This document shows, piece after piece, positions 1 through 64,000 of a stretch of 64,000 nt of DNA. The stretch spans positions 248,001 to 312,000 of the forward strand of contig NZ_JACVAM010000003.1 of the NCBI RefSeq assembly GCF_014851865.1, given 5' to 3'. Both the position numbers and the translations under genes were made by a program. The stretch is from Pseudomonas sp. PDM16 (GTDB lineage Bacteria > Pseudomonadota > Gammaproteobacteria > Pseudomonadales > Pseudomonadaceae). Below the pieces are notes generated by a model. The model searched no databases and had not been told where the DNA came from. It saw nothing but the letters and a program-made list of their open reading frames with translations. How positions within the stretch are numbered: position 1 is the stretch's first letter; each line of letters starts with the position of its first letter.

Positions 1-445
1 TCACGGCGAAGGTCAGCAGCCCCTGGTGCCGCGCCGGGTCTATGAACAGCGGGAAGAAGGCCATGTAGAAGACGATGGCCTTGGGATTGAACAGGGTGAT
101 CACCGCCGTCTGACGCAGGTAATGGCCGGCGCTGATATGCACTGCCGGGGCGCTGCCCGGCTTGGCCAGCAGCATGCGCGCACCGAGCCAGACCAGATAG
201 CCTGCGCCCAGCCACTGCACGGCATGGAAGGCCGTCGGGTAGGCCGCCAGCAGTGCCGCCACTCCGGCCACCGCCAGCCACATCAGCACCTGGTCACCGA
301 GGATGATACCAAAGGTCGAGGCCAGACCGCCGCGCACGCCGCCCTTGCCGGTGGAGGTGATCAGCGCCAGGTTGCCCGGCCCCGGAATCATCAGCAGCAC
401 CACGAAGGCGACCACGAAGGCGCCGTAGTCGGTGATCCCGAACAT
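1..445 (-). CDS. LysE/RhtB-family amino-acid exporter, C-terminus cut by window edge
   Basis: The visible 148 residues start with an ATG at 445-443, preceded by an AGGAG ribosome site. The N-terminal part carries the family's glycine/proline-rich stretch (MIPGPGNLALI, near residues 19-29) followed by alternating hydrophobic segments and the FNPKA motif. LysE/RhtB proteins are inner-membrane exporters of amino acids or homoserine lactones, normally about 205 residues, so roughly the last quarter lies outside the window. It is read toward the window edge, downstream of guaA but separated from it by a terminator. The substrate cannot be told from sequence. Confidence 0.85.
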   Translation of the reverse strand, partial: MFGITDYGAFVVAFVVLLMIPGPGNLALITSTGKGGVRGGLASTFGIILGDQVLMWLAVAGVAALLAAYPTAFHAVQWLGAGYLVWLGARMLLAKPGSAPAVHISAGHYLRQTAVITLFNPKAIVFYMAFFPLFIDPARHQGLLTFAV

Positions 446-470
446 CGCGCTTCTCCTTATCAGCTGTCAG

Positions 471-497
471 ATACGAAAAGGGCAGCCATGGCTGCCC
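471..497 (-). terminator. Rho-independent terminator of guaBA
   Basis: A perfect palindrome (GGGCAGCCATGGCTGCCC, 480-497) follows the guaA stop codon in the transcription direction and is followed on the minus strand by CTTTTCG. The T tract is short, but position and stem fit an intrinsic terminator. Confidence 0.7.
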
Positions 498-510
498 TCT
501 GCGTCGCGGA

Positions 511-2088
511 TCACTCCCACTCGATGGTGGCAGGCGGCTTGCTCGACACGTCGTAGGTGACGCGAGAGATACCGGAAATCTCGTTGATGATGCGGTTGGA
601 GACCTTCTCCAGCAGCTCGTAGGGCAGGTGCGCCCAGCGTGCGGTCATGAAGTCGATGGTTTCCACGGCGCGCAGGGCCACGACCCAGGCGTAGCGACGG
701 CCGTCACCAACCACGCCGACCGATTTCACCGGCTGGAACACCACGAAGGCCTGGCTGGTCTTGTGGTACCAGTCGAAATTGCGCAGCTCTTCGATGAAGA
801 TGTGGTCGGCCAGACGCAGCAGGTCGGCGTATTCCTTCTTCACTTCGCCGAGGATGCGCACGCCCAGGCCCGGCCCCGGGAACGGGTGGCGGTAGACCAT
901 GTCGTAGGGCAGACCCAGCTCCAGGCCGATCTTGCGCACCTCGTCCTTGAACAGCTCGCGCAGCGGCTCGACCAGGGAGAACTGCATGTCCTCCGGCAGG
1001 CCACCGACGTTGTGGTGGGACTTGATCACGTGGGCCTTGCCGGTCTTGGCACCAGCCGACTCGATCACGTCCGGGTAGATGGTGCCCTGGGCGAGGAACT
1101 TCACGTCCTTGAGCTTGGTGGCTTCTTCATCGAACACTTCGATGAAGCTGCGACCGATGATCTTGCGCTTCTCTTCCGGGTCGGCGACGCCGGCCAGGCG
1201 GCCGAGGAACAGCTCTTCGGCGTTGGCGCGGATCACCTTGACGCCCATGTTCTCGGCGAACATGGCCATCACCTGGTCGCCTTCCTTGTGGCGCAGCAGG
1301 CCGTTGTCGACGAACACGCAGGTCAGCTGGTCGCCGATGGCGCGGTGCAGCAGCGCGGCAACTACCGAGGAGTCGACGCCGCCGGACAGACCCAGCAGCA
1401 CCTTAGCGGTGCCGACCTGGGCACGCACGGTGGCGATGGCGTCTTCGACGATATTGGCCGGGGTCCACAGGGCTTCGCAGCCGCAGATGTCGAGGATGAA
1501 GCGCGAGAGGATGCGACCGCCCTGTTTGGTGTGGGTCACTTCCGGGTGGAACTGCACGCCGTAGTAAGCGCGGCTGTCGTCGGCCATGGCAGCGATCGGG
1601 CAGCTCGGGGTGCTGGCCAGGATGTGGAACCCGGCAGGCATGGCGGTAACCTTGTCGCCGTGGCTCATCCACACGTCCAGACCCAGCACACCGTCGGTGT
1701 CCACGTGGTCTTCGATGCCGTCGAGCAGGCGGGCCTTGCCGATCACGTCGACGCGGGCGTAGCCGAACTCACGCAGGTCGGAACCTTCGACCTTGCCGCC
1801 GAGCTGCTCGGCCATGGTCTGCATGCCGTAGCAGATGCCGAACAGCGGCACGTTGAGGTCGAACACCGCCTGCGGCGCGCGCGGGCTGTTGGCTTCGTGC
1901 ACCGACTCCGGGCCACCGGCGAGGATGATGCCGCGCGGGGCGAAGGCGCGGATCGCCTCGTTGTCCATGTCGAACGGATGGATTTCGCAGTACACACCGA
2001 TCTCGCGCACGCGGCGGGCGATCAGCTGGGTGTACTGGGAGCCGAAGTCGAGGATGAGGATGCGGTGGGCGTGAATGTCGTGGGCCAT
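511..2088 (-). CDS. guaA: GMP synthase (glutamine-hydrolysing)
   Basis: 525 residues from the ATG at 2088, the usual bacterial GuaA length; an upstream in-frame start would add 11 residues that do not look conserved. It converts XMP to GMP using ATP and glutamine in the cytoplasm. The N-terminal class-I glutamine amidotransferase domain shows [17 protein letters not shown] and the nucleophile Cys86 in GICYGMQ, with GVQFHPEV supplying the His and Glu. The ATP-pyrophosphatase P-loop is LSGGVDSS, and the C-terminal dimerisation domain ends in PPATIEWE. It is the second gene of guaBA; the two enzymes catalyse consecutive steps IMP to XMP to GMP. Confidence 0.98.
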
Positions 2089-2117
2089 GGCCGTCTCTCG
2101 TAGCGAAGTCACAAATG

Positions 2118-2145
2118 ACACGGGGCTGATCAGTCAGCCCCGTGT
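2118..2145. terminator. Perfect 12-bp-stem hairpin between guaB and guaA
   Basis: ACACGGGGCTGA and TCAGCCCCGTGT flank a TCAG loop. It lies in the 74-bp gap between the guaB stop and the guaA start. The minus-strand tail is CATTTGTG, without a real T run, so it is more likely a partial terminator or an mRNA-processing or stabilising hairpin that sets the guaB:guaA ratio than a full stop. Confidence 0.55.
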
Positions 2146-2162
2146 CGATTCATTGCAGTGGA

Positions 2163-3737
<1,575 letters not shown>

Positions 3738-4511
3738 TCAGCTTCCTCCCAGATAGCGCCCGATCAGCCCCAGGCCGCTGGCCAGCACCAGCCAGGTCAC
3801 CAGACGCACGAAAGCATCACGAGACATGTTCAGCGTCAGGCGGCGCCCACACCATAGACCGAGCGCCATGGGCGGCAAGAGGCAGGCGGCCAGCAGCAGC
3901 AATTGCAGATCGGCGTAGACCCCGGCAACCAGAAACAGACTCAGTCGAACCAAGGCACTGCAACTGATCAGGGCGCTCTGCGTGGCACGGGCCTGCTGCT
4001 TATCCGCCAACCGTGCGTTGAGATAGAGGGCGTAGAGAAATCCTCCGCTGCCGAACAGAGCACCGAACAGCCCAGCCACCGTGCCGGCCGGAACCGCCCA
4101 GGCGGCCGATAGGCTTGCCGGACGAACGCGCACCGCCAGGCTGTACAGCGCATAGACGCTCACAAAAATCCCCATCGCCAGTAGCAGCACATCGGATCGC
4201 AGGCTGAGCAGGAAGACCACCCCCAGCGTGCATCCCAGTGCCATGCACGGCAACAGGCGCAGCAGCTCTGGCCTGGCCACATCACGCCGGGACGGCAGCA
4301 GATTGCCGAAGGCGGCGACGAAATCGAGCAGCACCAGCAGCGGGATGATGGTGGACAGCGGCAGGAAATACAGCAACACCGGGCCGGCAACCAGGGCAGT
4401 GCCAAATCCGGCTATACCGAACACCACGTAGGCGGCAGTGATGCCGAGCAGGATGACCAGCCAGTTAACAGGCGAAAACGGCAGGGAGGCGATTAACGAA
4501 GCGAGCTCCAT
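3738..4511 (-). CDS. TauE/SafE-family sulfite/anion exporter-like membrane protein
   Basis: 257 residues, nearly all hydrophobic, with about eight predicted membrane segments. The N-terminal half has the family pattern GIAGFGTALVAGPVLLYFLP followed by LLDFVAAFGNLLPSRRDV. The inverted repeat appears in the second half as GLFGALFGSGGFLYALYL. TauE/SafE proteins export small sulfur-containing or organic anions across the inner membrane, but many members have no known substrate. It is transcribed divergently from a LysR regulator with a 103-bp gap, the classic arrangement of a regulator and its target. The substrate is therefore likely sensed by that LysR protein. Confidence 0.85.
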   Translation of the reverse strand: MELASLIASLPFSPVNWLVILLGITAAYVVFGIAGFGTALVAGPVLLYFLPLSTIIPLLVLLDFVAAFGNLLPSRRDVARPELLRLLPCMALGCTLGVVFLLSLRSDVLLLAMGIFVSVYALYSLAVRVRPASLSAAWAVPAGTVAGLFGALFGSGGFLYALYLNARLADKQQARATQSALISCSALVRLSLFLVAGVYADLQLLLLAACLLPPMALGLWCGRRLTLNMSRDAFVRLVTWLVLASGLGLIGRYLGGS

Positions 4512-4614
4512 TGAGCATCATCCTTCAACACATGACACCGGCACTCTATCGCCACCCCAGCCATGCCTACCAATATGATAAAAATCGACAAGCCATCCGA
4601 AAAAGGCATGACAG

Positions 4615-5538
4615 ATGATCTCCACCCGCCAGTTGCACTACTTCGTCGCCATCGTCGAGAGCGGCAGTTTCAGCGCCGCCGCTGAGCGCCTGTTCGTCGC
4701 CCAGTCAGCGATGAGCCGGCAGATCAAGGAGCTGGAGGCGCAGATGCAGAGCACCCTGTTCATACGCACGGCACGGCAACCCTTGCTCACCGATGCGGGA
4801 GCAGCCTTTTACCCGCGTGCACGTGGCCTCCTGCTGGAACTAGAGCGTGCCAGCCAGGAAAGCAGGGAGATCGGCCTCGGCTTGCGCGGCACTCTTCGCC
4901 TCAACCACTCCAGCACCGTCCCCCTGAGCGGTGTACTGATGGCAGCGCTGGCTGGCTATCTCACCGAATACGCCGGCGTGCACATGGAGATCGCCCAGCA
5001 GTCATCGGAGATCCAGCTTCAGGAGCTGGCCGAACGGCGCCTGGACATCGGCCTGCTTCGCCTTCCGGTGCTGCGCCAGCACGATGGCCTGGAGCTGCAT
5101 CGCTTGCTCGACGAACCCATGCTGCTGGCTGTCGCCAGCCAGCACCCACTGGCCAGGGAGTCGTCAGTGCGCCTCACCCAGCTGATAGAGGAACCCTTCA
5201 TCTCCATCCCCCATCCGCAGCGTGGCGGCCTCAGCTACCGAGCGGCCGAGTTGTGTACACGCGCCGGCTTCTATCCGAAGGCCGCTAGAGTGGTATCACG
5301 CAAGACCACCCAGCTCCAGCTGATCCAGGCCGGTTTCGGCATCGCGCTGCTGCCGCTGAGCATGAGTGCCATCGCGCCGACCGGCATCACACTGGTGCCG
5401 CTGGATGACGAGACCTGCCATACCAGCATCGCCCTCGCCTGCAGACAGGACGACTCCGCATTGGTAAAGACGTTCGTCCATCATTTCCGCAATGCCATGG
5501 CGAAGACTGACAGTAGTCAGGGATCGACGACGACCTGA
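4615..5538 (+). CDS. LysR-family transcriptional regulator
   Basis: 307 residues. The N-terminal winged helix-turn-helix covers residues 1-60 (MISTRQLHYFVAIVESGSF, then AAERLFVAQSAMSRQIKELE). A LysR substrate-binding domain follows from about residue 90, with GTLRLNHSSTVPLSGVL opening it. An AAGG site precedes the ATG at the usual distance. It probably regulates the divergent TauE-type permease gene and itself; no operator was identified with confidence. Its last 22 bp overlap, tail to tail, the 3' end of the zinc-ribbon gene on the other strand. Confidence 0.93.
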   Translation: MISTRQLHYFVAIVESGSFSAAAERLFVAQSAMSRQIKELEAQMQSTLFIRTARQPLLTDAGAAFYPRARGLLLELERASQESREIGLGLRGTLRLNHSSTVPLSGVLMAALAGYLTEYAGVHMEIAQQSSEIQLQELAERRLDIGLLRLPVLRQHDGLELHRLLDEPMLLAVASQHPLARESSVRLTQLIEEPFISIPHPQRGGLSYRAAELCTRAGFYPKAARVVSRKTTQLQLIQAGFGIALLPLSMSAIAPTGITLVPLDDETCHTSIALACRQDDSALVKTFVHHFRNAMAKTDSSQGSTTT

Positions 5539-6068
5539 GCGACGGAGAACCCCACACGCTCGGCGAAGGACTCCAGGAACGAGGGAGCCAGACCGGCCTC
5601 CACCCATCCATTGAAGATGAAGCCGAGGTTGGAAAACGCGCACGGCTGCAGGAAGAGAAAGCCGTTCACCTCATCTTCATGGCCGCATTCCGGGCAGGTG
5701 AAGTTGTCGGTATCACCGGGCGTCCATTCGTCCAGGCTGTCGAAGAAGGCCTCGCCTATCTCCCGGCGGCACTCGGGGCACCCTGCCTCTTCGTGAAAGC
5801 CACGGGTCGGCGTATAGATGCAGCGACGCGTGACGACCTCCAGACCATTGAACGGCTGGCCAAACGGCAGTCGTTCCGGATGTTGCGCAACCCGCCGGGC
5901 GCCCTCACCGATTGCATAGGCCATACCGCCCCGGCCACGGCCACAGGTAGTCGGCAGCGCCTCGACGATGCGCTGGCGCACCAGCCAGTCGAGCAGCTTG
6001 CGTGCTCGATATTCATGGTCCGGCACTCGCGACAATCGCGGCACCAGAATCAACTGCCGCTCGCTCAT
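5517..6068 (-). CDS. Small protein with a four-cysteine zinc ribbon, function unknown
   Basis: 183 residues. Two CPxC knuckles, Cys97/Cys100 (GCPECRREIG) and Cys125/Cys128 (TCPECGHEDEV), are spaced as in a zinc ribbon. The N-terminus (SERQLILVPRLSRVPDHEY) and a W/F-rich C-terminus are not recognised. There is no Walker motif, so a transport-ATPase label would be unsupported. Its ATG overlaps the stop of the upstream EAL gene (ATGA), implying translational coupling and a shared role. Metal binding is inferred from the cysteine pattern only. Confidence 0.75.
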   Translation of the reverse strand: MSERQLILVPRLSRVPDHEYRARKLLDWLVRQRIVEALPTTCGRGRGGMAYAIGEGARRVAQHPERLPFGQPFNGLEVVTRRCIYTPTRGFHEEAGCPECRREIGEAFFDSLDEWTPGDTDNFTCPECGHEDEVNGFLFLQPCAFSNLGFIFNGWVEAGLAPSFLESFAERVGFSVAQVVVDP

Positions 6069-6841
6069 GCGGGCTCCTCACATCCGGCGCCTGCTCCCAG
6101 GGCCTCGCCAGCCCAATGGCGAACGAAGCGGTCGCGAAACAGGAAACCCTGCACGCAATCGATACCCTGCTCCCGCGCCCATCGCATCTGCGCTTCGTCC
6201 TCCACACCCTCGAGGATCACCGTCTTGCCCGCATCACGGGCGAAACTGAGGATCCCCCGCAGCAGTGCCATGGCAGCCGGACTGGACAGCCGCGAGAGCC
6301 AGTCGCGAGCCAGCTTGAGGTACTGCACGCCGAGGAGCACGTCGAAAGACACCAGGCTGTCGTGGGCCCCGAGGTCGTCCAGCGCCAGGGGAATGCCTGC
6401 CCCGCCGAACGCCTGCTGCATGGCGATGCTGACCCGAGCATCGGCCACAGAGCTGTTCTCTATGATTTCCACCACTGCCTGCTGGTGCTCCAGCAGCAGC
6501 TCGACCATCGGATGGCGATCCTCGCCGAGAAACACTTCGAACGCATCCTGGTCGATATTGAGGAACACCGGCGTGCCTGCGGGGCAGGCCTCCAACTGCA
6601 GGCGCTTGATCAGCAGTTCGAGCTGAAACAGGCTCAAGGGGCTGTCATGCAACTGGCGAAACACCTGATCCGGTGGAAGATAGCCCAGGCGCTCATGGCG
6701 AAAGCGGGCCAGCGCCTCATAGGCCACCAGCTCGCCATCGGCCACACGCAGAATCGGCTGGTACTCGACACCCAGGCCATCACCAGCCAGGAACGACAAC
6801 AGAACATCAGGGGAAATACGCACCGTCACACTCGTGTTCAA
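6065..6841 (-). CDS. EAL-domain protein, putative c-di-GMP phosphodiesterase
   Basis: Chosen start is a TTG at 6841 with AGAGGGA upstream, giving 258 residues that are almost entirely one EAL domain with no sensor or membrane segment. EAL proteins cleave c-di-GMP to pGpG in the cytoplasm. Key residues seen: E42-A-L44, Asn95, Glu125 and Glu128 (VEIIEN), Asp155-Asp156 (LDDLG), Lys177, Glu211/Glu214 (LEGVED) and Gln231 (QGFLF). The usual KID triplet is KLA, so one metal-site Asp is replaced by Ala179; activity could be reduced or the protein could act as a c-di-GMP binder. It overlaps the zinc-ribbon gene by 4 bp and is divergent from xseA. Confidence 0.88.
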   Translation of the reverse strand: MNTSVTVRISPDVLLSFLAGDGLGVEYQPILRVADGELVAYEALARFRHERLGYLPPDQVFRQLHDSPLSLFQLELLIKRLQLEACPAGTPVFLNIDQDAFEVFLGEDRHPMVELLLEHQQAVVEIIENSSVADARVSIAMQQAFGGAGIPLALDDLGAHDSLVSFDVLLGVQYLKLARDWLSRLSSPAAMALLRGILSFARDAGKTVILEGVEDEAQMRWAREQGIDCVQGFLFRDRFVRHWAGEALGAGAGCEEPA

Positions 6842-6942
6842 ACAGGAATCCCTCTCATTATGGCGTGCCCTGTCCCTCTCTAGCCAGCAGACAGGGGCGG
6901 CGGACCATGACCACAACAGGCAAAGACACTATGATGCCGGCC

Positions 6943-8322
6943 ATGCTTACCGATCCCTTCGCCCGCCTCGGCCTCGACCGCGACACCCTCAGTGTCAGCC
7001 AGCTCAACAACCGCGCTCGCCTGCTGCTGGAGGACGTGTTCGCCCAGGTCTGGGTCGAGGGCGAGATCTCCAACCTGGCGCGCCCGGCCTCCGGCCACCT
7101 CTACTTCACCCTCAAGGACAGCCAGGCCCAGGTGCGCTGCGCGCTGTTCCGGCAGAACGCCAGCCGCGTGCGCCAGGCGCTGCGCGACGGCCTGGCGGTG
7201 AAGGTGCGCGGCAAGGTCTCGCTGTTCGAGGGCCGCGGCGACTACCAGCTAATCCTCGACACCGTGGAGCCGGCCGGCGACGGCGCCCTGCGCCTGGCCT
7301 TCGAGGCACTCAAGGAAAAGCTCTCCGCCGAGGGCCTGTTCGCCAGCGAGCGCAAGCGCGCCCTGCCCGCCCACCCGCAGCGCATCGGCATCGTCAGCTC
7401 GCCGACCGGCGCGGTGATCCGCGACATCATCAGCGTGTTCCGCCGCCGCGCCCCGCAGGTGGCGCTGACCCTGATCCCCACCGCCGTGCAGGGCCGCGAG
7501 GCCACCGCGCAGATCGTCCGCGGCCTGCAGCTGGCCGACCGTGCCAGCTTCGACGCGATCATCCTGGCCCGCGGCGGCGGCTCGCTGGAAGACCTGTGGT
7601 GCTTCAACGAGGAGGCCGTGGCGCGCGCGGTGGCCGCCTGCGTCACACCGGTGGTCAGCGCCGTCGGCCATGAGACCGACGTATCGATCAGCGACTTCGT
7701 CGCCGACGTACGCGCGCCGACGCCCTCGGCCGCCGCCGAGCTGCTGGCTCCGGACAGCTCCGATCTGCAACGCCGCCTGGACGGTCTCACCCGCCGTTTG
7801 GCGCTGAGCCTGCAGACACGCCTGAGCCGCGAACAGCTTCGCCTGGAAGGCCTGACCCGGCGCCTGCGCCACCCCGGCGAACGCCTGCGCCAGCAGGCCC
7901 AGCGCCTGGACGACCTGGACATGCGCCTGCGCCGGGCCTTCCAGCAGCAAGCCACCAGTCGCCACGAGCGCCTGGCGCGCCTCGACGGCCGCCTGCACGC
8001 CCAGCATCCGGGTCGCGCCCTGGCCCTGCTGCGCCAGCGCCTGGACAGCCTGGGCGAGCGCTTGCCGCGCGCCATCGAACTGCAGCTGCGCCAGCAGCGC
8101 CAGCAGCTGGAAAATCTCGCGCAGACGCTGCATATCGTCAGCCCGCTGGCCACCCTCGGCCGCGGCTACAGCATCCTTCTCGACGAGCGTGGCCAGGCCA
8201 TCCGCAGCGCCAGCCAGGCCCAGCCCGGCCAGCGCCTCAAGGCGCGCCTGGGCGAAGGCGAACTAGAGGTACGCGTCGAAGACAACCACCTCACCCCGGT
8301 CACCCTCTCGCTACTGGACTGA
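6943..8322 (+). CDS. xseA: Exodeoxyribonuclease VII large subunit
   Basis: 459 residues from the ATG at 6943, matching the family length. Upstream in-frame ATGs at 6907, 6931 and 6934 also exist; the one at 6907 has the best ribosome site (AGGGG), so an N-terminal extension of 12 residues is possible. XseA with XseB degrades single-stranded DNA. The N-terminal OB-fold holds LLEDVFAQVWVEGEISN and SGHLYFTLKD. The catalytic core holds ILARGGGSLEDLW and SAVGHETDVSISDFVAD. A long helical region (about residues 260-390) rich in Arg/Gln/Leu follows. The xseB partner is not nearby. Confidence 0.97.
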   Translation: MLTDPFARLGLDRDTLSVSQLNNRARLLLEDVFAQVWVEGEISNLARPASGHLYFTLKDSQAQVRCALFRQNASRVRQALRDGLAVKVRGKVSLFEGRGDYQLILDTVEPAGDGALRLAFEALKEKLSAEGLFASERKRALPAHPQRIGIVSSPTGAVIRDIISVFRRRAPQVALTLIPTAVQGREATAQIVRGLQLADRASFDAIILARGGGSLEDLWCFNEEAVARAVAACVTPVVSAVGHETDVSISDFVADVRAPTPSAAAELLAPDSSDLQRRLDGLTRRLALSLQTRLSREQLRLEGLTRRLRHPGERLRQQAQRLDDLDMRLRRAFQQQATSRHERLARLDGRLHAQHPGRALALLRQRLDSLGERLPRAIELQLRQQRQQLENLAQTLHIVSPLATLGRGYSILLDERGQAIRSASQAQPGQRLKARLGEGELEVRVEDNHLTPVTLSLLD

Positions 8323-8325
8323 CAC

Positions 8326-9144
8326 GTGCGCCCGCTTATCGCCCTGCTGCTCTGCCTCGCCCTGCCCGCTCATGCTGAGGGCTTTATCACCCGCCTGCTG
8401 AACAAGCCGGTGCCCGGCGGCGTCGCCGTGCTCGACCTGGGCGACGGCCCTGCTGCGCCGCAGGCTCGCTACCAGGGCAAGCCGGTGTTGGTGGTCAAGG
8501 AAGAAGGCAAGCGCTGGATCGCCATCGTCGGCATCCCACTGACGGTCAAGCCCGGCCAGCAGCAGATCGAGGCCAACGGCCAGGCGCTGAGCTTCCAGGT
8601 CGGCGCCAAGCACTACCGCGAGCAGCGCATTACCCTGAAGAACCAGGAACAGGTCAATCCGAGCGCGAAGAACCTAGCGCGCATCGAGCGCGAGCTGGCC
8701 GAGCAGACCCGAGCCTACCAGCAGTTCAGCGCCCGCCAGCCGAGCAATCTGCTGTTCGACAAGCCGGTCAACGGACCGCTGTCCTCGCCCTTCGGGCTGC
8801 GCCGCTTCTTCAACGGCGAGGAGCGCAATCCTCACTCCGGCCTGGACTTCGCCGTCGGTGCCGGCACGCCGATCAAGGCCCCGGCAGCCGGCAAGGTGAT
8901 CCTGATCGGCGACTACTTCTTCAATGGCAAGACAGTATTCGTCGACCACGGCCAGGGCCTGATCAGCATGTTCTGCCATATGTCCAAGATCGACGTGCAA
9001 CTGGGCCAGGAGCTGCCGCGCGGCGGCGTGGTCGGCAAGGTTGGCGCCACCGGCCGCGCCACCGGGCCGCACATGCACTGGAATGTCAGCCTCAACGACG
9101 CGCGGGTCGACCCGGCGATCTTCATCGGCGCGTTCAAGCCCTGA
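8326..9144 (+). CDS. Exported M23 (LytM) peptidoglycan peptidase
   Basis: 272 residues from a GTG start 3 bp after the xseA stop, so probably co-transcribed and coupled with xseA. Residues 1-17 form a signal peptide ending AHA. The C-terminal M23 domain (from about 150) carries the zinc ligands His170 and Asp174 (HSGLD) and His251 in the HMH motif (249-251), with His218 as the likely catalytic partner. The family cleaves peptide cross-links in murein or activates amidases. There is no LysM or coiled-coil segment; the N-terminal half (residues 20-110) looks like a beta-rich accessory domain. All catalytic residues are present. Confidence 0.92.
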   Translation: MRPLIALLLCLALPAHAEGFITRLLNKPVPGGVAVLDLGDGPAAPQARYQGKPVLVVKEEGKRWIAIVGIPLTVKPGQQQIEANGQALSFQVGAKHYREQRITLKNQEQVNPSAKNLARIERELAEQTRAYQQFSARQPSNLLFDKPVNGPLSSPFGLRRFFNGEERNPHSGLDFAVGAGTPIKAPAAGKVILIGDYFFNGKTVFVDHGQGLISMFCHMSKIDVQLGQELPRGGVVGKVGATGRATGPHMHWNVSLNDARVDPAIFIGAFKP

Positions 9145-9168
9145 AGCATCCGCCAGCGGAGACCCAAT

Positions 9169-9204
9169 AAAAAAAGACCGCCGGGTTGCCCCAGGCGGTC
9201 TTTT
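9169..9204. terminator. Bidirectional terminator between convergent genes
   Basis: GACCGCC (9176-9182) pairs with GGCGGTC (9194-9200). An A run lies on the left and TTTT on the right, so it works on both strands: for the xseA/M23 unit and for the TonB receptor gene that ends at 9257. Confidence 0.85.
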
Positions 9205-9256
9205 CATTTCGCGGTTTCGCACAGGCCGCGCTCCCCGAGGGCAGCGCGCCACAGGC

Positions 9257-11668
9257 TTACCAGTTGTAGCTCACCTTGGCCGTGATCTCGCGCCCCGGGT
9301 TGTAGTAGTTCGCGCTACCGCGACCGACCACATGCTGCTCGTCGAACAGGTTGCTGACGTTGATGGCCAGGTCAGTGCCCTTGACGATCTGGTAGTTGAA
9401 TGCGGCATCGAACAGCGTGGTGGCATCGCTCTCGCCGGTGTTGTTGAAGTCGCTGAAATTGTAGGAGCCGACATAACGAGCGCCCAGGCCGACGCTGACA
9501 TCGGTTCCCGGCACGCTGTAATAGCTCCACAGCGAAGCAGAGTGCTTGGGTGCGGAGACCAGCTCGTTACCCTTGATCGATACCGCCTCATAACCCGCCC
9601 CGGTCCAGGACTGCAGCGCACCGCGCAGCACCTCGGTATCCATGTAGGAGTAACCGCCGATCAGGCTCAGGTTTTCCGTCAGCTCGGCCTTGGCCTCCAG
9701 ATCGAGGCCGCGCACGCGCTGCTCGCCCACGGTCTGCTGCTCGATAAGCCCGTTCGACTGTACGACTGCGGTGGCGACATCCTCCTGAGTCAACTCGTAG
9801 ATGGCGGCGGAGAACAGCGCATTCATCGCCAGCGGCGAATACTTCACGCCCACTTCGTACTGCTTGCCACGCTCCGGAGTGACACCGACCTCAGGCGGGG
9901 CAACCGACTCCACCATGCTGACGTAGGTGGAAACCTCATCGTTGACGATGTAGGTCAGCGCGCCACGGAAAGAGTTTTCCGAGAAACTGTCAGAGGTCTT
10001 GGCCCCAGCCAGGTGATCCGTTTCAGAAACGTCCATCGAGTCATGGCGCATGCCGACGGTGACGATGAAACGCTCGTAGAACGACAGGTTCTGCTGCAGG
10101 AAGACCGATTTGGTGGTGTTGTCCCGATCCTTGTCCTCGTAGACGATCGCTGGCGAAACGCCACGGTAGATAGGATTGGTCACGTCGATGGGATCGGCGT
10201 CGCCATAGACGGAGACGTTCTGGGCGGAGGCATCGAGGTACTCCACGCCGACGATGCTGCTGCTGTCGATGTTCTCGAAGCGCGCGTCGTACTGCAGGAT
10301 CACGTTGCCGTTGAACTGTTCTGCCTCGCTATCGGAACCCAGGTAGCCACGATTGACCACGTTGCCGGTATGGCCGGCAGCATCGCTGATGTAGACGTAG
10401 CCGTACTCATCGCTCAGGTCGCTGTGGCGCATGTTGCTGCGCAGGGTGAAGCCGTTGTCGAAATCATGGCTGAAGTTGGCACTGACGTTGGTGCGCTCGA
10501 CATCGTGGAAGTTGTAGCTCGGCTCGCCGAAGAACTCGTCGCGGTCGTACTCGCGGTCCATCGGATAACCGCCACTGTTGGGCGTGTTGTCCTGGCGCAG
10601 GTGATCCACCACCAGGGTGGCCGAGGTATAGGCCGTCGGCGCCCAGGTCAGGCCGCCCATCAGGAAGTTGTTGTCGTCCTGGGAGTGGTCGTACTCGCGG
10701 TCGCTGTCCTGGAACTTGCCGGTGAAGCGGTAGGCCAGGGTCTGCTCCTCGTTCGCATCACCGGTATCCAGGCCGGACTCCATGTGGTTGAACGAGCCGT
10801 AGGTGGCATAGACCTGGCCGAACTTGCTGAAGCGCGGCTGCTTGGTCACGAAGTTCACCGAGCCGCCCGGGTCGGCCGGGCCGAACAGCGTGGAGTTGGC
10901 GCCACGCAGCACTTCGACGCGCTCGTAGGCGAACGGCTCCTCGCGCACGCCGCGCATCGAACCCAGGGTCAGGCCGTCACGGTAGGTGGTGGCCTGGAAG
11001 CCGCGAATCTGGAAGTAGTCGTTGCGGTCATCGGTGCCGTAGTAGTCGGTGATGACGCCCGGCGTGTACTGCAGAATCTCCTCGGTCGTGCTGGCGCTGC
11101 GCTGCTCGACTTCCTTCTGGGTCACCACGGAGACCGATGCCGGGGTGTTGAGAATGCTGGTCGCCACCTTGCCGCCGACCCAGAGCTCCTGGGCTACTAC
11201 AGAGCTGGAGGTATCTTCCGCGGCCGCCTGAGAGTTGACGATAACGGGAGAGAGACGGAATGCCTCCCCATTGGGTGCCGGCTGCAGTCCATAGCTGCCA
11301 TCGCCCTGCTGAACCGCTTCCAGACCAGTACCTGCAAGCAGCAGGGCCAGTCCGGCGGATACGGTATAGCTGCCCTGCAAGCCCGGGCTGGTCACTCCCT
11401 CGGCCAGACTGCCAGCGCCGACTAGGTATACGCCTGCCTCATGGGAGAAGCGCGTCAGCGCGCTGGCCAAGGGACCTGCCGGAATGTCGTAGCTGCGCAC
11501 GGAGGCGGTGGCTGCGCTGCCCTCGGCCATGGCGAGCGGAGACCAACTGGCCAGGCTCACGGCACTGCCCAGCAGCGCCAGGTGAAGCGCCAGGGTCAGC
11601 GGACGCAGGGCAAAGACGTGTGCGGCGACACCCGAACGGGCAGCACGCTGGTGACAGCGGTGGGACAT
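9257..11668 (-). CDS. TonB-dependent siderophore receptor with signalling (STN) domain
   Basis: 803 residues. The ATG at 11668 is chosen because the AGAGGA ribosome site overlaps the earlier ATG at 11677 and so can only serve the later one. A long signal peptide (about 50 residues) is followed by a secretin/TonB N-terminal signalling domain (SYDIPAGPLASALTRFSHEAG). The plug domain contains TPASVSVVTQKEVEQ and VLRGANSTLFG, and a 22-strand barrel ends in KVSYNW with aromatic terminus. Such receptors import Fe(III)-siderophores and signal through FecR to an ECF sigma factor. FecR and sigma genes lie immediately upstream on the same strand, a complete Fec/Fpv-type system. The siderophore is unknown. 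Confidence 0.95.
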   Translation of the reverse strand: MSHRCHQRAARSGVAAHVFALRPLTLALHLALLGSAVSLASWSPLAMAEGSAATASVRSYDIPAGPLASALTRFSHEAGVYLVGAGSLAEGVTSPGLQGSYTVSAGLALLLAGTGLEAVQQGDGSYGLQPAPNGEAFRLSPVIVNSQAAAEDTSSSVVAQELWVGGKVATSILNTPASVSVVTQKEVEQRSASTTEEILQYTPGVITDYYGTDDRNDYFQIRGFQATTYRDGLTLGSMRGVREEPFAYERVEVLRGANSTLFGPADPGGSVNFVTKQPRFSKFGQVYATYGSFNHMESGLDTGDANEEQTLAYRFTGKFQDSDREYDHSQDDNNFLMGGLTWAPTAYTSATLVVDHLRQDNTPNSGGYPMDREYDRDEFFGEPSYNFHDVERTNVSANFSHDFDNGFTLRSNMRHSDLSDEYGYVYISDAAGHTGNVVNRGYLGSDSEAEQFNGNVILQYDARFENIDSSSIVGVEYLDASAQNVSVYGDADPIDVTNPIYRGVSPAIVYEDKDRDNTTKSVFLQQNLSFYERFIVTVGMRHDSMDVSETDHLAGAKTSDSFSENSFRGALTYIVNDEVSTYVSMVESVAPPEVGVTPERGKQYEVGVKYSPLAMNALFSAAIYELTQEDVATAVVQSNGLIEQQTVGEQRVRGLDLEAKAELTENLSLIGGYSYMDTEVLRGALQSWTGAGYEAVSIKGNELVSAPKHSASLWSYYSVPGTDVSVGLGARYVGSYNFSDFNNTGESDATTLFDAAFNYQIVKGTDLAINVSNLFDEQHVVGRGSANYYNPGREITAKVSYNW

Positions 11669-11835
11669 GGACGGCATTCCTCTGGGGCAAGGGTGAATGA
11701 GCGAAGACCCTCAACAGGCGATGCCACACGGCCACTCGAAGCGCCGATTCGGCGATGTTTCATGTCTTCTTACTGGGTAAACCAGCGAGCAGACGAAACC
11801 CGGAACCTCTTCCTGAATTATTTTTCCCGCCCGGC

Positions 11836-12825
11836 TCAGTACCGGGCTTCGATGCTCGCCCACCAGGGCAAGGGCTGTTCGATACGGATCGGCAGCGCCG
11901 AGGCCAGCATACGCAGCACACGCTCGGAGTCCTGAATGGGGAAGTTGCCGTACACCCGCAGATCGGCCACCTCGTCGGCCACGCCGAGGTGGCCGTGACG
12001 ATAGCGGCGCAGCTCCTGCGCGACCTCGCGCAGGGAGATGTTGTCCGCCAACAGCATGCCCTGGGTCCAGGCTTCGCGGGCCGCGTCGGCGGCCAGGCTG
12101 TCGCCGATGCTCTCGGCGCAGAACTGGGCCTGCTGGCCGGCGCCGACCACGCGGCTTTCTCCGCTGGCAGTGCGAATTTCCACCGCGCCCTCGTAGACCG
12201 CCAGCCAGGTGCGCTCGCCATCACGGCGTACGTTGAAACGCGTGCCCAGGGCCTGCAGGCGACCGTGCTCGGTCTCGACATAGAAGGGCCGCGCGCCCTT
12301 GGCGGTGGCGATGAACACCTCGCCGCGCACCAGGGTGACGACTCGCGCACGGGCGCTGAAGGCAAGGTCGATGGCGCTGGCAGTGTTGAGCCAGGCGCGT
12401 GAGCCATCGGCCAGAGTCATTTCACGCTGCTCGCCAGTGTCGGTGTGATGATCCGCGCCGATGGCCATCAGGCTCGACGGTAGCAGCGCCTCGCGCCAGC
12501 CCAACCAACCAGACAGACTGCCGGTGGCGATGATAGCCATCCCGGTCAGCAGACGACGCCGCGAATGCATGCGCCCGGCAACGATGTCAAGCGCATCGGC
12601 AGCCAGTCGCGTGTCTGGTCGGCCCCGCAGCGGCTCGAATTCATGACTGATACCTTCGACATAGCGCCAGGCCTGCTCGTGCAGCAGGTCCTCACCCAAC
12701 CAGGCCTGCCAGTGGGCGCGCTGCTGGGCACTGGCCTGGCCGTCGCGCAAGGTGGCGTACCAGTAGGCCGCCTGCTCCAGCACGGCGTGCGACGGCACGG
12801 TTGGCTCGTAGGCGCGGCTCTCCAT
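11836..12825 (-). CDS. FecR-family anti-sigma / sigma regulator
   Basis: 329 residues. The N-terminal DUF4880-type domain (AAYWYATLRDGQASAQQRAHWQAW) binds the sigma factor in the cytoplasm. A single membrane segment lies near residues 92-110 (LLTGMAIIATGSLSGWLGW). The periplasmic FecR domain follows (LADGSRAWLNTASAIDLAFS and GTRFNVRRDG). It transmits the ligand-bound state of the receptor to the sigma factor. Its ATG overlaps the sigma gene stop by one base (TGATG), indicating coupled translation. A 167-bp gap then precedes the receptor gene, enough for a sigma-dependent promoter, which I could not define. Confidence 0.94.
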   Translation of the reverse strand: MESRAYEPTVPSHAVLEQAAYWYATLRDGQASAQQRAHWQAWLGEDLLHEQAWRYVEGISHEFEPLRGRPDTRLAADALDIVAGRMHSRRRLLTGMAIIATGSLSGWLGWREALLPSSLMAIGADHHTDTGEQREMTLADGSRAWLNTASAIDLAFSARARVVTLVRGEVFIATAKGARPFYVETEHGRLQALGTRFNVRRDGERTWLAVYEGAVEIRTASGESRVVGAGQQAQFCAESIGDSLAADAAREAWTQGMLLADNISLREVAQELRRYRHGHLGVADEVADLRVYGNFPIQDSERVLRMLASALPIRIEQPLPWWASIEARY

Positions 12826-13379
12826 CAGCCGAGCGGTTCCTGGCGCAAGGCGGCGACCGTCGCGCTGGCGCGCAGGGTCAGGCAGGCGAGCATGGCCTGA
12901 GCCACGTACTTGCGCACCATGCGCCCGGAAACCCCCAGCTCTGCACCGACCTCATCGTCGGTCATCTCGCACACCACCGCGAGGATGAAGCCGCGCGCCG
13001 CCCTGGCCGACAGCGTCTGCAGCATGCCGCTGATTTCTTCCAGGGCTTGCAGCACTGCGGCCTGGCGCTCAGCGGAGGGGTACTGGTCTTCCGGCAGTGC
13101 CGCCAGGGTATCGAGCCAGGCGCGCTCGATCTCCTGGCGCCGCCACAGGTTGATGCACAGGTTCCTGGCGGTGGTACGCAGGTAAGCGCGGGCCTCGCCC
13201 ATGCTGGTGAAACGCGGCTGGCTGGCTCCGCCGATCAGGCGCAGGAAGGTGTCCTGGGCCAGATCAGCGGCATCGCAGGCGTGCCCCAGGCGCCGGCGCA
13301 ACCAAGCCTGCAACCAACCGTGGTGGTCGCAGTACAGGGTCTCCAGCGTTGGAGGGGTGGCATAGGCAGATGAGCTCAC
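12825..13379 (-). CDS. ECF sigma factor, FecI type
   Basis: 184 residues with region 2 (DAADLAQDTFLRLIGG, EARAYLRTTARNLCINLWRR) and region 4 (LSARAARGFILAVVCEMTDDEVGAELGVSGRMVRKYVAQAM). These iron-starvation sigma factors direct RNA polymerase to the cognate receptor gene when the siderophore is bound outside. It is first in the sigma-FecR-receptor set and lies about 50 bp downstream of a candidate Fur box, so low iron should induce it. Confidence 0.94.
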   Translation of the reverse strand: MSSSAYATPPTLETLYCDHHGWLQAWLRRRLGHACDAADLAQDTFLRLIGGASQPRFTSMGEARAYLRTTARNLCINLWRRQEIERAWLDTLAALPEDQYPSAERQAAVLQALEEISGMLQTLSARAARGFILAVVCEMTDDEVGAELGVSGRMVRKYVAQAMLACLTLRASATVAALRQEPLG

Positions 13380-13431
13380 AGGCAGTCACCACACCGCTGG
13401 GTGGCGTCCCGCGGGTATCAAGATCTTTAGA

Positions 13432-13456
13432 GCAAATGAGAATTGCTATTAATCAT
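13432..13456 (-). promoter_or_regulatory. Candidate Fur box upstream of the ECF sigma gene
   Basis: GCAAATGAGAATTGCTATT and the following AATCAT resemble the GATAATGATAATCATTATC consensus, including the characteristic ATGAGAAT half. It sits 53-77 bp upstream of the sigma start codon, where a promoter would be. The family context (iron-starvation sigma) supports it. Confidence 0.65.
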
Positions 13457-13559
13457 CACATAACCAGCCATCAGCCAGCAACTTACCGATGCCCTCTTCA
13501 CCGACCGCTTACCCCTCAGCCCAGAGCTCTCGGCTAGAAATGGCTTGGTGAGATACCGA

Positions 13560-13964
13560 TCAGGGCGCCGGTTTTTCCACCCTTTCCAGCTTGTACAGCT
13601 TGTCGATCTGGCAGATCTGCGGCACGCCACCCATGCCATCGAACACCGTCACATGGTCGAGGTGGGTCAGCAGGCCAACGGTCGAGCTGTAACCGATGCT
13701 GCTGCTGAAATCGAGGCGATCACAGTCGCGGCTGAACTCGAGCAGGTAGCGTCGCCCCGGCGCGCGGCCGAGCACGATATGGCGCTTGTCCAGGTAGTCC
13801 CAGTCGTCGATCTCGAAGCGGCTGATCGAATCCTGCGGCTCACCCTGGACCAGCCCCAGCTTGGCCAGGTGCTGGTCCAGCGGCAGTTGTGCATCGCGCA
13901 CATGCTCGCTGGAGGCACAGCCGCCCAGCGTCAGCAACGCACACAGCGCCAGGGTCGACTTCAT
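13560..13964 (-). CDS. Small lipoprotein, DUF6491-like
   Basis: 134 residues from the ATG at 13964, preceded by GGAGGT; the longer frame upstream lacks a signal sequence at its start. Signal peptide and lipobox are clear (LLTLGGC-AS, Cys20 region), so it is a predicted lipoprotein. The mature part contains DDWDYLDKRHIVL, YLLEFSRDCDRLDFSS and two further cysteines. The pattern recalls small Pseudomonas/Xanthomonas lipoproteins of unknown function, but the family assignment is from memory. It stands alone between the Fur-boxed sigma operon and the MscS gene. Confidence 0.8.
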   Translation of the reverse strand: MKSTLALCALLTLGGCASSEHVRDAQLPLDQHLAKLGLVQGEPQDSISRFEIDDWDYLDKRHIVLGRAPGRRYLLEFSRDCDRLDFSSSIGYSSTVGLLTHLDHVTVFDGMGGVPQICQIDKLYKLERVEKPAP

Positions 13965-14096
13965 GGGCACCTCCACTCGACAGAAACACCTCAGGACACA
14001 AGCATGGCCCACGCCCAGCCGCCAGGTTTGTTAGGGTAATGCGCTGCGCTTACCTTCCGCCGCCTGCGGAAAACCACGAACCGCTCGAGGAGTTCC

Positions 14097-15317
14097 ATGC
14101 CCGAACAGTATCGCGAAGCCCTGCAGTGGCTCGAACAGCACCAACAACTCTACACCCTGATCAGCCTCAGCCTGCTGGCCCTGGCCGCCTGGATCGCCAA
14201 CTGGCTGGTCAAGCGCATCCTCCTGCGCGCCCTGTACCGCGGCCTGCGCGCCACCCAACTGGACCGCAGCATCGCCGACTCGCCGGTGATCTCGCGCCTG
14301 GCCAACATAGTGCCGGCGCTAATCCTGTCGCTGGGCATCGCCCTGATCCCCAACCTGCCGGGCGAAGTGACGGAGATCGTGCGCAACGTCTGCGGCGCCT
14401 TCGTGGTCCTGACCCTGGCGCTGGCCATCAGCGAAGTGCTGAACCTGATCAACACGCTCTACCAGCGCCGCCCGGACGCCAATCTGCGGCCGATCAAGGG
14501 CTATGTGCAGGTGCTCAAGATCGCGGTGTTCGCCATCGCCACCATCCTCATCATCGCCGCCCTGGTCGACCGCTCGCCGCTGATCCTGCTGTCCGGCCTC
14601 GGCGCCATGGCCGCGGTGCTGCTGCTGATCTTCCAGGACACCCTACTGTCGCTGGTGGCCAGCGTGCAGATCAGCTCCAACGACATCATCCGCGTCGGCG
14701 ACTGGGTCGAAATGCCCCAGCTCAACGCCGATGGCGATGTGATCGACATCGCCCTGCACACGGTGAAGGTGCAGAACTGGGACAAGACCATCACCACCAT
14801 TCCGACCAAGCGCTTCATCACCGACTCGTTCAAGAACTGGCGCGGCATGCAGGAATCCGGCGGCCGCCGCATCAAGCGCAGCCTGCACCTGGACCAGAAC
14901 AGCGTGCGCTTCCTGGATGCCGAAACCCAGGCGCAGCTACACCGCTTCGACCTGCTCGGCGACTACCTCGACAACAAGCAGGCCGAACTGCAGCAATACA
15001 ACGCCAGCCTCAGCGACCCACTCAACGGCCGCCAGCTGACCAACCTCGGCACCTTCCGCGCCTACGTCGAGCACTACCTGCGCACGCATCCGGAAGTGCA
15101 CCAGCAGATGACCCTGCTGGTCCGCCACCAGCAGCCCAACGAGAATGGCCTGCCGCTGGAGATCTACTGCTTCACCAACACCGTGGCCTGGGCCCAATAC
15201 GAGCGCATCCAGGCGGACATCTTCGACCACCTGCTGGCGATCCTGCCGGCCTTCGGCCTGCGAGTGTTCCAGAACCCCAGTGGCGCGGACTTCCAGCGCC
15301 TGGGCGCGGCGAGGTGA
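14097..15317 (+). CDS. MscS-family mechanosensitive channel, YbdG type
   Basis: 406 residues with about five membrane segments in the first 190 residues. The pore-lining helix and beta domain of MscS follow (LSGLGAMAAVLLLIFQDTL, then LVASVQISSNDIIRVGDWVEMP and KTITTIPTKRFITDSFKNW). The length and the C-terminal extension match YbdG-like channels (about 415 residues in E. coli) rather than the 286-residue MscS. These inner-membrane channels release solutes or sense mild osmotic change. Monocistronic, ended by the terminator at 15385-15430. Confidence 0.92.
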   Translation: MPEQYREALQWLEQHQQLYTLISLSLLALAAWIANWLVKRILLRALYRGLRATQLDRSIADSPVISRLANIVPALILSLGIALIPNLPGEVTEIVRNVCGAFVVLTLALAISEVLNLINTLYQRRPDANLRPIKGYVQVLKIAVFAIATILIIAALVDRSPLILLSGLGAMAAVLLLIFQDTLLSLVASVQISSNDIIRVGDWVEMPQLNADGDVIDIALHTVKVQNWDKTITTIPTKRFITDSFKNWRGMQESGGRRIKRSLHLDQNSVRFLDAETQAQLHRFDLLGDYLDNKQAELQQYNASLSDPLNGRQLTNLGTFRAYVEHYLRTHPEVHQQMTLLVRHQQPNENGLPLEIYCFTNTVAWAQYERIQADIFDHLLAILPAFGLRVFQNPSGADFQRLGAAR

Positions 15318-15384
15318 GTGTCTGGCGCAACAAAGCGCAAACTGCCATGCAATAAGATCTCGACAAACAGAGAATATATGCAAT

Positions 15385-15430
15385 AAAAAATCGCCAGATG
15401 GAGATACGCGATATCCACTGGCGTTTTTTC
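15385..15430. terminator. Strong terminator between the MscS gene and leuA
   Basis: CGCCAG (15392-15397) pairs with CTGGCG (15418-15423), and the stem continues inward through TGGA/TCCA. It is flanked by A6 on the left and T6 on the right. It terminates the mscS transcript. Because it lies upstream of the leader peptide, it is not a classical leu attenuator unless transcription starts still further upstream. Confidence 0.85.
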
Positions 15431-15474
15431 CTTAACTATTGCCAGCTTTCACCTCGCTCTTTAAGGTGAACACC

Positions 15475-15552
15475 ATGAACATAGCCCACACCCTCATCCT
15501 GCTGCGTCAACACGCCTGCCTACGTCTGGTCAGCCCGCGACTGCGTGGCTGA
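15475..15552 (+). CDS. Candidate leucine-rich leader peptide of leuA (25 aa)
   Basis: A short frame starting ATG at 15475, with AAGGTG placed 6 bp upstream. It encodes 25 residues, of which six are leucine (codons 7, 9, 10, 16, 18, 23), plus Ile3, Ile8 and Val19. Two rare codons, ATA at codon 3 and CTA at codon 16, are present. It ends 71 bp before leuA. The composition and position fit a leader peptide that senses leucyl-tRNA. No T-tailed terminator is visible between it and leuA, so if it regulates, the mechanism would be translational or Rho-dependent. AATCC just after its stop codon could pair with GGATT in the leuA ribosome site. Confidence 0.6.
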
Positions 15553-15623
15553 ATCCCGCCTCCGACGCACACCTTTCGATTTCGCGATTCGCCCGGCCTG
15601 CCGCCGACCCAAGGATTACCCTG

Positions 15624-17294
15624 ATGACCATGCTCAAAGACCCTTCGAAGAAGTACCGCCCGTTCACCCAGGTGCAACTCACTGACCGCACCTGGCCGGA
15701 CCAGATCATCGACAAGGCACCGATCTGGCTGTCCACCGACCTGCGCGACGGCAACCAGTCGCTGATCGAGCCGATGGACGCCGAGAAGAAGATGCGCTTC
15801 TTCAAGTGCCTGGTCGCCGTGGGCCTGAAGGAAATCGAAGTGGGCTTCCCGTCCGCCTCGCAGACCGATTTCGACTTCGTCCGCGAGCTGATCGAAGGCG
15901 GCCACATTCCTGATGACGTGACCATCCAGGTGCTGACCCAGGCTCGCGACGACCTCATCGAGCGTACCTTCGAATCGCTCAAGGGCGCCAAGAAGGCCAT
16001 CGTCCACTACTACAACGCCTGCGCACCGGCCTTCCGCAAGATCGTCTTCAACCAGGATAAAGCCGGGGTCAAAGCCATCGCCGTGGCAGCCGGCACCACC
16101 ATCAAGCGTCTGGCCGCTGCCCAGCCCGACACCCAGTGGGGCTTCGAGTATTCGCCTGAGGTGTTCAGCTCCACCGAAATCGACTTCGCCGTCGAGGTGT
16201 GCAACGCGGTAATCGGCGTGTTCGAGCCGACCCCGGCGCAGAAGCTGATCCTCAACCTGCCGGCCACCATCGAGTGCGCTACTCCGAACAACTACGCCGA
16301 CCAGATCGAGTGGTTCGGCCGCCATGTCGCCCGCCGCGACAGCGTGCTGATCAGCGTGCACACCCACAACGACCGTGGCACCGGCGTAGCTGCCTCGGAG
16401 CTGGCGGTGATGGCGGGCGCCGACCGCGTCGAAGGCTGCCTGTTCGGTAACGGCGAGCGCACCGGCAACGTCTGCCTGGTGACCCTGGCGCTCAACCTCT
16501 ACACCCAGGGCGTCGACCCAGAGCTGGACTTCTCCGACATCGATGCCGTGCGCAAGGTGGTAGAAGAGTGCAACCAGCTGCCAGTGCACCCGCGCCATCC
16601 GTACGTCGGCGATCTGGTCCACACCGCCTTCTCCGGCTCGCACCAGGACGCTATCCGCAAGGGCTTCGCCCAGCAGGATCCGGAAGGCGTCTGGGAAGTA
16701 CCGTACCTGCCGATCGACCCGGCCGACATCGGTCGCGACTATGAAGCCGTGATTCGGGTGAACAGCCAGTCCGGCAAGGGTGGCATCACCTTCCTGCTCG
16801 AACAGGAATACGGCATCAGCCTGCCGCGCCGCATGCAGATCGAGTTCAGCCAGGTGGTACAGCGCGAGACCGACCGCCTTGGCCTGGAGATGACCGCCCA
16901 GCAGATCTACGGCCTGCTGCAGAGCGAATACCTGCAAGCCGACAGCCCGTACGTGCTCACCGGCCATCGCCTGCAGGAAGAGAACGGCATTTGCACCGTC
17001 GACGTTGAGGTTAGCTACGAAGGCGAAGCCCGTCGCAAGCACGGCACCGGCAAGGGCCCGCTGGAGGCGCTGGTCGCCGCCCTGCCGCAGAACATCGAGA
17101 TCATGGACTACCACGAGCACGCCATCAGCGCCGGCACCAACGCCCAGGCTGCGGCCTATATCGAGGTACGCCTGAACGGTGGCCGCCCGCTGCACGGCAT
17201 CGGCATCGACGAGAACCTGACCACCGCGACCTTCCGCGCCCTGTTCAGCGCACTCAACCGCGCGCTGGAGCAGGCCGAGGCACAAGCCGCCTGA
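15624..17294 (+). CDS. leuA: 2-isopropylmalate synthase (long type)
   Basis: 556 residues. It condenses acetyl-CoA with 2-oxoisovalerate, the first committed step to leucine, in the cytoplasm. The TIM-barrel active site shows R41-D-G-N-Q, the metal-binding HTHND (246-250) and GNGERTGN (275-282). A C-terminal LeuA regulatory domain (from about 430) binds leucine for feedback inhibition. The length matches the longer LeuA type found in Pseudomonas and actinobacteria. The ATG has AAGGA at 8 bp. leuBCD are not adjacent, as usual in Pseudomonas. The 306-bp upstream region carries the leader peptide and a terminator. Confidence 0.97.
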
Positions 17295-17326
17295 TCGCAG
17301 GCCGCCTGATCGGTCAGCCACGAATG

Positions 17327-17354
17327 AAAACGCCGGGCACTGGCCGGCGTTTTC
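17327..17354 (+). terminator. Terminator of leuA
   Basis: CGCCGG (17331-17336) and CCGGCG (17344-17349) form a stem extended by flanking AAAA and TTTT, about 35 bp after the leuA stop codon. Confidence 0.85.
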
Positions 17355-17490
17355 GTTTCTGCTCTCAAGGCTCAAGCGGCACGCCCAGTTCCGCACCTAT
17401 GGGCATGCATGCGGCAGTATTGGGCAAGCTGCCTGTCACGCCCGTGCTCTACTCTCTCCTGCGTTTACTGATCCGCTTCGGGAGAACTCC

Positions 17491-18558
17491 ATGAGCAAGA
17501 CCCTCGCCTTCGCCGCCCAGGCCCCACATACCCCGCTGGCCCCGGTGGAAATCCAGCGCCGCGCTGTCGGCCCGGACGATGTGGCCATCGACATTCTCTA
17601 CTGCGGCGTCTGCCACTCGGACCTGCACACCGCACGCAACGAATGGAACAACACTCTGTACCCCTCGGTACCAGGCCATGAGATCGTCGGCCGGGTTACC
17701 GCCGTCGGCAGCAACGTCTCGACGTTCAAGGTCGGCGACGTGGCCGGTGTCGGCTGCATGGTCGACAGCTGCCGCCATTGCGCCTCCTGCAACGAGAACC
17801 TCGAGCAATACTGCGAGAGCGGCTTCACCGGCACCTACAACGGCCCGGTGTTCGGTGGCGAAAATACCTTTGGCGGCTACTCCCAGCACATCGTGGTGGA
17901 GCAGCGTTTCGTCCTGCGCATCAGCCATACCGACCCCGCGCAACTGGCCGCTGTAGCGCCGCTGCTGTGCGCCGGCATCACCACCTACTCGCCGCTGCGC
18001 CAGTGGAAGATCGGTCCGGGGCAGAAGGTCGGCATCGTTGGCCTGGGCGGTCTCGGCCATATGGGCGTGAAGATCGCCGCCGCCATGGGAGCACGCGTGG
18101 TGCTGTTCACCACCTCGCCGAACAAGCGCGATGACGCCCTGCGCCTGGGGGCCAGTGAAGTGGTGGTGTCGAAGAACGCCGAAGAGATGGCGGCCCACGC
18201 CAACAGCTTCGACTTCATCCTCAACACCGTCGCCGCCCCGCACGACCTCAATCCCTTCCTCAACCTGCTCAAGCGCGACACGACCATGACCCTGGTCGGC
18301 GCCCCGGACTCGCCGCACCCGTCGCCCGACGTGTTCGGCCTGATCTTCAAGCGCCGCCGCATCGCCGGATCGCTGATCGGCGGCATTGCCGAGACCCAGG
18401 AGATGCTCGACTTCTGCGCCGCCCACGGCATCGTCTCGGACATCGAGATGATCCCCATGCAGGCAATCAACCAGGCCTACGAGCGCATGCTCAAGAGCGA
18501 TGTGAAGTACCGCTTCGTGATCGACATGGCATCGCTCCAGAACGCCAGCGCAGCCTGA
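17491..18558 (+). CDS. Zinc-dependent NAD(P) alcohol dehydrogenase, YahK/cinnamyl-alcohol type
   Basis: 355 residues of the medium-chain dehydrogenase family. Catalytic zinc ligands are Cys41 and the His63-Glu64 pair (YCGVCHSD, PGHEIVG). The structural-zinc cysteines follow in CMVDSCRHCASCNENLEQYC. The Rossmann motif is VGLGGLGHMGVK. YahK-like enzymes reduce a wide range of aldehydes with NADPH, so a general aldehyde-reductase role is likely. Single gene with its own terminator. Confidence 0.94.
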   Translation: MSKTLAFAAQAPHTPLAPVEIQRRAVGPDDVAIDILYCGVCHSDLHTARNEWNNTLYPSVPGHEIVGRVTAVGSNVSTFKVGDVAGVGCMVDSCRHCASCNENLEQYCESGFTGTYNGPVFGGENTFGGYSQHIVVEQRFVLRISHTDPAQLAAVAPLLCAGITTYSPLRQWKIGPGQKVGIVGLGGLGHMGVKIAAAMGARVVLFTTSPNKRDDALRLGASEVVVSKNAEEMAAHANSFDFILNTVAAPHDLNPFLNLLKRDTTMTLVGAPDSPHPSPDVFGLIFKRRRIAGSLIGGIAETQEMLDFCAAHGIVSDIEMIPMQAINQAYERMLKSDVKYRFVIDMASLQNASAA

Positions 18559-18569
18559 AGGTAAGCACA

Positions 18570-18604
18570 GATGAAAGCGCCGGGATCAGCCCGGCGTTTT
18601 CATC
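18570..18604. terminator. Terminator after the alcohol dehydrogenase gene
   Basis: A near-perfect palindrome in which GATGAAA and TTTTCATC flank GCCGGG/CCCGGC around an ATCA loop. It can serve the dehydrogenase gene and the convergent membrane-protein gene ending at 18627. Confidence 0.85.
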
Positions 18605-18626
18605 TATAGCGCTGGTAACCTCCACG

Positions 18627-19118
18627 CTATTCGACCGATACAGGGCCACCCAGGGTTGTCATCTCACCCTCGCCGATACCGGTCACCATCACGACGGTGA
18701 ACAGCACCACGATGAAGGCCAACAGGAACAACAGGGCGATACCGAATGCCCGCCAGTTGGACCGGAAGCCCCCCAGGTGCCCGGCAACCGCCTCGCCGTA
18801 TAGAGACTTGGCGTACTGATGCATGCCGATTACCTGAGCAACGGTCAGTCCCATGCTGGCACCGTCCGGTAGCCAGTAACCAATCACCATCACCAGCGCA
18901 AACAAGCCGATGCCCATCCACCAGGCATTGCGCACCCGATCCTGCTGCCCGAGAGCACGTAGGTTGTGAGCCATGATGTAGGCTCCGGCCAGCGGTGTAC
19001 CGAAGAAGGTGGCAATGCCGACGGCGCTCATTCTGTAGAGCGGGCCGACCGCCCTGTCCTCGGTGCTCAGCAACTCGGCGGCCGGTGCTCGATAGGGGTT
19101 CTCTGGGGTGGCGTCCAT
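18627..19118 (-). CDS. Small inner-membrane protein, function unknown
   Basis: 163 residues. The N-terminal MDATPENPYRAPAAELL tail is typical of small proteobacterial membrane proteins of unknown function that begin with an NPYxAP motif. Four hydrophobic segments follow (IATFFGTPLAGAYIM, WWMGIGLFALVMVIGYWL, MGLTVAQVIGM and FGIALLFLLAFIVVLFTVVMV). It follows the omega-amidase gene by 15 bp on the same strand and may be in the same transcript. No catalytic motif is seen. Confidence 0.8.
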   Translation of the reverse strand: MDATPENPYRAPAAELLSTEDRAVGPLYRMSAVGIATFFGTPLAGAYIMAHNLRALGQQDRVRNAWWMGIGLFALVMVIGYWLPDGASMGLTVAQVIGMHQYAKSLYGEAVAGHLGGFRSNWRAFGIALLFLLAFIVVLFTVVMVTGIGEGEMTTLGGPVSVE

Positions 19119-19133
19119 GCTGATGGCTCCTGG

Positions 19134-19931
19134 TCAGTGAGTATCGAAAGTGAAGCTGTCGGCATCCCGATAGGCCGGGAAGCGCTCGCGATAGAGGGCA
19201 AGTCCGGCGGCCGAAAGACGTACGCGGAACACACCGGCTGCGTCGCCCGGTGCCAGCAGAGTCTCGCCCTGGAAATCCAGCACCTGAGAGTCGCCGCTGT
19301 AGGGATGGCCATTGCCGTCGCTGCCGATGCGGTTCACCGCGGCGACGTAGCACAGGTTCTCGATGGCCCGCGCCGGCAGCAGGCGGTTCCAGTGGTGACG
19401 CCGCGCGCCCGGCCAGTTGGCGGTGTAGAGCAGCAGATCGGTGTTGTGCGGGTCGCGGCTCCACACCGGGAAGCGCAGGTCGTAGCAGATCAGTGGGCGC
19501 ACCTGCCAGCCCTTGAGCTCCAGCAGCACCTGCTCCTCGCCGGCGCTGTAGTGCTTGTGCTCACCGGCCATGCGGAACAGGTGGCGCTTGTCGTAATGCG
19601 CCAGCGAACCATCCGGACGCGCCCACAACAGGCGGTTGCGGTAGCTGCCATCGGCAGCCTGGATGATCAGGCTGCCAGTGACCACCGCGCCAATTCGCTG
19701 GGCCTGCTCGCGCAGCCAGGCCGTGGTCGGGCCGTCTTCCGCCTCGGCCAGCTCGGCCGAATGCATGGAGAAACCGGTGCTGAACATCTCCGGCAGTATT
19801 ACCAGATCGGCGCCGCGCGCCTGCTCCAGCAGCGGCTCGAAGCGCGCGCGGTTGGCGGCGGCGTCGTGCCAATCCAGTTCGCTCTGGATCAGTGCCAGTT
19901 CGAGGTCGGGCAGCTGGCTCAGATCGCGCAT
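19134..19931 (-). CDS. Carbon-nitrogen hydrolase, omega-amidase (YafV/NIT2 type)
   Basis: 265 residues from the ATG at 19931, which lies inside the end of the aminotransferase gene (13-bp overlap). The nitrilase-fold triad is visible: Glu in LPEMFSTGF, Lys in YDKRHLF, Cys in ICYDLRFPVW. Omega-amidases hydrolyse alpha-ketoglutaramate or alpha-ketosuccinamate produced by glutamine- or asparagine-dependent transamination. The upstream gene is exactly such a transaminase, so the pair probably pulls transamination of methionine-type keto acids forward. Confidence 0.9.
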   Translation of the reverse strand: MRDLSQLPDLELALIQSELDWHDAAANRARFEPLLEQARGADLVILPEMFSTGFSMHSAELAEAEDGPTTAWLREQAQRIGAVVTGSLIIQAADGSYRNRLLWARPDGSLAHYDKRHLFRMAGEHKHYSAGEEQVLLELKGWQVRPLICYDLRFPVWSRDPHNTDLLLYTANWPGARRHHWNRLLPARAIENLCYVAAVNRIGSDGNGHPYSGDSQVLDFQGETLLAPGDAAGVFRVRLSAAGLALYRERFPAYRDADSFTFDTH

Positions 19932-21067
19932 AGCTTTTCCGCTGCCAGGCGCAGCGTCTCCTCGCGTTTGGCAAAGCAGAAGCGTACCAGGCGCATCTCG
20001 GTCGGCGCCTGCTGGTAGAACACCGACACCGGGATGGCCGCCACGCCGTGTTCGCAGGTCAGCCATTCGGCCATGGCCACATCGTCCAGATCCGGGCGGA
20101 TCGCCGAATAGTCGGCCAGCTGGAAGTAGGTGCCGGGCGCACGGGTAAAGCTGAAGCGCGAGCCGGCCAGCAGGTCGCAGAACAGGTCGCGCTTGGCCTG
20201 GTAGAAGGCCGGCAGCTCCTCGACATGCTCGGGACTTACCGCCATGAAGTCGGCCAGGGCGTGCTGCAGCGGAGTAACCCCGCAGAAGTTGACGTACTGG
20301 TGGATCTTGCGCAGCTCGGCGGTGAGCGCCGGCGGCGCCACCACGTAGCCGGTCTTCCAGCCGGTGACGTGGTAGGTCTTGCCGAACGAGCTGACCACGA
20401 AGGCGCGGGCGTACAGCTCCTCGTGGGATAGCACGCTGGCGTGGCGGGCGCCGTCGAAGATCAGGTGCTCATAGACCTCGTCGCTGATGATGTGGATATC
20501 GCGGCCGCGGATCAGAGCGGCCAGGCGGTCCAGATCTTCGCGACTGAGCAGCGCGCCGCTAGGGTTGTGCGGCGAGTTGAGGAAGATCAGGCGGGTGCGC
20601 GGAGTGATGGCGTCACCCAGGCGCTGCCAGTCCACGGCGAAGTCCGGCAGGGCCAGCGGCACATGCACGCAGCGGCCGCCGGCCAGTTCCACCGAAGGTT
20701 CGTAGCTGTCGTAGCAGGGGTCGAGGACGATGGCCTCGTCACCCGGATGGATCAGCGCCTGCACCGCGCAGAAAATCGCCTCGGTGGCGCCGGGAGTAAT
20801 AGTGATCTCGCTGTCGGCATCGCGCTGCACGCCATAGCTGCGCGCGATCTTGGCCGCCACCTGCTGACGCAGGGCCGGCAGACCGGTCATCGGGCAGTAC
20901 TGGTTGCGCCCCTCCAGCACGTGGCGGGCCACGGCCTCGCGCAGGGCCTGCGGGCCGTCGAAATCGGGGAAGCCCTGGGACAGGTTGATGGCGCCGACTT
21001 CCGCGGCGAGCTGGGACATGCGGGTGAAGATGGTGGTGCCGACATTGGGCAGCTTGCTGGCGAGCAT
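19919..21067 (-). CDS. PLP aminotransferase, YbdL / methionine-glutamine type
   Basis: 382 residues, fold-type I class I/II. Motifs: NLSQGFPDFDGP near the N-terminus, TPGATEAIFCAV, LNSPHNPSGALL, IISDEVYEHLIF, and the PLP lysine in SSFGKTYHVTGWK. The SQGFPDF start is characteristic of kynurenine/glutamine transaminase K and YbdL, which prefer methionine, glutamine and aromatic amino acids. It overlaps the omega-amidase gene, forming a transaminase/omega-amidase unit suited to recycling 4-methylthio-2-oxobutanoate. Confidence 0.92.
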   Translation of the reverse strand: MLASKLPNVGTTIFTRMSQLAAEVGAINLSQGFPDFDGPQALREAVARHVLEGRNQYCPMTGLPALRQQVAAKIARSYGVQRDADSEITITPGATEAIFCAVQALIHPGDEAIVLDPCYDSYEPSVELAGGRCVHVPLALPDFAVDWQRLGDAITPRTRLIFLNSPHNPSGALLSREDLDRLAALIRGRDIHIISDEVYEHLIFDGARHASVLSHEELYARAFVVSSFGKTYHVTGWKTGYVVAPPALTAELRKIHQYVNFCGVTPLQHALADFMAVSPEHVEELPAFYQAKRDLFCDLLAGSRFSFTRAPGTYFQLADYSAIRPDLDDVAMAEWLTCEHGVAAIPVSVFYQQAPTEMRLVRFCFAKREETLRLAAEKLCAI

Positions 21068-21143
21068 CGGGACTTCCTGCTGGCGTGGTGCGAGCCGCGA
21101 GGATAGCCGATGGCCCGCTCAGGATGCAGCAGCGGCGCCAATG

Positions 21144-21176
21144 AAAAAGGCGCAGAAGCTGTTGCTCCTGCGCCTT
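21144..21176 (-). terminator. Terminator of the ndk-der operon
   Basis: On the minus strand GGCGCAG and CTGCGCC form a 7-bp stem followed by TTTTT, located about 20 bp after the der stop codon. Confidence 0.85.
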
Positions 21177-21195
21177 CGGGTAGAACGGCGGTGAA

Positions 21196-22695
21196 TCAGC
21201 GCTTCTTGTCCTTGCGCTTCTTCTCGGCCTTCTTGTGGTGGCTCATCAGACGCTTCTTGCGGTTCACCTGGCGCTCAGTGAGCTTGTTCTTCTTGCCCTC
21301 GTAGGGGTTCTCACCGCCCTTGTACTCGATGCGGATCGGCGTACCGACCAGCTTGAGCACGCGGCGGTAGGTGTTTTCCAGGTAGCGGGTGTAGGTCTTC
21401 GGTACCGAGTCGACCTGGTTGCCGTGGATCACGATCAGCGGCGGGTTGGCGCCACCCAGGTGGGCATAGCGCAGCTTGATGCGGCGACCGTTGACGGTCG
21501 GCGGCTGGTGCTCCTGCACGCAGTCTTCGAGGATCTGCGTCAGACGGTTGGTCGGCCAGCGGGTGACAGCAGCCTTGAAGGCGGTCTGCACCGATTTGTA
21601 CAGGTGACCGACGCCGGTGCCGTGCTTGGCGGAGATGAAGTGAATGTCCGCCCAGTCGACGAACATCAACCGGCGCTCCAGCTCGGTCTTCACGTAGTCC
21701 TTCTCGCCCTGCTCCATGCCGTCCCACTTGTTCAGGGCGATGACCAGCGCGCGGCCGGTCTCCAGCACGAAACCGAGCAGGTTGAGGTCGTGCTCGACCA
21801 CGCCCTCGCGGGCGTCCATCACGAAGATCACCACGTTGGCGTCCTGGATGGCCTGCAGGGTCTTGACCACCGAGAACTTCTCGACGGCCTCGAAGATCTT
21901 GCCGCGGCGACGCACGCCGGCGGTATCGATCAGGGTGTACTTCTCTTCGTCGCGCTCGAAGGGAATGTAGATACTGTCCCGAGTGGTGCCGGCCTGGTCA
22001 TAGACGATCACCCGCTCCTCGCCGAGCATGCGGTTGACCAGGGTCGACTTGCCGACGTTGGGACGACCGATGATGGCGATCTTGATGCCATCCTTCTCGC
22101 TCGGACCGGGGATGCGCTTGGCTTCCTGGCCCTCGGCGACCACTTCCTCGGCCGGGGCTTCTACGCCCTCCTCGCCTTCGACCGGCTCGGGCTCGCCATC
22201 GTCACGCGGGAAGATGCCCAGCGCGGCTTCCAGCATCTGGCTGACGCCACGACCGTGGGCGGCGGCGATCGGCAGGGCGTCGCCCAGGCCCAGCGGGCTG
22301 AACTCGGCACGGGCGATATCCGGATCGACGGTGTCGACCTTGTTGGCGATCAGGAAGCTGCGCTTGTTCCGCTTGCGCAGGTGCTCGGCGATCATCTGGT
22401 CGGAGGCGGTCATGCCCGCGCGCGAGTCGACCATGAACAGCACGGCATCGGCTTCCTCGATGGCCTGCAGCGACTGCTCGGCCATCTTCGCATCGATGCC
22501 CTCCTCGTCGCCGGAGATGCCGCCGGTATCGATGACGATGTAGGTGCGCCCCTGCCACTTGGCCTCGCCGTACTGGCGATCGCGGGTCAGGCCCGCGTAT
22601 TCGGCCACGATGGCGTCACGGGTCCTGGTCAGGCGGTTGAACAGCGTCGACTTGCCGACGTTGGGGCGGCCCACCAGGGCGATTACCGGAACCAT
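21196..22695 (-). CDS. der: Ribosome biogenesis GTPase Der (EngA)
   Basis: 499 residues with the two tandem GTPase domains unique to Der. The first has [16 protein letters not shown] and NKVD; the second has [16 protein letters not shown] and NKWD. An acidic linker rich in Glu (about residues 165-195) separates them, and a KH-like domain is followed by a basic tail ([19 protein letters not shown]). Der acts in 50S subunit maturation. Last gene of the long operon; a terminator-like hairpin lies between it and bamB. Confidence 0.98.
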
Positions 22696-22705
22696 TGGCT
22701 CCTCC

Positions 22706-22745
22706 TAAAAAACGCAAAGGCCGCTGCCGTCGAACGGCAGCGGCC
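22706..22745 (-). terminator. Intra-operon terminator between bamB and der
   Basis: On the minus strand an 11-bp perfect stem (GGCCGCTGCCG / CGGCAGCGGCC) with a TTCGA loop is followed by TTTGCGTTTTTT. It directly precedes the der ribosome site (GGAGG next to 22700), so der may also depend on read-through or its own promoter. Confidence 0.8.
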
Positions 22746-22762
22746 GGACATTGCAGAACAGC

Positions 22763-23902
22763 TTAGCGGATGGTCAGACCAACCAGCTTGCCGCTGTTGC
22801 CGTAGGCGTAGATCCAGTCACCAATCACCAGCGGGCGAACACGCACGCCGTCGCCGTCGATCTTCTCGCGGCCGACGAAGTGGCCGTCCACCTGGCTCAG
22901 CAGGTGCAGGTAGCCTTCGAAGTCCCCCACAGCCACGTAGCTGGAAAATACTTCAGGCGCGGACAGCTGACGACGCTGCAGGGCGTCATTGTTCCACAGC
23001 GCCGAGTTGGAGCCTTCATCCACCCCTTCCACCGCGCCACTGGCCAGGCTGACGTAAACACTGCCAAAGCCCTGAGCCAGACCTACGTAGCTGGAAGCAT
23101 CGCGATTCCAAAGCGGACGGCCGCTCTCCGCGTCGAATGCAGCGACCTTACCCTGGTAGGTGACTACGTAGACATTGCCACCCGTGAGCAGCAGATTGCC
23201 GTCGATGTCGACCATGCGCTCCAGCTCGGAGCGACCCTGCGGCACAGCCACACGCTGCTCCCATACGGGAATACCACGACCCGCATCCAGGGCCATGAGC
23301 TTGCCGCTGGAAAGACCGGCGATCACCAGGTTATTGGTCATCACCGGGCTGCTGGTACCACGCAGGGTCAGCACAGCCGGGCTGTTCTCGTAGATCCAGC
23401 GCTGCGAGCCGGTACTGGCGTCGAAGGCGATCAGGCGATCGTCCTGTGTCTGCACCACAACGACATCGCCATTGGTGGCCGGGGCGGACAGCACTTCGCT
23501 GGTAACGCGGGCACGCCACTTCTCTTCGCCGCTGCTGGCATCCAATGCCACCACTTCACCTTTGAGGGTACCAACCAGCACCAGACCGTAGCCGGCACCG
23601 ACACCACCGGAAATCGGCAGATCCAGCTCGACTTCCCAGAATTTGTCACCCGTCAGACGATCAAGGGCCACAACGTCGCCATTGGCAGCCGCAGCGAACA
23701 AGCGGTCGCCATCGCTCGCAGGAGTCAGGAGATTGTACAGCTCACCCTGCCCGTCACCGATGGAGCGACTCCACTGGGCATCCAGGCGCACTTCTTCCTG
23801 GATATCGGGCAGCTCGGCTGGAGGCAGTTCCTTCTTGCTGTTGCTGCTGCAACCCACGGCTATCAGGGCCAGGGCCAGCACGGCGGCATTCTTCCAACGC
23901 AT
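22763..23902 (-). CDS. bamB: Outer-membrane assembly lipoprotein BamB
   Basis: 379 residues from the ATG at 23902; the frame opens four codons earlier, but the AAGGGG site abuts that first ATG and fits the later one. The signal peptide ends in a lipobox (LALIAVGC-SS), so it is anchored to the outer membrane facing the periplasm. Repeating PQQ-type blades (DGDRLFAAAANGDVVALDRLTGDKFWEVEL and similar) form an eight-bladed propeller that assists BamA. The partner yfgM precedes it with a 4-bp gap. Confidence 0.96.
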   Translation of the reverse strand: MRWKNAAVLALALIAVGCSSNSKKELPPAELPDIQEEVRLDAQWSRSIGDGQGELYNLLTPASDGDRLFAAAANGDVVALDRLTGDKFWEVELDLPISGGVGAGYGLVLVGTLKGEVVALDASSGEEKWRARVTSEVLSAPATNGDVVVVQTQDDRLIAFDASTGSQRWIYENSPAVLTLRGTSSPVMTNNLVIAGLSSGKLMALDAGRGIPVWEQRVAVPQGRSELERMVDIDGNLLLTGGNVYVVTYQGKVAAFDAESGRPLWNRDASSYVGLAQGFGSVYVSLASGAVEGVDEGSNSALWNNDALQRRQLSAPEVFSSYVAVGDFEGYLHLLSQVDGHFVGREKIDGDGVRVRPLVIGDWIYAYGNSGKLVGLTIR

Positions 23903-23906
23903 CACG

Positions 23907-24542
23907 TCAGGCATCCCCTTTCGCCAGGTCGTCGAGTTTCATCTGCAAGCTGCCTACTGCGGCCTCTTCAGCCAGAGAATCCTTGGCTTTCTGGTAAGCC
24001 GCATGAGCCTCGTCACCACGGCCAAGCTGCACCAGCAGATCGCCTCGCAGCTCCTCACGGCTGGCCAACCAGGCCTTGGCGACCTTGCCCTCAAGCAGCT
24101 TCAGTCCGTCTTCGGCCTTGCCCTGTGCGGCCAGCACACGAGCGGTACGCTGGCGGGCAATTTCGCCGACTGTCTCGTCGGCAGGCTTATCCAGCAAAGG
24201 CTTGAGTTCAGCCAGTGCGTCATCCAGTTTGCCGTTGTCCACCGCCAGCTTGGAAATGAAGAGACTGGCGTACTGAGCATAATTGGTGCTGCCATACTCC
24301 TTCTTCAGCTTCGCCGCCAACTCGGTCACCTTGCCGATATCCGGCTTGCCATCGGCAGTGAAGGTAACCTCCAGCATCTGCTGGTAGATTGCACCGGCGC
24401 TCTGCGCCTGATTCGTCTGATAACGCTGCCAGCCCTGCCAGCCAAACACAATGGCCAGAGCCAACACACCGCCGGTCAGCAGGGGCTTGCCATTGCGCTG
24501 CCACCAATCCTTAAGCTGCGCAATCTGTTCTTCTTCGGTCAT
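23907..24542 (-). CDS. yfgM: YfgM-type tetratricopeptide protein, periplasmic chaperone ancillary
   Basis: 211 residues from the ATG at 24542 (MTEEEQIAQLKDWWQRNG). A single N-terminal membrane anchor (about residues 24-40, LLTGGVLALAIVFGWQGW) is followed by a periplasmic TPR domain (YAQYASLFISKLAVDNGKLDDAL, LLVQLGRGDEAHAAYQKA). YfgM associates with the Sec translocon and PpiD. The order hisS-yfgM-bamB-der is conserved across gammaproteobacteria. Confidence 0.93.
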   Translation of the reverse strand: MTEEEQIAQLKDWWQRNGKPLLTGGVLALAIVFGWQGWQRYQTNQAQSAGAIYQQMLEVTFTADGKPDIGKVTELAAKLKKEYGSTNYAQYASLFISKLAVDNGKLDDALAELKPLLDKPADETVGEIARQRTARVLAAQGKAEDGLKLLEGKVAKAWLASREELRGDLLVQLGRGDEAHAAYQKAKDSLAEEAAVGSLQMKLDDLAKGDA

Positions 24543-24576
24543 GCTCACCCCAATAACTCCTTGATTCTCTTTGTTC

Positions 24577-25863
24577 TCACGCCTGCAGGCAGGCGGCCAG
24601 GTGCTGTGCCAACGCATCCCAGCCAATGTTCTGTTGTTCTGCGTCGTCGCGCAGGGGTTTGCAACCTACCACGCGGGCGGTCAGTTCGTCCTCTCCCAGG
24701 ATCAGGGCGAAGCGCGCGCCGCTCTTGTCGGCCTTCTTGAACTGGCTCTTGAAACTGCCAGCGCCACTGTTGACCAGCAGGCGCAGGCCAGGAATGGCAT
24801 CGCGCAGACGCTCGGCCAGACCAAGCCCGGCAAGCTCGGCCGCTTCGCCGAAAGCGCACAGGTAAACGTCTGCCGGTGTATTCAGCCCAGCTGGCAGCAG
24901 TTCCAAGGTTTCCAACAGCAGGACCAAACGCTCCACGCCCATGGCGAAGCCGACACCCGGGGTCGGCTTGCCGCCGAACTGGGTGATCAGGCCGTCGTAG
25001 CGACCGCCGCCACAAACGGTGCCTTGGGAGCCCAGCTTGTCGGTGACCCATTCGAAGGCGGTACGGCTATAGTAATCCAGGCCACGCACCAGCTTCTGGT
25101 TGATCTCGTAGCGAATACCAACCGCATCCAGGCGGGCCTTGAGGCCCTCGAAGTGCGTGACGGACTCGGCATCTAGGTAATCGTGCAGGCGCGGTGCATC
25201 GACCAGCAGCGCCTGGGTCTCAGGGATCTTGCTGTCGAGAATACGCAGCGGGTTGGTCGACATGCGCCGCTGACTGTCTTCGTCGAGACGCTCGAAGCGT
25301 TCCTGCAGGTAGGCCACCAGCGCCTCGCGGTAGACGGCGCGCGCCTCGCTGGAACCCAGGCTGTTGAGGTGTAGGGTCACGGCGTCGGTCAGACCGAGTT
25401 TCTGCCACAGGCGCGCGGTGAGCACGATCAGCTCGGCATCGACGTCCGGGCCGGGCAGGTTGAAGACCTCCACGCCGATCTGGTGGAACTGGCGATAACG
25501 GCCCTTCTGCGGCTTCTCGTAGCGGAACATCGGGCCCGCGTACCAGAGTTTCTGCACCTGGCCACCGCCGGTCATGCCATGCTCGAGCACGGCGCGCACG
25601 CAACCCGCAGTACCTTCCGGACGCAGAGTCAGGGACTCTTCGTTACGATCAAGGAAGGTGTACATCTCCTTGTCGACCACGTCGGTACCTTCGCCGATAC
25701 CCCGGGCGAACAGCTCGGTGTACTCGACGATGGGCAGGCGGATTTCCTTGTAACCATAGCCGTCGAGCAGGCTGACCAGGGTACTTTCCAGATAGCGCCA
25801 GGCCGGTGTCTGCTCCGGCAGGATGTCATTCATGCCACGGATGGCTTGCAGGGTCTTGCTCAC
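24577..25863 (-). CDS. hisS: Histidyl-tRNA synthetase
   Basis: 428 residues. Class II core: motif 1 region near the N-terminus ([17 protein letters not shown]), motif 2 ([19 protein letters not shown]), the histidine-specific loop [15 protein letters not shown] and motif 3 ([11 protein letters not shown]). A C-terminal anticodon-binding domain begins near residue 330. It charges tRNA-His. Thirty-four base pairs separate it from yfgM and 12 from ispG. Confidence 0.98.
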
Positions 25864-25875
25864 GAATCTTCCTTA

Positions 25876-27000
25876 TCAGCCGCGGGCGATGACGGCCGCG
25901 TCGGCCTCGGCCTTCTCGGCCGCCTTGCGACGGATCAGCTTCTCCAGCTCATCCACCAGGTTTTCATTGTTCAGCTTCGAGGCCGGAGCGCCGTCGATGT
26001 AGACCAAGTTGTTTGGGGTACCACCGGTGAGGCCGATATGTGCCTCCTTGGCCTCACCCGGACCATTGACCACGCAGCCGATCACGGCGACGTCGAGCGG
26101 CACCAGCAGGTCTTCGACGCGAGCCTCCAGCTCGTTCATGGTCTTGACCACATCAAAGTTCTGCCGTGAGCAACTCGGGCAGGCGATGAAGTTGATGCCA
26201 CGAGAGCGCAGACGCAGGGACTTGAGGATGTCGAAACCGACCTTGATCTCCTCCACCGGATCGGCGGCCAGGGAGATACGGATGGTGTCGCCGATGCCAT
26301 CGGCCAGCAGCATGCCGAGGCCGACCGCCGACTTCACGGTACCCGAACGCAGACCACCGGCTTCGGTGATACCAAGGTGCAGCGGCTGCTCGATCTGCTT
26401 GGCGAGCAGACGGTAGGCCTCGACGGCCATGAATACATCGGAGGCCTTCACGCTGACCTTGAAGTCGGGGAAGTTCAGGCGGTCCAGATGCTCGACATGG
26501 CGCAGAGCGGACTCGACCAGCGCCTCGGGCGTCGGCTCGCCGTACTTCTTCTGCAGGTCCTTCTCCAGCGAACCGGCATTGACGCCGATGCGGATCGGGA
26601 TGCCCTTGTCGCGCGCAGCCTCGACCACGGCCTTGACCCGATCTTCGCGACCGATGTTACCCGGATTGATGCGCAGGCAATCGACGCCCAGCTCGGCCAC
26701 ACGCAGAGCGATCTGGTAGTCGAAGTGAATATCAGCGACCAGCGGCAGATTCACTCGGCGCTTGATCTGACCGAAGGCCTCGGCAGCCTCCATGGATGGT
26801 ACGGAGACGCGCACGATATCGGCCCCGGCAGCCTCGAGGCGCTCGATCTGGCCGACGGTAGCATCGACATCGCAGGTCTCGGTATTGGTCATACTCTGCA
26901 CAGCAATCGGCGCATCACCGCCGACAGGTACCGAGCCAACCCAGATTTTTCGGGACAGGCGACGCTTGATAGGAGATTCGCAATGCATGATCTGGCTCAC
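25876..27000 (-). CDS. ispG: 4-hydroxy-3-methylbut-2-enyl diphosphate synthase
   Basis: 374 residues. Start taken as GTG at 27000, which overlaps the rodZ stop (GTGA) and has GGGG close upstream; an ATG four codons later is the alternative. The TIM-barrel part has [17 protein letters not shown] and RINPGNIG. The 4Fe-4S domain has the CPSC motif ([13 protein letters not shown]) and a third cysteine in [15 protein letters not shown]. It makes HMBPP in the MEP isoprenoid pathway. Confidence 0.97.
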
Positions 27001-28034
27001 TGCCCCAGTTTGAGGCGGGCGGTTTCGCCGTGAGTGGAAGAAGCGACATCGACTGGCTGGCCGTTGACCAGCACCACGGCGCCGCGGGCATAACCCAGGC
27101 GTAGTTCCAATGGGGCCTTGCCGGTCAGCTCGACGCTATCGCCACGGCGCTTGAGGGCGCTGAGCAACACCTTGCCGTTGGCATCGGTCAGTTGGGTCCA
27201 GCAGTCTGCCGTGAACTGCAGGTTGATCAAAGCCTCTCCAGCAGCGGGAACAGCAGGTACAGCGGCTGTCGGAGCAGCCGGAGCCTGGGCGGCTATGCCT
27301 GCCGGAGGTACAGCATTCTCAGTCTCTACGGGCGGAGCTACAGCATCGCTCGCATTCGGTGTCTGCGCCGAGACCGGAGGACTTGGCGGAGCAGGCTGAG
27401 CCGGAGTCGCCGATGCGGCAGGATCAGCATCGGCTACTGCAGGTGCCCCGAGCTCATCACCGGAGGCGACTTCGGGCGGCTGCTCGACAGCATCTTCACC
27501 CTGCGCCTCAATGACTGCCTCGTCCTCAGGCTCGCCCAGCGGATGGAGCTCGGTGGTGCCATCGGCCGCCTCGACTTCTACATGCTCGATGCTGGACTTC
27601 GTCGACTCACTGCCCATGCGCTCGGCTTCACCCTGCCACCAGAGAAAACCAGCACCACCAATGGCCAGCAGCACCACCACACTGAAAAACTTCACCAGCC
27701 CCTGTGAAACGCGGGCAGGTTCCTCAATGCGCGCGAGGCTCGCTACGCTGCTGCCACTCGCGTCGGTTCCCGTGTAGTGGTCGAACTCCCTGACAAGCTG
27801 GTCAGGGTCAAGCTCCATGAGCTTGGCATAGGTACGCACATATCCACGGGCAAACGTGTGCCCTGGTAGTTGCTCGAAAGCACCCTCCTCCAGGCAACGT
27901 AAAGACTGAGCCGTCAAGTTGAGCTGTACGGCCACATCGCTCAGCGCAAGCTCTCGGCTTTCGCGCACCTTGCGCAGCGTTTCCCCAGGGTTGACCCGGG
28001 GCGCGGCAACGGCTTCTGGATGCGAGGTTTTCAT
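26997..28034 (-). CDS. rodZ: Cell-shape protein RodZ
   Basis: 345 residues from the ATG at 28034, overlapping the pilF stop (TGATG); a GTG one codon earlier is possible. The N-terminal helix-turn-helix domain binds MreB in the cytoplasm ([35 protein letters not shown]). One membrane segment ([15 protein letters not shown], about residue 120) follows. A long Pro/Ala/Glu-rich periplasmic linker and a C-terminal DUF4115 domain ([23 protein letters not shown]) complete the protein. Confidence 0.95.
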
Positions 28035-28795
28035 CACTGCTCCGACAGATACTGCTGATATTCCGGGGTTCCCGGATAAATGCGCTTCAACTGCAGGCCC
28101 AGGCTCGCGGCCTGATCACGATCATCGAACACCTTGGCCAAGCGGATACCCAACAGCAGGCTCTGCGCAGACTGTCGCGATTGCTGGCTATATCCGTCGT
28201 AATAGCTGCGGGCAGCCACATAGTCCTTATCCTCGAACGTCAGCAGGCCCATCTGCAGTAAAGAAACGGAGCGACTGCTGTTGAGGCGCAGCGCCCGCTC
28301 GAAATAATGCTTGGCCTCCTGACGCTTCCCCAACTGCAGCGCAGTCAGCCCCAGGTTCTCGAATACACGAGAGCGCTCCCCGTAGAGTGTGTCCTCGGCT
28401 GCCTTCAGGTATTGGGCATACGCATCCTCATAGCGCTTCTGTTCGAAGAGGAAACCGCCGTAGTTGTTCAGCAGACGGGCATCGCCCTTGCTGAGCGAAA
28501 TGGCCTTACGAAAGTTCTCGTCGGCGAGCTTGGGTTCCATCTCATATTGATAGACCACCGCGAGAGTGGCATAGGCTTCGGCGCTGGAAGAATCGAGCTC
28601 CAGGGCCTGGCGCAGAGGCGCCTTGGCAAGCTCGGTAGAACCATTGCGAATATGGCCGACACCCAGCTGAATGTATGCGTCACGGGCGGCCTCCCTACCC
28701 TCCCGCGTGCTCATGGGGTCCACCGGACCACCAGTTCTCACGCACCCCGCCAACAAGCAGACAAGAGACAGATAAAGCGCGGCGCGCAGAGTCAT
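28034..28795 (-). CDS. pilF: Type IV pilus biogenesis lipoprotein PilF (PilW)
   Basis: 253 residues from the ATG at 28795, preceded by AAGGGGG; the frame opens earlier at a TTG that lacks a ribosome site. The lipobox (VCLLAGC-VR) marks an outer-membrane lipoprotein. Six TPR units follow (AYIQLGVGHIRNGSTELAKAPLRQAL, AEAYATLAVVYQ, ARLLNNYGGFLFEQKRYEDAYAQY). PilF pilots the PilQ secretin to the outer membrane. Position between rlmN and rodZ is conserved in Pseudomonas. Confidence 0.95.
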   Translation of the reverse strand: MTLRAALYLSLVCLLAGCVRTGGPVDPMSTREGREAARDAYIQLGVGHIRNGSTELAKAPLRQALELDSSSAEAYATLAVVYQYEMEPKLADENFRKAISLSKGDARLLNNYGGFLFEQKRYEDAYAQYLKAAEDTLYGERSRVFENLGLTALQLGKRQEAKHYFERALRLNSSRSVSLLQMGLLTFEDKDYVAARSYYDGYSQQSRQSAQSLLLGIRLAKVFDDRDQAASLGLQLKRIYPGTPEYQQYLSEQ

Positions 28796-28806
28796 GAATT
28801 CCCCCT

Positions 28807-29952
28807 TCAATTTCGATTGGCGGTATTTCGAGGTTCTACAGCCTCGCTACCCAGCTGACGTACGGCGATGTAGCGCTCACTGCGACGAGTGCGATCCTGC
28901 ACCTGGCCGACCAGTTGCCCGCAGGCGGCATCGATGTCGTCGCCACGAGTAGTACGCACGGTGACGTTGAAGCCAGCCTTGTGCAGCAGATCCTGAAAGC
29001 GACGAATAGCATTGTTGCTCGGCCGTTCGTAACCGGAGTGGGGGAAGGGATTAAACGGAATCAGATTGATCTTGCAAGGGAAATCCTTGAGAAGTGCGAT
29101 CATCTGCGCAGCATGTTCCGGCTGGTCGTTGATGTCCTTGAGCAAGGTGTACTCGACGGTCAGGAAGCGCTTCTCGCCCAGACCTTCGATGTAGCGGCGA
29201 CAGGACGCCAGCAATACTTCCAGCGGGTATTTCTTGTTGAGCGGCACCAGTTGGTTGCGCAGCTCGTCGTTCGGTGCATGCAGCGACAGGGCCAGGGACA
29301 CGTCGGTGACGGTCGCCAGCTTGTCGATCATGGGCACCACGCCAGAGGTGGACAGGGTCACCTTGCGCTTGGAAATGCCGTAGCCGAGGTCATCCATCAT
29401 GATCTGCATGGCCGGTACGACATTGTCGAAATTCAGCAGGGGCTCGCCCATGCCCATCATCACCACGTTGGTGATGGCACGATCGATCTTGGCCGGTACG
29501 GTGCCGAAGGACTTATTGGCAATCCACACCTGGCCGATGATTTCCGCGGCAGTCAGGTCGCTGTTGAAGCCCTGCTTGCCGGTGGAGCAGAAACTGCAAT
29601 CCAGCGCGCAGCCCGCCTGGGATGAGACACAGAGAGTGCCCCGGCCGCCTTGCGGGATATACACGGTCTCGACGCAACTGCCGGACGCCACGCGCACCAC
29701 CCACTTGCGGGTGCCATCGCTGGAGATGTCCTGGCTGACGATCTCGGGACCGCGAATCTCGGCGCAGGCACTGAGCTTTTCGCGCAGAGCCTTGCCGAGA
29801 TTGCTCATGGCGTCGAAATCCTCGACACCAAAGTGGTGAATCCATTTCATGACCTGACCGGCACGGAAGCGCTTTTCTCCGATGCGATCGAAGAAGCTTT
29901 CCATTTCTCTCTGGGTCAGCCCCAGCAGGTTGGTCTTGGCAACATCAGTCAT
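28807..29952 (-). CDS. rlmN: Dual-specificity rRNA/tRNA adenine-C2 methyltransferase RlmN
   Basis: 381 residues. A radical-SAM cluster motif CxxxCxxC is seen in [15 protein letters not shown], with [12 protein letters not shown] and [15 protein letters not shown] as SAM-binding motifs. The C-terminal acceptor cysteine is in [13 protein letters not shown], and the other mechanistic cysteine motif is [13 protein letters not shown]. It methylates A2503 of 23S rRNA and A37 of some tRNAs. Twenty-four bp downstream of ndk in the same operon. Confidence 0.97.
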
Positions 29953-29976
29953 GGATTCACCCTCGCCTGTTCGCGC

Positions 29977-30408
29977 TTAGCGAATGCGAGCGCACACCTC
30001 GGTGGCGGCGAAGAAGTACGCGATTTCGCGAGCGGCGGAAGCCTCGGAGTCGGAACCGTGTACGGCGTTCTCGTCGATGGAAACGGCGAAGTCAGCACGG
30101 ATGGTGCCGGCAGCAGCTTCTTTCGGGTTGGTGGCGCCCATCAGTTCACGGTTTTTCAGAACGGCGTCTTCGCCTTCCAGAACCTGAACGATAACCGGAC
30201 CGGAAGTCATGAAGGCAACCAAATCCTTGAAGAAGCCGCGCTCGCTGTGCTCGGCGTAGAAGCCAGCGGCCTCGCGCTCGGACAGCTGAACCATCTTGGA
30301 AGCGACGACGCGCAGGCCGGCCTTCTCGAAACGGGTGGTGATTTCGCCAACGACGTTCTTGGCAACGGCGTCAGGCTTGATGATGGAGAAAGTACGTTGA
30401 ACGGCCAT
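29977..30408 (-). CDS. ndk: Nucleoside diphosphate kinase
   Basis: 143 residues from the ATG at 30408 with GGAG upstream. The N-terminus [14 protein letters not shown] and the phosphorylated histidine in [10 protein letters not shown] are diagnostic. It balances NTP pools by phosphate transfer. First gene of the long minus-strand operon, just after the isc terminator. Confidence 0.98.
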
Positions 30409-30433
30409 GTGAAGCTCCAAAGAGTTAAAGCGA

Positions 30434-30466
30434 AAAATTAAACCCGCGAATTATACGCGGGTTAGG
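30434..30466 (-). terminator. isc-operon terminator that contains a TATAAT hexamer
   Basis: On the minus strand AACCCGCG-TATAAT-TCGCGGGTT forms an 8-9 bp stem followed by TAATTTTT. It lies downstream of iscX. The loop is a perfect sigma-70 -10 hexamer oriented toward ndk, about 35-40 bp upstream of the ndk start codon. The matching -35 (TACGCA at 17-18 bp) is poor, so promoter function is uncertain. Confidence 0.7.
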
Positions 30467-30503
30467 GGGAAATGCGTAGGGCCGCGCCCTGAAGCGGTGC
30501 GGC

Positions 30504-30704
30504 TCAGTCGAGCTCTTCAATCCAGGCCGCCTGAATGGCCTCCAGCACCTTCTCACCGCCACGCTGCGGATCGTCGGCGAAATCCGGCAGGGCCACCACC
30601 CAATTGTGCAGGTCGACGAAATTGACGTAGCGCGGATCAATATCCGGCTTGCTGTCGGCCAGTTCGATGGCGATATCCAGTACGTCAGCCCATTTCAGAC
30701 TCAT
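30504..30704 (-). CDS. iscX: IscX, Fe-S assembly adaptor
   Basis: 66 residues, acidic (MSLKWADVLDIAIELADSKP; DPRYVNFVDLHNWV). The size and the conserved DIAIEL and FVDLHNWV patterns identify IscX (YfhJ), which binds IscS and modulates cysteine desulfurase activity. Last gene of the isc operon, 14 bp after fdx. Confidence 0.96.
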   Translation of the reverse strand: MSLKWADVLDIAIELADSKPDIDPRYVNFVDLHNWVVALPDFADDPQRGGEKVLEAIQAAWIEELD

Positions 30705-30718
30705 GACAGCTCCTTGAA

Positions 30719-31060
30719 TCAGTGCGGCGCTTCAGCAGCATGGTTGAGCGAGTACTTCGGAATCTCGACGGTCAGGTCTTCAGTCCCGACGATCGCCTGA
30801 CAGGCCAGGCGCGACTGCGGCTCCAAGCCCCAGGCCCGGTCGAGGAAGTCTTCCTCCAGCTCATCAGCCTCCTCCAGCGAATCGAAACCCTCGCGAACAA
30901 TGCAATGGCAGGTGGTGCAGGCGCAGACACCGCCACAGGCGCTTTCCATCTCGATGTGGTGTTCATGGGCCAGATCGAGAATGGAGGTGCCGGGCTCGGC
31001 TTCTACGACCATGCCATCAGGGCAGAACTTCTCGTGCGGCAGAAAAATGACCTGTGGCAT
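30719..31060 (-). CDS. fdx: Isc-type [2Fe-2S] ferredoxin
   Basis: 113 residues. The cluster ligands are in ACGGVCACTTCHC plus a fourth cysteine in SRLACQAIVG. It supplies electrons for Fe-S assembly. Its ATG overlaps the hscA stop by one base. Confidence 0.97.
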   Translation of the reverse strand: MPQVIFLPHEKFCPDGMVVEAEPGTSILDLAHEHHIEMESACGGVCACTTCHCIVREGFDSLEEADELEEDFLDRAWGLEPQSRLACQAIVGTEDLTVEIPKYSLNHAAEAPH

Positions 31061-32928
31061 CAGTTATCCTCGATTTCATTCAGATTGCGCCCCGCCAGAG
31101 CGGCTTTCACCGTCGAATCCATCCGGCGCGCGGCAAAGGCATCGGTAATCTGCGACAGGCGCTTGATCTGCCGCTCGAGAACCGCCACATCGGCAGTCGA
31201 CAGCAGCTCACGCAACTCATCCATGCTCGCCAGGATGACCATTCGCTCTTCTTCGTTAAGCAGACGCTCGCCATCGACATCCAGTGCCGACTGCACAGCC
31301 TCAAGCAGACGCTCGGCATCAACCTGTTGCTCGCGCAAGGCGCGCGCATCCTTGTCGCCACCGGCATTGTGGAAGGAGTCCTGTAGCATGCGAGCGATCT
31401 CGCCATCGGTCAGACCGTAGGACGGCTTGACCTGAATACTCGCCTCGACACCCGAACCCAGCTCACGCGCGGCGACACTGAGCAGGCCGTCAGCGTCGAC
31501 CTGAAAGGTCACGCGGATCTTCGCCGCCCCGGCAACCATCGGCGGAATGCCACGCAGCTCGAAGCGCGCCAGGGAGCGGCAGTCCTTGACCAGCTCGCGC
31601 TCGCCCTGCAGCACTTGAATAGCCATAGCCGTCTGACCATCCTTGTAGGTGGTGAAATCCTGAGCCCGCGCCACCGGGATAGTGGTGTTGCGCGGAATGA
31701 CTTTCTCCATCAGGCCGCCCATGGTCTCTAGTCCCAGGGACAGCGGAATCACGTCGAGCAGCAACAGCTCCTCGCCATTGCCACGCTGGTTGCCGGCCAG
31801 AGTATCGGCCTGGATCGCGGCACCGATGGCCACCACCTGATCCGGATCGATATCGGTCAGCGGCGCGCGACCGAACAACTCGCCCACTGCCTCGCGCACG
31901 CGCGGCACACGGGTCGAGCCACCGACCATGACCACCGCCTCGACTTCCTCGATCTCGATGCCAGCATCGCGCACGGCGCGGCGACAGGCCTTGAGGCTTC
32001 GGGCAACCATCGGCTCGATCAGCGCCTGGAACTGCACCCGACTCAGCTCGCCGGACCAGTCATCGTGAACCACTGACACACTATCAGTATCGGTCAGTGC
32101 TTCCTTAGCCGCGCAGGCCGCCTGCAGCAGACGGCGCTGGGTAGCTGGATCGAGATCATGGGACAGATCCGCTTGTTCGATGATCCAGCCGGCGATGGCA
32201 TGATCGAAGTCATCACCACCCAAAGCGCTGTCGCCACCAGTGGCCAGCACCTCGAACACGCCACGAGTCAGGCGCAGTACGGAAATATCGAAGGTACCGC
32301 CACCCAGGTCATAGATGGCCACGACACCTTCGGTACCTTTGTCCAGGCCGTAGGCTACGGCGGCGGCGGTCGGCTCATTGAGCAGGCGCAACACGCTGAG
32401 ATTGGCCAGGCGCGCCGCATCCTTGGTGGCCTGGCGCTGGGCATCGTCGAAATAGGCCGGCACCGTGATTACCGCACCGACCAGCTCACCACCTAGCGCC
32501 GCCTCTGCACGCTCGCGCAGGGCACGGAGAATCTCCGCCGACACTTCCACCGGGCTCTTAGCACCCTGCACCGTCTCGATGAACGGCATGTGCGACTCGC
32601 CCTCGGCGAAACGATAGGGGAGCTGATCACCAAGCTGCTTGATGTCCGCAACGCCCCGCCCCATCAGGCGCTTGACCGACAAAACGGTATTCAGCGGATC
32701 CAAGGCAGCGGCAGCCTTAGCGGCAACCCCCACCTCGACGCGATCGCCGTGATAACGCACCGCGGACGGCAGGATCACCCGTCCCTCGGCATCGGCCAGC
32801 GGCTCGGACAAGCCGCTGCGCACGGCAGCGACCAGCGAATTGGTAGTACCCAGGTCGATACCCACCGCCAGGCGGCGCTGGTGGGGTTGCGGGCTCTGCC
32901 CGGGCTCGGCGATCTGCAGTAGGGCCAT
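31060..32928 (-). CDS. hscA: Fe-S chaperone HscA (Hsp70 family)
   Basis: 622 residues. ATPase domain motifs: [66 protein letters not shown]. The substrate-binding domain follows with QPHQ-rich N-terminal tail and [21 protein letters not shown]. HscA with HscB promotes cluster transfer from IscU, recognising its LPPVK motif, which is present in the IscU of this operon. Confidence 0.97.
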
Positions 32929-32969
32929 GGTGCTCTAGGTATCAGGCGCGCAGCGCGGGCTGCGCCGGG

Positions 32970-33491
32970 TTAGTCGTCGAGGCGCTCTTCCAGATCGCGC
33001 ACTTCGTGGGCCAGCTTGTCGAGGAACTGCATGCGACGGACCAGGCGCTCGGCCTCTTCGCGTCTTGCAGCATCGCTCCAGCAGGCAGAAAAACCTTGAT
33101 CCAGCTCATCCTGAGCCGTTTTCAGACGCTTCTTGAAGACCGCTACGCCAGCCAGATCAGCACTGTCCTGCAGATCTTCCAGCTCTTCGCGCCAGCGCAT
33201 CTGCTGGAGCAGGAATTCGGGATCCTGCACCGTCACTTCCAGCGGCAACTCGCGACCGCCCAGCGCCAGCAGGTAGAGCGCACGTCGCGGCGCGCTCTTT
33301 AGGGTCTGGTAAGCCTCGTTGAGACGTGCCGACTGCTCCAGCGCCAGGCGCTGCTCGCGCTCGCCAGAATCGGCAAAGCGATCCGGATGTACAGCCTTGG
33401 CCAGCTCGCGGTAGCGCGCAGACAGCTGCGCCTGATCCACGCGAAAATCAGGCTGCAGGGCGAACAGGGCAAAATGACAGGGACTACCCAC
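32970..33491 (-). CDS. hscB: Fe-S co-chaperone HscB
   Basis: 173 residues from a GTG start at 33491, chosen because GAGG lies 7 bp upstream and the resulting length is that of known Pseudomonas HscB; the frame itself opens 13 codons earlier inside iscA. It has a J-domain with the HPD triad ([15 protein letters not shown]) and the C-terminal three-helix IscU-binding domain ([21 protein letters not shown]). Eight bp after iscA. Confidence 0.95.
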
Positions 33492-33499
33492 AACCAGCC

Positions 33500-33823
33500 T
33501 CAGACGTTGAAGCTCTCGCCGCAGCCGCATTCGCCACGTACGTTGGGGTTGTTGAACTTGAAGCCTTCGTTGAGGCCTTCGCGGACGAAGTCCAGCTCGG
33601 TGCCGTCGATATAGGCCAGGCTCTTCGGATCGATGATCACTTTCACACCGAAGCTTTCGAACACCTGATCTTCGGCAGCGACTTCATCGACGAACTCCAG
33701 CACATAGGCCAGGCCCGAGCAGCCGGTGGTGCGCACGCCCAGGCGAATGCCCTCGCCCTTGCCGCGCCCGTCGATGGAGCGTTGCACGTGGCGAGCGGCG
33801 GATTCAGTCATGGTGATGGCCAT
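33500..33823 (-). CDS. iscA: Fe-S carrier IscA
   Basis: 107 residues. Three conserved cysteines: one in [14 protein letters not shown] and two in the GECGCGESF terminus. A-type carriers receive clusters from IscU and deliver them to apo-targets. Confidence 0.97.
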
Positions 33824-33839
33824 AGCGACTCCTCAGGGA

Positions 33840-34226
33840 TCAGAGCAGACCTTTCTTCTGCTTGTAGTCGTGCACGGCAGCCTTGATGGCGTCTTCGGCG
33901 AGCACGGAGCAGTGAATCTTCACCGGCGGCAGGGCTAGTTCTTCGGCCAGCTGGGTGTTCTTGATCGACTCGGCCTCGTCCAGGGTCTTGCCCTTCATCC
34001 ACTCGGTAGCGAGGGAGCTGGAGGCGATGGCCGAACCGCAGCCGTAGGTCTTGAACTTGGCGTCCTCGATCACGCCCTGCTCGTTGACCTTGATCTGCAG
34101 ACGCATCACGTCGCCGCACGCTGGAGCGCCGACCATGCCGGTACCGACATTCGGATCCTCGGCGTCCATCTTGCCGACGTTGCGCGGGTTTTCGTAATGG
34201 TCAATGACCTTTTCACTGTATGCCAT
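33840..34226 (-). CDS. iscU: Fe-S scaffold IscU
   Basis: 128 residues. Ligand cysteines are in GAPACGDVM, TYGCGSAIASSS and KIHCSVLAEDAI; the HscA recognition site LPPVK precedes the last of them. It holds the nascent cluster. Confidence 0.98.
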   Translation of the reverse strand: MAYSEKVIDHYENPRNVGKMDAEDPNVGTGMVGAPACGDVMRLQIKVNEQGVIEDAKFKTYGCGSAIASSSLATEWMKGKTLDEAESIKNTQLAEELALPPVKIHCSVLAEDAIKAAVHDYKQKKGLL

Positions 34227-34274
34227 GTTGCAAATCCTCTCTCATCAGGTGCCGCTCTACAGGCGACTCGAAAA

Positions 34275-35489
34275 TCAATGTGCCTGCCATTCGACCTTGG
34301 AGATGTCGACACCTTCTTTGAACATGTCCCACAGCGGTGAAAGATCACGCAGCTTGTTCACCGCATCGGCCACCTTGCTGGCCGCGTAATCGACTTCTTC
34401 CTCGGTGGTGAAGCGACCGAAGGTGAAGCGGATCGAACTGTGCGCCAACTCGTCGTTGCGCCCCAGAGCACGCAGCACGTAGGAAGGCTCCAGCGAGGCC
34501 GAGGTACAGGCGGAACCGGAGGAGACCGCCAGGTCCTTGAGCGCCATGATCAGCGACTCGCCTTCGACGTAGTTGAAGCTGAGGTTCAGGTTGTGCGGCA
34601 CGCGCTGGGTCAGGCTGCCGTTGACATACAGCTCTTCCATGCCTTCGAGCTGTTTGTAGAAGCGATCACGCAGCGCCAGCACGCGCTGGTTTTCCTGCGC
34701 CATCTCTTCCTTGGCGATACGGAAGGCCTCACCCATGCCGACGCACTGGTGCGTGGCCAGGGTGCCGGAGCGCATGCCACGCTCGTGGCCGCCACCGTGG
34801 GTCTGGGCCTCCAGGCGCACGCGCGGCTTGCGGCGCACGTACAGCGCGCCGACGCCTTTCGGGCCATAAGTCTTGTGAGCGGAGAAGGACATCAGGTCGA
34901 CCTTCAGCTTCTCCAGGTCGATTTCCACCTTGCCGGTGGACTGCGCTGCATCGACATGGAACAGCACGCCGCGGGAGCGAGTCAGCTCGCCGATGGCAGC
35001 GATGTCGTTGACGGTACCGATCTCGTTGTTGACGTGCATGATCGACACCAGAATGGTGTCCTCGCGCAGCGCCGCCTCGATCATGGCCGGCGTTACCAGG
35101 CCATCTTCGCCCGGCTCGATGTAGGTCACTTCGAAGCCTTCGCGCTCAAGCTGGCGCGCCGTATCCAGCACCGCCTTGTGCTCGATCTTCGAGGTGATAA
35201 TGTGCTTGCCCTTGGTGCTGTAGAAGTGCGCGACACCCTTGATGGCCAGGTTGTCGGACTCAGTGGCACCGGAGGTCCAGACGATTTCGCGCGGATCGGC
35301 ATTGACCAGCTCGGCCACCTGGCGACGAGCGTTCTCAACCGCCTCTTCGGCCTTCCAGCCAAAGACGTGGGAGCGCGACGCCGGATTGCCAAAGTTGCCA
35401 TCCACCAGCAGGCACTCGCTCATCTTCTGCGCCACGCGCGGATCGACCGGAGTGGTGGCGGAGTAATCGAGGTAAATCGGCAATCTCAT
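34275..35489 (-). CDS. iscS: Cysteine desulfurase IscS
   Basis: 404 residues. PLP lysine in [12 protein letters not shown], catalytic cysteine in [14 protein letters not shown], start [16 protein letters not shown]. It supplies sulfur to IscU and to tRNA thiolation. The ATG is preceded by AGGAGATACCTG on the minus strand. Confidence 0.98.
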
Positions 35490-35521
35490 CAGGTATCTCC
35501 TATATCAGGCAGGCGCCCTGC

Positions 35522-36010
35522 TCACTCAATGGCGGACGCTTCGATCTTGTCCAGCTGCGGCGTCCTGCCGTTGCGGCGCTGATCCTGGCGCTGCGCGACT
35601 TCCTGCACTTCGCGCCGAGTCACCAGATCAGCCAAGCTGATGCCGCTGAGGAATTCATGAATCTGCTGACTGAGGTCGCACCACAGATGATGGGTCAGAC
35701 AGGTGTCACCGGAATGGCAATCGCCCATCCCTTGGCAACGTGTGGCGTCGACCGATTCGTTCACCGCATCGATCACCTGGGCGACCTGGATCACGCGCAT
35801 ATCACGCGACAACTGATAACCGCCACCCGGGCCACGCACGCTACTCACCAAGTTGCCACGGCGCAACTTGGCGAACAGCTGTTCCAGATAAGACAGGGAG
35901 ATACCCTGACGCTCAGAGATATCCGCCAGTGACACGGGCCCGCTCTGGGCATGCAACGCCAGATCAAGCATGGCTGTGACGGCATAGCGGCCTTTGGTGG
36001 TCAGACGCAT
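35522..36010 (-). CDS. iscR: Fe-S sensing transcriptional regulator IscR
   Basis: 162 residues, Rrf2 family. The N-terminal winged helix is [20 protein letters not shown]. The [2Fe-2S] ligands are three cysteines in the [13 protein letters not shown] stretch plus a nearby His. Holo-IscR represses the isc operon. The C-terminal tail after residue 130 ([19 protein letters not shown]) looks disordered. First gene of iscRSUA-hscBA-fdx-iscX. Confidence 0.97.
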
Positions 36011-36044
36011 GGTTTTCGCACCACGGATTAACTGAGTTGCCGCA

Positions 36045-36103
36045 AGTATCCTCTTTTCCTACTATTTAGGTCAACTATAAGACCGATTAAAATAGTCAGG
36101 TAT
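36045..36103 (-). promoter_or_regulatory. isc promoter with two tandem IscR type-1-like sites
   Basis: On the minus strand, site A (36077-36103) contains ATACCTGACTATTTTAATCG and site B (36055-36078) contains ATAGTTGACCTAAATAGTAG. Both follow the type-1 pattern ATA..TGACT(A/T)4..AGT. A -35 TTGACC (36069-36074) lies inside site B, with a -10 GATACT (36045-36050) at 18 bp. IscR bound here would block RNA polymerase. Confidence 0.75.
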
Positions 36104-36144
36104 AGAGGCTCTGCGGGGCGCGAATGATAGCAGACTACGCGTCG

Positions 36145-36924
36145 TCAGGCAGCAGGCTTGTCGCCCTGCTCCTTGCAGACATCGGCAAAGTCCTCATCAC
36201 GCAGCGTCGGTAGGTCTTTGGCGCAGTAATCGCTCCCCAACTCCTTGAGCGCAGAGCACATACCCTCCAGCCGCCCATCCACCGCATGCAAATGATCGAG
36301 TAGCTGGCCAATGGCGCGCGCCACCGGATCAGGCATGTCCTGACCGACACCGTAGGCATCGAAACCGAGCTTCTCCGCAATAGCCTGACGCTTGGCTTCC
36401 TGCTCGTCATCGTTCTTGACAATGATCCGCCCCGGAATGCCGACCACAGTCGCGCCTGCTGGCACCGCCTTGGTGACCACGGCATTGGAGCCAACCTTGG
36501 CACCAGCGCCGACCGTGAACGGCCCGAGCACTTTGGCGCCCGCACCAACCACCACACCATCCTCCAGCGTCGGGTGGCGCTTGCCCTTGTTCCAACTGGT
36601 CCCCCCTAGGGTTACGCCTTGGTAGAGCGTGACATCGCTGCCAATCTCGGCGGTCTCGCCGATAACGATACCCATGCCATGATCAATGAAGAAACGACGC
36701 CCGATCTTTGCCCCAGGATGAATTTCTATACCCGTCATCCAGCGCCCGAAATTGGAAACAACCCGCGCCAGCCACTTCCAACCATTCGCCCACAAGGCAT
36801 GGGCAATGCGGTGCAACCACACAGCATGCAAACCCGGGTAGCAGGTCACCACTTCAAAGGCGTTGCGCGCCGCTGGATCGCGATGGAAAACGCTCTGGAT
36901 ATCTTCGCGCACACGCTCAAACAT
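36145..36924 (-). CDS. cysE: Serine O-acetyltransferase
   Basis: 259 residues from the ATG at 36924. The N-terminal helical domain ([21 protein letters not shown]) is followed by left-handed beta-helix hexapeptide repeats ([49 protein letters not shown]). It forms O-acetylserine for cysteine synthesis. The start overlaps the trmJ stop by 8 bp, so the two are coupled. Placement just before the isc operon links cysteine supply to IscS use. Confidence 0.97.
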
Positions 36925-37696
36925 CGTCTTTTCTCCGCTTGTGAGACTCTCCGCGCACCGCCTTCTGGGTTTCGGTGAGGACGCCACGCAGGATATTCAT
37001 TTCCAGCTTACTGATGCCCGAACGGCCATACAGGCGACGAAGACGAGACATCAGGTGACGCGGACTGGCCGGATCAAGGAAGCCGATCTCCACCAGCACA
37101 CCCTCCAGGTGGCCGTAGAACAGCTCCAGCTCGTCCGTGGTCACCGGCTGGGTATTGAGCATCGCCGTGGTTTCCAGCTTGCTCATCTTCGTCGGCTGCC
37201 CTTCGGCCGCCAACCAGGCCATGCGCACTTCGTAAGCCAACACCTGCACGGCAGCCGCCAGGTTCAGCGAACTGAACTCAGGATTGGATGGAATATGCAC
37301 ATGGAACTGACAGCGCTGCAGTTCGTCATTAGTCAGACCGGCATACTCGCGACCGAACACCAGCGCCACCTCACCGCCCAGCTCAACCTGCTGCAGAGCA
37401 GTAGTCGCACACTCTCGGGGATCAAGCAGCGGCCAAGGAATGCGCCGATCACGTGCGCTAGTGCCAAGCGCCACATTGCAGCCTACCAACGCCTCCTCAA
37501 GCGTCCCGACCACTATGGCGCCGTCAAGAATATCGGTAGCACCGGAGGCTCGCGCCACAGCCTCGCTACTGGGAAAGTCTTCTGGGTCGACCAGCACCAG
37601 ACGCGACAGGCCCATGTTCTTCATGGCCCTTGCGGCGCCACCGATATTGCCAGGATGACTGGTATTGACCAGGACCACGCGAATGTTCTGCAGCAA
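36917..37696 (-). CDS. trmJ: tRNA (Cm32/Um32) methyltransferase TrmJ
   Basis: 259 residues. Start chosen as the TTG at 37696: GGAG lies 7 bp upstream, and the N-terminus [20 protein letters not shown] then matches the family; an upstream TTG adds 5 residues without a ribosome site. It is a SPOUT methyltransferase, with [14 protein letters not shown] and the knotted SAM site motifs [17 protein letters not shown] and [16 protein letters not shown]. It 2'-O-methylates position 32 of tRNAs. Confidence 0.95.
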
Positions 37697-37844
37697 TGCC
37701 GACTCCGCCAAGGACGCGAAAGGGTCATGAATGTTACAGAAGGCCCCAGCCTAACGCCATGCACAGCGACGAGCCGGCTGCATAGAAAAAGCTAGTCTGC
37801 TAGAATGTTCGGCTTTCTTCTTTAACGACCCAGGTGAACCTTCC

Positions 37845-38660
37845 ATGCAGCCCATGCTGAATATCGCGCTGCGCGCTGCGCGCAGTGCCGGCGAACTGAT
37901 CATCCGCTCCGTCGAACGCCTGGACGTCATCTCGGTCAACGAGAAGGATGCCAACGACTACGTCAGCGAAGTCGATCGTGCCGCCGAGCAGACCATCATT
38001 CAGGCACTGCAGAAGGCCTACCCGAACCACGGCTTCCTTGGTGAAGAAAGCGGCAGCATCGTCGGCACCGGCGAAGGTACCGACTACCAATGGATCATCG
38101 ATCCGCTGGATGGCACCACCAACTTCCTGCGCGGCGTCCCTCACTTCGCAGTAAGCATCGCCTGCAAATATCGCGGCCGCCTGGAGCATGCCGTTGTGCT
38201 GGATCCAGTTCGCCAGGAAGAGTTCACCGCCAGCCGCGGCCGTGGTGCAGCCGTCAATGGCCGCCGCATTCGCGTCAGCAACCGCAAGAGCCTGGACGGT
38301 GCACTGCTGGGCACCGGCTTCCCGTTCCGTAACGAGCAAATCGACAATCTGGACAACTATCTGGGCATGTTCCGCAGCCTGGTTGGCCAGACCGCCGGCA
38401 TCCGCCGCGCTGGCGCAGCCAGCCTGGACCTGGCCTACGTCGCTTCCGGTCGCTACGACGCATTCTGGGAATTTGGCCTATCTGAATGGGACATGGCTGC
38501 CGGCGCCCTGCTGATCCAGGAAGCGGGCGGACTGATCAGTGACTTCAACGGCGGTCACGAATTCCTTGAGAAGGGCCAAGTCGTGGCCGGCAACACCAAG
38601 TGCTTCAAGGCCGTGCTGACTGCCATCCAGCCGCACCTTGCCCCATCGATGAAACGCTGA
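37845..38660 (+). CDS. suhB: Inositol-1-monophosphatase family protein SuhB
   Basis: 271 residues. Metal-binding motifs: GEESG, WIIDPLDGTTNFLRG and SEWDMAAGALLIQEAGG. Besides phosphatase activity, SuhB is known as an rRNA antitermination partner of NusA and, in Pseudomonas, as a regulator of virulence. It is divergent from trmJ with a 148-bp gap. Confidence 0.97.
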   Translation: MQPMLNIALRAARSAGELIIRSVERLDVISVNEKDANDYVSEVDRAAEQTIIQALQKAYPNHGFLGEESGSIVGTGEGTDYQWIIDPLDGTTNFLRGVPHFAVSIACKYRGRLEHAVVLDPVRQEEFTASRGRGAAVNGRRIRVSNRKSLDGALLGTGFPFRNEQIDNLDNYLGMFRSLVGQTAGIRRAGAASLDLAYVASGRYDAFWEFGLSEWDMAAGALLIQEAGGLISDFNGGHEFLEKGQVVAGNTKCFKAVLTAIQPHLAPSMKR

Positions 38661-38668
38661 TTCCTGCC

Positions 38669-38704
38669 AATAAAAAAGCCGCCCCAGGGCGGCTTTTTTA
38701 TTTC
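38669..38704. terminator. Bidirectional terminator after suhB
   Basis: AAAAAAGCCGCC-CCA-GGGCGGCTTTTTT: strong stem with A6 and T6 on its two sides, between suhB and the convergent glycine-zipper gene. Confidence 0.92.
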
Positions 38705-38712
38705 ATCTAGCC

Positions 38713-39261
38713 CTACTGAGCAGTCTGGGCCTGCTGCACCAACACCAGCTGCCCCTGCTTATTGACCGGGATCTGGCTGCCTGGATCACGATCCATACGC
38801 ACCTGGCCAATCTTGCCGTCAAGCTGATATTTCACGTCATAACCAACCAGTTTCTCGCTGGTATCCGTCACCGTGCTGCAGCGGGTTTCGGTAGTGGTAT
38901 AGGTATCACGCGACTGCATGCCCTCCTGCACCTTATTGCCCGCATAGCCACCGCCGACAGCACCAGCAACAGTGGCGATCTTCTTGCCATTACCGCCGCC
39001 CACCTGGTTGCCCAGCAGGCCACCAACCACCGCACCAATCGCAGTCCCTGCAATCTGATGCTGATCCTTCACCGGACGCTGCCGAGTCACTGCCACGTCC
39101 TTGCATACCTCACGGGGAGTCTTGATGGTTTCATTTACCGGCTGCACTGCCAGCACCTCGGCGTACTGGGGGCCGCCCACCAGGCTATAGGTAGCCACCG
39201 CGCCACCGGCAGTGACACCCACCGCACCCAGCACCGCACCTACGATCATCGACTTGTTCAT
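38713..39261 (-). CDS. Glycine-zipper 2TM-domain envelope protein
   Basis: 182 residues from the ATG at 39261, preceded by GGAGG. A hydrophobic N-terminal segment (MIVGAVLGAVGVTAGGAVATYSL) acts as anchor or uncleaved signal. The central glycine zipper (AGTAIGAVVGGLLGNQVGGGNGKKIATVAGAVGGGYAGNK, about residues 75-113) is typical of the Rickettsia 17-kDa/YcfJ-type surface antigens. A DxKYQLDGKIGQVRMDRDPG beta module ends the protein. A role in envelope integrity is inferred from the family only. Confidence 0.88.
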   Translation of the reverse strand: MNKSMIVGAVLGAVGVTAGGAVATYSLVGGPQYAEVLAVQPVNETIKTPREVCKDVAVTRQRPVKDQHQIAGTAIGAVVGGLLGNQVGGGNGKKIATVAGAVGGGYAGNKVQEGMQSRDTYTTTETRCSTVTDTSEKLVGYDVKYQLDGKIGQVRMDRDPGSQIPVNKQGQLVLVQQAQTAQ

Positions 39262-39385
39262 GGGGTCCTCCACACACTTCGGTTGCCAGGCGTTCTCGCC
39301 CTACTCCCTGCCTTGGATCGAAGCGAGATGAACGAGTTCCCGCTCCGCCTGCGATCTGCCGAGGACTGCGATGAAGCGCACACCC

Positions 39386-39418
39386 CAAAAACAAAGCCCG
39401 GCATAGCCGGGCTTCTTT
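39386..39418 (-). terminator. Terminator of the queA-tgt-yajC-secDF operon
   Basis: On the minus strand AGCCCGGC-TAT-GCCGGGCT, followed by TTGTTTTTGG, about 20 bp after the secF stop codon. Confidence 0.85.
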
Positions 39419-39436
39419 CACCAACACACATGGAGC

Positions 39437-40351
39437 TCAGGGACGCTCATCAACCTCTTCGCTGGCAACCGGCGGGATCAGATCCTCGCTGGTCAGCTTG
39501 AGCCATACCAGCACGGTCGCACCGATGTATACGGAAGAGTACGTCCCCACCACCACACCTACCAGCAGAGTAAGCGCGAAGTTGGCCAGAGTATCACCGC
39601 CGAATACCAGCAGCGCGATCAGCGCCAGCGCAGTCGAGAACGAAGTGGCAATGGTACGCAGCAGAGTCTGGGTGACCGAAACATCGATGTTCTCGATCAG
39701 GTCAGCCTTGCGCAAAACACGGAAGTTCTCCCGGATACGGTCATAGATGATGATCGTATCGTTCAGCGAGTAACCGACCATTGCCAGCACGGCAGCCAGG
39801 ACAGTGAGATCGAACGGTATCTGGAAGAATGCCAGGATACCCAGTGTCAGCACCGTATCGTGGAACAGAGACGCAACCGCACCGACCCCGAACTTCCACT
39901 GAAAGCGGAAGGCGAGGTAGAGCAGGATGCCAGCAAGCGCCAGCAGCATGGCCAGGCCACCCTGATCACGCAGCTCCTCACCCACCTGAGGCCCAACGAA
40001 CTCGACACGCTTCAACTCGAACTGACTATCCGGATCGATCTTTTGCAGCGCATCCGCTACCTGCCGACCGAGTTGCGGGTCATCACCAGCCAAACGCACC
40101 AGCACATCCGTGGTCGCGCCGAAACTCTGCACGACAGCGTCGGCATATCCCGCCTGACCAAGCTCGCGCTTGATGGCCTCGAGGTCGGCAGGCTTCTCGT
40201 ACTGCAGCTCGATCAGCGTACCGCCGGTGAAGTCCAGACCAAAGTTCAGACCTTTGGAAAACAGGGCGCCAAAGCCGATGAGGGTCAACAGGACAGTAAT
40301 GGCGAACGCAATATTGCGGATCGCCATGAAACGAATGGTTTTCTTGATCAT
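39437..40351 (-). CDS. secF: Protein-export membrane protein SecF
   Basis: 304 residues with six membrane segments. The N-terminal FGLDFTGGTLIELQYE periplasmic start and the VGYSLNDTIIIYDRIREN motif of the RND-like core are present. With SecD it uses the proton gradient to complete export of preproteins. Ten bp after secD. Confidence 0.97.
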   Translation of the reverse strand: MIKKTIRFMAIRNIAFAITVLLTLIGFGALFSKGLNFGLDFTGGTLIELQYEKPADLEAIKRELGQAGYADAVVQSFGATTDVLVRLAGDDPQLGRQVADALQKIDPDSQFELKRVEFVGPQVGEELRDQGGLAMLLALAGILLYLAFRFQWKFGVGAVASLFHDTVLTLGILAFFQIPFDLTVLAAVLAMVGYSLNDTIIIYDRIRENFRVLRKADLIENIDVSVTQTLLRTIATSFSTALALIALLVFGGDTLANFALTLLVGVVVGTYSSVYIGATVLVWLKLTSEDLIPPVASEEVDERP

Positions 40352-40360
40352 GGCCTGTCC

Positions 40361-42229
40361 TCAGATCCACAGCTTCTTGAAGTTACGGCCACCGAAAATC
40401 AGGTTGACCATGCCGCGGGTGAACATGATCGCGGTGAACATCGAGGTCAGGATGCCCAGCGACATGGTGACCGCAAACCCCTTGACCGGACCAGTGCCTA
40501 GGGCAAACAGGATGCCACCCACCAGGAGCGTGGTGAGGTTACTGTCGATAATGGCGGAGTACGCACGATCGAAGCCCTCATGAATGGCCCGCTGCACCGC
40601 CATGCCGTTGTTGAGCTCCTCGCGTATGCGCGAGTAGATCAGCACGTTGGCGTCAACCGCCATGCCCAGCGTCAGCACGATACCGGCGATGCCCGGCAAC
40701 GTAAGCGTCGCGCCGATCACCGACATCAGACCGACCAGCAACACCAGGTTGAAGGCCAGCGCAACGGTTGCCAGCACACCGAAGAACTTGTAGATCAGGA
40801 TCACGAAGATCGACACGAAGACCAGCGCCCACCAAGTGGAGTCGATGCCCTTGGCGATGTTCTCGGCACCCAAGCTCGGGCCGATGGTGCGTTCCTCGGC
40901 GAAGTACATCGGCGCAGCCAGGCCGCCCGCACGGAGCAGCAGGGCCAGCTCGGAGGATTCGCCCTTGCCGTCCAGACCGGTGATGCGGAACTGACTACCC
41001 AGCGCCGACTGGATGGTCGCCAGACTGATGATCTTCTTCTCTTCCTTGAAGGTGGAGACCGCCACTTCCTTCTCGACGCCGTCAATCATCTGCTTGACGT
41101 AGTGGGTCACCGGCTTCTGCTCGATGAAGATCACCGCCATGCTGCGACCCACGTTATTGCGGGTTGCGCGGTTCATCAGCTCGCCGCCGTGGCCATCGAG
41201 ACGGATGTTCACCTGCGGTCGACCATTCTCGTCATAGCTGGCCTGGGCATCGGTGACCTGATCACCAGTGATGATCAGGCTGCGCTCCAGGGCTACGGCC
41301 GGGCGACCGGACTCACGGAACTCGAAGGGCTCGGTGGAGGCACGAGCAGCATCCGGCTCGGCCTGCAGGCGGAATTCCAGGTTGGCGGTCTTGCCGAGGA
41401 TACGCTTGGCCTCGGCAGTATCCTGCACGCCTGGCAGCTCGACCACGATGCGGTTGGCGCCCTGGCGCTGCACCAGAGGCTCGGCCACGCCCAGTTCGTT
41501 AACCCGATTGCGGACGGTTGTGAGGTTCTGCTTGATGGAGTATTCGCGAATCTCGCTGCGCTTGGCTTCCGAGAGCGGCAGGCGCAAGACGGACAGGCCG
41601 TTGCGATCCACGGCCGTCATGTCGAAATCGTTGAAGTTCTTGGTGATCAGCGCACGCGCCTTGTCCAGCGAGTCGCTCTCCGAGAAACCAAGCTGGATGG
41701 CGCCGTCTTGCTGCGGCAGGCTGCGGTAACGTATCCGCTCCTTGCGTAGCAGGCTCTTGATCTCGCTCTCGTAGACCTTGAGGCGGGCATCCATGGCCTT
41801 GTCCATGTCCACTTCCAGCAGGAAGTGCACACCACCGGACAGGTCGAGACCCAGCTTCATCGGGCCTGCGCCCAGACTACGCAGCCACTGCGGAGTAGTC
41901 GGAGCCAGGTTCAGAGCAACCACATAGTCGTCACCGAGCGCGCGGCGCACCAGCTCCTTGGCCGGCAGTTGATCCCCGAGCTTGAACAGGCGGATCAGGC
42001 CGCCCTTGCCCTGCCCGGTCAGGCTTGTCGCCTTGACCTGGATGCCAGCCTCGTCAAGCGCCTTGCTAACACGCTCGAGATCAGCCTGGCCGATCTCGAG
42101 GGCGGAGCTGGCACCACTGATCTGAATGGCCGGATCATCCGGGTACAGATTGGGCGCGGAATAGATTAAGCCGATGACCAGAACGGCCATGATCAGCAGG
42201 TACTTCCACAAAGGGTATTTATTGAGCAT
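40361..42229 (-). CDS. secD: Protein-export membrane protein SecD
   Basis: 622 residues. MLNKYPLWKYLLIMAVLVIGLIYSAPNLYP at the N-terminus, the D1 motif MKLGLDLSGGVHFLLEVDMD, a large periplasmic P1 domain, and the C-terminal membrane core with LGMAVDANVLIYSRIREEL. Forms the SecDF-YajC complex with its neighbours. Confidence 0.97.
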   Translation of the reverse strand: MLNKYPLWKYLLIMAVLVIGLIYSAPNLYPDDPAIQISGASSALEIGQADLERVSKALDEAGIQVKATSLTGQGKGGLIRLFKLGDQLPAKELVRRALGDDYVVALNLAPTTPQWLRSLGAGPMKLGLDLSGGVHFLLEVDMDKAMDARLKVYESEIKSLLRKERIRYRSLPQQDGAIQLGFSESDSLDKARALITKNFNDFDMTAVDRNGLSVLRLPLSEAKRSEIREYSIKQNLTTVRNRVNELGVAEPLVQRQGANRIVVELPGVQDTAEAKRILGKTANLEFRLQAEPDAARASTEPFEFRESGRPAVALERSLIITGDQVTDAQASYDENGRPQVNIRLDGHGGELMNRATRNNVGRSMAVIFIEQKPVTHYVKQMIDGVEKEVAVSTFKEEKKIISLATIQSALGSQFRITGLDGKGESSELALLLRAGGLAAPMYFAEERTIGPSLGAENIAKGIDSTWWALVFVSIFVILIYKFFGVLATVALAFNLVLLVGLMSVIGATLTLPGIAGIVLTLGMAVDANVLIYSRIREELNNGMAVQRAIHEGFDRAYSAIIDSNLTTLLVGGILFALGTGPVKGFAVTMSLGILTSMFTAIMFTRGMVNLIFGGRNFKKLWI

Positions 42230-42289
42230 GACGCCGCCCGTTATGACACGGGGCGCCTGAAGCGCCCCGTTATGACTGAAAATGAATCG

Positions 42290-42631
42290 TTAGATGGACT
42301 TCAGAGTGCCCTTTGGCAGAGTTGCCGCGATGGCCTGCTTCTGGAACTTCAGCTCGACGTTGTCGGCAATCTCGACCACCACAAAGTCATCGGTAACCTT
42401 GGTGACCTTGCCGACAATGCCGCCGCTGGTCACGACCTCGTCGCCCTTCTGCAGGCCGCCGAGCAGATTCTTGTGCTCCTTGGCGCGCTTGGCCTGGGGA
42501 CGCCAGATCATCAGATAGAAGATGACCAGGAAGCCGATCAGGAACACCCACTCGAAGCCGGTACCGGCGGGGCCGGCGGCAGCGGCCGGCGCGGCGGCAT
42601 CGGCATAGGCGGCGGGAATCAGAAAGCTCAT
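42290..42631 (-). CDS. yajC: Sec translocon accessory protein YajC
   Basis: 113 residues, one membrane segment (WVFLIGFLVIFYLMIWRPQAKR) followed by a small cytoplasmic domain (LLGGLQKGDEVVTSGGIVGKV). The alanine/proline-rich leader before the membrane segment is usual in Pseudomonas. Confidence 0.96.
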   Translation of the reverse strand: MSFLIPAAYADAAAPAAAAGPAGTGFEWVFLIGFLVIFYLMIWRPQAKRAKEHKNLLGGLQKGDEVVTSGGIVGKVTKVTDDFVVVEIADNVELKFQKQAIAATLPKGTLKSI

Positions 42632-42743
42632 GGAAAACTCCTATTTCGAGGTCTTGAAACTGTTGTTATCTGGTTGGCCGGCTGTTGTCGGCCATCGCGC
42701 ATAGATGGAGGCGAAGCGGTGGATTTCAACCGCCCGGCCACTG

Positions 42744-44923
<2,180 letters not shown>

Positions 44924-45044
44924 GGGGTCAGTCTCGCAGGGGGCGCAGAGCTTACCGGAAAGCGCGCGTGCGAGCCACGCACCGGCCGACGGCAGGGCGC
45001 CGGACCGGCATATCCACCTTCCAGCCCAGCACATACCCCAACCC

Positions 45045-46802
45045 CTAATGCGGGTGCTTGTCCTGCTCCAGAGTCTCCAGCAGAGCAATCTGCATCCGTG
45101 AATGCAACCGGATCAGCCAGCGCCACAGCAAAGCAATCGCACCGACCGCCACCAAGCCGATGACCACCAGCGCCTCGACGGTCGGCAGGATGCTGGCTGA
45201 CAGCGCCATCAGCAACAGCATGATCACTATCAGGGAGAACAGCGGGATCAGCTCAGCGATAACCTTGCGCACCCGCACCGTGTGTCGACCGGCCTTCTCC
45301 GGGCGCACTGCCAACTCGGCAAGCAACATGGCCAGCGCCTTCAGCTTGCGATAGGCGGCGACTAGGAACGGCAGCGACACCAGCAGCGCACCACCCCACA
45401 CCAGGGAGCGCTGGACGTTCTCTCCCTCGACCCATGGCGCCAGGTATCCCTCCAACGTCGCGGCAAAGTAGCGGGCACCAAGGAAGAAGGCCACCACCAG
45501 AGCGATGTTGACGCCCACTTGCAACAGGATGCGCCGGATCATGCCTATCAGCATGACGTTTTGCCCCTGGGGCTGGATGCTGCGCAGCCAGTCACCATAG
45601 AGATTGAAAATACGCGCGATGCGCTCCGGCATCAGCCGCGCCAGCGTGTTGGAGAAAGGGTCCGCGGCGCGAATCAGGTAGGGCGTGGTCAAGGTGGTGA
45701 TGGCCGACACGGCAACCGCCACCGGATAGAGGAAGTCGCTGGTGACCTGCAGAGTCATGCCCAGCGCAGCGATGATGAAGGAGAACTCGCCGATCTGGGA
45801 CAAGCCCATGCCCACGCGCAAGGAAGTGCGACCGTCGTTGCCCGCGATGAAAGCTCCTAAACTGCAGGAAATGACCTTGCCTACGATCACTGCGATGGTG
45901 ATCACCAGAATCGGCAACGCGTACTCGACGAGAACGTTCGGATCGATCAACAGGCCGATGGCAACGAAGAAAATGGCGCTGAACATGTCACGCACCGGCT
46001 CGACCAGTCGCTCGATCTGCGGCAACTGGCGCGACTCTGCCATGATCGCACCGATCAGGAAGGCGCCCAGAACCATGCTGTACTCGAGCTTGACCACTAG
46101 CAGGCAGAAGCCGAAGCACAGGCCCAGCACGGTCACCAGCAGCATCTCGTTGCTTTCGAAGCGAGCCACATAGGCGAGCAGGCGCGGCACCAGCAGGATA
46201 CCGATGACCAACGCCACGATCATGAACAGCGACAGCTTGCCGACGGTGGCAAACACTTCGCCGGTCTCCACCGAGCCAGTCACCGCGATACCGGACAACA
46301 GGGCGATGATGCCGATACCGAGGATATCTTCGACGATCAACACGCCGAAGATGAGCTGGGCGAAGCGCTCGTTCTTCAGCTTCAGATCGCTGAGTGCCTT
46401 GATGATGATGGTGGTCGAGGAAATCGCCAGGATGCCGCCAAGGAACAGCGAATCCATTTTGCTCCAACCGAAGAAGCTGCCAATCTCGTAGCCGATCCAG
46501 AGCATCAGGCCGATTTCCAGCGACGCCGCGATAAAGGCCGTTGAGCCGACGTTGAACAGCTTGCGCAGGCTGAATTCGAGACCCAGGAAGAACATCAGGA
46601 AGATCACACCGAGCTCGGCGAGAATCTTGATCGTCTCTTCCTCATGGATCAGGCCGAAGGGCGGTGTATGCGGACCAATGATGAAGCCCGCGAGAATGTA
46701 TCCGAGCACTACAGGCTGGCGCATGCGATGGAAGAGAATGGTCACCACGCCGGCGACCAGCATGATCACGGCCAGATCCTGGATGAAACTGATGGCATGC
46801 AT
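45045..46802 (-). CDS. CPA2-family monovalent cation:proton antiporter without RCK domain
   Basis: 585 residues with about 12-14 membrane segments. CPA2 core: [70 protein letters not shown] and [18 protein letters not shown]. After the core, two extra hydrophobic blocks and a short cytoplasmic tail replace the TrkA-N/TrkA-C nucleotide-binding domains of KefB/KefC. It probably exchanges K+ or Na+ for H+ at the inner membrane, with regulation unlike Kef. About 120 bp upstream of queA and on the same strand. Confidence 0.9.
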
Positions 46803-46950
46803 CGCGGCGTCCCTCCCCTGCGTAAACCGCCCCCAACGGCGCTCTATAGCCGCCCTGAAAATCGATATAAAAGCCTAACATCTTGATTTACCGGACTTAT
46901 CGGTAGCGGTCGAGGAATTTGTAAGCTCAGATGGCAGAACGGCGACCCAA

Positions 46951-46979
46951 TTGACCGCCTCCCGGCGTCTCCCTATACT
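46951..46979 (+). promoter_or_regulatory. Promoter of tRNA-Leu
   Basis: -35 TTGACC (46951-46956) and -10 TATACT (46974-46979) at 17-bp spacing. The expected start is about 7 bp before the mature tRNA 5' end. The region between -10 and the tRNA (GCGCGCCC) has a GC-rich stretch resembling a stringent-response discriminator. Confidence 0.8.
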
Positions 46980-46992
46980 GCGCGCCCATCGT

Positions 46993-47077
46993 GCCTCGGT
47001 GGCGGAATCGGTAGACGCGGCGGATTCAAAATCCGTTTTCGAAAGGAGTGAGAGTTCGAGTCTCTCCCGGGGCACCA
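46993..47077 (+). tRNA. tRNA-Leu, anticodon CAA
   Basis: 85 nt including an encoded CCA (47075-47077). The acceptor stem pairs GCCTCGG with CCGGGGC. The anticodon stem GCGGA/TCCGT surrounds the loop TTCAAAA with CAA at 47027-47029, reading UUG. The long variable arm and the TTCGAGT T-loop are those of a class II leucine tRNA. Confidence 0.97.
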
Positions 47078-47139
47078 CGATATTTTCCTCCCCCCTCAAA
47101 TTGCCTGCAAAGCCTCTGGAATCAGCTGTTTCAGGGGGG

Positions 47140-47168
47140 TTGGCAAATTCATTTGAGTTAGCTAGAGT
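47140..47168 (+). promoter_or_regulatory. Candidate promoter of the cold-shock gene, giving a long 5' leader
   Basis: -35 TTGGCA (47140-47145) and -10 TAGAGT (47163-47168), spacing 17 bp. A start near 47175 would leave about 160 nt of untranslated leader before the csp ATG, as in cold-shock mRNAs whose leader acts as a thermosensor. Confidence 0.5.
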
Positions 47169-47334
47169 GGGTCAACTGTGTTTGCTTGGGTCGCCTTGAA
47201 TCGTGACCTGGTGCAGTAGATCCTAGATCCGCTACATCCCGCTCGACTTCTCTTACTCTCTGCAACCAGTTCCAGCCCTCTCGCGCCATATGCCGGGAGG
47301 CTGTCATCAACTCTAGTTTCAAGGAAATAAGACA

Positions 47335-47547
47335 ATGTCGAATCGTCAAACCGGCACCGTCAAATGGTTCAACGACGAGAAGGGCTTCGGCTTCATCACC
47401 CCCGAGAGCGGTCCGGATCTGTTCGTGCACTTCCGCGCTATCGAAGGTAGCGGCTTCCGCAGCCTGAAAGAAGGCCAGAAAGTTACTTTCGAAGCCGTGC
47501 AAGGCCAGAAAGGCATGCAAGCTGACAAGGTCCAGGTTCTGGCCTAA
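47335..47547 (+). CDS. Cold-shock domain protein, CspA family
   Basis: 70 residues forming one cold-shock domain. RNP1 is KGFGFITPE and RNP2 is [23 protein letters not shown] is the family signature. It binds single-stranded RNA as a chaperone. The ATG has AAGGAAAT at a good distance. The leader is long and the gene has its own terminator. Confidence 0.97.
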
Positions 47548-47563
47548 TCGCTGCAGCTACGAA

Positions 47564-47596
47564 GAGCCCCTGATGGCAACATCAGGGGCTTTTTTA
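47564..47596 (+). terminator. Terminator of the cold-shock gene
   Basis: AGCCCCTGATG-GCAA-CATCAGGGGCT followed by TTTTTT: an 11-bp perfect stem with T6 tail, 16 bp after the stop codon. Confidence 0.95.
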
Positions 47597-47703
47597 TATC
47601 TGGCGATTCTCGCTGCCTGGATGCGCCAGCAAGCTCCCTCTTTTTGAGCCTAACGTTTTCTGACCGTACAATCCGCGCGGTCTTCCCCTGCTCCGAGCCA
47701 TCC

Positions 47704-48207
47704 ATGCCCAAGCACATACTGCGCCCCGAGGGTGACTTTCCCGTCGCCGGCCTGATCCGTCGCTTTGCGGCGATGTTCTATGACTTCCTGTTGTGCGTCG
47801 CAATGATCATGGTGGTCGGACTGATCTACCAACAAGGCCTGTTGCGGCTGATATATGGCAGCGAACGCCTGCTGGAAATGTCAGAAGCTGGTGCCTTGGA
47901 CAACGACCCCATGCTGGCCAGCCTGGTGCTGCTCAGTCTGTTCGGTTTCTTCGCCAAGTTCTGGACGCACAATGGCCAGACCCTCGGTATGCAGGCCTGG
48001 GGTCTGCGCATCCAGAATACCGACGGCTCGGCCATCAGCCTGTGGCAGGCTCTGCTGCGCTTCGTGATCGCCATCGGCTCGTGGCTCTTCGTCGGCCTAG
48101 GCTTCTTCTGGGCCCTCTGGGACAAGGAGAAGCGCAGCTGGCACGACATCTATTCGGAAAGCAAGGTCGTGCAACTACCCAAGGGCGTCCACAAACAGGG
48201 CAAGTGA
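47704..48207 (+). CDS. RDD-family membrane protein
   Basis: 167 residues from the ATG at 47704. The frame opens earlier at a TTG, but the conserved part begins MPKHILRPEGDFPVAGL. RDD signature: AGLIRRFAAMFYDFLLCV with the Arg and the Asp in the first membrane helix, then FWTHNGQTLGMQAWGLRI. RDD proteins are small transporter-like or unknown membrane proteins. It converges with the GIDE-domain gene, with stop codons 3 bp apart. Confidence 0.88.
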   Translation: MPKHILRPEGDFPVAGLIRRFAAMFYDFLLCVAMIMVVGLIYQQGLLRLIYGSERLLEMSEAGALDNDPMLASLVLLSLFGFFAKFWTHNGQTLGMQAWGLRIQNTDGSAISLWQALLRFVIAIGSWLFVGLGFFWALWDKEKRSWHDIYSESKVVQLPKGVHKQGK

Positions 48208-48210
48208 ACG

Positions 48211-49134
48211 TCAGGCGCCCGCCAGCCCCGGCAGCAATACATTGCCAACCAGCCAGGCAGTGGCCAGGGCGCCGATCAGACAGAACAGCGCACCACCAGC
48301 CGCCTGCCAGTAGAAGCCCCGGGCCATTTCATCCTCGCCATGATTGGAGAGGATGAACGGATAGGACTCCCCCGGTCTGCGCAGCTGGTGGTGCACCGGC
48401 ACCTCGCCGCGACTGGCGTGCCGGCGCTGAGCCTCGGCCCTCGCCGACTCCCGCATACGCTCCCATTCGGCCGGGTCCAACTGACCATCGCCATTGGCAT
48501 CGAAGCGCTGCAGCATGCCGGCAAAGTCACTTTTCCACTCCCGCACCACGGCGCCTTGCGCCAGTGCCAGATCGAACACCTCGGCGCCACCCATGGTGCG
48601 GAAGTCGCCGATGGCATAGAGCGGCTGTCCAACCTGCAAACGCTCCTCTGTATAGCGGTAGTGGCCATTGCCGCCGATCAACATACCGACCAACCCTAGG
48701 CTCGGCCCGTTGGGGTTGCCCATTGGCCGCCGCTCGCTGCCGTACCAGACCTCGCGGACGACCGTCCGCACCTCCGCGCCTCGCGGATTGACCAGGCACT
48801 CGCCGGTGGCATCGCGCAGGCGCAGCCAGGCCTCACTGGTGCCACTCTCGAGTACGCGCCAGGAGCGGCGCTTGCCCTCCTCGCTGTACTCCTCGACCTT
48901 GAAACGCCACCACAGGCACGAGTTACCACTCAGCGGCGCCCGCACCTCGCCCTCGTCCAGCGCGTGCAATACACCGTAGAGTTCGACATAGCCCTGGGCT
49001 GCGGAGCGGATCTTCGAGGTCGGCGTATTGAGCAGGAAGCGAGCTTCGGACAGACGCTTGATGCACCACCAGCCACCACCGGCGCATGCTCCGAGGCTGA
49101 AGGCCATGCTGATGGCCAGACCACCGACATCCAT
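48211..49134 (-). CDS. GIDE-like membrane protein with an EF-hand loop, partner of LemA
   Basis: 307 residues from the ATG at 49134, one base after the lemA stop codon. An N-terminal hydrophobic segment (about 5-24) and a C-terminal one (about 277-300) bracket a cytoplasmic or periplasmic region. Residues 38-190 match the GIDE pattern (GYVELYGVLHALDEGEVRAPLSGNSCLWWRF; RDATGECLVNPRGAEV). At 212-223 lies a perfect calcium-binding loop, D-x-N-x-D-G-Q-L-D-x-x-E. Bacterial GIDE proteins lack the RING finger of the eukaryotic ubiquitin ligase and often neighbour lemA. Function unknown. Confidence 0.8.
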   Translation of the reverse strand: MDVGGLAISMAFSLGACAGGGWWCIKRLSEARFLLNTPTSKIRSAAQGYVELYGVLHALDEGEVRAPLSGNSCLWWRFKVEEYSEEGKRRSWRVLESGTSEAWLRLRDATGECLVNPRGAEVRTVVREVWYGSERRPMGNPNGPSLGLVGMLIGGNGHYRYTEERLQVGQPLYAIGDFRTMGGAEVFDLALAQGAVVREWKSDFAGMLQRFDANGDGQLDPAEWERMRESARAEAQRRHASRGEVPVHHQLRRPGESYPFILSNHGEDEMARGFYWQAAGGALFCLIGALATAWLVGNVLLPGLAGA

Positions 49135-49135
49135 C

Positions 49136-49708
49136 TCAGTTGAACAGCGACTTGAGATCGACGTCGGCTTTCTCTTCCTCACTGAACTGCAGCAGTTCGG
49201 CCTCCTTGAAGGCGAACATCCGCGCCAGGATCACATCGGGGAACTGCTCGATGCGCACGTTGTTCAGATTGACCGCCTCGTTGTACAGCTCGCGGCGATC
49301 TGCAATGGCGTTTTCCAGCCCGGAGATGCGCTGCTGCAGATGCTGGAAGCTGTCATTGGCCTTGAGGTCGGGGTAGTTCTCGGCCAGGGCAAACAGCTGG
49401 CCTAGGCCGGCACGCAAGCTGCTCTCGGCCTTGCCCAGGGCGCCCACATCATGCTGCTCGCGAGCACTGGCCACGGCGCTGCGTGCCGCGACAACCCGCT
49501 CCAGCGTCGTGCGCTCGTGCTGCATGTACTGCTTGCAGGTCTCCACCAGCTTGGGCAACTCGTCATGACGCTGCTTGAGCAACACATCGATGTTCGACCA
49601 GGCCTTGCTCACGCCGTGCTTGAGGCGCACCAGTCCGTTGTAGAGAACCACGCCCCAGGCGGCGAGTAGAAACAGGGCGACGAGAATGGCGACGGCAGTA
49701 AGGCTCAT
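49136..49708 (-). CDS. lemA: LemA-family protein
   Basis: 190 residues from the ATG at 49708, which has AAGGAG 8 bp upstream; the frame opens one TTG earlier. A single N-terminal membrane helix is followed by a long helical bundle (YNGLVRLKHGVSKAWSNIDVLLKQRHDELPKLVE; YPDLKANDSFQHLQQRISGLENAIADRRELYN). LemA proteins are of unclear function and expose the bundle to the periplasm. Downstream and probably coupled to the GIDE-like gene. Confidence 0.93.
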   Translation of the reverse strand: MSLTAVAILVALFLLAAWGVVLYNGLVRLKHGVSKAWSNIDVLLKQRHDELPKLVETCKQYMQHERTTLERVVAARSAVASAREQHDVGALGKAESSLRAGLGQLFALAENYPDLKANDSFQHLQQRISGLENAIADRRELYNEAVNLNNVRIEQFPDVILARMFAFKEAELLQFSEEEKADVDLKSLFN

Positions 49709-49798
49709 GGACAACACTCCTTGTGAATTGCCGGCATTCTAGCGACACCATGCCTCACGTCTACAAGGGCGACGAACGGAAAACGCCTTTGCATTTAA

Positions 49799-49813
49799 TG
49801 AAAATCTTTCGCA
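49799..49813 (+). promoter_or_regulatory. Candidate Fur box upstream of the imelysin gene
   Basis: TGAAAATCTTTCGCA matches 10-11 of 14 informative positions of the TGATAATnATTATCA 7-1-7 core. It lies 50 bp upstream of the start codon in an otherwise promoter-like AT-rich stretch. Imelysin genes are often iron-repressed, which supports it. Confidence 0.45.
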
Positions 49814-49863
49814 TCATTGAGCGGTTTTCCCGCCTTCCAACACTAGAAGCAAAGGACTCCGCC

Positions 49864-51201
49864 ATGACTCGCATGCCCCTGGCTACCGCCAGCCTGCTGG
49901 CTCTTGCCATTTCCCTCGCCGGCTGCGGCGAAGACAAGAAAGAGGCCGCTGCACCGCAAGCGGCTGCTCCGGCCGCGGCCACCACCAGCGCCGCCGCCCC
50001 GGCCAAGGTAGAGGAAGCCGCCGCCAAGGCCGTGGTTGCCCACTACGCCGAACTCGCTTCCGCTGTGTTCAACGATGCCGCCAGCACTGGCAAGAGCCTG
50101 CAGAGCGCCGTCGATGCCTTCCTGGCCAGCCCGAGCGAAGAGACCCTGAAAGCCGCCAAGGAAGCCTGGTTGGCTGCACGCGTTCCCTACATGCAGACCG
50201 AGGTGTTCCGCTTCGGCAACGCCGTGGTCGATGACTGGGAAGGCCAGCTGAATGCCTGGCCGCTGGACGAAGGCCTGATCGACTATGTCGCCAAGGACTA
50301 CCAGCACGCGCTGGGCAACCCGGGCGCCAGTGCCAACATCATCGCCAACACTGAAATCCAGGTTGGCGAGGACAAGATCGACGTCACCGAGATCACTGGC
50401 GAGAAACTAGCCGAGCTGAACGAGCTGGGCGGTTCCGAAGCCAACGTCGCCACCGGCTACCACGCCATCGAATTCCTGCTCTGGGGTCAGGACCTGAACG
50501 GTACCAACCCGGGTGCCGGCGCGCGTCCGTACACCGACTACCTGGTAGGTGAAGGCGCCACCGGCGACCACAACGAGCGTCGCCGCACCTATCTGAAAGC
50601 CGCTACCGATCTGCTGGTCGCCGACCTGGACGAGATGGTCGGTCAATGGAAAGCCGGCGTCGCCGATAACTACCGCGCCAAACTGGAGGCCGAGCCGGCC
50701 GAGAGCGGCCTGCGCAAAATGCTGTTCGGCATGGGCAGCCTGTCCCTCGGCGAGCTGGCCGGCGAGCGCATGAAAGTCGCCCTGGAGGCCAACTCCACCG
50801 AAGACGAGCATGACTGCTTCAGCGACAACACCCACAACTCGCACTTCTACAATGGCAAAGGCATTCGCAACATCTACCTGGGCGAATACAAGAAGGTAGA
50901 CGGCACCACCCTGACCGGCCCGAGCCTGTCCTCGCTGGTCGCCAAACTGGACGCCCAAGCCGACACCACCCTCAAGGCCGACCTGGAAGCCACCGAAGCC
51001 AAGCTGCAGGTGCTGGTCGACAGCGCCGAGAAGGACAACGTGCACTTCGACCAGTTGATCGCTGCCGACAACGCCGACGGCCAGCAGAAGGTACGTGATG
51101 CCATCGCCGCGCTCGTCAAGCAGACCGGGGCCATCGAGAAGGCTTCTGCCGTACTGGGCATCAGCGACCTCAACCCGGACACTGCAGACCACGAGTTCTG
51201 A
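49864..51201 (+). CDS. Imelysin-family lipoprotein (IrpA/ICMP type)
   Basis: 445 residues from the ATG at 49864, preceded by AAAGGA. The signal peptide ends with a lipobox (LAISLAGC-GE). An Ala/Pro-rich linker follows. The imelysin domain shows the GxHxxE motif (GYHAIEFLLWGQDLNG) and repeated helical pairs. Imelysin-like proteins are envelope proteins of iron-uptake systems; the GxHxxE motif is proposed to bind metal. No efeU/efeB or receptor partner is adjacent. Its 3' end carries a large hairpin. Confidence 0.93.
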   Translation: MTRMPLATASLLALAISLAGCGEDKKEAAAPQAAAPAAATTSAAAPAKVEEAAAKAVVAHYAELASAVFNDAASTGKSLQSAVDAFLASPSEETLKAAKEAWLAARVPYMQTEVFRFGNAVVDDWEGQLNAWPLDEGLIDYVAKDYQHALGNPGASANIIANTEIQVGEDKIDVTEITGEKLAELNELGGSEANVATGYHAIEFLLWGQDLNGTNPGAGARPYTDYLVGEGATGDHNERRRTYLKAATDLLVADLDEMVGQWKAGVADNYRAKLEAEPAESGLRKMLFGMGSLSLGELAGERMKVALEANSTEDEHDCFSDNTHNSHFYNGKGIRNIYLGEYKKVDGTTLTGPSLSSLVAKLDAQADTTLKADLEATEAKLQVLVDSAEKDNVHFDQLIAADNADGQQKVRDAIAALVKQTGAIEKASAVLGISDLNPDTADHEF

Positions 51202-51209
51202 TCGTCCGA

Positions 51210-51254
51210 GCAACCGGCACCGCCAGGCCCAAAAGACCTGACGGTGCCGGTTGC
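51210..51254. terminator. Large hairpin downstream of the imelysin gene, no T tract
   Basis: Two 18-nt arms (51210-51227 and 51237-51254) pair at 17 of 18 positions around a CCCAAAAGA loop. No T run follows on either side (ACCCACTT to the right). It may be a Rho-assisted terminator or a 3'-end stabiliser. Confidence 0.6.
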
Positions 51255-51329
51255 ACCCACTTCTTCACTCGCCCGCAACAACCGCACCCGTTCTCTCCCC
51301 GCACTACCCCCTTTCGAACCACATGACCT

Positions 51330-52265
51330 TCAACGCGCTATAGGCACGGATTCGGTGATATCGAGTCTGCGTGGCAGCAGCCGATTCTCGAAGAACAGAT
51401 CGGCAGTCTTCTGCTGAGCCTCCACGATCTCGACGGTAACCGGGCCGATCAGCGACGGCGGACGGTGGCTGAAAGCCCGCGCGATCACCACCTGGCTGAG
51501 GCCGGTGACCTTGGCCAGCACTGCGATGCTGGCGGCCTCGTCGCTGCGGGTGAGCGCTTCGGCACGGTTCAGCTCGGCGAGCAGTTCGGGGAGGAACTGT
51601 GGGTTGGCCTCGGCAAATGGCCGGGCGGCCAGCACGAAGGGCCCGCTCAGGCCGAGACCCTCACCATTGGCCAGCAGGCGTGCGCGGCCTTCCAGCTCGA
51701 TGGCCGAGTAGAACGGATCCCAGATCGCCCAGGCGTCCACGGCGCCACGCTCGAAGGCGGCGCGGGCGTCGGCTGGTGGCAGGTAGATCGGCTGGATGTC
51801 GGCGAACGTCAAACCTTCACGGGCCAGCGCACGCAGCACCAGGTTGTGCGCGCTGGAGCCCTTCTGCAGCGCCACGCGCTTGCCCTTGAGCTCGGCCACC
51901 GACTGCAGCGGGCTGTCCTTGGCCACCAGGATCACCTCGGCCTGCGGCTTGGGCGGCTCGGCGCCGATGTACAGCAGGTCGGCGCCGGCGGCCTGGGCGA
52001 ACAGCGGCGGGATATCGCCGGTGGAGCCGACATCCAGGCTGCCGATATTCAGCGCCTCGAGCATCTGCGGCCCGGCGGGAAACTCAATCCACTGCACGCG
52101 CACATCGGGGAAGCGCTGCTCCAGCATGCCGTGCTCCTTGGCCAGCACCAGGCTGGTGGAGCCCTTCTGGAAGCCGATGCGCAATACCTCGGGGTCGGCC
52201 GCACGGGCCAGGCCGGAGAAGGCCAGCAGCGCCAGCAAGGCGGCGCCGAATCGAATGCTGTTCAT
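51330..52265 (-). CDS. Aliphatic-sulfonate ABC transporter substrate-binding protein, SsuA type
   Basis: 311 residues from the ATG at 52265; GGGAG, overlapping the preceding gene's stop, serves it. Signal peptide ends near LARA-AD. SsuA/TauA fold: LRIGFQKGSTSLVLAKEHGMLE, GSLDVGSTGDIPPLFAQAAGADL and AVDAWAIWDPFYSAIE. It captures sulfonates or related organosulfur in the periplasm. No permease or ATPase gene is adjacent, so it must use a transporter encoded elsewhere. Last gene of the minus-strand monooxygenase/reductase series, 2 bp after the aldo/keto reductase stop. Confidence 0.9.
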   Translation of the reverse strand: MNSIRFGAALLALLAFSGLARAADPEVLRIGFQKGSTSLVLAKEHGMLEQRFPDVRVQWIEFPAGPQMLEALNIGSLDVGSTGDIPPLFAQAAGADLLYIGAEPPKPQAEVILVAKDSPLQSVAELKGKRVALQKGSSAHNLVLRALAREGLTFADIQPIYLPPADARAAFERGAVDAWAIWDPFYSAIELEGRARLLANGEGLGLSGPFVLAARPFAEANPQFLPELLAELNRAEALTRSDEAASIAVLAKVTGLSQVVIARAFSHRPPSLIGPVTVEIVEAQQKTADLFFENRLLPRRLDITESVPIAR

Positions 52266-52267
52266 GC

Positions 52268-53308
52268 TCACTCCCAGTCGGTGGACGGTTTTTCCCAGAG
52301 GTTGATGCCGCCCTCCACCGCATGGCGGTCGATCTCGGCCAGTTCCTCGGCGCTGAAGGCCAGGTTGTCCAGCGCGGCGACGTTCTCGATGATCTGCGCA
52401 GGATTGCTGGCGCCGATCAGCGCCGAGCTGACTCGCGTATTGCGCAGGGTCCAGGCCAGCGCCAGTTGCGCCAGGCTCTGCCCACGGCGCGCGGCGATCT
52501 CGTTGAGCGCGCGGGCGCGGGCGATGTTGGCTTCGGACAGATGCTCAGGGCGCAGCGAGGCACCGCCCGGGCGGTTGACCCTCGCGTCCTGCGGGATGCC
52601 ATTGAGGTACTTGTCGCTGAGCAGGCCCTGGGCCAGCGCGGTGAACACGATGACGCCGGCGCCCAGCTCGTCGGTGGTGTCGAGCAGGTCCTTCTCGATC
52701 CAGCGGTTGAACAGGTTGTAGGCCGGCTGGTGAATCAGCAGCGGCACCTTCAGCTCGCGCAGCAGCGCGGCGATCTCGCGGGTCTTGCCCGCCGAGTAGG
52801 AGGAGATGCCGACATACAGCGCCTTGCCCTGGCGGACGATGTCGGCCAGGGCGATGGCGGTCTCCTCCAGCGGCGTGTCGGCGTCGAAGCGGTGCGAGTA
52901 GAAGATGTCCACGTAGTCCAGGCCCAGGCGCTGCAGGCTCTGGTCGAGGCTGGAGATCAGGTATTTGCGCGAGCTGCCGCCCTGCCCGTACGGCCCCGGC
53001 CACATGTCCCAGCCAGCCTTGGTCGAGATGATCAGCTCGTCGCGGTGGGCCTTGAAGTCTTCCTGCAGCAGGCGACCGAAGTTGCTTTCGGCACTGCCAT
53101 AGGGCGGGCCGTAGTTGTTGGCCAGGTCGAAGTGGGTGATGCCCAGGTCGAAGGCGGTGCGCAGCAGCGCGCGCTGGGTGTCGATCGGCGTGGCGTCGCC
53201 GAAGTTGTGCCACAGGCCCAGGGACAGGGCCGGCAGCAGCAGGCCGCTGCGACCGACACGGCGATAGGGAATGCGTTGGTAGCGGTTGGCGGCGGGGATG
53301 TAGCTCAT
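52268..53308 (-). CDS. Aldo/keto reductase, YghZ/MgrA type
   Basis: 346 residues. Catalytic residues: Asp and Tyr in FDLANNYGPPYGSAE, Lys in IISTKAGWDMWPG, His in DIFYSHRFD. The length and the MSYIPAANRYQ start match the Kv-beta-like YghZ family, which reduces glyceraldehyde-3-phosphate and small aldehydes with NADPH. The ribosome site is AAGGAG. Lying between a flavin monooxygenase and a sulfonate-binding protein, it may reduce the aldehyde left after C-S cleavage. Confidence 0.93.
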   Translation of the reverse strand: MSYIPAANRYQRIPYRRVGRSGLLLPALSLGLWHNFGDATPIDTQRALLRTAFDLGITHFDLANNYGPPYGSAESNFGRLLQEDFKAHRDELIISTKAGWDMWPGPYGQGGSSRKYLISSLDQSLQRLGLDYVDIFYSHRFDADTPLEETAIALADIVRQGKALYVGISSYSAGKTREIAALLRELKVPLLIHQPAYNLFNRWIEKDLLDTTDELGAGVIVFTALAQGLLSDKYLNGIPQDARVNRPGGASLRPEHLSEANIARARALNEIAARRGQSLAQLALAWTLRNTRVSSALIGASNPAQIIENVAALDNLAFSAEELAEIDRHAVEGGINLWEKPSTDWE

Positions 53309-53362
53309 GGAACTCCTTGCGGCAGTCGGCGAGGCGACGTGCAGCCGCCCCGCCCGACCGGA

Positions 53363-54691
53363 TCAGGTGAAGAAGGGATTGCGCGGATATGGCAAACCAA
53401 GGTGCTCGCGTAGGGTGCGGCCACGGTATTCCGTACGGAACAGGCCACGCCGTTGCAGCTCGGGCACCACCTGGGTGGCGACGTCTTCCAGGCCCAGCGG
53501 CAGGTGTGGCACCAGCACGTTGAAACCGTCGGCGCCACGGCCCTCGAACCAGGCCTGCAGCTCGTCGGCGATCTGCGTCGGCGTACCGATCAGGCTGTGG
53601 TGGCCACGCCCACCGGCGATGCGCCGGCCGAGCTGGGCCAGGGTCAGCTGCTCGCTGCCGGCCAGTTCGGTGAGCAGCTTCTGCCGGCTCTGCTGGCCGT
53701 TCTCGGTCAGCGGCAGTTCCGGCAACGGGCCGTCCAGCGGGTAGCCGGACAGGTCGAAGTTGCCGAGCATGCGTCCGAGCAGGGCCACGCCCACTTCCGG
53801 CTCGACCAGCTCCTGGAACTGCTCGAACTTCTCGCGGGCCTCGGCCTCGCTGGCGCCGACCACGATGAACACGCCGGGCATGATCTTCAGTTCGTCCTCG
53901 CCGCGCCCGTACTTGGCCAGGCGGCCCTTGAGGTCGGCGTAGAAGGCCTGGGCCTTGGCCAGCGAGGTTTGCGCGGTGAACACCACCTCGGCGGTTTCGG
54001 CGGCCAGCTCGCGGCCGGTCTCCGAGGAACCGGCCTGCACCACCACCGGCCGGCCCTGGGGCGAGCGGGCGACGTTGAGCGGACCCTGCACGCGGAAGTG
54101 CTCGCCGTGGTGATTCAACACCTTCAGCTTGGCCGGGTCGTAGAACTGGCCGCTGGCCTGGTCGTGGACGAAGGCGTCGTCCGCCCAGCTGTCCCACAGG
54201 CCGCGCACCACCTGGTGGAATTCACGGGCCCGCGAGTAGCGTTCGGCATGCGGGATGTGCGCGTCGCGGCCGAAGTTGAAGGCCTCGGCGGCGGCGTCCG
54301 AGGTCACCAGATTCCAGCCGGCGCGGCCACCGGAGAGGTGGTCCAGCGAGGCGAACTTGCGCGCCACGTGGTACGGCTCGTTGTAGCTGGTGGTCACCGT
54401 GCTCACCAGGCCGATGCGCTCGGTGATGGCGGACAGCGCCGAGAGCAGGGTCAGCGGCTCGAAGTACACCGAGCGCGAGGTGTGACTGGCGATGGCATCG
54501 GTGGACGCGGCGACGCTATCGGCGACGAACAGCGCATCGAACTTGGCCGCCTCGGCGATCTGCGCAGCGCGGCGGTACTGGCCGAAGTCCAGCGGGTTGG
54601 CCACCACGTCCGGGTGGCGCCAGGCGGCGATGTGGTGGCCGCCGGCCATGAGGAAGGCGCCGAGGCTGAGTTGACGGGGAGAATCGCTCAT
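53363..54691 (-). CDS. FMN-dependent monooxygenase of the NtaA/SnaA/DszA (LLM) family
   Basis: 442 residues of the bacterial luciferase-like fold. Motifs: FLMAGGHHIAAWRHPDV, FDALFVADSV, ITERIGLVSTVTTSYNEPYHVARKFASLDHLSGGRAGWNLVTS and GRPVVVQAGSSETGRELAA. Family members oxidise NTA, dibenzothiophene sulfone, or sulfur compounds with FMNH2 from a separate reductase. No flavin reductase gene is next to it. The context of a sulfonate-binding protein suggests an organosulfur substrate. Confidence 0.93.
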   Translation of the reverse strand: MSDSPRQLSLGAFLMAGGHHIAAWRHPDVVANPLDFGQYRRAAQIAEAAKFDALFVADSVAASTDAIASHTSRSVYFEPLTLLSALSAITERIGLVSTVTTSYNEPYHVARKFASLDHLSGGRAGWNLVTSDAAAEAFNFGRDAHIPHAERYSRAREFHQVVRGLWDSWADDAFVHDQASGQFYDPAKLKVLNHHGEHFRVQGPLNVARSPQGRPVVVQAGSSETGRELAAETAEVVFTAQTSLAKAQAFYADLKGRLAKYGRGEDELKIMPGVFIVVGASEAEAREKFEQFQELVEPEVGVALLGRMLGNFDLSGYPLDGPLPELPLTENGQQSRQKLLTELAGSEQLTLAQLGRRIAGGRGHHSLIGTPTQIADELQAWFEGRGADGFNVLVPHLPLGLEDVATQVVPELQRRGLFRTEYRGRTLREHLGLPYPRNPFFT

Positions 54692-54721
54692 CGAATGGGT
54701 TCCTTACGTAGGCTTTGCAGG

Positions 54722-54752
54722 CCACCCGGCCGCTCTGCGGCGGCGCGGGTGG
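54722..54752. repeat. Strong inverted repeat between receptor and monooxygenase genes
   Basis: CCACCCG and CGGGTGG enclose an inner GCCGC/GCGGC stem. No T run follows. It lies in the 81-bp gap inside the putative operon and could protect the upstream receptor message or lower expression of the downstream genes. Confidence 0.6.
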
Positions 54753-54772
54753 ATGGGCACGCAAGGCCTCGA

Positions 54773-56989
54773 TCAGAAGTCCTTGCGCAGCTGCACGCCG
54801 AAGTAGCGCTGGTCGTCACGCGGCACCGCGCGGTAGATGTAGCTGCCACCGCTGGCCAGGGCCTGGGAGTAGGACTTGTCGGCCAGGTTCTTGCCGAGCA
54901 GGGCCACGCGCCAGCCGTCGTTGTAGTCGGCCAGGGCGATGCTGGCGTTCCAGATGCCGTAGGCGCCCTGCACCGTGTCCGGGTTCTGGTCGAGGCTGAA
55001 CTGCACCTCGTCCTGCCAGCTGTAATCGGTGCTCAGCTCCACATCCAGGCCGTTGTCCAGCGGGATGCTGTAGTCGGCGCGCACGTAGCTCTTCCAGTCC
55101 GGGGTGAACGGCAGGCGGCCGCCGTCGATATCGCAGGTGGCTGCGGCGCCCACCGGGCAGTTGAAGTGGTCGACGCGCGCCTTGGTGTAGGCCAGCGAGG
55201 CCGAGAACTTGAGCTGGCTGGTGGCCTGCAGGCTGGCATCCAGCTCGACGCCCTGGGTCTTCACGCTGCCGGCGTTGATCAGGCGGGTCACCACCTGGTT
55301 GGCCACGGTGTCGAAGAAGTTGGCCTGGTAGTCGTCGTAGTCGGTGTGGAACACGGCCAGGTTGGCGGTCAGGCGGTTGTTCCAGGCCGTGCTCTTGAGG
55401 CCCACCTCGTAGGAGTCGGAGGTCTCCGGCTTGAGCGCCTCGGTGTCGCGCGGCTGCATGTTGAAGAAGGTGTTGTAGGCCGGGCCCTTGTAGCCGCGCG
55501 AGTAGGTCACGTAGCCGGTGAGGTTGTCGGTGAAGTCGTACTGCAGGCCGGTGCGACCGCTGAAGCCGTCTTCATCCACCGAGCCGGAGCTGCTGGTCGA
55601 CGGCTGGATGCCGGTGACCGCGGTGGCCGAGGTGGACACCCGGCGATGGTCGTATTCCAGGTCGTCGTGGGTCCAGCGCAGGCCGAGCAGCGCGCGGAAG
55701 TCGTCGGTGAAGTTGAAGGTGTTCTCGCCGAACAGCGCCACGCTGTCGTTGGTCACGCTGTAGTCGGCGCGGCCGTGGTTGAGCACGCCGGCGTTGGTCG
55801 ACCAGCGCTGGTAGATCTCGTCGGACTTGCCGTGGAAGTAGTAGGCGCCGAGCACGTACTCGTTGAACTCGCCCTTGGGCGAGGTCAGGCGAAACTCCTG
55901 CGAGTACTGGTCGTAGTCCACCTCGCCCTTGTCGTGGGAAGCGGTCAGTGGCAGCTGGGCGCTGCGGTCGCCGTCCTGGTACTGGGTGTTGTCCCAGCCG
56001 CGCCAGGCGGTGATCGAGGTCAGGGTGAAGTCGCCCAGCTGCCAGTCGGCCTGGCCGGACAGGCCGGTGTTGGTGTCCTCGACGTGGGTCTTGTAGTCGC
56101 TGTTGATCTTGCGGTTGTGAGCGCTCACCGCCACCGGGCGCAGTACATTGGCGAAGGCCGCGCCGCTGGAGCTGATCACCCCGCTGGGCAGGGTGTCCTC
56201 GCCATCCATGTAGTCGCCGATCAGGGTGAATTTGAAGTCCTCGTTCGGCTCGAACTCCAGCTTGCCGCGCACGCCCTTGCGCTCGTAGCCGTTGACGTCG
56301 TGGCCGTTGTAGACGTTCTCGACGTTGCCGTCGTAGTCGCCCCACAGGGTGCTCAGCGAGCCCTTGAGGGTGTCGGTCAGGCGCCCGCCGATACCGAAGC
56401 GCAGGCGGTTCTCGTTGCCGCCGCCGAAGTGCGAGTAGTCGACGTAGCCGCTGGTCTCTTCCGGCGCATCCTTGCTGACCACGTTGAGCACACCGGCCGA
56501 GGCGTTCTTGCCGAACAGGGTGCCTTGCGGGCCGCGCAGCACTTCGATGCGCTGCAGGTCGAGCAGGTCCAGGGTGGACTGGCCCGGACGGCCGAACACA
56601 ACGCCGTCGACCACGGTGGCCACGGTCGGCTCTACGCCCGGCGAGGTGGAGATGGTGCCCACGCCGCGGATGAACAGCGAGGTGTCCTTGTTCGAGGCGC
56701 CGGCGCGGTAGTTCAGCGTCGGTACCTCCTGGACGATGGCGGCGACGTTGTTGCGGTTGCCGCGCTCGAGCTGCTCGCCGTCGATCACCGACACCGCCAC
56801 CGGCACTTCCTGCAGCGAAGCCTCGCGGCGGGTGGCGGTCACTGTCACGGTACCGAGGGTAGTGGCCTGCTCGGTGGTGGGCGCCTCGGCGGCGAACGCA
56901 GGCTGGCCGAGCACGGCCAGCAACACGGCACTGGCCAGCGGCGTGCGGCGCAGGCGGAATGGGGAAACCTGGGAATTCTCGATATGCAT
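54773..56989 (-). CDS. TonB-dependent outer-membrane receptor
   Basis: 738 residues. Signal peptide ends near AFAAEA; a TonB-box-like TVTVTA precedes the plug (VPVAVSVIDGEQLERGNRNN, RGVGTISTSPGVEPTVATVVDGVVFGRPG, LDLLDLQRIEVLRGPQGTLFGKNASAGVLNVVSK). The barrel ends RYFGVQLRKDF with the terminal Phe needed for assembly. There is no signalling domain. It is divergent from a LacI-family repressor and its promoter carries a perfect operator. The substrate is probably an organic, possibly sulfonated or sugar-derived, molecule rather than a siderophore. Confidence 0.94.
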   Translation of the reverse strand: MHIENSQVSPFRLRRTPLASAVLLAVLGQPAFAAEAPTTEQATTLGTVTVTATRREASLQEVPVAVSVIDGEQLERGNRNNVAAIVQEVPTLNYRAGASNKDTSLFIRGVGTISTSPGVEPTVATVVDGVVFGRPGQSTLDLLDLQRIEVLRGPQGTLFGKNASAGVLNVVSKDAPEETSGYVDYSHFGGGNENRLRFGIGGRLTDTLKGSLSTLWGDYDGNVENVYNGHDVNGYERKGVRGKLEFEPNEDFKFTLIGDYMDGEDTLPSGVISSSGAAFANVLRPVAVSAHNRKINSDYKTHVEDTNTGLSGQADWQLGDFTLTSITAWRGWDNTQYQDGDRSAQLPLTASHDKGEVDYDQYSQEFRLTSPKGEFNEYVLGAYYFHGKSDEIYQRWSTNAGVLNHGRADYSVTNDSVALFGENTFNFTDDFRALLGLRWTHDDLEYDHRRVSTSATAVTGIQPSTSSSGSVDEDGFSGRTGLQYDFTDNLTGYVTYSRGYKGPAYNTFFNMQPRDTEALKPETSDSYEVGLKSTAWNNRLTANLAVFHTDYDDYQANFFDTVANQVVTRLINAGSVKTQGVELDASLQATSQLKFSASLAYTKARVDHFNCPVGAAATCDIDGGRLPFTPDWKSYVRADYSIPLDNGLDVELSTDYSWQDEVQFSLDQNPDTVQGAYGIWNASIALADYNDGWRVALLGKNLADKSYSQALASGGSYIYRAVPRDDQRYFGVQLRKDF

Positions 56990-57103
56990 CTACTTCTCTG
57001 CCCTGTTGAACCAGACGGAGCCCGCTATGGGGCCTTTCTCGGTCGCCGTAACCGGTCTGGTCTCGCTCGTGCGAGTGGCAGTGAAGGTCGGCGCATGAGC
57101 GCT

Positions 57104-57117
57104 TGTTAGCGCTAACA
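57104..57117. promoter_or_regulatory. Operator 1 (perfect 14-bp palindrome) at the TonB receptor start site
   Basis: TGTTAGCGCTAACA, a LacI/GntR-type operator. It begins 6 bp downstream of the receptor's -10, so it covers the expected transcription start. Confidence 0.85.
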
Positions 57118-57122
57118 TCGCC

Positions 57123-57152
57123 AGTATCAAAGCGAACCTAATAGATCGTCAA
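57123..57152 (-). promoter_or_regulatory. Candidate promoter of the TonB receptor operon
   Basis: On the minus strand -35 TTGACG (57147-57152) and -10 GATACT (57123-57128) at 18 bp, in AT-rich DNA, immediately upstream of operator 1. Confidence 0.6.
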
Positions 57153-57212
57153 ATAATTAAAAATTACTTTTATATTCCATAAATGAAATTTCCTGAGTCC
57201 GCCACGCAAGTA

Positions 57213-57230
57213 TTTGTTAGCGCTAACAAA
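57213..57230. promoter_or_regulatory. Operator 2 (18-bp palindrome, same core) on the repressor promoter
   Basis: TTTGTTAGCGCTAACAAA, with the identical 14-bp core at 57215-57228. It overlaps the -35 (TTGTTA, 57214-57219) of a plus-strand promoter whose -10 is TATGGT (57236-57241) at 16 bp. The arrangement predicts autorepression. The two operator centres are 111 bp apart, which would permit looping. Confidence 0.85.
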
Positions 57231-57269
57231 TGCAGTATGGTGATCCGCTTTCGTAGCTGAAATGGACTC

Positions 57270-58325
57270 GTGGTCGCCGTGAGCAGCAACAAGGAATCCC
57301 CGCGCAAACGCCGTGGTGCAGGACGCGTCACCCTCAACCAGGTGGCCAGCCATGCCGGCGTTTCGGCGATCAGCGTGTCGCGTTTCTTCAACCAGCCGGA
57401 ACAGGTGTCCGGCGAGTTGCGCGAGCGCATCCAGGCGGCGGTGACCGAACTCGGCTACGTGCCCAACCTGGTGGCCGGCGGCCTGGCGTCGGCGCGCGGG
57501 CGCATCGTCGGCATGGTCATCCCGAACATCTCCGGGCCGATCTTCGCCGCCACCATCCAGGGCTTCAGCGACACCCTGGCCAAGCACGGCTACCAGCTGC
57601 TGCTGGCCTCCAGTTACTTTTCCGAGGAGCAGGAAGAAAGCGCCGTGCGCGCCTTCCTCGGCTGGTCGCCGGCGGCGCTGGTGGTCACCAGCCACTTCCA
57701 CAGCGCCGGCACCGAAAAGATGCTGGCCGACGCCGACATCCCGGTGGTGGAGATCTGGGACTACTGCCCCGAACGCGCGCCGCTGCAGGTCGGCTTCCTG
57801 CATTACGAGGTGGGCGTGACCGCCACCCGCCATCTGCTGCAGCAGGGTTACCAGCGCATCGCCTTCGTGCAGAACAGCGCCGCCGGCGACCTCAGCGCCC
57901 TGGAGCGCCGCGACGGCTATGCCGCCACCCTGCGCGAAGCCGGGCTGGAACCCTGGGTGTTCGTGCCCACGGCCGACGCCAAGCCGTTCGAGGCCGGCAA
58001 GCAGGCGATGGACGCATTGATGAAGCGCAGCCCGCGCCCGGACGCCATCGTCTTCGCCAACGACAACCTGGCCGCCGGCGCCCTGCTCGCCGGCCAGCGC
58101 GCCGGCCTGAAGATTCCCGAGGACTGCGCAGTGATCGGCTTCGGCGACTACCCCTTCGCCGAGATGCTGCTGCCCAGCCTGACCACCGTGCGCCCACCGG
58201 CCCGCGAGATCGGCGAGATCGCCGCCCTGCGCGTGCTGCAGAGCCTTGGCGCAGTGGAAGCGGACGGCGAACCGCAGCGCCTGAATCTGCTGCAATTCAC
58301 GCTGGTGGTCAGGGAAAGCGCCTGA
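57270..58325 (+). CDS. LacI-family transcriptional repressor, GntR-like
   Basis: 351 residues from a GTG at 57270; another GTG three codons later is possible. The N-terminal basic tail and helix-turn-helix (GRVTLNQVASHAGVSAISVSRFFNQPEQVSGELR) and hinge helix (NLVAGGLASARG) are followed by the periplasmic-binding-like sensor domain (IVGMVIPNISGPIFAATIQGFSDTL). The close resemblance is to gluconate repressors, so the inducer may be a sugar acid or related compound. It should bind both palindromes in the intergenic region. Confidence 0.92.
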   Translation: MVAVSSNKESPRKRRGAGRVTLNQVASHAGVSAISVSRFFNQPEQVSGELRERIQAAVTELGYVPNLVAGGLASARGRIVGMVIPNISGPIFAATIQGFSDTLAKHGYQLLLASSYFSEEQEESAVRAFLGWSPAALVVTSHFHSAGTEKMLADADIPVVEIWDYCPERAPLQVGFLHYEVGVTATRHLLQQGYQRIAFVQNSAAGDLSALERRDGYAATLREAGLEPWVFVPTADAKPFEAGKQAMDALMKRSPRPDAIVFANDNLAAGALLAGQRAGLKIPEDCAVIGFGDYPFAEMLLPSLTTVRPPAREIGEIAALRVLQSLGAVEADGEPQRLNLLQFTLVVRESA

Positions 58326-58328
58326 ACG

Positions 58329-58358
58329 CGACCAATCCAGAGGCAGTTAAGGCATAAT
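58329..58358 (+). promoter_or_regulatory. Weak candidate promoter of the MFS gene
   Basis: -35 CGACCA (58329-58334) and -10 CATAAT (58353-58358) at 18 bp, in the 112-bp gap after the repressor gene. No palindrome of the operator type lies here. Confidence 0.3.
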
Positions 58359-58437
58359 CGCCGCCTTCCTGCCCTACACCAGCTCCCGCGCGAGGACGTC
58401 ATTCCTTCGTGCGGCGGCGTCGTTTTCCGGATCGTTC

Positions 58438-59616
58438 ATGCACCCCAGTACCCTGCTCTCCCTACCCCTGCTGGCCCTCGCTCTCGGCGGCTTCGTCGTC
58501 GGCAGCAGCGAATTCATCATCATGGGCCTGCTGCCCGAAGTCGCCGCCGACCTGGGCGTGAGCCTGGCCGACGCCGGCCTGCTGGTCAGCGCCTATGCCA
58601 TGGGCGTGGTGATCGGTGCGCCGCTGCTCGGCCCGCTGCTCGGCCGTCTGCCACGTAAGCAGGCGCTGCTGTGGCTGATGGGGGCTTACTCGCTCGGCAA
58701 CCTCGGCTGCGCACTCGCGCCCGACTACGCCTGGCTACTGGCGATGCGCATGCTCACCGCCATCAGCCACGCCGGCTTCTTCGGCTGCGCCACCCTGCTC
58801 GCGGCAGAACTGGCACCGCTGCACCGGCGCGCCTCGGCCATGGCCCTGGTGCTCAGCGGCCTGACCATCGCCAACGTGCTCGGCGTGCCACTGGGCGCCT
58901 GGCTGGGCCAGGCCACCAGTTGGCGCATGACCTTCTTCGCCGTCGCCGGCTTCGGTGTGTTCGCCCTGCTCGCCCAGGCTCTGTGGCTACCGCGCACACC
59001 GGTGCCGCCACGCGGCGAAGCCGGTGCCTGGAGCGGCATCCTGCGGCGTCCGGTGCTGCATGCCCTGCTGGTCTGCTGTCTGTCGTCGGTGGCGCTGTTC
59101 GGCGTGTTCACCTACATCAGCCCGCTGCTGCGCGATGTCGGCGGCTTCAGCGCCTCACACAGCAACGGCGCACTGCTGCTGTTCGGCATAGGCCTGACCC
59201 TCGGCAACCTGCTCGGCGGCCGCCTGGCCGACAAGGGCTTCCGCTTCGCCCTGCCGATGGCCTTCGCCGCCAGCACGCTGTGTCTACTCGGCCTGTATCT
59301 GTTCATGGATGTGGCGCCGGCGGCGCTGGCATTCCTGTTCGTCTGGGGCGTGGCCAGCTTCGCCATTTCCTCGCCACTGCAGCTGCTGCTGGTGGAACAG
59401 GCCGGCGAATCCGCCAGCCTGGCCGCCACCCTCAGCCACGCCGCCTTCAACCTCGGCAACGCCAGCGGTGCCTACTTCGGCGGCCTGTGGCTGAGCGTCA
59501 ACCTCGGCCTGGCCAACCTGCCGCTGCTGGGTGTGGGCCTGCTGGCGATGGTCATTCTGGTCAGCCTGCCATTGCCGCGACTACAAGCTGCGCGGGAGCG
59601 ATTCGAGCGTCGATGA
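58438..59616 (+). CDS. MFS transporter, DHA1 (AraJ/YdhP-like) family
   Basis: 392 residues with 12 membrane segments. Motif A-type sequence is GAPLLGPLLGRLPRKQALL, and the N-terminal GGFVVGSSEFIIMGLLPEVAADLG is typical of sugar-efflux/arabinose-polymer exporters. It could export a product or excess sugar. Its separation from the repressor by a candidate promoter leaves co-regulation uncertain. About 80 bp after its stop lies the stop codon of the opposing autotransporter gene. Confidence 0.92.
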   Translation: MHPSTLLSLPLLALALGGFVVGSSEFIIMGLLPEVAADLGVSLADAGLLVSAYAMGVVIGAPLLGPLLGRLPRKQALLWLMGAYSLGNLGCALAPDYAWLLAMRMLTAISHAGFFGCATLLAAELAPLHRRASAMALVLSGLTIANVLGVPLGAWLGQATSWRMTFFAVAGFGVFALLAQALWLPRTPVPPRGEAGAWSGILRRPVLHALLVCCLSSVALFGVFTYISPLLRDVGGFSASHSNGALLLFGIGLTLGNLLGGRLADKGFRFALPMAFAASTLCLLGLYLFMDVAPAALAFLFVWGVASFAISSPLQLLLVEQAGESASLAATLSHAAFNLGNASGAYFGGLWLSVNLGLANLPLLGVGLLAMVILVSLPLPRLQAARERFERR

Positions 59617-59694
59617 GGCTGCGCGGAGATACCCAAGCCGGTTGGTGCGGCCGCCCGCGTGCATACAAACCGTGGGGAGACATCACCGCCAACC

Positions 59695-62600
59695 TCAGAA
59701 CGCGACGTTCAGCCCTAGCCGCACGCCATGGTCGCTGCCGTCGCCGAACTGGCCGGAGTACCCCAACTGCAGGCTGGCCTGGGGCGCCAGCTGCAGCCCT
59801 AGGCCAAGCTGCGCCAGGGCGCTGTCTTCGGCTACCGGCACGCCTTTGACGGTGAAGCTGTCGTAGCCGGTCAGGCTCAGGCGGCTCTCGTCGCTCGGGT
59901 CGTCGCAGGCATGCTGCCAGGCCAGGCCGGCGTGCAGCTTGAGTGGCAGGCCGGCGACATCGCCCAGCGGCGCCGCCGCGCGCAGGCCGAGGCTGGCGTA
60001 GTCGACGCTGTCAGCTTCGCTCTTGCCGCTCAGGGCACTGCTGCCGCCATGCTCGGCGAAACCGTCGCTGTCGACCTCGACGTGGGCCAGGCCGGCGAAG
60101 GGTTCCAGGGTCAGCTCGCCGAGCTGCAGGGCATAGCCCAGCTCGCCGAAGACCTGGGTGGTGTCGGCATCGTAGCTGGCCTTCACCGTCTCACGCAGAG
60201 TGCCGGCACGGACCTCGCGCTTGCTGTCCACCTCGTTCCAGGTGCGCGCCACGCCGAGGCGCAGGCTCAGTGCATCCCACTGACCGCCCAGGTAGGCGGT
60301 CAGGCTGGTGCTGTCGATATCGGCGGACGACTCGCGGCGGCTCACATCCAGGTCACTGGTGCCGTAGCCGGCGGCTAGGCCCAGGCGCCAGGTGTCGTTC
60401 AGGGGCAGGTCTAGGCCGATGAGCGTGCCGCGGCTGTCTCGATCCAGGTCGGCGACATTGCTGTTGCCATCGCTCTCGCTCCAGCCGCCGTAGCCACTGA
60501 GCCAGACCGTCAGGCCGCTGTCAGCATCGCTGTGCAGCACCCCATTGGCGGCGCCGTACTGGGCCGCGCGCAGCCGGTCGCTCACCGCCTCGCGGACCTG
60601 GCGACTGTCGTCGAACAGAGCGCCACGGGTGCTGGCATGGAGCTCGCCGGACAGGCTGTCATAGGCTACGCGCGCCTGCTCGGCGCTGAGTACTGCGATG
60701 GCATCGTGGACACCGCCCACCGCACTGGCGTCGAGCGCACCAGCTACCGCTCGCTGGTTGAAGGTCTGAGCCACGGAGGCGTAGCTGATGTCGTTGCGCA
60801 CCAGGTCCAGGTCGACGCCAATGGCTGAGTAGCTCAGCTCCGGGGTGAGGAAGGCCAGGTTGCTGCTGACGCTGCCGAAGGTGCCGCTGAGGCTGCCGGC
60901 CTGGACGATGCTATAGGCGGTGGACGGCGCCCAGCTGCCGCTACCGGCCAATACGCGCAGGGACGAGCCGCCGAGGCTGACCGCTCCGGTGGCGATCAGG
61001 CGATCGGCGCTGCCATCCGGGTTCGCCTCGATCTCCAGGGTCGAACCGGAAGCGAATGCGACATCGCCCTCCACCGTCAGGGTGCCGATGGAGCTGCCCG
61101 GCGCCAGGGTGGCGCCACTGGCAAGATCGACGTCGCCGAGGATGCGGCCGTGGCCAGCCAGCAGGGCGCCGTCGCTCACGGCCACGTCGCTGTCCAGACG
61201 GGCACTGGAGCCGGCACTACCGCCGACGATCAGGCGACCGCCCAGGACCTGGGTCGCCCCCAGGCTGCTCTGGCCATCGAGCGTCAGCGTGCTGTCGCCC
61301 TGTTTGATCAGCGAGCCGCCCCCGCTGATCGCTCCGTCGAGTATCAGGTCGTGGCTGCCGGCCAGGGTGGTCGCACCATTGAGGGTGATGGCATTGGTCA
61401 GGCGCAGGGCTCGGTTACTGCCCAGGGTTGTGCCGTTGGCGGCGGTCAGCCGACCCGTGCCCAGGGCAGCGTCGTTGCCCAGCACCAGCGTGCCGCCGTT
61501 GAGCTGCGTGCCGCCGCTGTAGCCGTTGGCAGCGTTGAGAACCAGGGTGCCGCTGTCGTACTTGCCCAGCGCACCGCTGCCGGTGAGCGAAACGTCCAAG
61601 GTCGCGGTGGTTTGCGGGTCGACCCGCACGGAGGCATTGCCCTGGGCGCCGTTGACCAGGATGAGTGCGCCTGCGGCGCCGCTCTGCAACCGGTAGCCAT
61701 CGCTGACGAACTGCAGACCGGTGGTGCGTTGAACGCCCTCGACCGTCACGGTACCGGCCGAGCCCTGGAAGACCGCGAAGCTGTCGTTCCAGGCATGGCT
61801 GCCGTTGCCGTTGACATCAGTCCAGTTGGAGGCTCTGCCGCCCCAGGTGCCGCTACCGCCGGCGATGCTGCCGTTGCCGGACGTCTGGTTGCCGTTCCAG
61901 AACAGCACCGTCGGGCTGGGTGTCGGGCCAGGCCCCGGTGGGGTAGGCAGGCTGTACAACAGGTTGACCTGGTTGCTGACGGTGGTCTGCAGCTGCAGCA
62001 GCCCGGACGCCACACCACTCGGCAGGCTGCCGAACGACAGGCCGTGGTTGGTCAGGTTGCCGGAGTAGTCGATCAGCCGGTACACGCCGAGGCCGAAGCC
62101 ACCGACATCGCTGACATTGAGCTTGCCATCGAGGGTGAGATCACCGTTCACATCGAGCAGTGCCGTGGTAGAGGGCGCGCCGAGGCCGGCATCGAAGTTC
62201 GAGTCGGCATTCAGTACCAGCGAGCCGACCGATAGCGTGCTGCCCGAGATGAGCGCCAAGTGGCCGCCGTCGGCAACGGTCACAGTGCCGTCGATATTGC
62301 CCGAGCCGGCCAGGGCCGCATCGCTGGCCACCTCGACATCGCTTTCCAGGCTGGCGATGCTGCCAGGTGTGCTGCCGACGACCAGGGCGCCAGCGCTGAC
62401 GCGGGTCCCCATCTGCACAAGAGAATCACCGTTGAGTTCCAGGGTACCGGTGCCCAGTTTGTCCAGGATGCCACCGCTTATGACGTTGCCGTCGAAGGTG
62501 CTGCCGGTATCGTCGCCGCCTACCGAGACGGTGTAGCCAACACCGACAGTCAGAGTGCCTTCTCCGCTCAAGCCGTTGAACCCGTTACTGCCTGCGATGT

Positions 62601-64000
62601 AGGCGGTGGCTCCGCTAGCAATGTTGAGATTGGACTGGGTCAGCACGTTGTCGCCTGCCAAGGTCACGCTGCCGCCCAGCAGGTTCAGGTCACCGCTGAA
62701 GGTATTGGTGCCTGATAGCGACAGGCCATAGGTGCCGTTCTTGGTCAGGCTACCGTTACCAGCTAGCATGCCATGAAGAGTCAGGTTCTGGTCACCGGTC
62801 AGGGTCAGTTCGGTAGCGCCGTTGATGGTGATGTCGTTGTCCAGTTCCAGCGAACTGCTGGTGTCCAGTGTGGCGTTGCCAGCGACCGTCAGTTCACCTG
62901 TGCCCAACGCGGTTTCGTGCTCGACGGTCAGGGTGCCGCCGTTCAGCGTGGTGCCGCCCTGGTAGGTGTTGGCGCCGCTGAGGGCGAGGTTACCAGTGCC
63001 GGTCTTGGTTAGCCTGCCACTGCCAGAGATGGTGTTGCCGAAGCTGGCGTCCGTGGTCTGATGGAATACCAAGCTGGCATTGTTGAGGACACCTCCAGAA
63101 CCGAGGCTGCTGACAGAGGCCGTCAAGGTACCGGCACTGATAGTGGTATTGCCGTAGGTATTGGCTCCCGTGAGAGTCAGTGTGCCGCTACCGGCTTTGG
63201 AGAGGCTCCCGGTGCCACTGATGACACCGGAGAAACTGGTGCTGGTGTTATCGCCGCCGGCAGTGAGGTTTGCGCTACCGAGACTGACCGACCCAGCACC
63301 AGCCAGAGAGCCGATGCTCTGGTCAAAACTGTTCAGATCCAGCGTGCCGCCACTACCGACCGTGAAAGCACTGCCGCCGGAGAATGCTCCGCTGTTGCCA
63401 GCCAGCATGCGTCCCCAGGCGAGCTCGGTGCTGCCGGTATAGGTACTGTTGCCGGTCAACGTCAGGGTCGCGCTGCCGGTCTTGCTCATGCTGCCGGCAC
63501 CGGTGACGGCGCCGACACCGAGGTTTTCCAAGGTCTGCAGAGTCACTGCGCTGCCGCTATTGAGCAATACACCGTCGTCCAGCGCCAGCCCGGTGTCCTC
63601 GGCGCTAATCGTGACGTTAGTGTTGTTCATCAACCAGACCACTCCATCGATGATGGAGCCGCTCTGCAGGGTCAGCGAGTTGGTGCTGCCGGCAAACTGC
63701 ACGGCGGCGCCGTCTTCGCCGTCCTCCGCGTAGGAAGTAGCCGCCAAGCCCCCGAGCCCGGCACTGATTGTGCCGGCATTGATGATGTTCAGGTTGGTGC
63801 CTGACACACCGTGGCCACCGCCGCCGCCAGCGCCTGCATATGCGCCAATGGTCCCAGTACCACCATTGCCACCATTCCCGCCGCTGATGCTACCCAGATT
63901 GGTCAGGGTGCCGTTGCTCAGGGAGGCTCCGTTGCCACCGCCGCCGCCGCCGCCGCCATGTGCTCCTGCAGAGTTACCGCCATTGCCACCATTACCGCCC
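59695..64000 (-). CDS. Very large autotransporter (type Va), 5' end beyond the window
   Basis: The frame stays open from the stop at 59695 to the window edge, about 1435 codons. The visible N-terminal part (63810-64000) is Gly/Asn-rich. Passenger-associated strand repeats (e.g. LSKAGSGTLTLTGANTY, GGTTLNGGTLTVEHETALGTG) fill the middle. A proline-rich spacer near 61920-61950 splits the passenger into two halves; the second starts with FWNGNQTSGNGSIAGGSGTW. An autotransporter adhesin-like module is followed by a beta-barrel of about 270 residues ending VRLGLNVAF. It is a surface or secreted beta-helix protein. The signal peptide is not visible. Confidence 0.9.
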   Translation of the reverse strand, partial: GGNGGNGGNSAGAHGGGGGGGGNGASLSNGTLTNLGSISGGNGGNGGTGTIGAYAGAGGGGGHGVSGTNLNIINAGTISAGLGGLAATSYAEDGEDGAAVQFAGSTNSLTLQSGSIIDGVVWLMNNTNVTISAEDTGLALDDGVLLNSGSAVTLQTLENLGVGAVTGAGSMSKTGSATLTLTGNSTYTGSTELAWGRMLAGNSGAFSGGSAFTVGSGGTLDLNSFDQSIGSLAGAGSVSLGSANLTAGGDNTSTSFSGVISGTGSLSKAGSGTLTLTGANTYGNTTISAGTLTASVSSLGSGGVLNNASLVFHQTTDASFGNTISGSGRLTKTGTGNLALSGANTYQGGTTLNGGTLTVEHETALGTGELTVAGNATLDTSSSLELDNDITINGATELTLTGDQNLTLHGMLAGNGSLTKNGTYGLSLSGTNTFSGDLNLLGGSVTLAGDNVLTQSNLNIASGATAYIAGSNGFNGLSGEGTLTVGVGYTVSVGGDDTGSTFDGNVISGGILDKLGTGTLELNGDSLVQMGTRVSAGALVVGSTPGSIASLESDVEVASDAALAGSGNIDGTVTVADGGHLALISGSTLSVGSLVLNADSNFDAGLGAPSTTALLDVNGDLTLDGKLNVSDVGGFGLGVYRLIDYSGNLTNHGLSFGSLPSGVASGLLQLQTTVSNQVNLLYSLPTPPGPGPTPSPTVLFWNGNQTSGNGSIAGGSGTWGGRASNWTDVNGNGSHAWNDSFAVFQGSAGTVTVEGVQRTTGLQFVSDGYRLQSGAAGALILVNGAQGNASVRVDPQTTATLDVSLTGSGALGKYDSGTLVLNAANGYSGGTQLNGGTLVLGNDAALGTGRLTAANGTTLGSNRALRLTNAITLNGATTLAGSHDLILDGAISGGGSLIKQGDSTLTLDGQSSLGATQVLGGRLIVGGSAGSSARLDSDVAVSDGALLAGHGRILGDVDLASGATLAPGSSIGTLTVEGDVAFASGSTLEIEANPDGSADRLIATGAVSLGGSSLRVLAGSGSWAPSTAYSIVQAGSLSGTFGSVSSNLAFLTPELSYSAIGVDLDLVRNDISYASVAQTFNQRAVAGALDASAVGGVHDAIAVLSAEQARVAYDSLSGELHASTRGALFDDSRQVREAVSDRLRAAQYGAANGVLHSDADSGLTVWLSGYGGWSESDGNSNVADLDRDSRGTLIGLDLPLNDTWRLGLAAGYGTSDLDVSRRESSADIDSTSLTAYLGGQWDALSLRLGVARTWNEVDSKREVRAGTLRETVKASYDADTTQVFGELGYALQLGELTLEPFAGLAHVEVDSDGFAEHGGSSALSGKSEADSVDYASLGLRAAAPLGDVAGLPLKLHAGLAWQHACDDPSDESRLSLTGYDSFTVKGVPVAEDSALAQLGLGLQLAPQASLQLGYSGQFGDGSDHGVRLGLNVAF

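Follow-up and report, generated by a model that had tools for sequence, protein, structure and literature searches.

The operon described here, which in Pseudomonas carries a TonB-dependent outer-membrane receptor and enzymes suited to organic sulfur compounds, is likely controlled at two levels. The best explanation of the data as a whole is that a LacI-family protein represses the organosulfur operon and that a second control, exerted through a leader RNA, governs translation of the receptor. In the 64-kb window (the whole stretch of DNA that was analyzed) the repressor gene lies at 57270–58325 on the plus strand, and the operon reads away from it on the minus strand in the order receptor, monooxygenase, aldo-keto reductase and SsuA-like binding protein. 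Taken together, the circuit is of a known kind, to which the leader adds an undescribed layer; in the literature, as far as it was available to us, we recognized no paper describing this locus or its leader.

Two copies of the palindrome TGTTAGCGCTAACA lie between the divergent genes (no strand assigned), O1 at 57104–57117, where transcription of the receptor operon is expected to begin, and O2 at 57215–57228, by the repressor promoter. As the original prediction had stated, both are perfect over 14 bp, identical and 111 bp apart, center to center. They were the sole matches to the 14-mer in the window when up to two mismatches were allowed; in 100 shuffles of the window, matches averaged 0.12, and two were reached in a single shuffle. 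No exact copy other than O1 and O2 occurs in the genome (5.09 Mb), where up to two mismatches yielded four places, these two and two others with two mismatches each, vs. seven places for the reversed pattern used as a control. One inexact place is within a thioesterase-like reading frame and the other is at the end of a reading frame, not 5′ of the adjacent sstT-like gene, and neither appeared promoter-like to us. The original prediction had called for a genome search to define the regulon, with random occurrence of the 14-mer speaking against it. Exact copies are confined to the repressor–receptor locus, and the 14-mer is therefore not scattered at random.

Comparison across relatives marks the 14-mer as the putative operator. 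In a scan of named genomes, 80 of 154 relatives were kept, all titled Pseudomonas and 76–97% identical. The LacI gene was divergent from the receptor gene in all 80 loci, and the interval between the two genes held a site with no more than two mismatches in every one of them, the receptor-side site being exact in 62, with one mismatch in 16 and with two in the remaining 2. A palindromic operator with a central CG is thus conserved together with its regulator, and the predicted arrangement, in which a LacI-type repressor diverges from a TonB receptor and an operator marks the receptor start, held throughout. The pairing of sites, on which the original prediction had remarked, is not what is conserved, as the second site was missing in 55 of the 80 loci. 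Because a site was present in every locus and a second one in only a minority (25), O1 is, on this comparison, the core conserved candidate operator and O2 an accessory site, the pair being a feature of a lineage.

The distances between the paired sites in those 25 loci were 100 bp (5 loci), 101 (1), 102 (12), 103 (1), 110 (1), 111 (4) and 180 (1). By our arithmetic, no single 10.5-bp helical phase fits spacings of 100–103, 110–111 and 180 bp. Compared with LacI, the aligned repressors (alignment A6) end without a tetramerization tail. We do not argue for a DNA loop, because the spacings share no phase and the repressors lack such a tail.

A receptor promoter-like element, TTGACG-18-GATACT, is at 57123–57152 on the minus strand (consensus match only, 9 of 12 bases). 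It ends 5 nt ahead of O1, which is why O1 would cover the expected start of receptor transcription, a predicted start that agrees with the earlier proposal. The proposed overlap of O2 with the -35 of the repressor promoter fared less well. Its position is plausible, but the element, TTGTTA-16-TATGGT at 57214–57241 on the plus strand, is a weak match (8 of 12 bases by direct reading) that fell under the cut-off of the promoter scan and is absent from its list. Upstream of the receptor -35, an AT-rich block at 57143–57178 was strongly conserved among the aligned relatives, and is possibly an activator site or an UP element. We also considered a CysB or sulfur-starvation box. The block's sequence, AAATTACTTTTATATTCC, had a single occurrence in the genome even with up to three mismatches, and so does not tie the locus to a sulfur regulon.

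The repressor has a LacI helix-turn-helix and a periplasmic-binding-like domain (PF00356 and PF13377, both above cut-off). Its best model was that of Pseudomonas GntR, NF052440, at 291.8 bits under a cut-off of 400; in a search of this genome with that model it was the only match (291.5 bits). Its predicted structure (mean pLDDT 75.3) was closest to C. violaceum GntR, 3h5o (Z 29.2, rmsd 2.6, 265 aligned, 32% identity). Many LacI-family chains were nearly as close, and for that reason no ligand was inferred from the structure. The description of the repressor as GntR-like is apt as to similarity, since this is its closest NCBIfam model, but because of the sub-cut-off score it is not a GntR equivalog. 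In the accessible portions of PMC5902321 and PMC12195362, Pseudomonas GntR, likewise of the LacI family, has sites with the AGCGCT core present here but with other flanks (AG-N2-AGCGCT-N-TCT and AC-N-AAG-N-TAGCGCT, vs. TGTT/AACA here), and no gluconate genes adjoin the repressor in the window. Gluconate, suggested earlier as a candidate inducer, is not favored, given the GntR score below cut-off and operators that have only the AGCGCT core in common.

Across 298 genomes of the genus, the LacI gene was present in 95. A search of 36 genomes at the level of the order gave three repressor matches of 39–41% identity, with no such receptor in their ~4 kb loci. The monooxygenase gene adjoined the receptor gene in 79 of the 80 loci, and the remaining locus (L023) ends at a contig edge. 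In the two nearest relatives, a second monooxygenase gene, 60–62% identical, was observed downstream of the repressor (from L005:8475 and L006:12463 onwards), followed by another receptor gene that is 31–32% identical. Behind the window's own repressor is an MFS efflux-type gene (58438–59616). It is probably outside the system, as only 9 of the 80 loci have it. Further along, a large autotransporter-like reading frame was observed at 59695–63807 on the minus strand.

The operon likely functions in organosulfur scavenging, a role we hold with good confidence based on family matches, on the sulfatase and TauD-like neighbors of receptor paralogs and on taurine and cystine genes near the cluster in two relatives. 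The receptor gene (54773–56989; PF00593, PF07715) is followed on the same minus strand by an FMN-dependent monooxygenase of the NtaA/DmoA family (53363–54691; TIGR03860, 581.5 bits, cut-off 279.7), an aldo-keto reductase of the YghZ/AKR14A type (52268–53308; NF007388, 527.1 bits, cut-off 448; 63% identical to E. coli AKR14A1) and an SsuA-like sulfonate-binding protein (51330–52271; TIGR01728, 279.1 bits, cut-off 163.5). No permease or ATPase genes adjoin the last of these in the window. The reductase is also 81% identical to a solved Xanthomonas citri protein, 9nz6, which is titled only as an oxidoreductase. Two loci were tested for such neighbors; close to the cluster, L036 has tauBCD and L079 has tauD and a gene for a cystine-binding protein.

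Receptor relatives were found in 97 of the 298 genus genomes, comprising the 95 with the repressor, one in which the receptor is at a contig end (G111) and one with a divergent cluster (G115). Six extra receptor copies occurred in five genomes, and all six loci were examined. The receptor family lies beside organosulfur genes there, as in SftP-like loci. In L171, L172 and L174, the paralogous receptor was beside TauD-like, binding-protein and aldo-keto reductase genes, L171 and L172 also having a GH3 gene, a possible sign that the sulfur compound is glycosylated; in L173, L175 and L176, it was beside sulfatase and SsuA-like binding-protein genes. The TauD-like protein scored 296.5 bits, under the taurine-dioxygenase cut-off of 313, and the sulfatase 179.2 bits, under the choline-sulfatase cut-off of 433.45. 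A LysR-type gene was near all six (confirmed by Pfam in two, L171 and L176), and these loci had neither an operator at up to two mismatches nor a leader (best 13.2 bits, E 0.48). The divergent version of the whole cluster (L170:3849–10449; repressor 61% and receptor 66% identical) retains the gene order, the operator with two mismatches and the leader (29.3 bits, E 3e-5). As L170 has both elements and the six LysR-type loci have neither, the comparison indicates that putative operator and leader travel with the LacI gene and not with the receptor family.

The stretch from O1 to the receptor AUG (57103–56990, minus strand) is highly conserved. The original prediction had recognized the operator at its edge but missed the structured leader RNA within it. 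The window's leader, which we call type A, is at 56987–57085 on the minus strand, start codon inclusive (model R1, 80.9 bits), and its predicted fold is a three-way junction of helices P1, P2 and P3 (z -2.99 and -2.97; the fold of 56985–57090 had -40.8 kcal/mol and z -2.97). In this fold the 5′ strand of P1, CUGCC (57077–57081), invariant in 22 type A rows, pairs with its 3′ strand, GGCAG (56998–57002), which is 9–13 nt before the AUG, in the ribosome-binding region. P2 is a hairpin, CUCGC-ACGA-GCGAG (57062–57075), paired in every row of both the type A and the type B alignments, and P3 is an arm, CCAGAC...GUCUGG, with an inner hairpin (57011–57060; 98.2% of type A cells paired). All of these helices are on the minus strand. 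The Shine-Dalgarno match of the receptor is poor, so the statement that P1 covers the ribosome-binding site rests on its position.

A second form of the leader, type B, was found in the P. fluorescens group and others. Its P1 and P3 differ in sequence from those of type A but follow, as we read them, in the same order, and there is an extra helix, P4. Lowest-energy folds of seven relatives had the three-way form in two and another form in five (z -1.10 to -3.63); a fold of L036:7870–8000 (z -0.32) covers mostly promoter and operator and hence is no test of the leader. RNAalifold on 41 rows recovered P2, P4 and two other pairs, and did not recover P1 and P3. A rival pairing, of the 5′ arm of P2 with the ribosome-binding region, was paired in 80.1% of cells, and the two alternative pairings may be two states of a switch. 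A conserved upstream reading frame was also considered; some type B loci could extend the receptor N-terminally in frame, but in L018 the extension is, by our reading, out of frame, and it was therefore not taken as coding.

Covariation was analyzed in aligned leaders. Alignments A1 and A2 held 52 hand-picked leaders of 97 distinct ones; alignment A3 left out as near-duplicates six A2 rows (L032, L038, L054, L059, L080 and L082) and 3 of 20 newly fetched rows (L185, L192 and L195), and had L170 added, while L197, of type A, was placed in A4, where it was aligned and not counted. In the 22 type A rows, 99.4% of cells were paired, with one change on both sides of a pair in 330 cells, a value reached by 39 of 500 shuffles; this form is too invariant for a covariation test. 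Type B did covary, with 22 both-side-change cells in 30 rows vs. 5.5 in shuffles, and 52 in 41 rows, for which shuffles gave 16.8 and sliding gave at most 8. Among them were both-side changes in seven of the eight pairs of P4 and in one pair of P2, the latter in L170, where UGGC:GCCA stands in place of UCGC:GCGA, so that both strands differ and still pair. P1 of type B had changes on one side only (89.2% of cells paired), and 82.1% of its P3 cells were paired. A conserved, covarying structure in the 5′ leader, as expected of riboswitches, was thus seen in type B, type A being too invariant to show one.

Model R1 matched 22 of the 298 genus genomes and model R2 matched 74, with one place in each genome; G106 was matched by both at the same place, giving a union of 95 genomes. 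All 22 R1 places had the repressor, receptor and operator alongside, and all 74 R2 places were on the repressor's contig, 201–1158 bp from it, start to start. The 95 leader genomes are the same set as the 95 with the LacI gene (at E ≤ 1e-140 for LacI and 1e-3 for the RNA, thresholds at which G115, the genome of L170, is outside both sets), a co-occurrence that is not independent proof of function because it partly reflects the shared ancestry of one locus. In the window's own genome, R1 gave one strong match, the next being at 18.1 bits (E 0.43). None of the 4227 covariance models of Rfam matched the leader at E up to 10, nor did any match at gathering scores across the window. Translational riboswitches and other leaders that cover the ribosome-binding site have a conserved multi-stem 5′ leader with a helix near the start codon. 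The leader here is alike in both respects, but it is at one locus per genome and has no Rfam match. A dispersed riboswitch class was rejected since the leader was found only at this locus. We consider a regulatory role for the leader fairly probable. That it senses a metabolite is a more tentative idea, and we propose with the same reserve that it is a new cis-regulatory RNA class, possibly a metabolite-sensing translational switch, acting in series with the LacI repressor.

Based on these comparisons, the repressor would be a LacI-type dimer, a relative of GntR but not GntR itself. Bound to O1, across the transcription start of the receptor operon, it would keep the operon silent until released by a sugar-like ligand, which is probably the organosulfur compound taken up or something formed from it. 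Repression at O1 with release by a sugar-like or organosulfur ligand is very likely, and is the part of the model in which we have the most confidence. Where O2 is present, the repressor would shut down its own gene too. The operon would import and desulfurize an organic sulfur compound, by way of the outer-membrane receptor and then the periplasmic SsuA-like binding protein; the flavin monooxygenase would cut the C–S bond and the reductase would handle the aldehyde released. The folded leader of the transcript would place P1 over the ribosome-binding region, and translation of the receptor is therefore probably under a second control, by a ligand, sRNA, protein or temperature. The sugar-type signal for uptake proposed originally is retained in part, in that the LacI-type sensor by itself points to a sugar-like effector, while the gene content points to organosulfur.

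A rather unlikely alternative is that the LacI operator alone matters, and that the leader is either a DNA element, another operator for instance, or a 5′ end with no role beyond stabilizing the mRNA. In favor of this, P2 forms an inverted repeat in one of the most conserved stretches of leader DNA, the type A stems show hardly any variation and the leader is tied to one locus. However, P2 has U–G in place of C–G in 4 of 22 type A rows and a U–G pair in 1 of 41 type B rows, changes that break a DNA palindrome and keep an RNA stem, and the re-formed P2 of L170 and the both-side changes in P4 also argue for an RNA.

Two further alternatives concern the substrate. The cluster could be a sulfoquinovose route like sulfo-SMO/ASMO, in which the monooxygenase would yield sulfite and 6-dehydroglucose, the reductase would form glucose and the LacI protein would sense the sulfosugar. 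This would account for a sugar-type repressor over sulfur genes, and the monooxygenase and reductase follow the logic of the pathway in the accessible part of a review (PMC12890257). We nonetheless consider it unlikely, as the monooxygenase is of the NtaA/DmoA family and scored only 59.8 bits against the SsuD model TIGR03565 (cut-off 518.2). The AKR14A-like reductase shares just 24% identity with 7bbz, an A. tumefaciens aldo-keto reductase that we take to be SmoB, and no sulfoquinovosidase gene was recognized in the window's cluster. It is most improbable that the receptor is iron- or siderophore-related and its LacI neighbor incidental. The nearest solved structures to the receptor are indeed siderophore receptors (FyuA, 77.2 bits), but it scored 164.3 bits against the siderophore-receptor model, below the cut-off of 223.5, its operon with sulfonate-type genes is conserved and its paralogs are beside sulfatase and TauD-like genes. 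Organosulfur scavenging under LacI and leader control remains the reading we prefer.

The original prediction had set direct control by a LacI-type repressor against the usual Fur or sigma/anti-sigma regulation of TonB receptors, but such control has a precedent. According to the accessible part of PMC1790865, the LacI-family SuxR of Xanthomonas represses the TonB receptor gene suxA. That sux (CUT) locus likewise has the LacI-family gene beside the receptor that it represses in an effector-dependent manner; its genes are for sucrose, whereas those here are of organosulfur type, and no leader RNA is mentioned in that portion of the paper. The main text of a survey of LacI-family regulons (PMC4052901), searched by term, contained neither "TonB" nor this 14-mer. 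The Pseudomonas sulfate-ester locus atsACBR-sftR-atsK-sftP, as given in the available part of PMC3596284, shares with the present operon a TonB receptor, an SsuA-like binding protein and oxygenolytic release of sulfur, and by gene content the loci of the receptor paralogs described above are of this type. The logic is otherwise the same, but the ats-sft locus has a LysR-type regulator and the AtsK dioxygenase, and the locus here a LacI-type regulator and an NtaA/DmoA monooxygenase.

About one third of the Pseudomonas genomes sampled have this locus, in which a carbohydrate-type repressor is coupled to apparent organosulfur scavenging, and its inducer would name an overlooked sulfur source of soil or plants. 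As the leader RNA accompanies the repressor in every one of the 95 genomes, the locus is a test case for double control of a TonB receptor. If our proposal is true, a single organosulfur uptake operon would respond through its DNA to a sugar-like inducer and through its RNA to a further signal, be it a sulfur metabolite, an sRNA or some other ligand.
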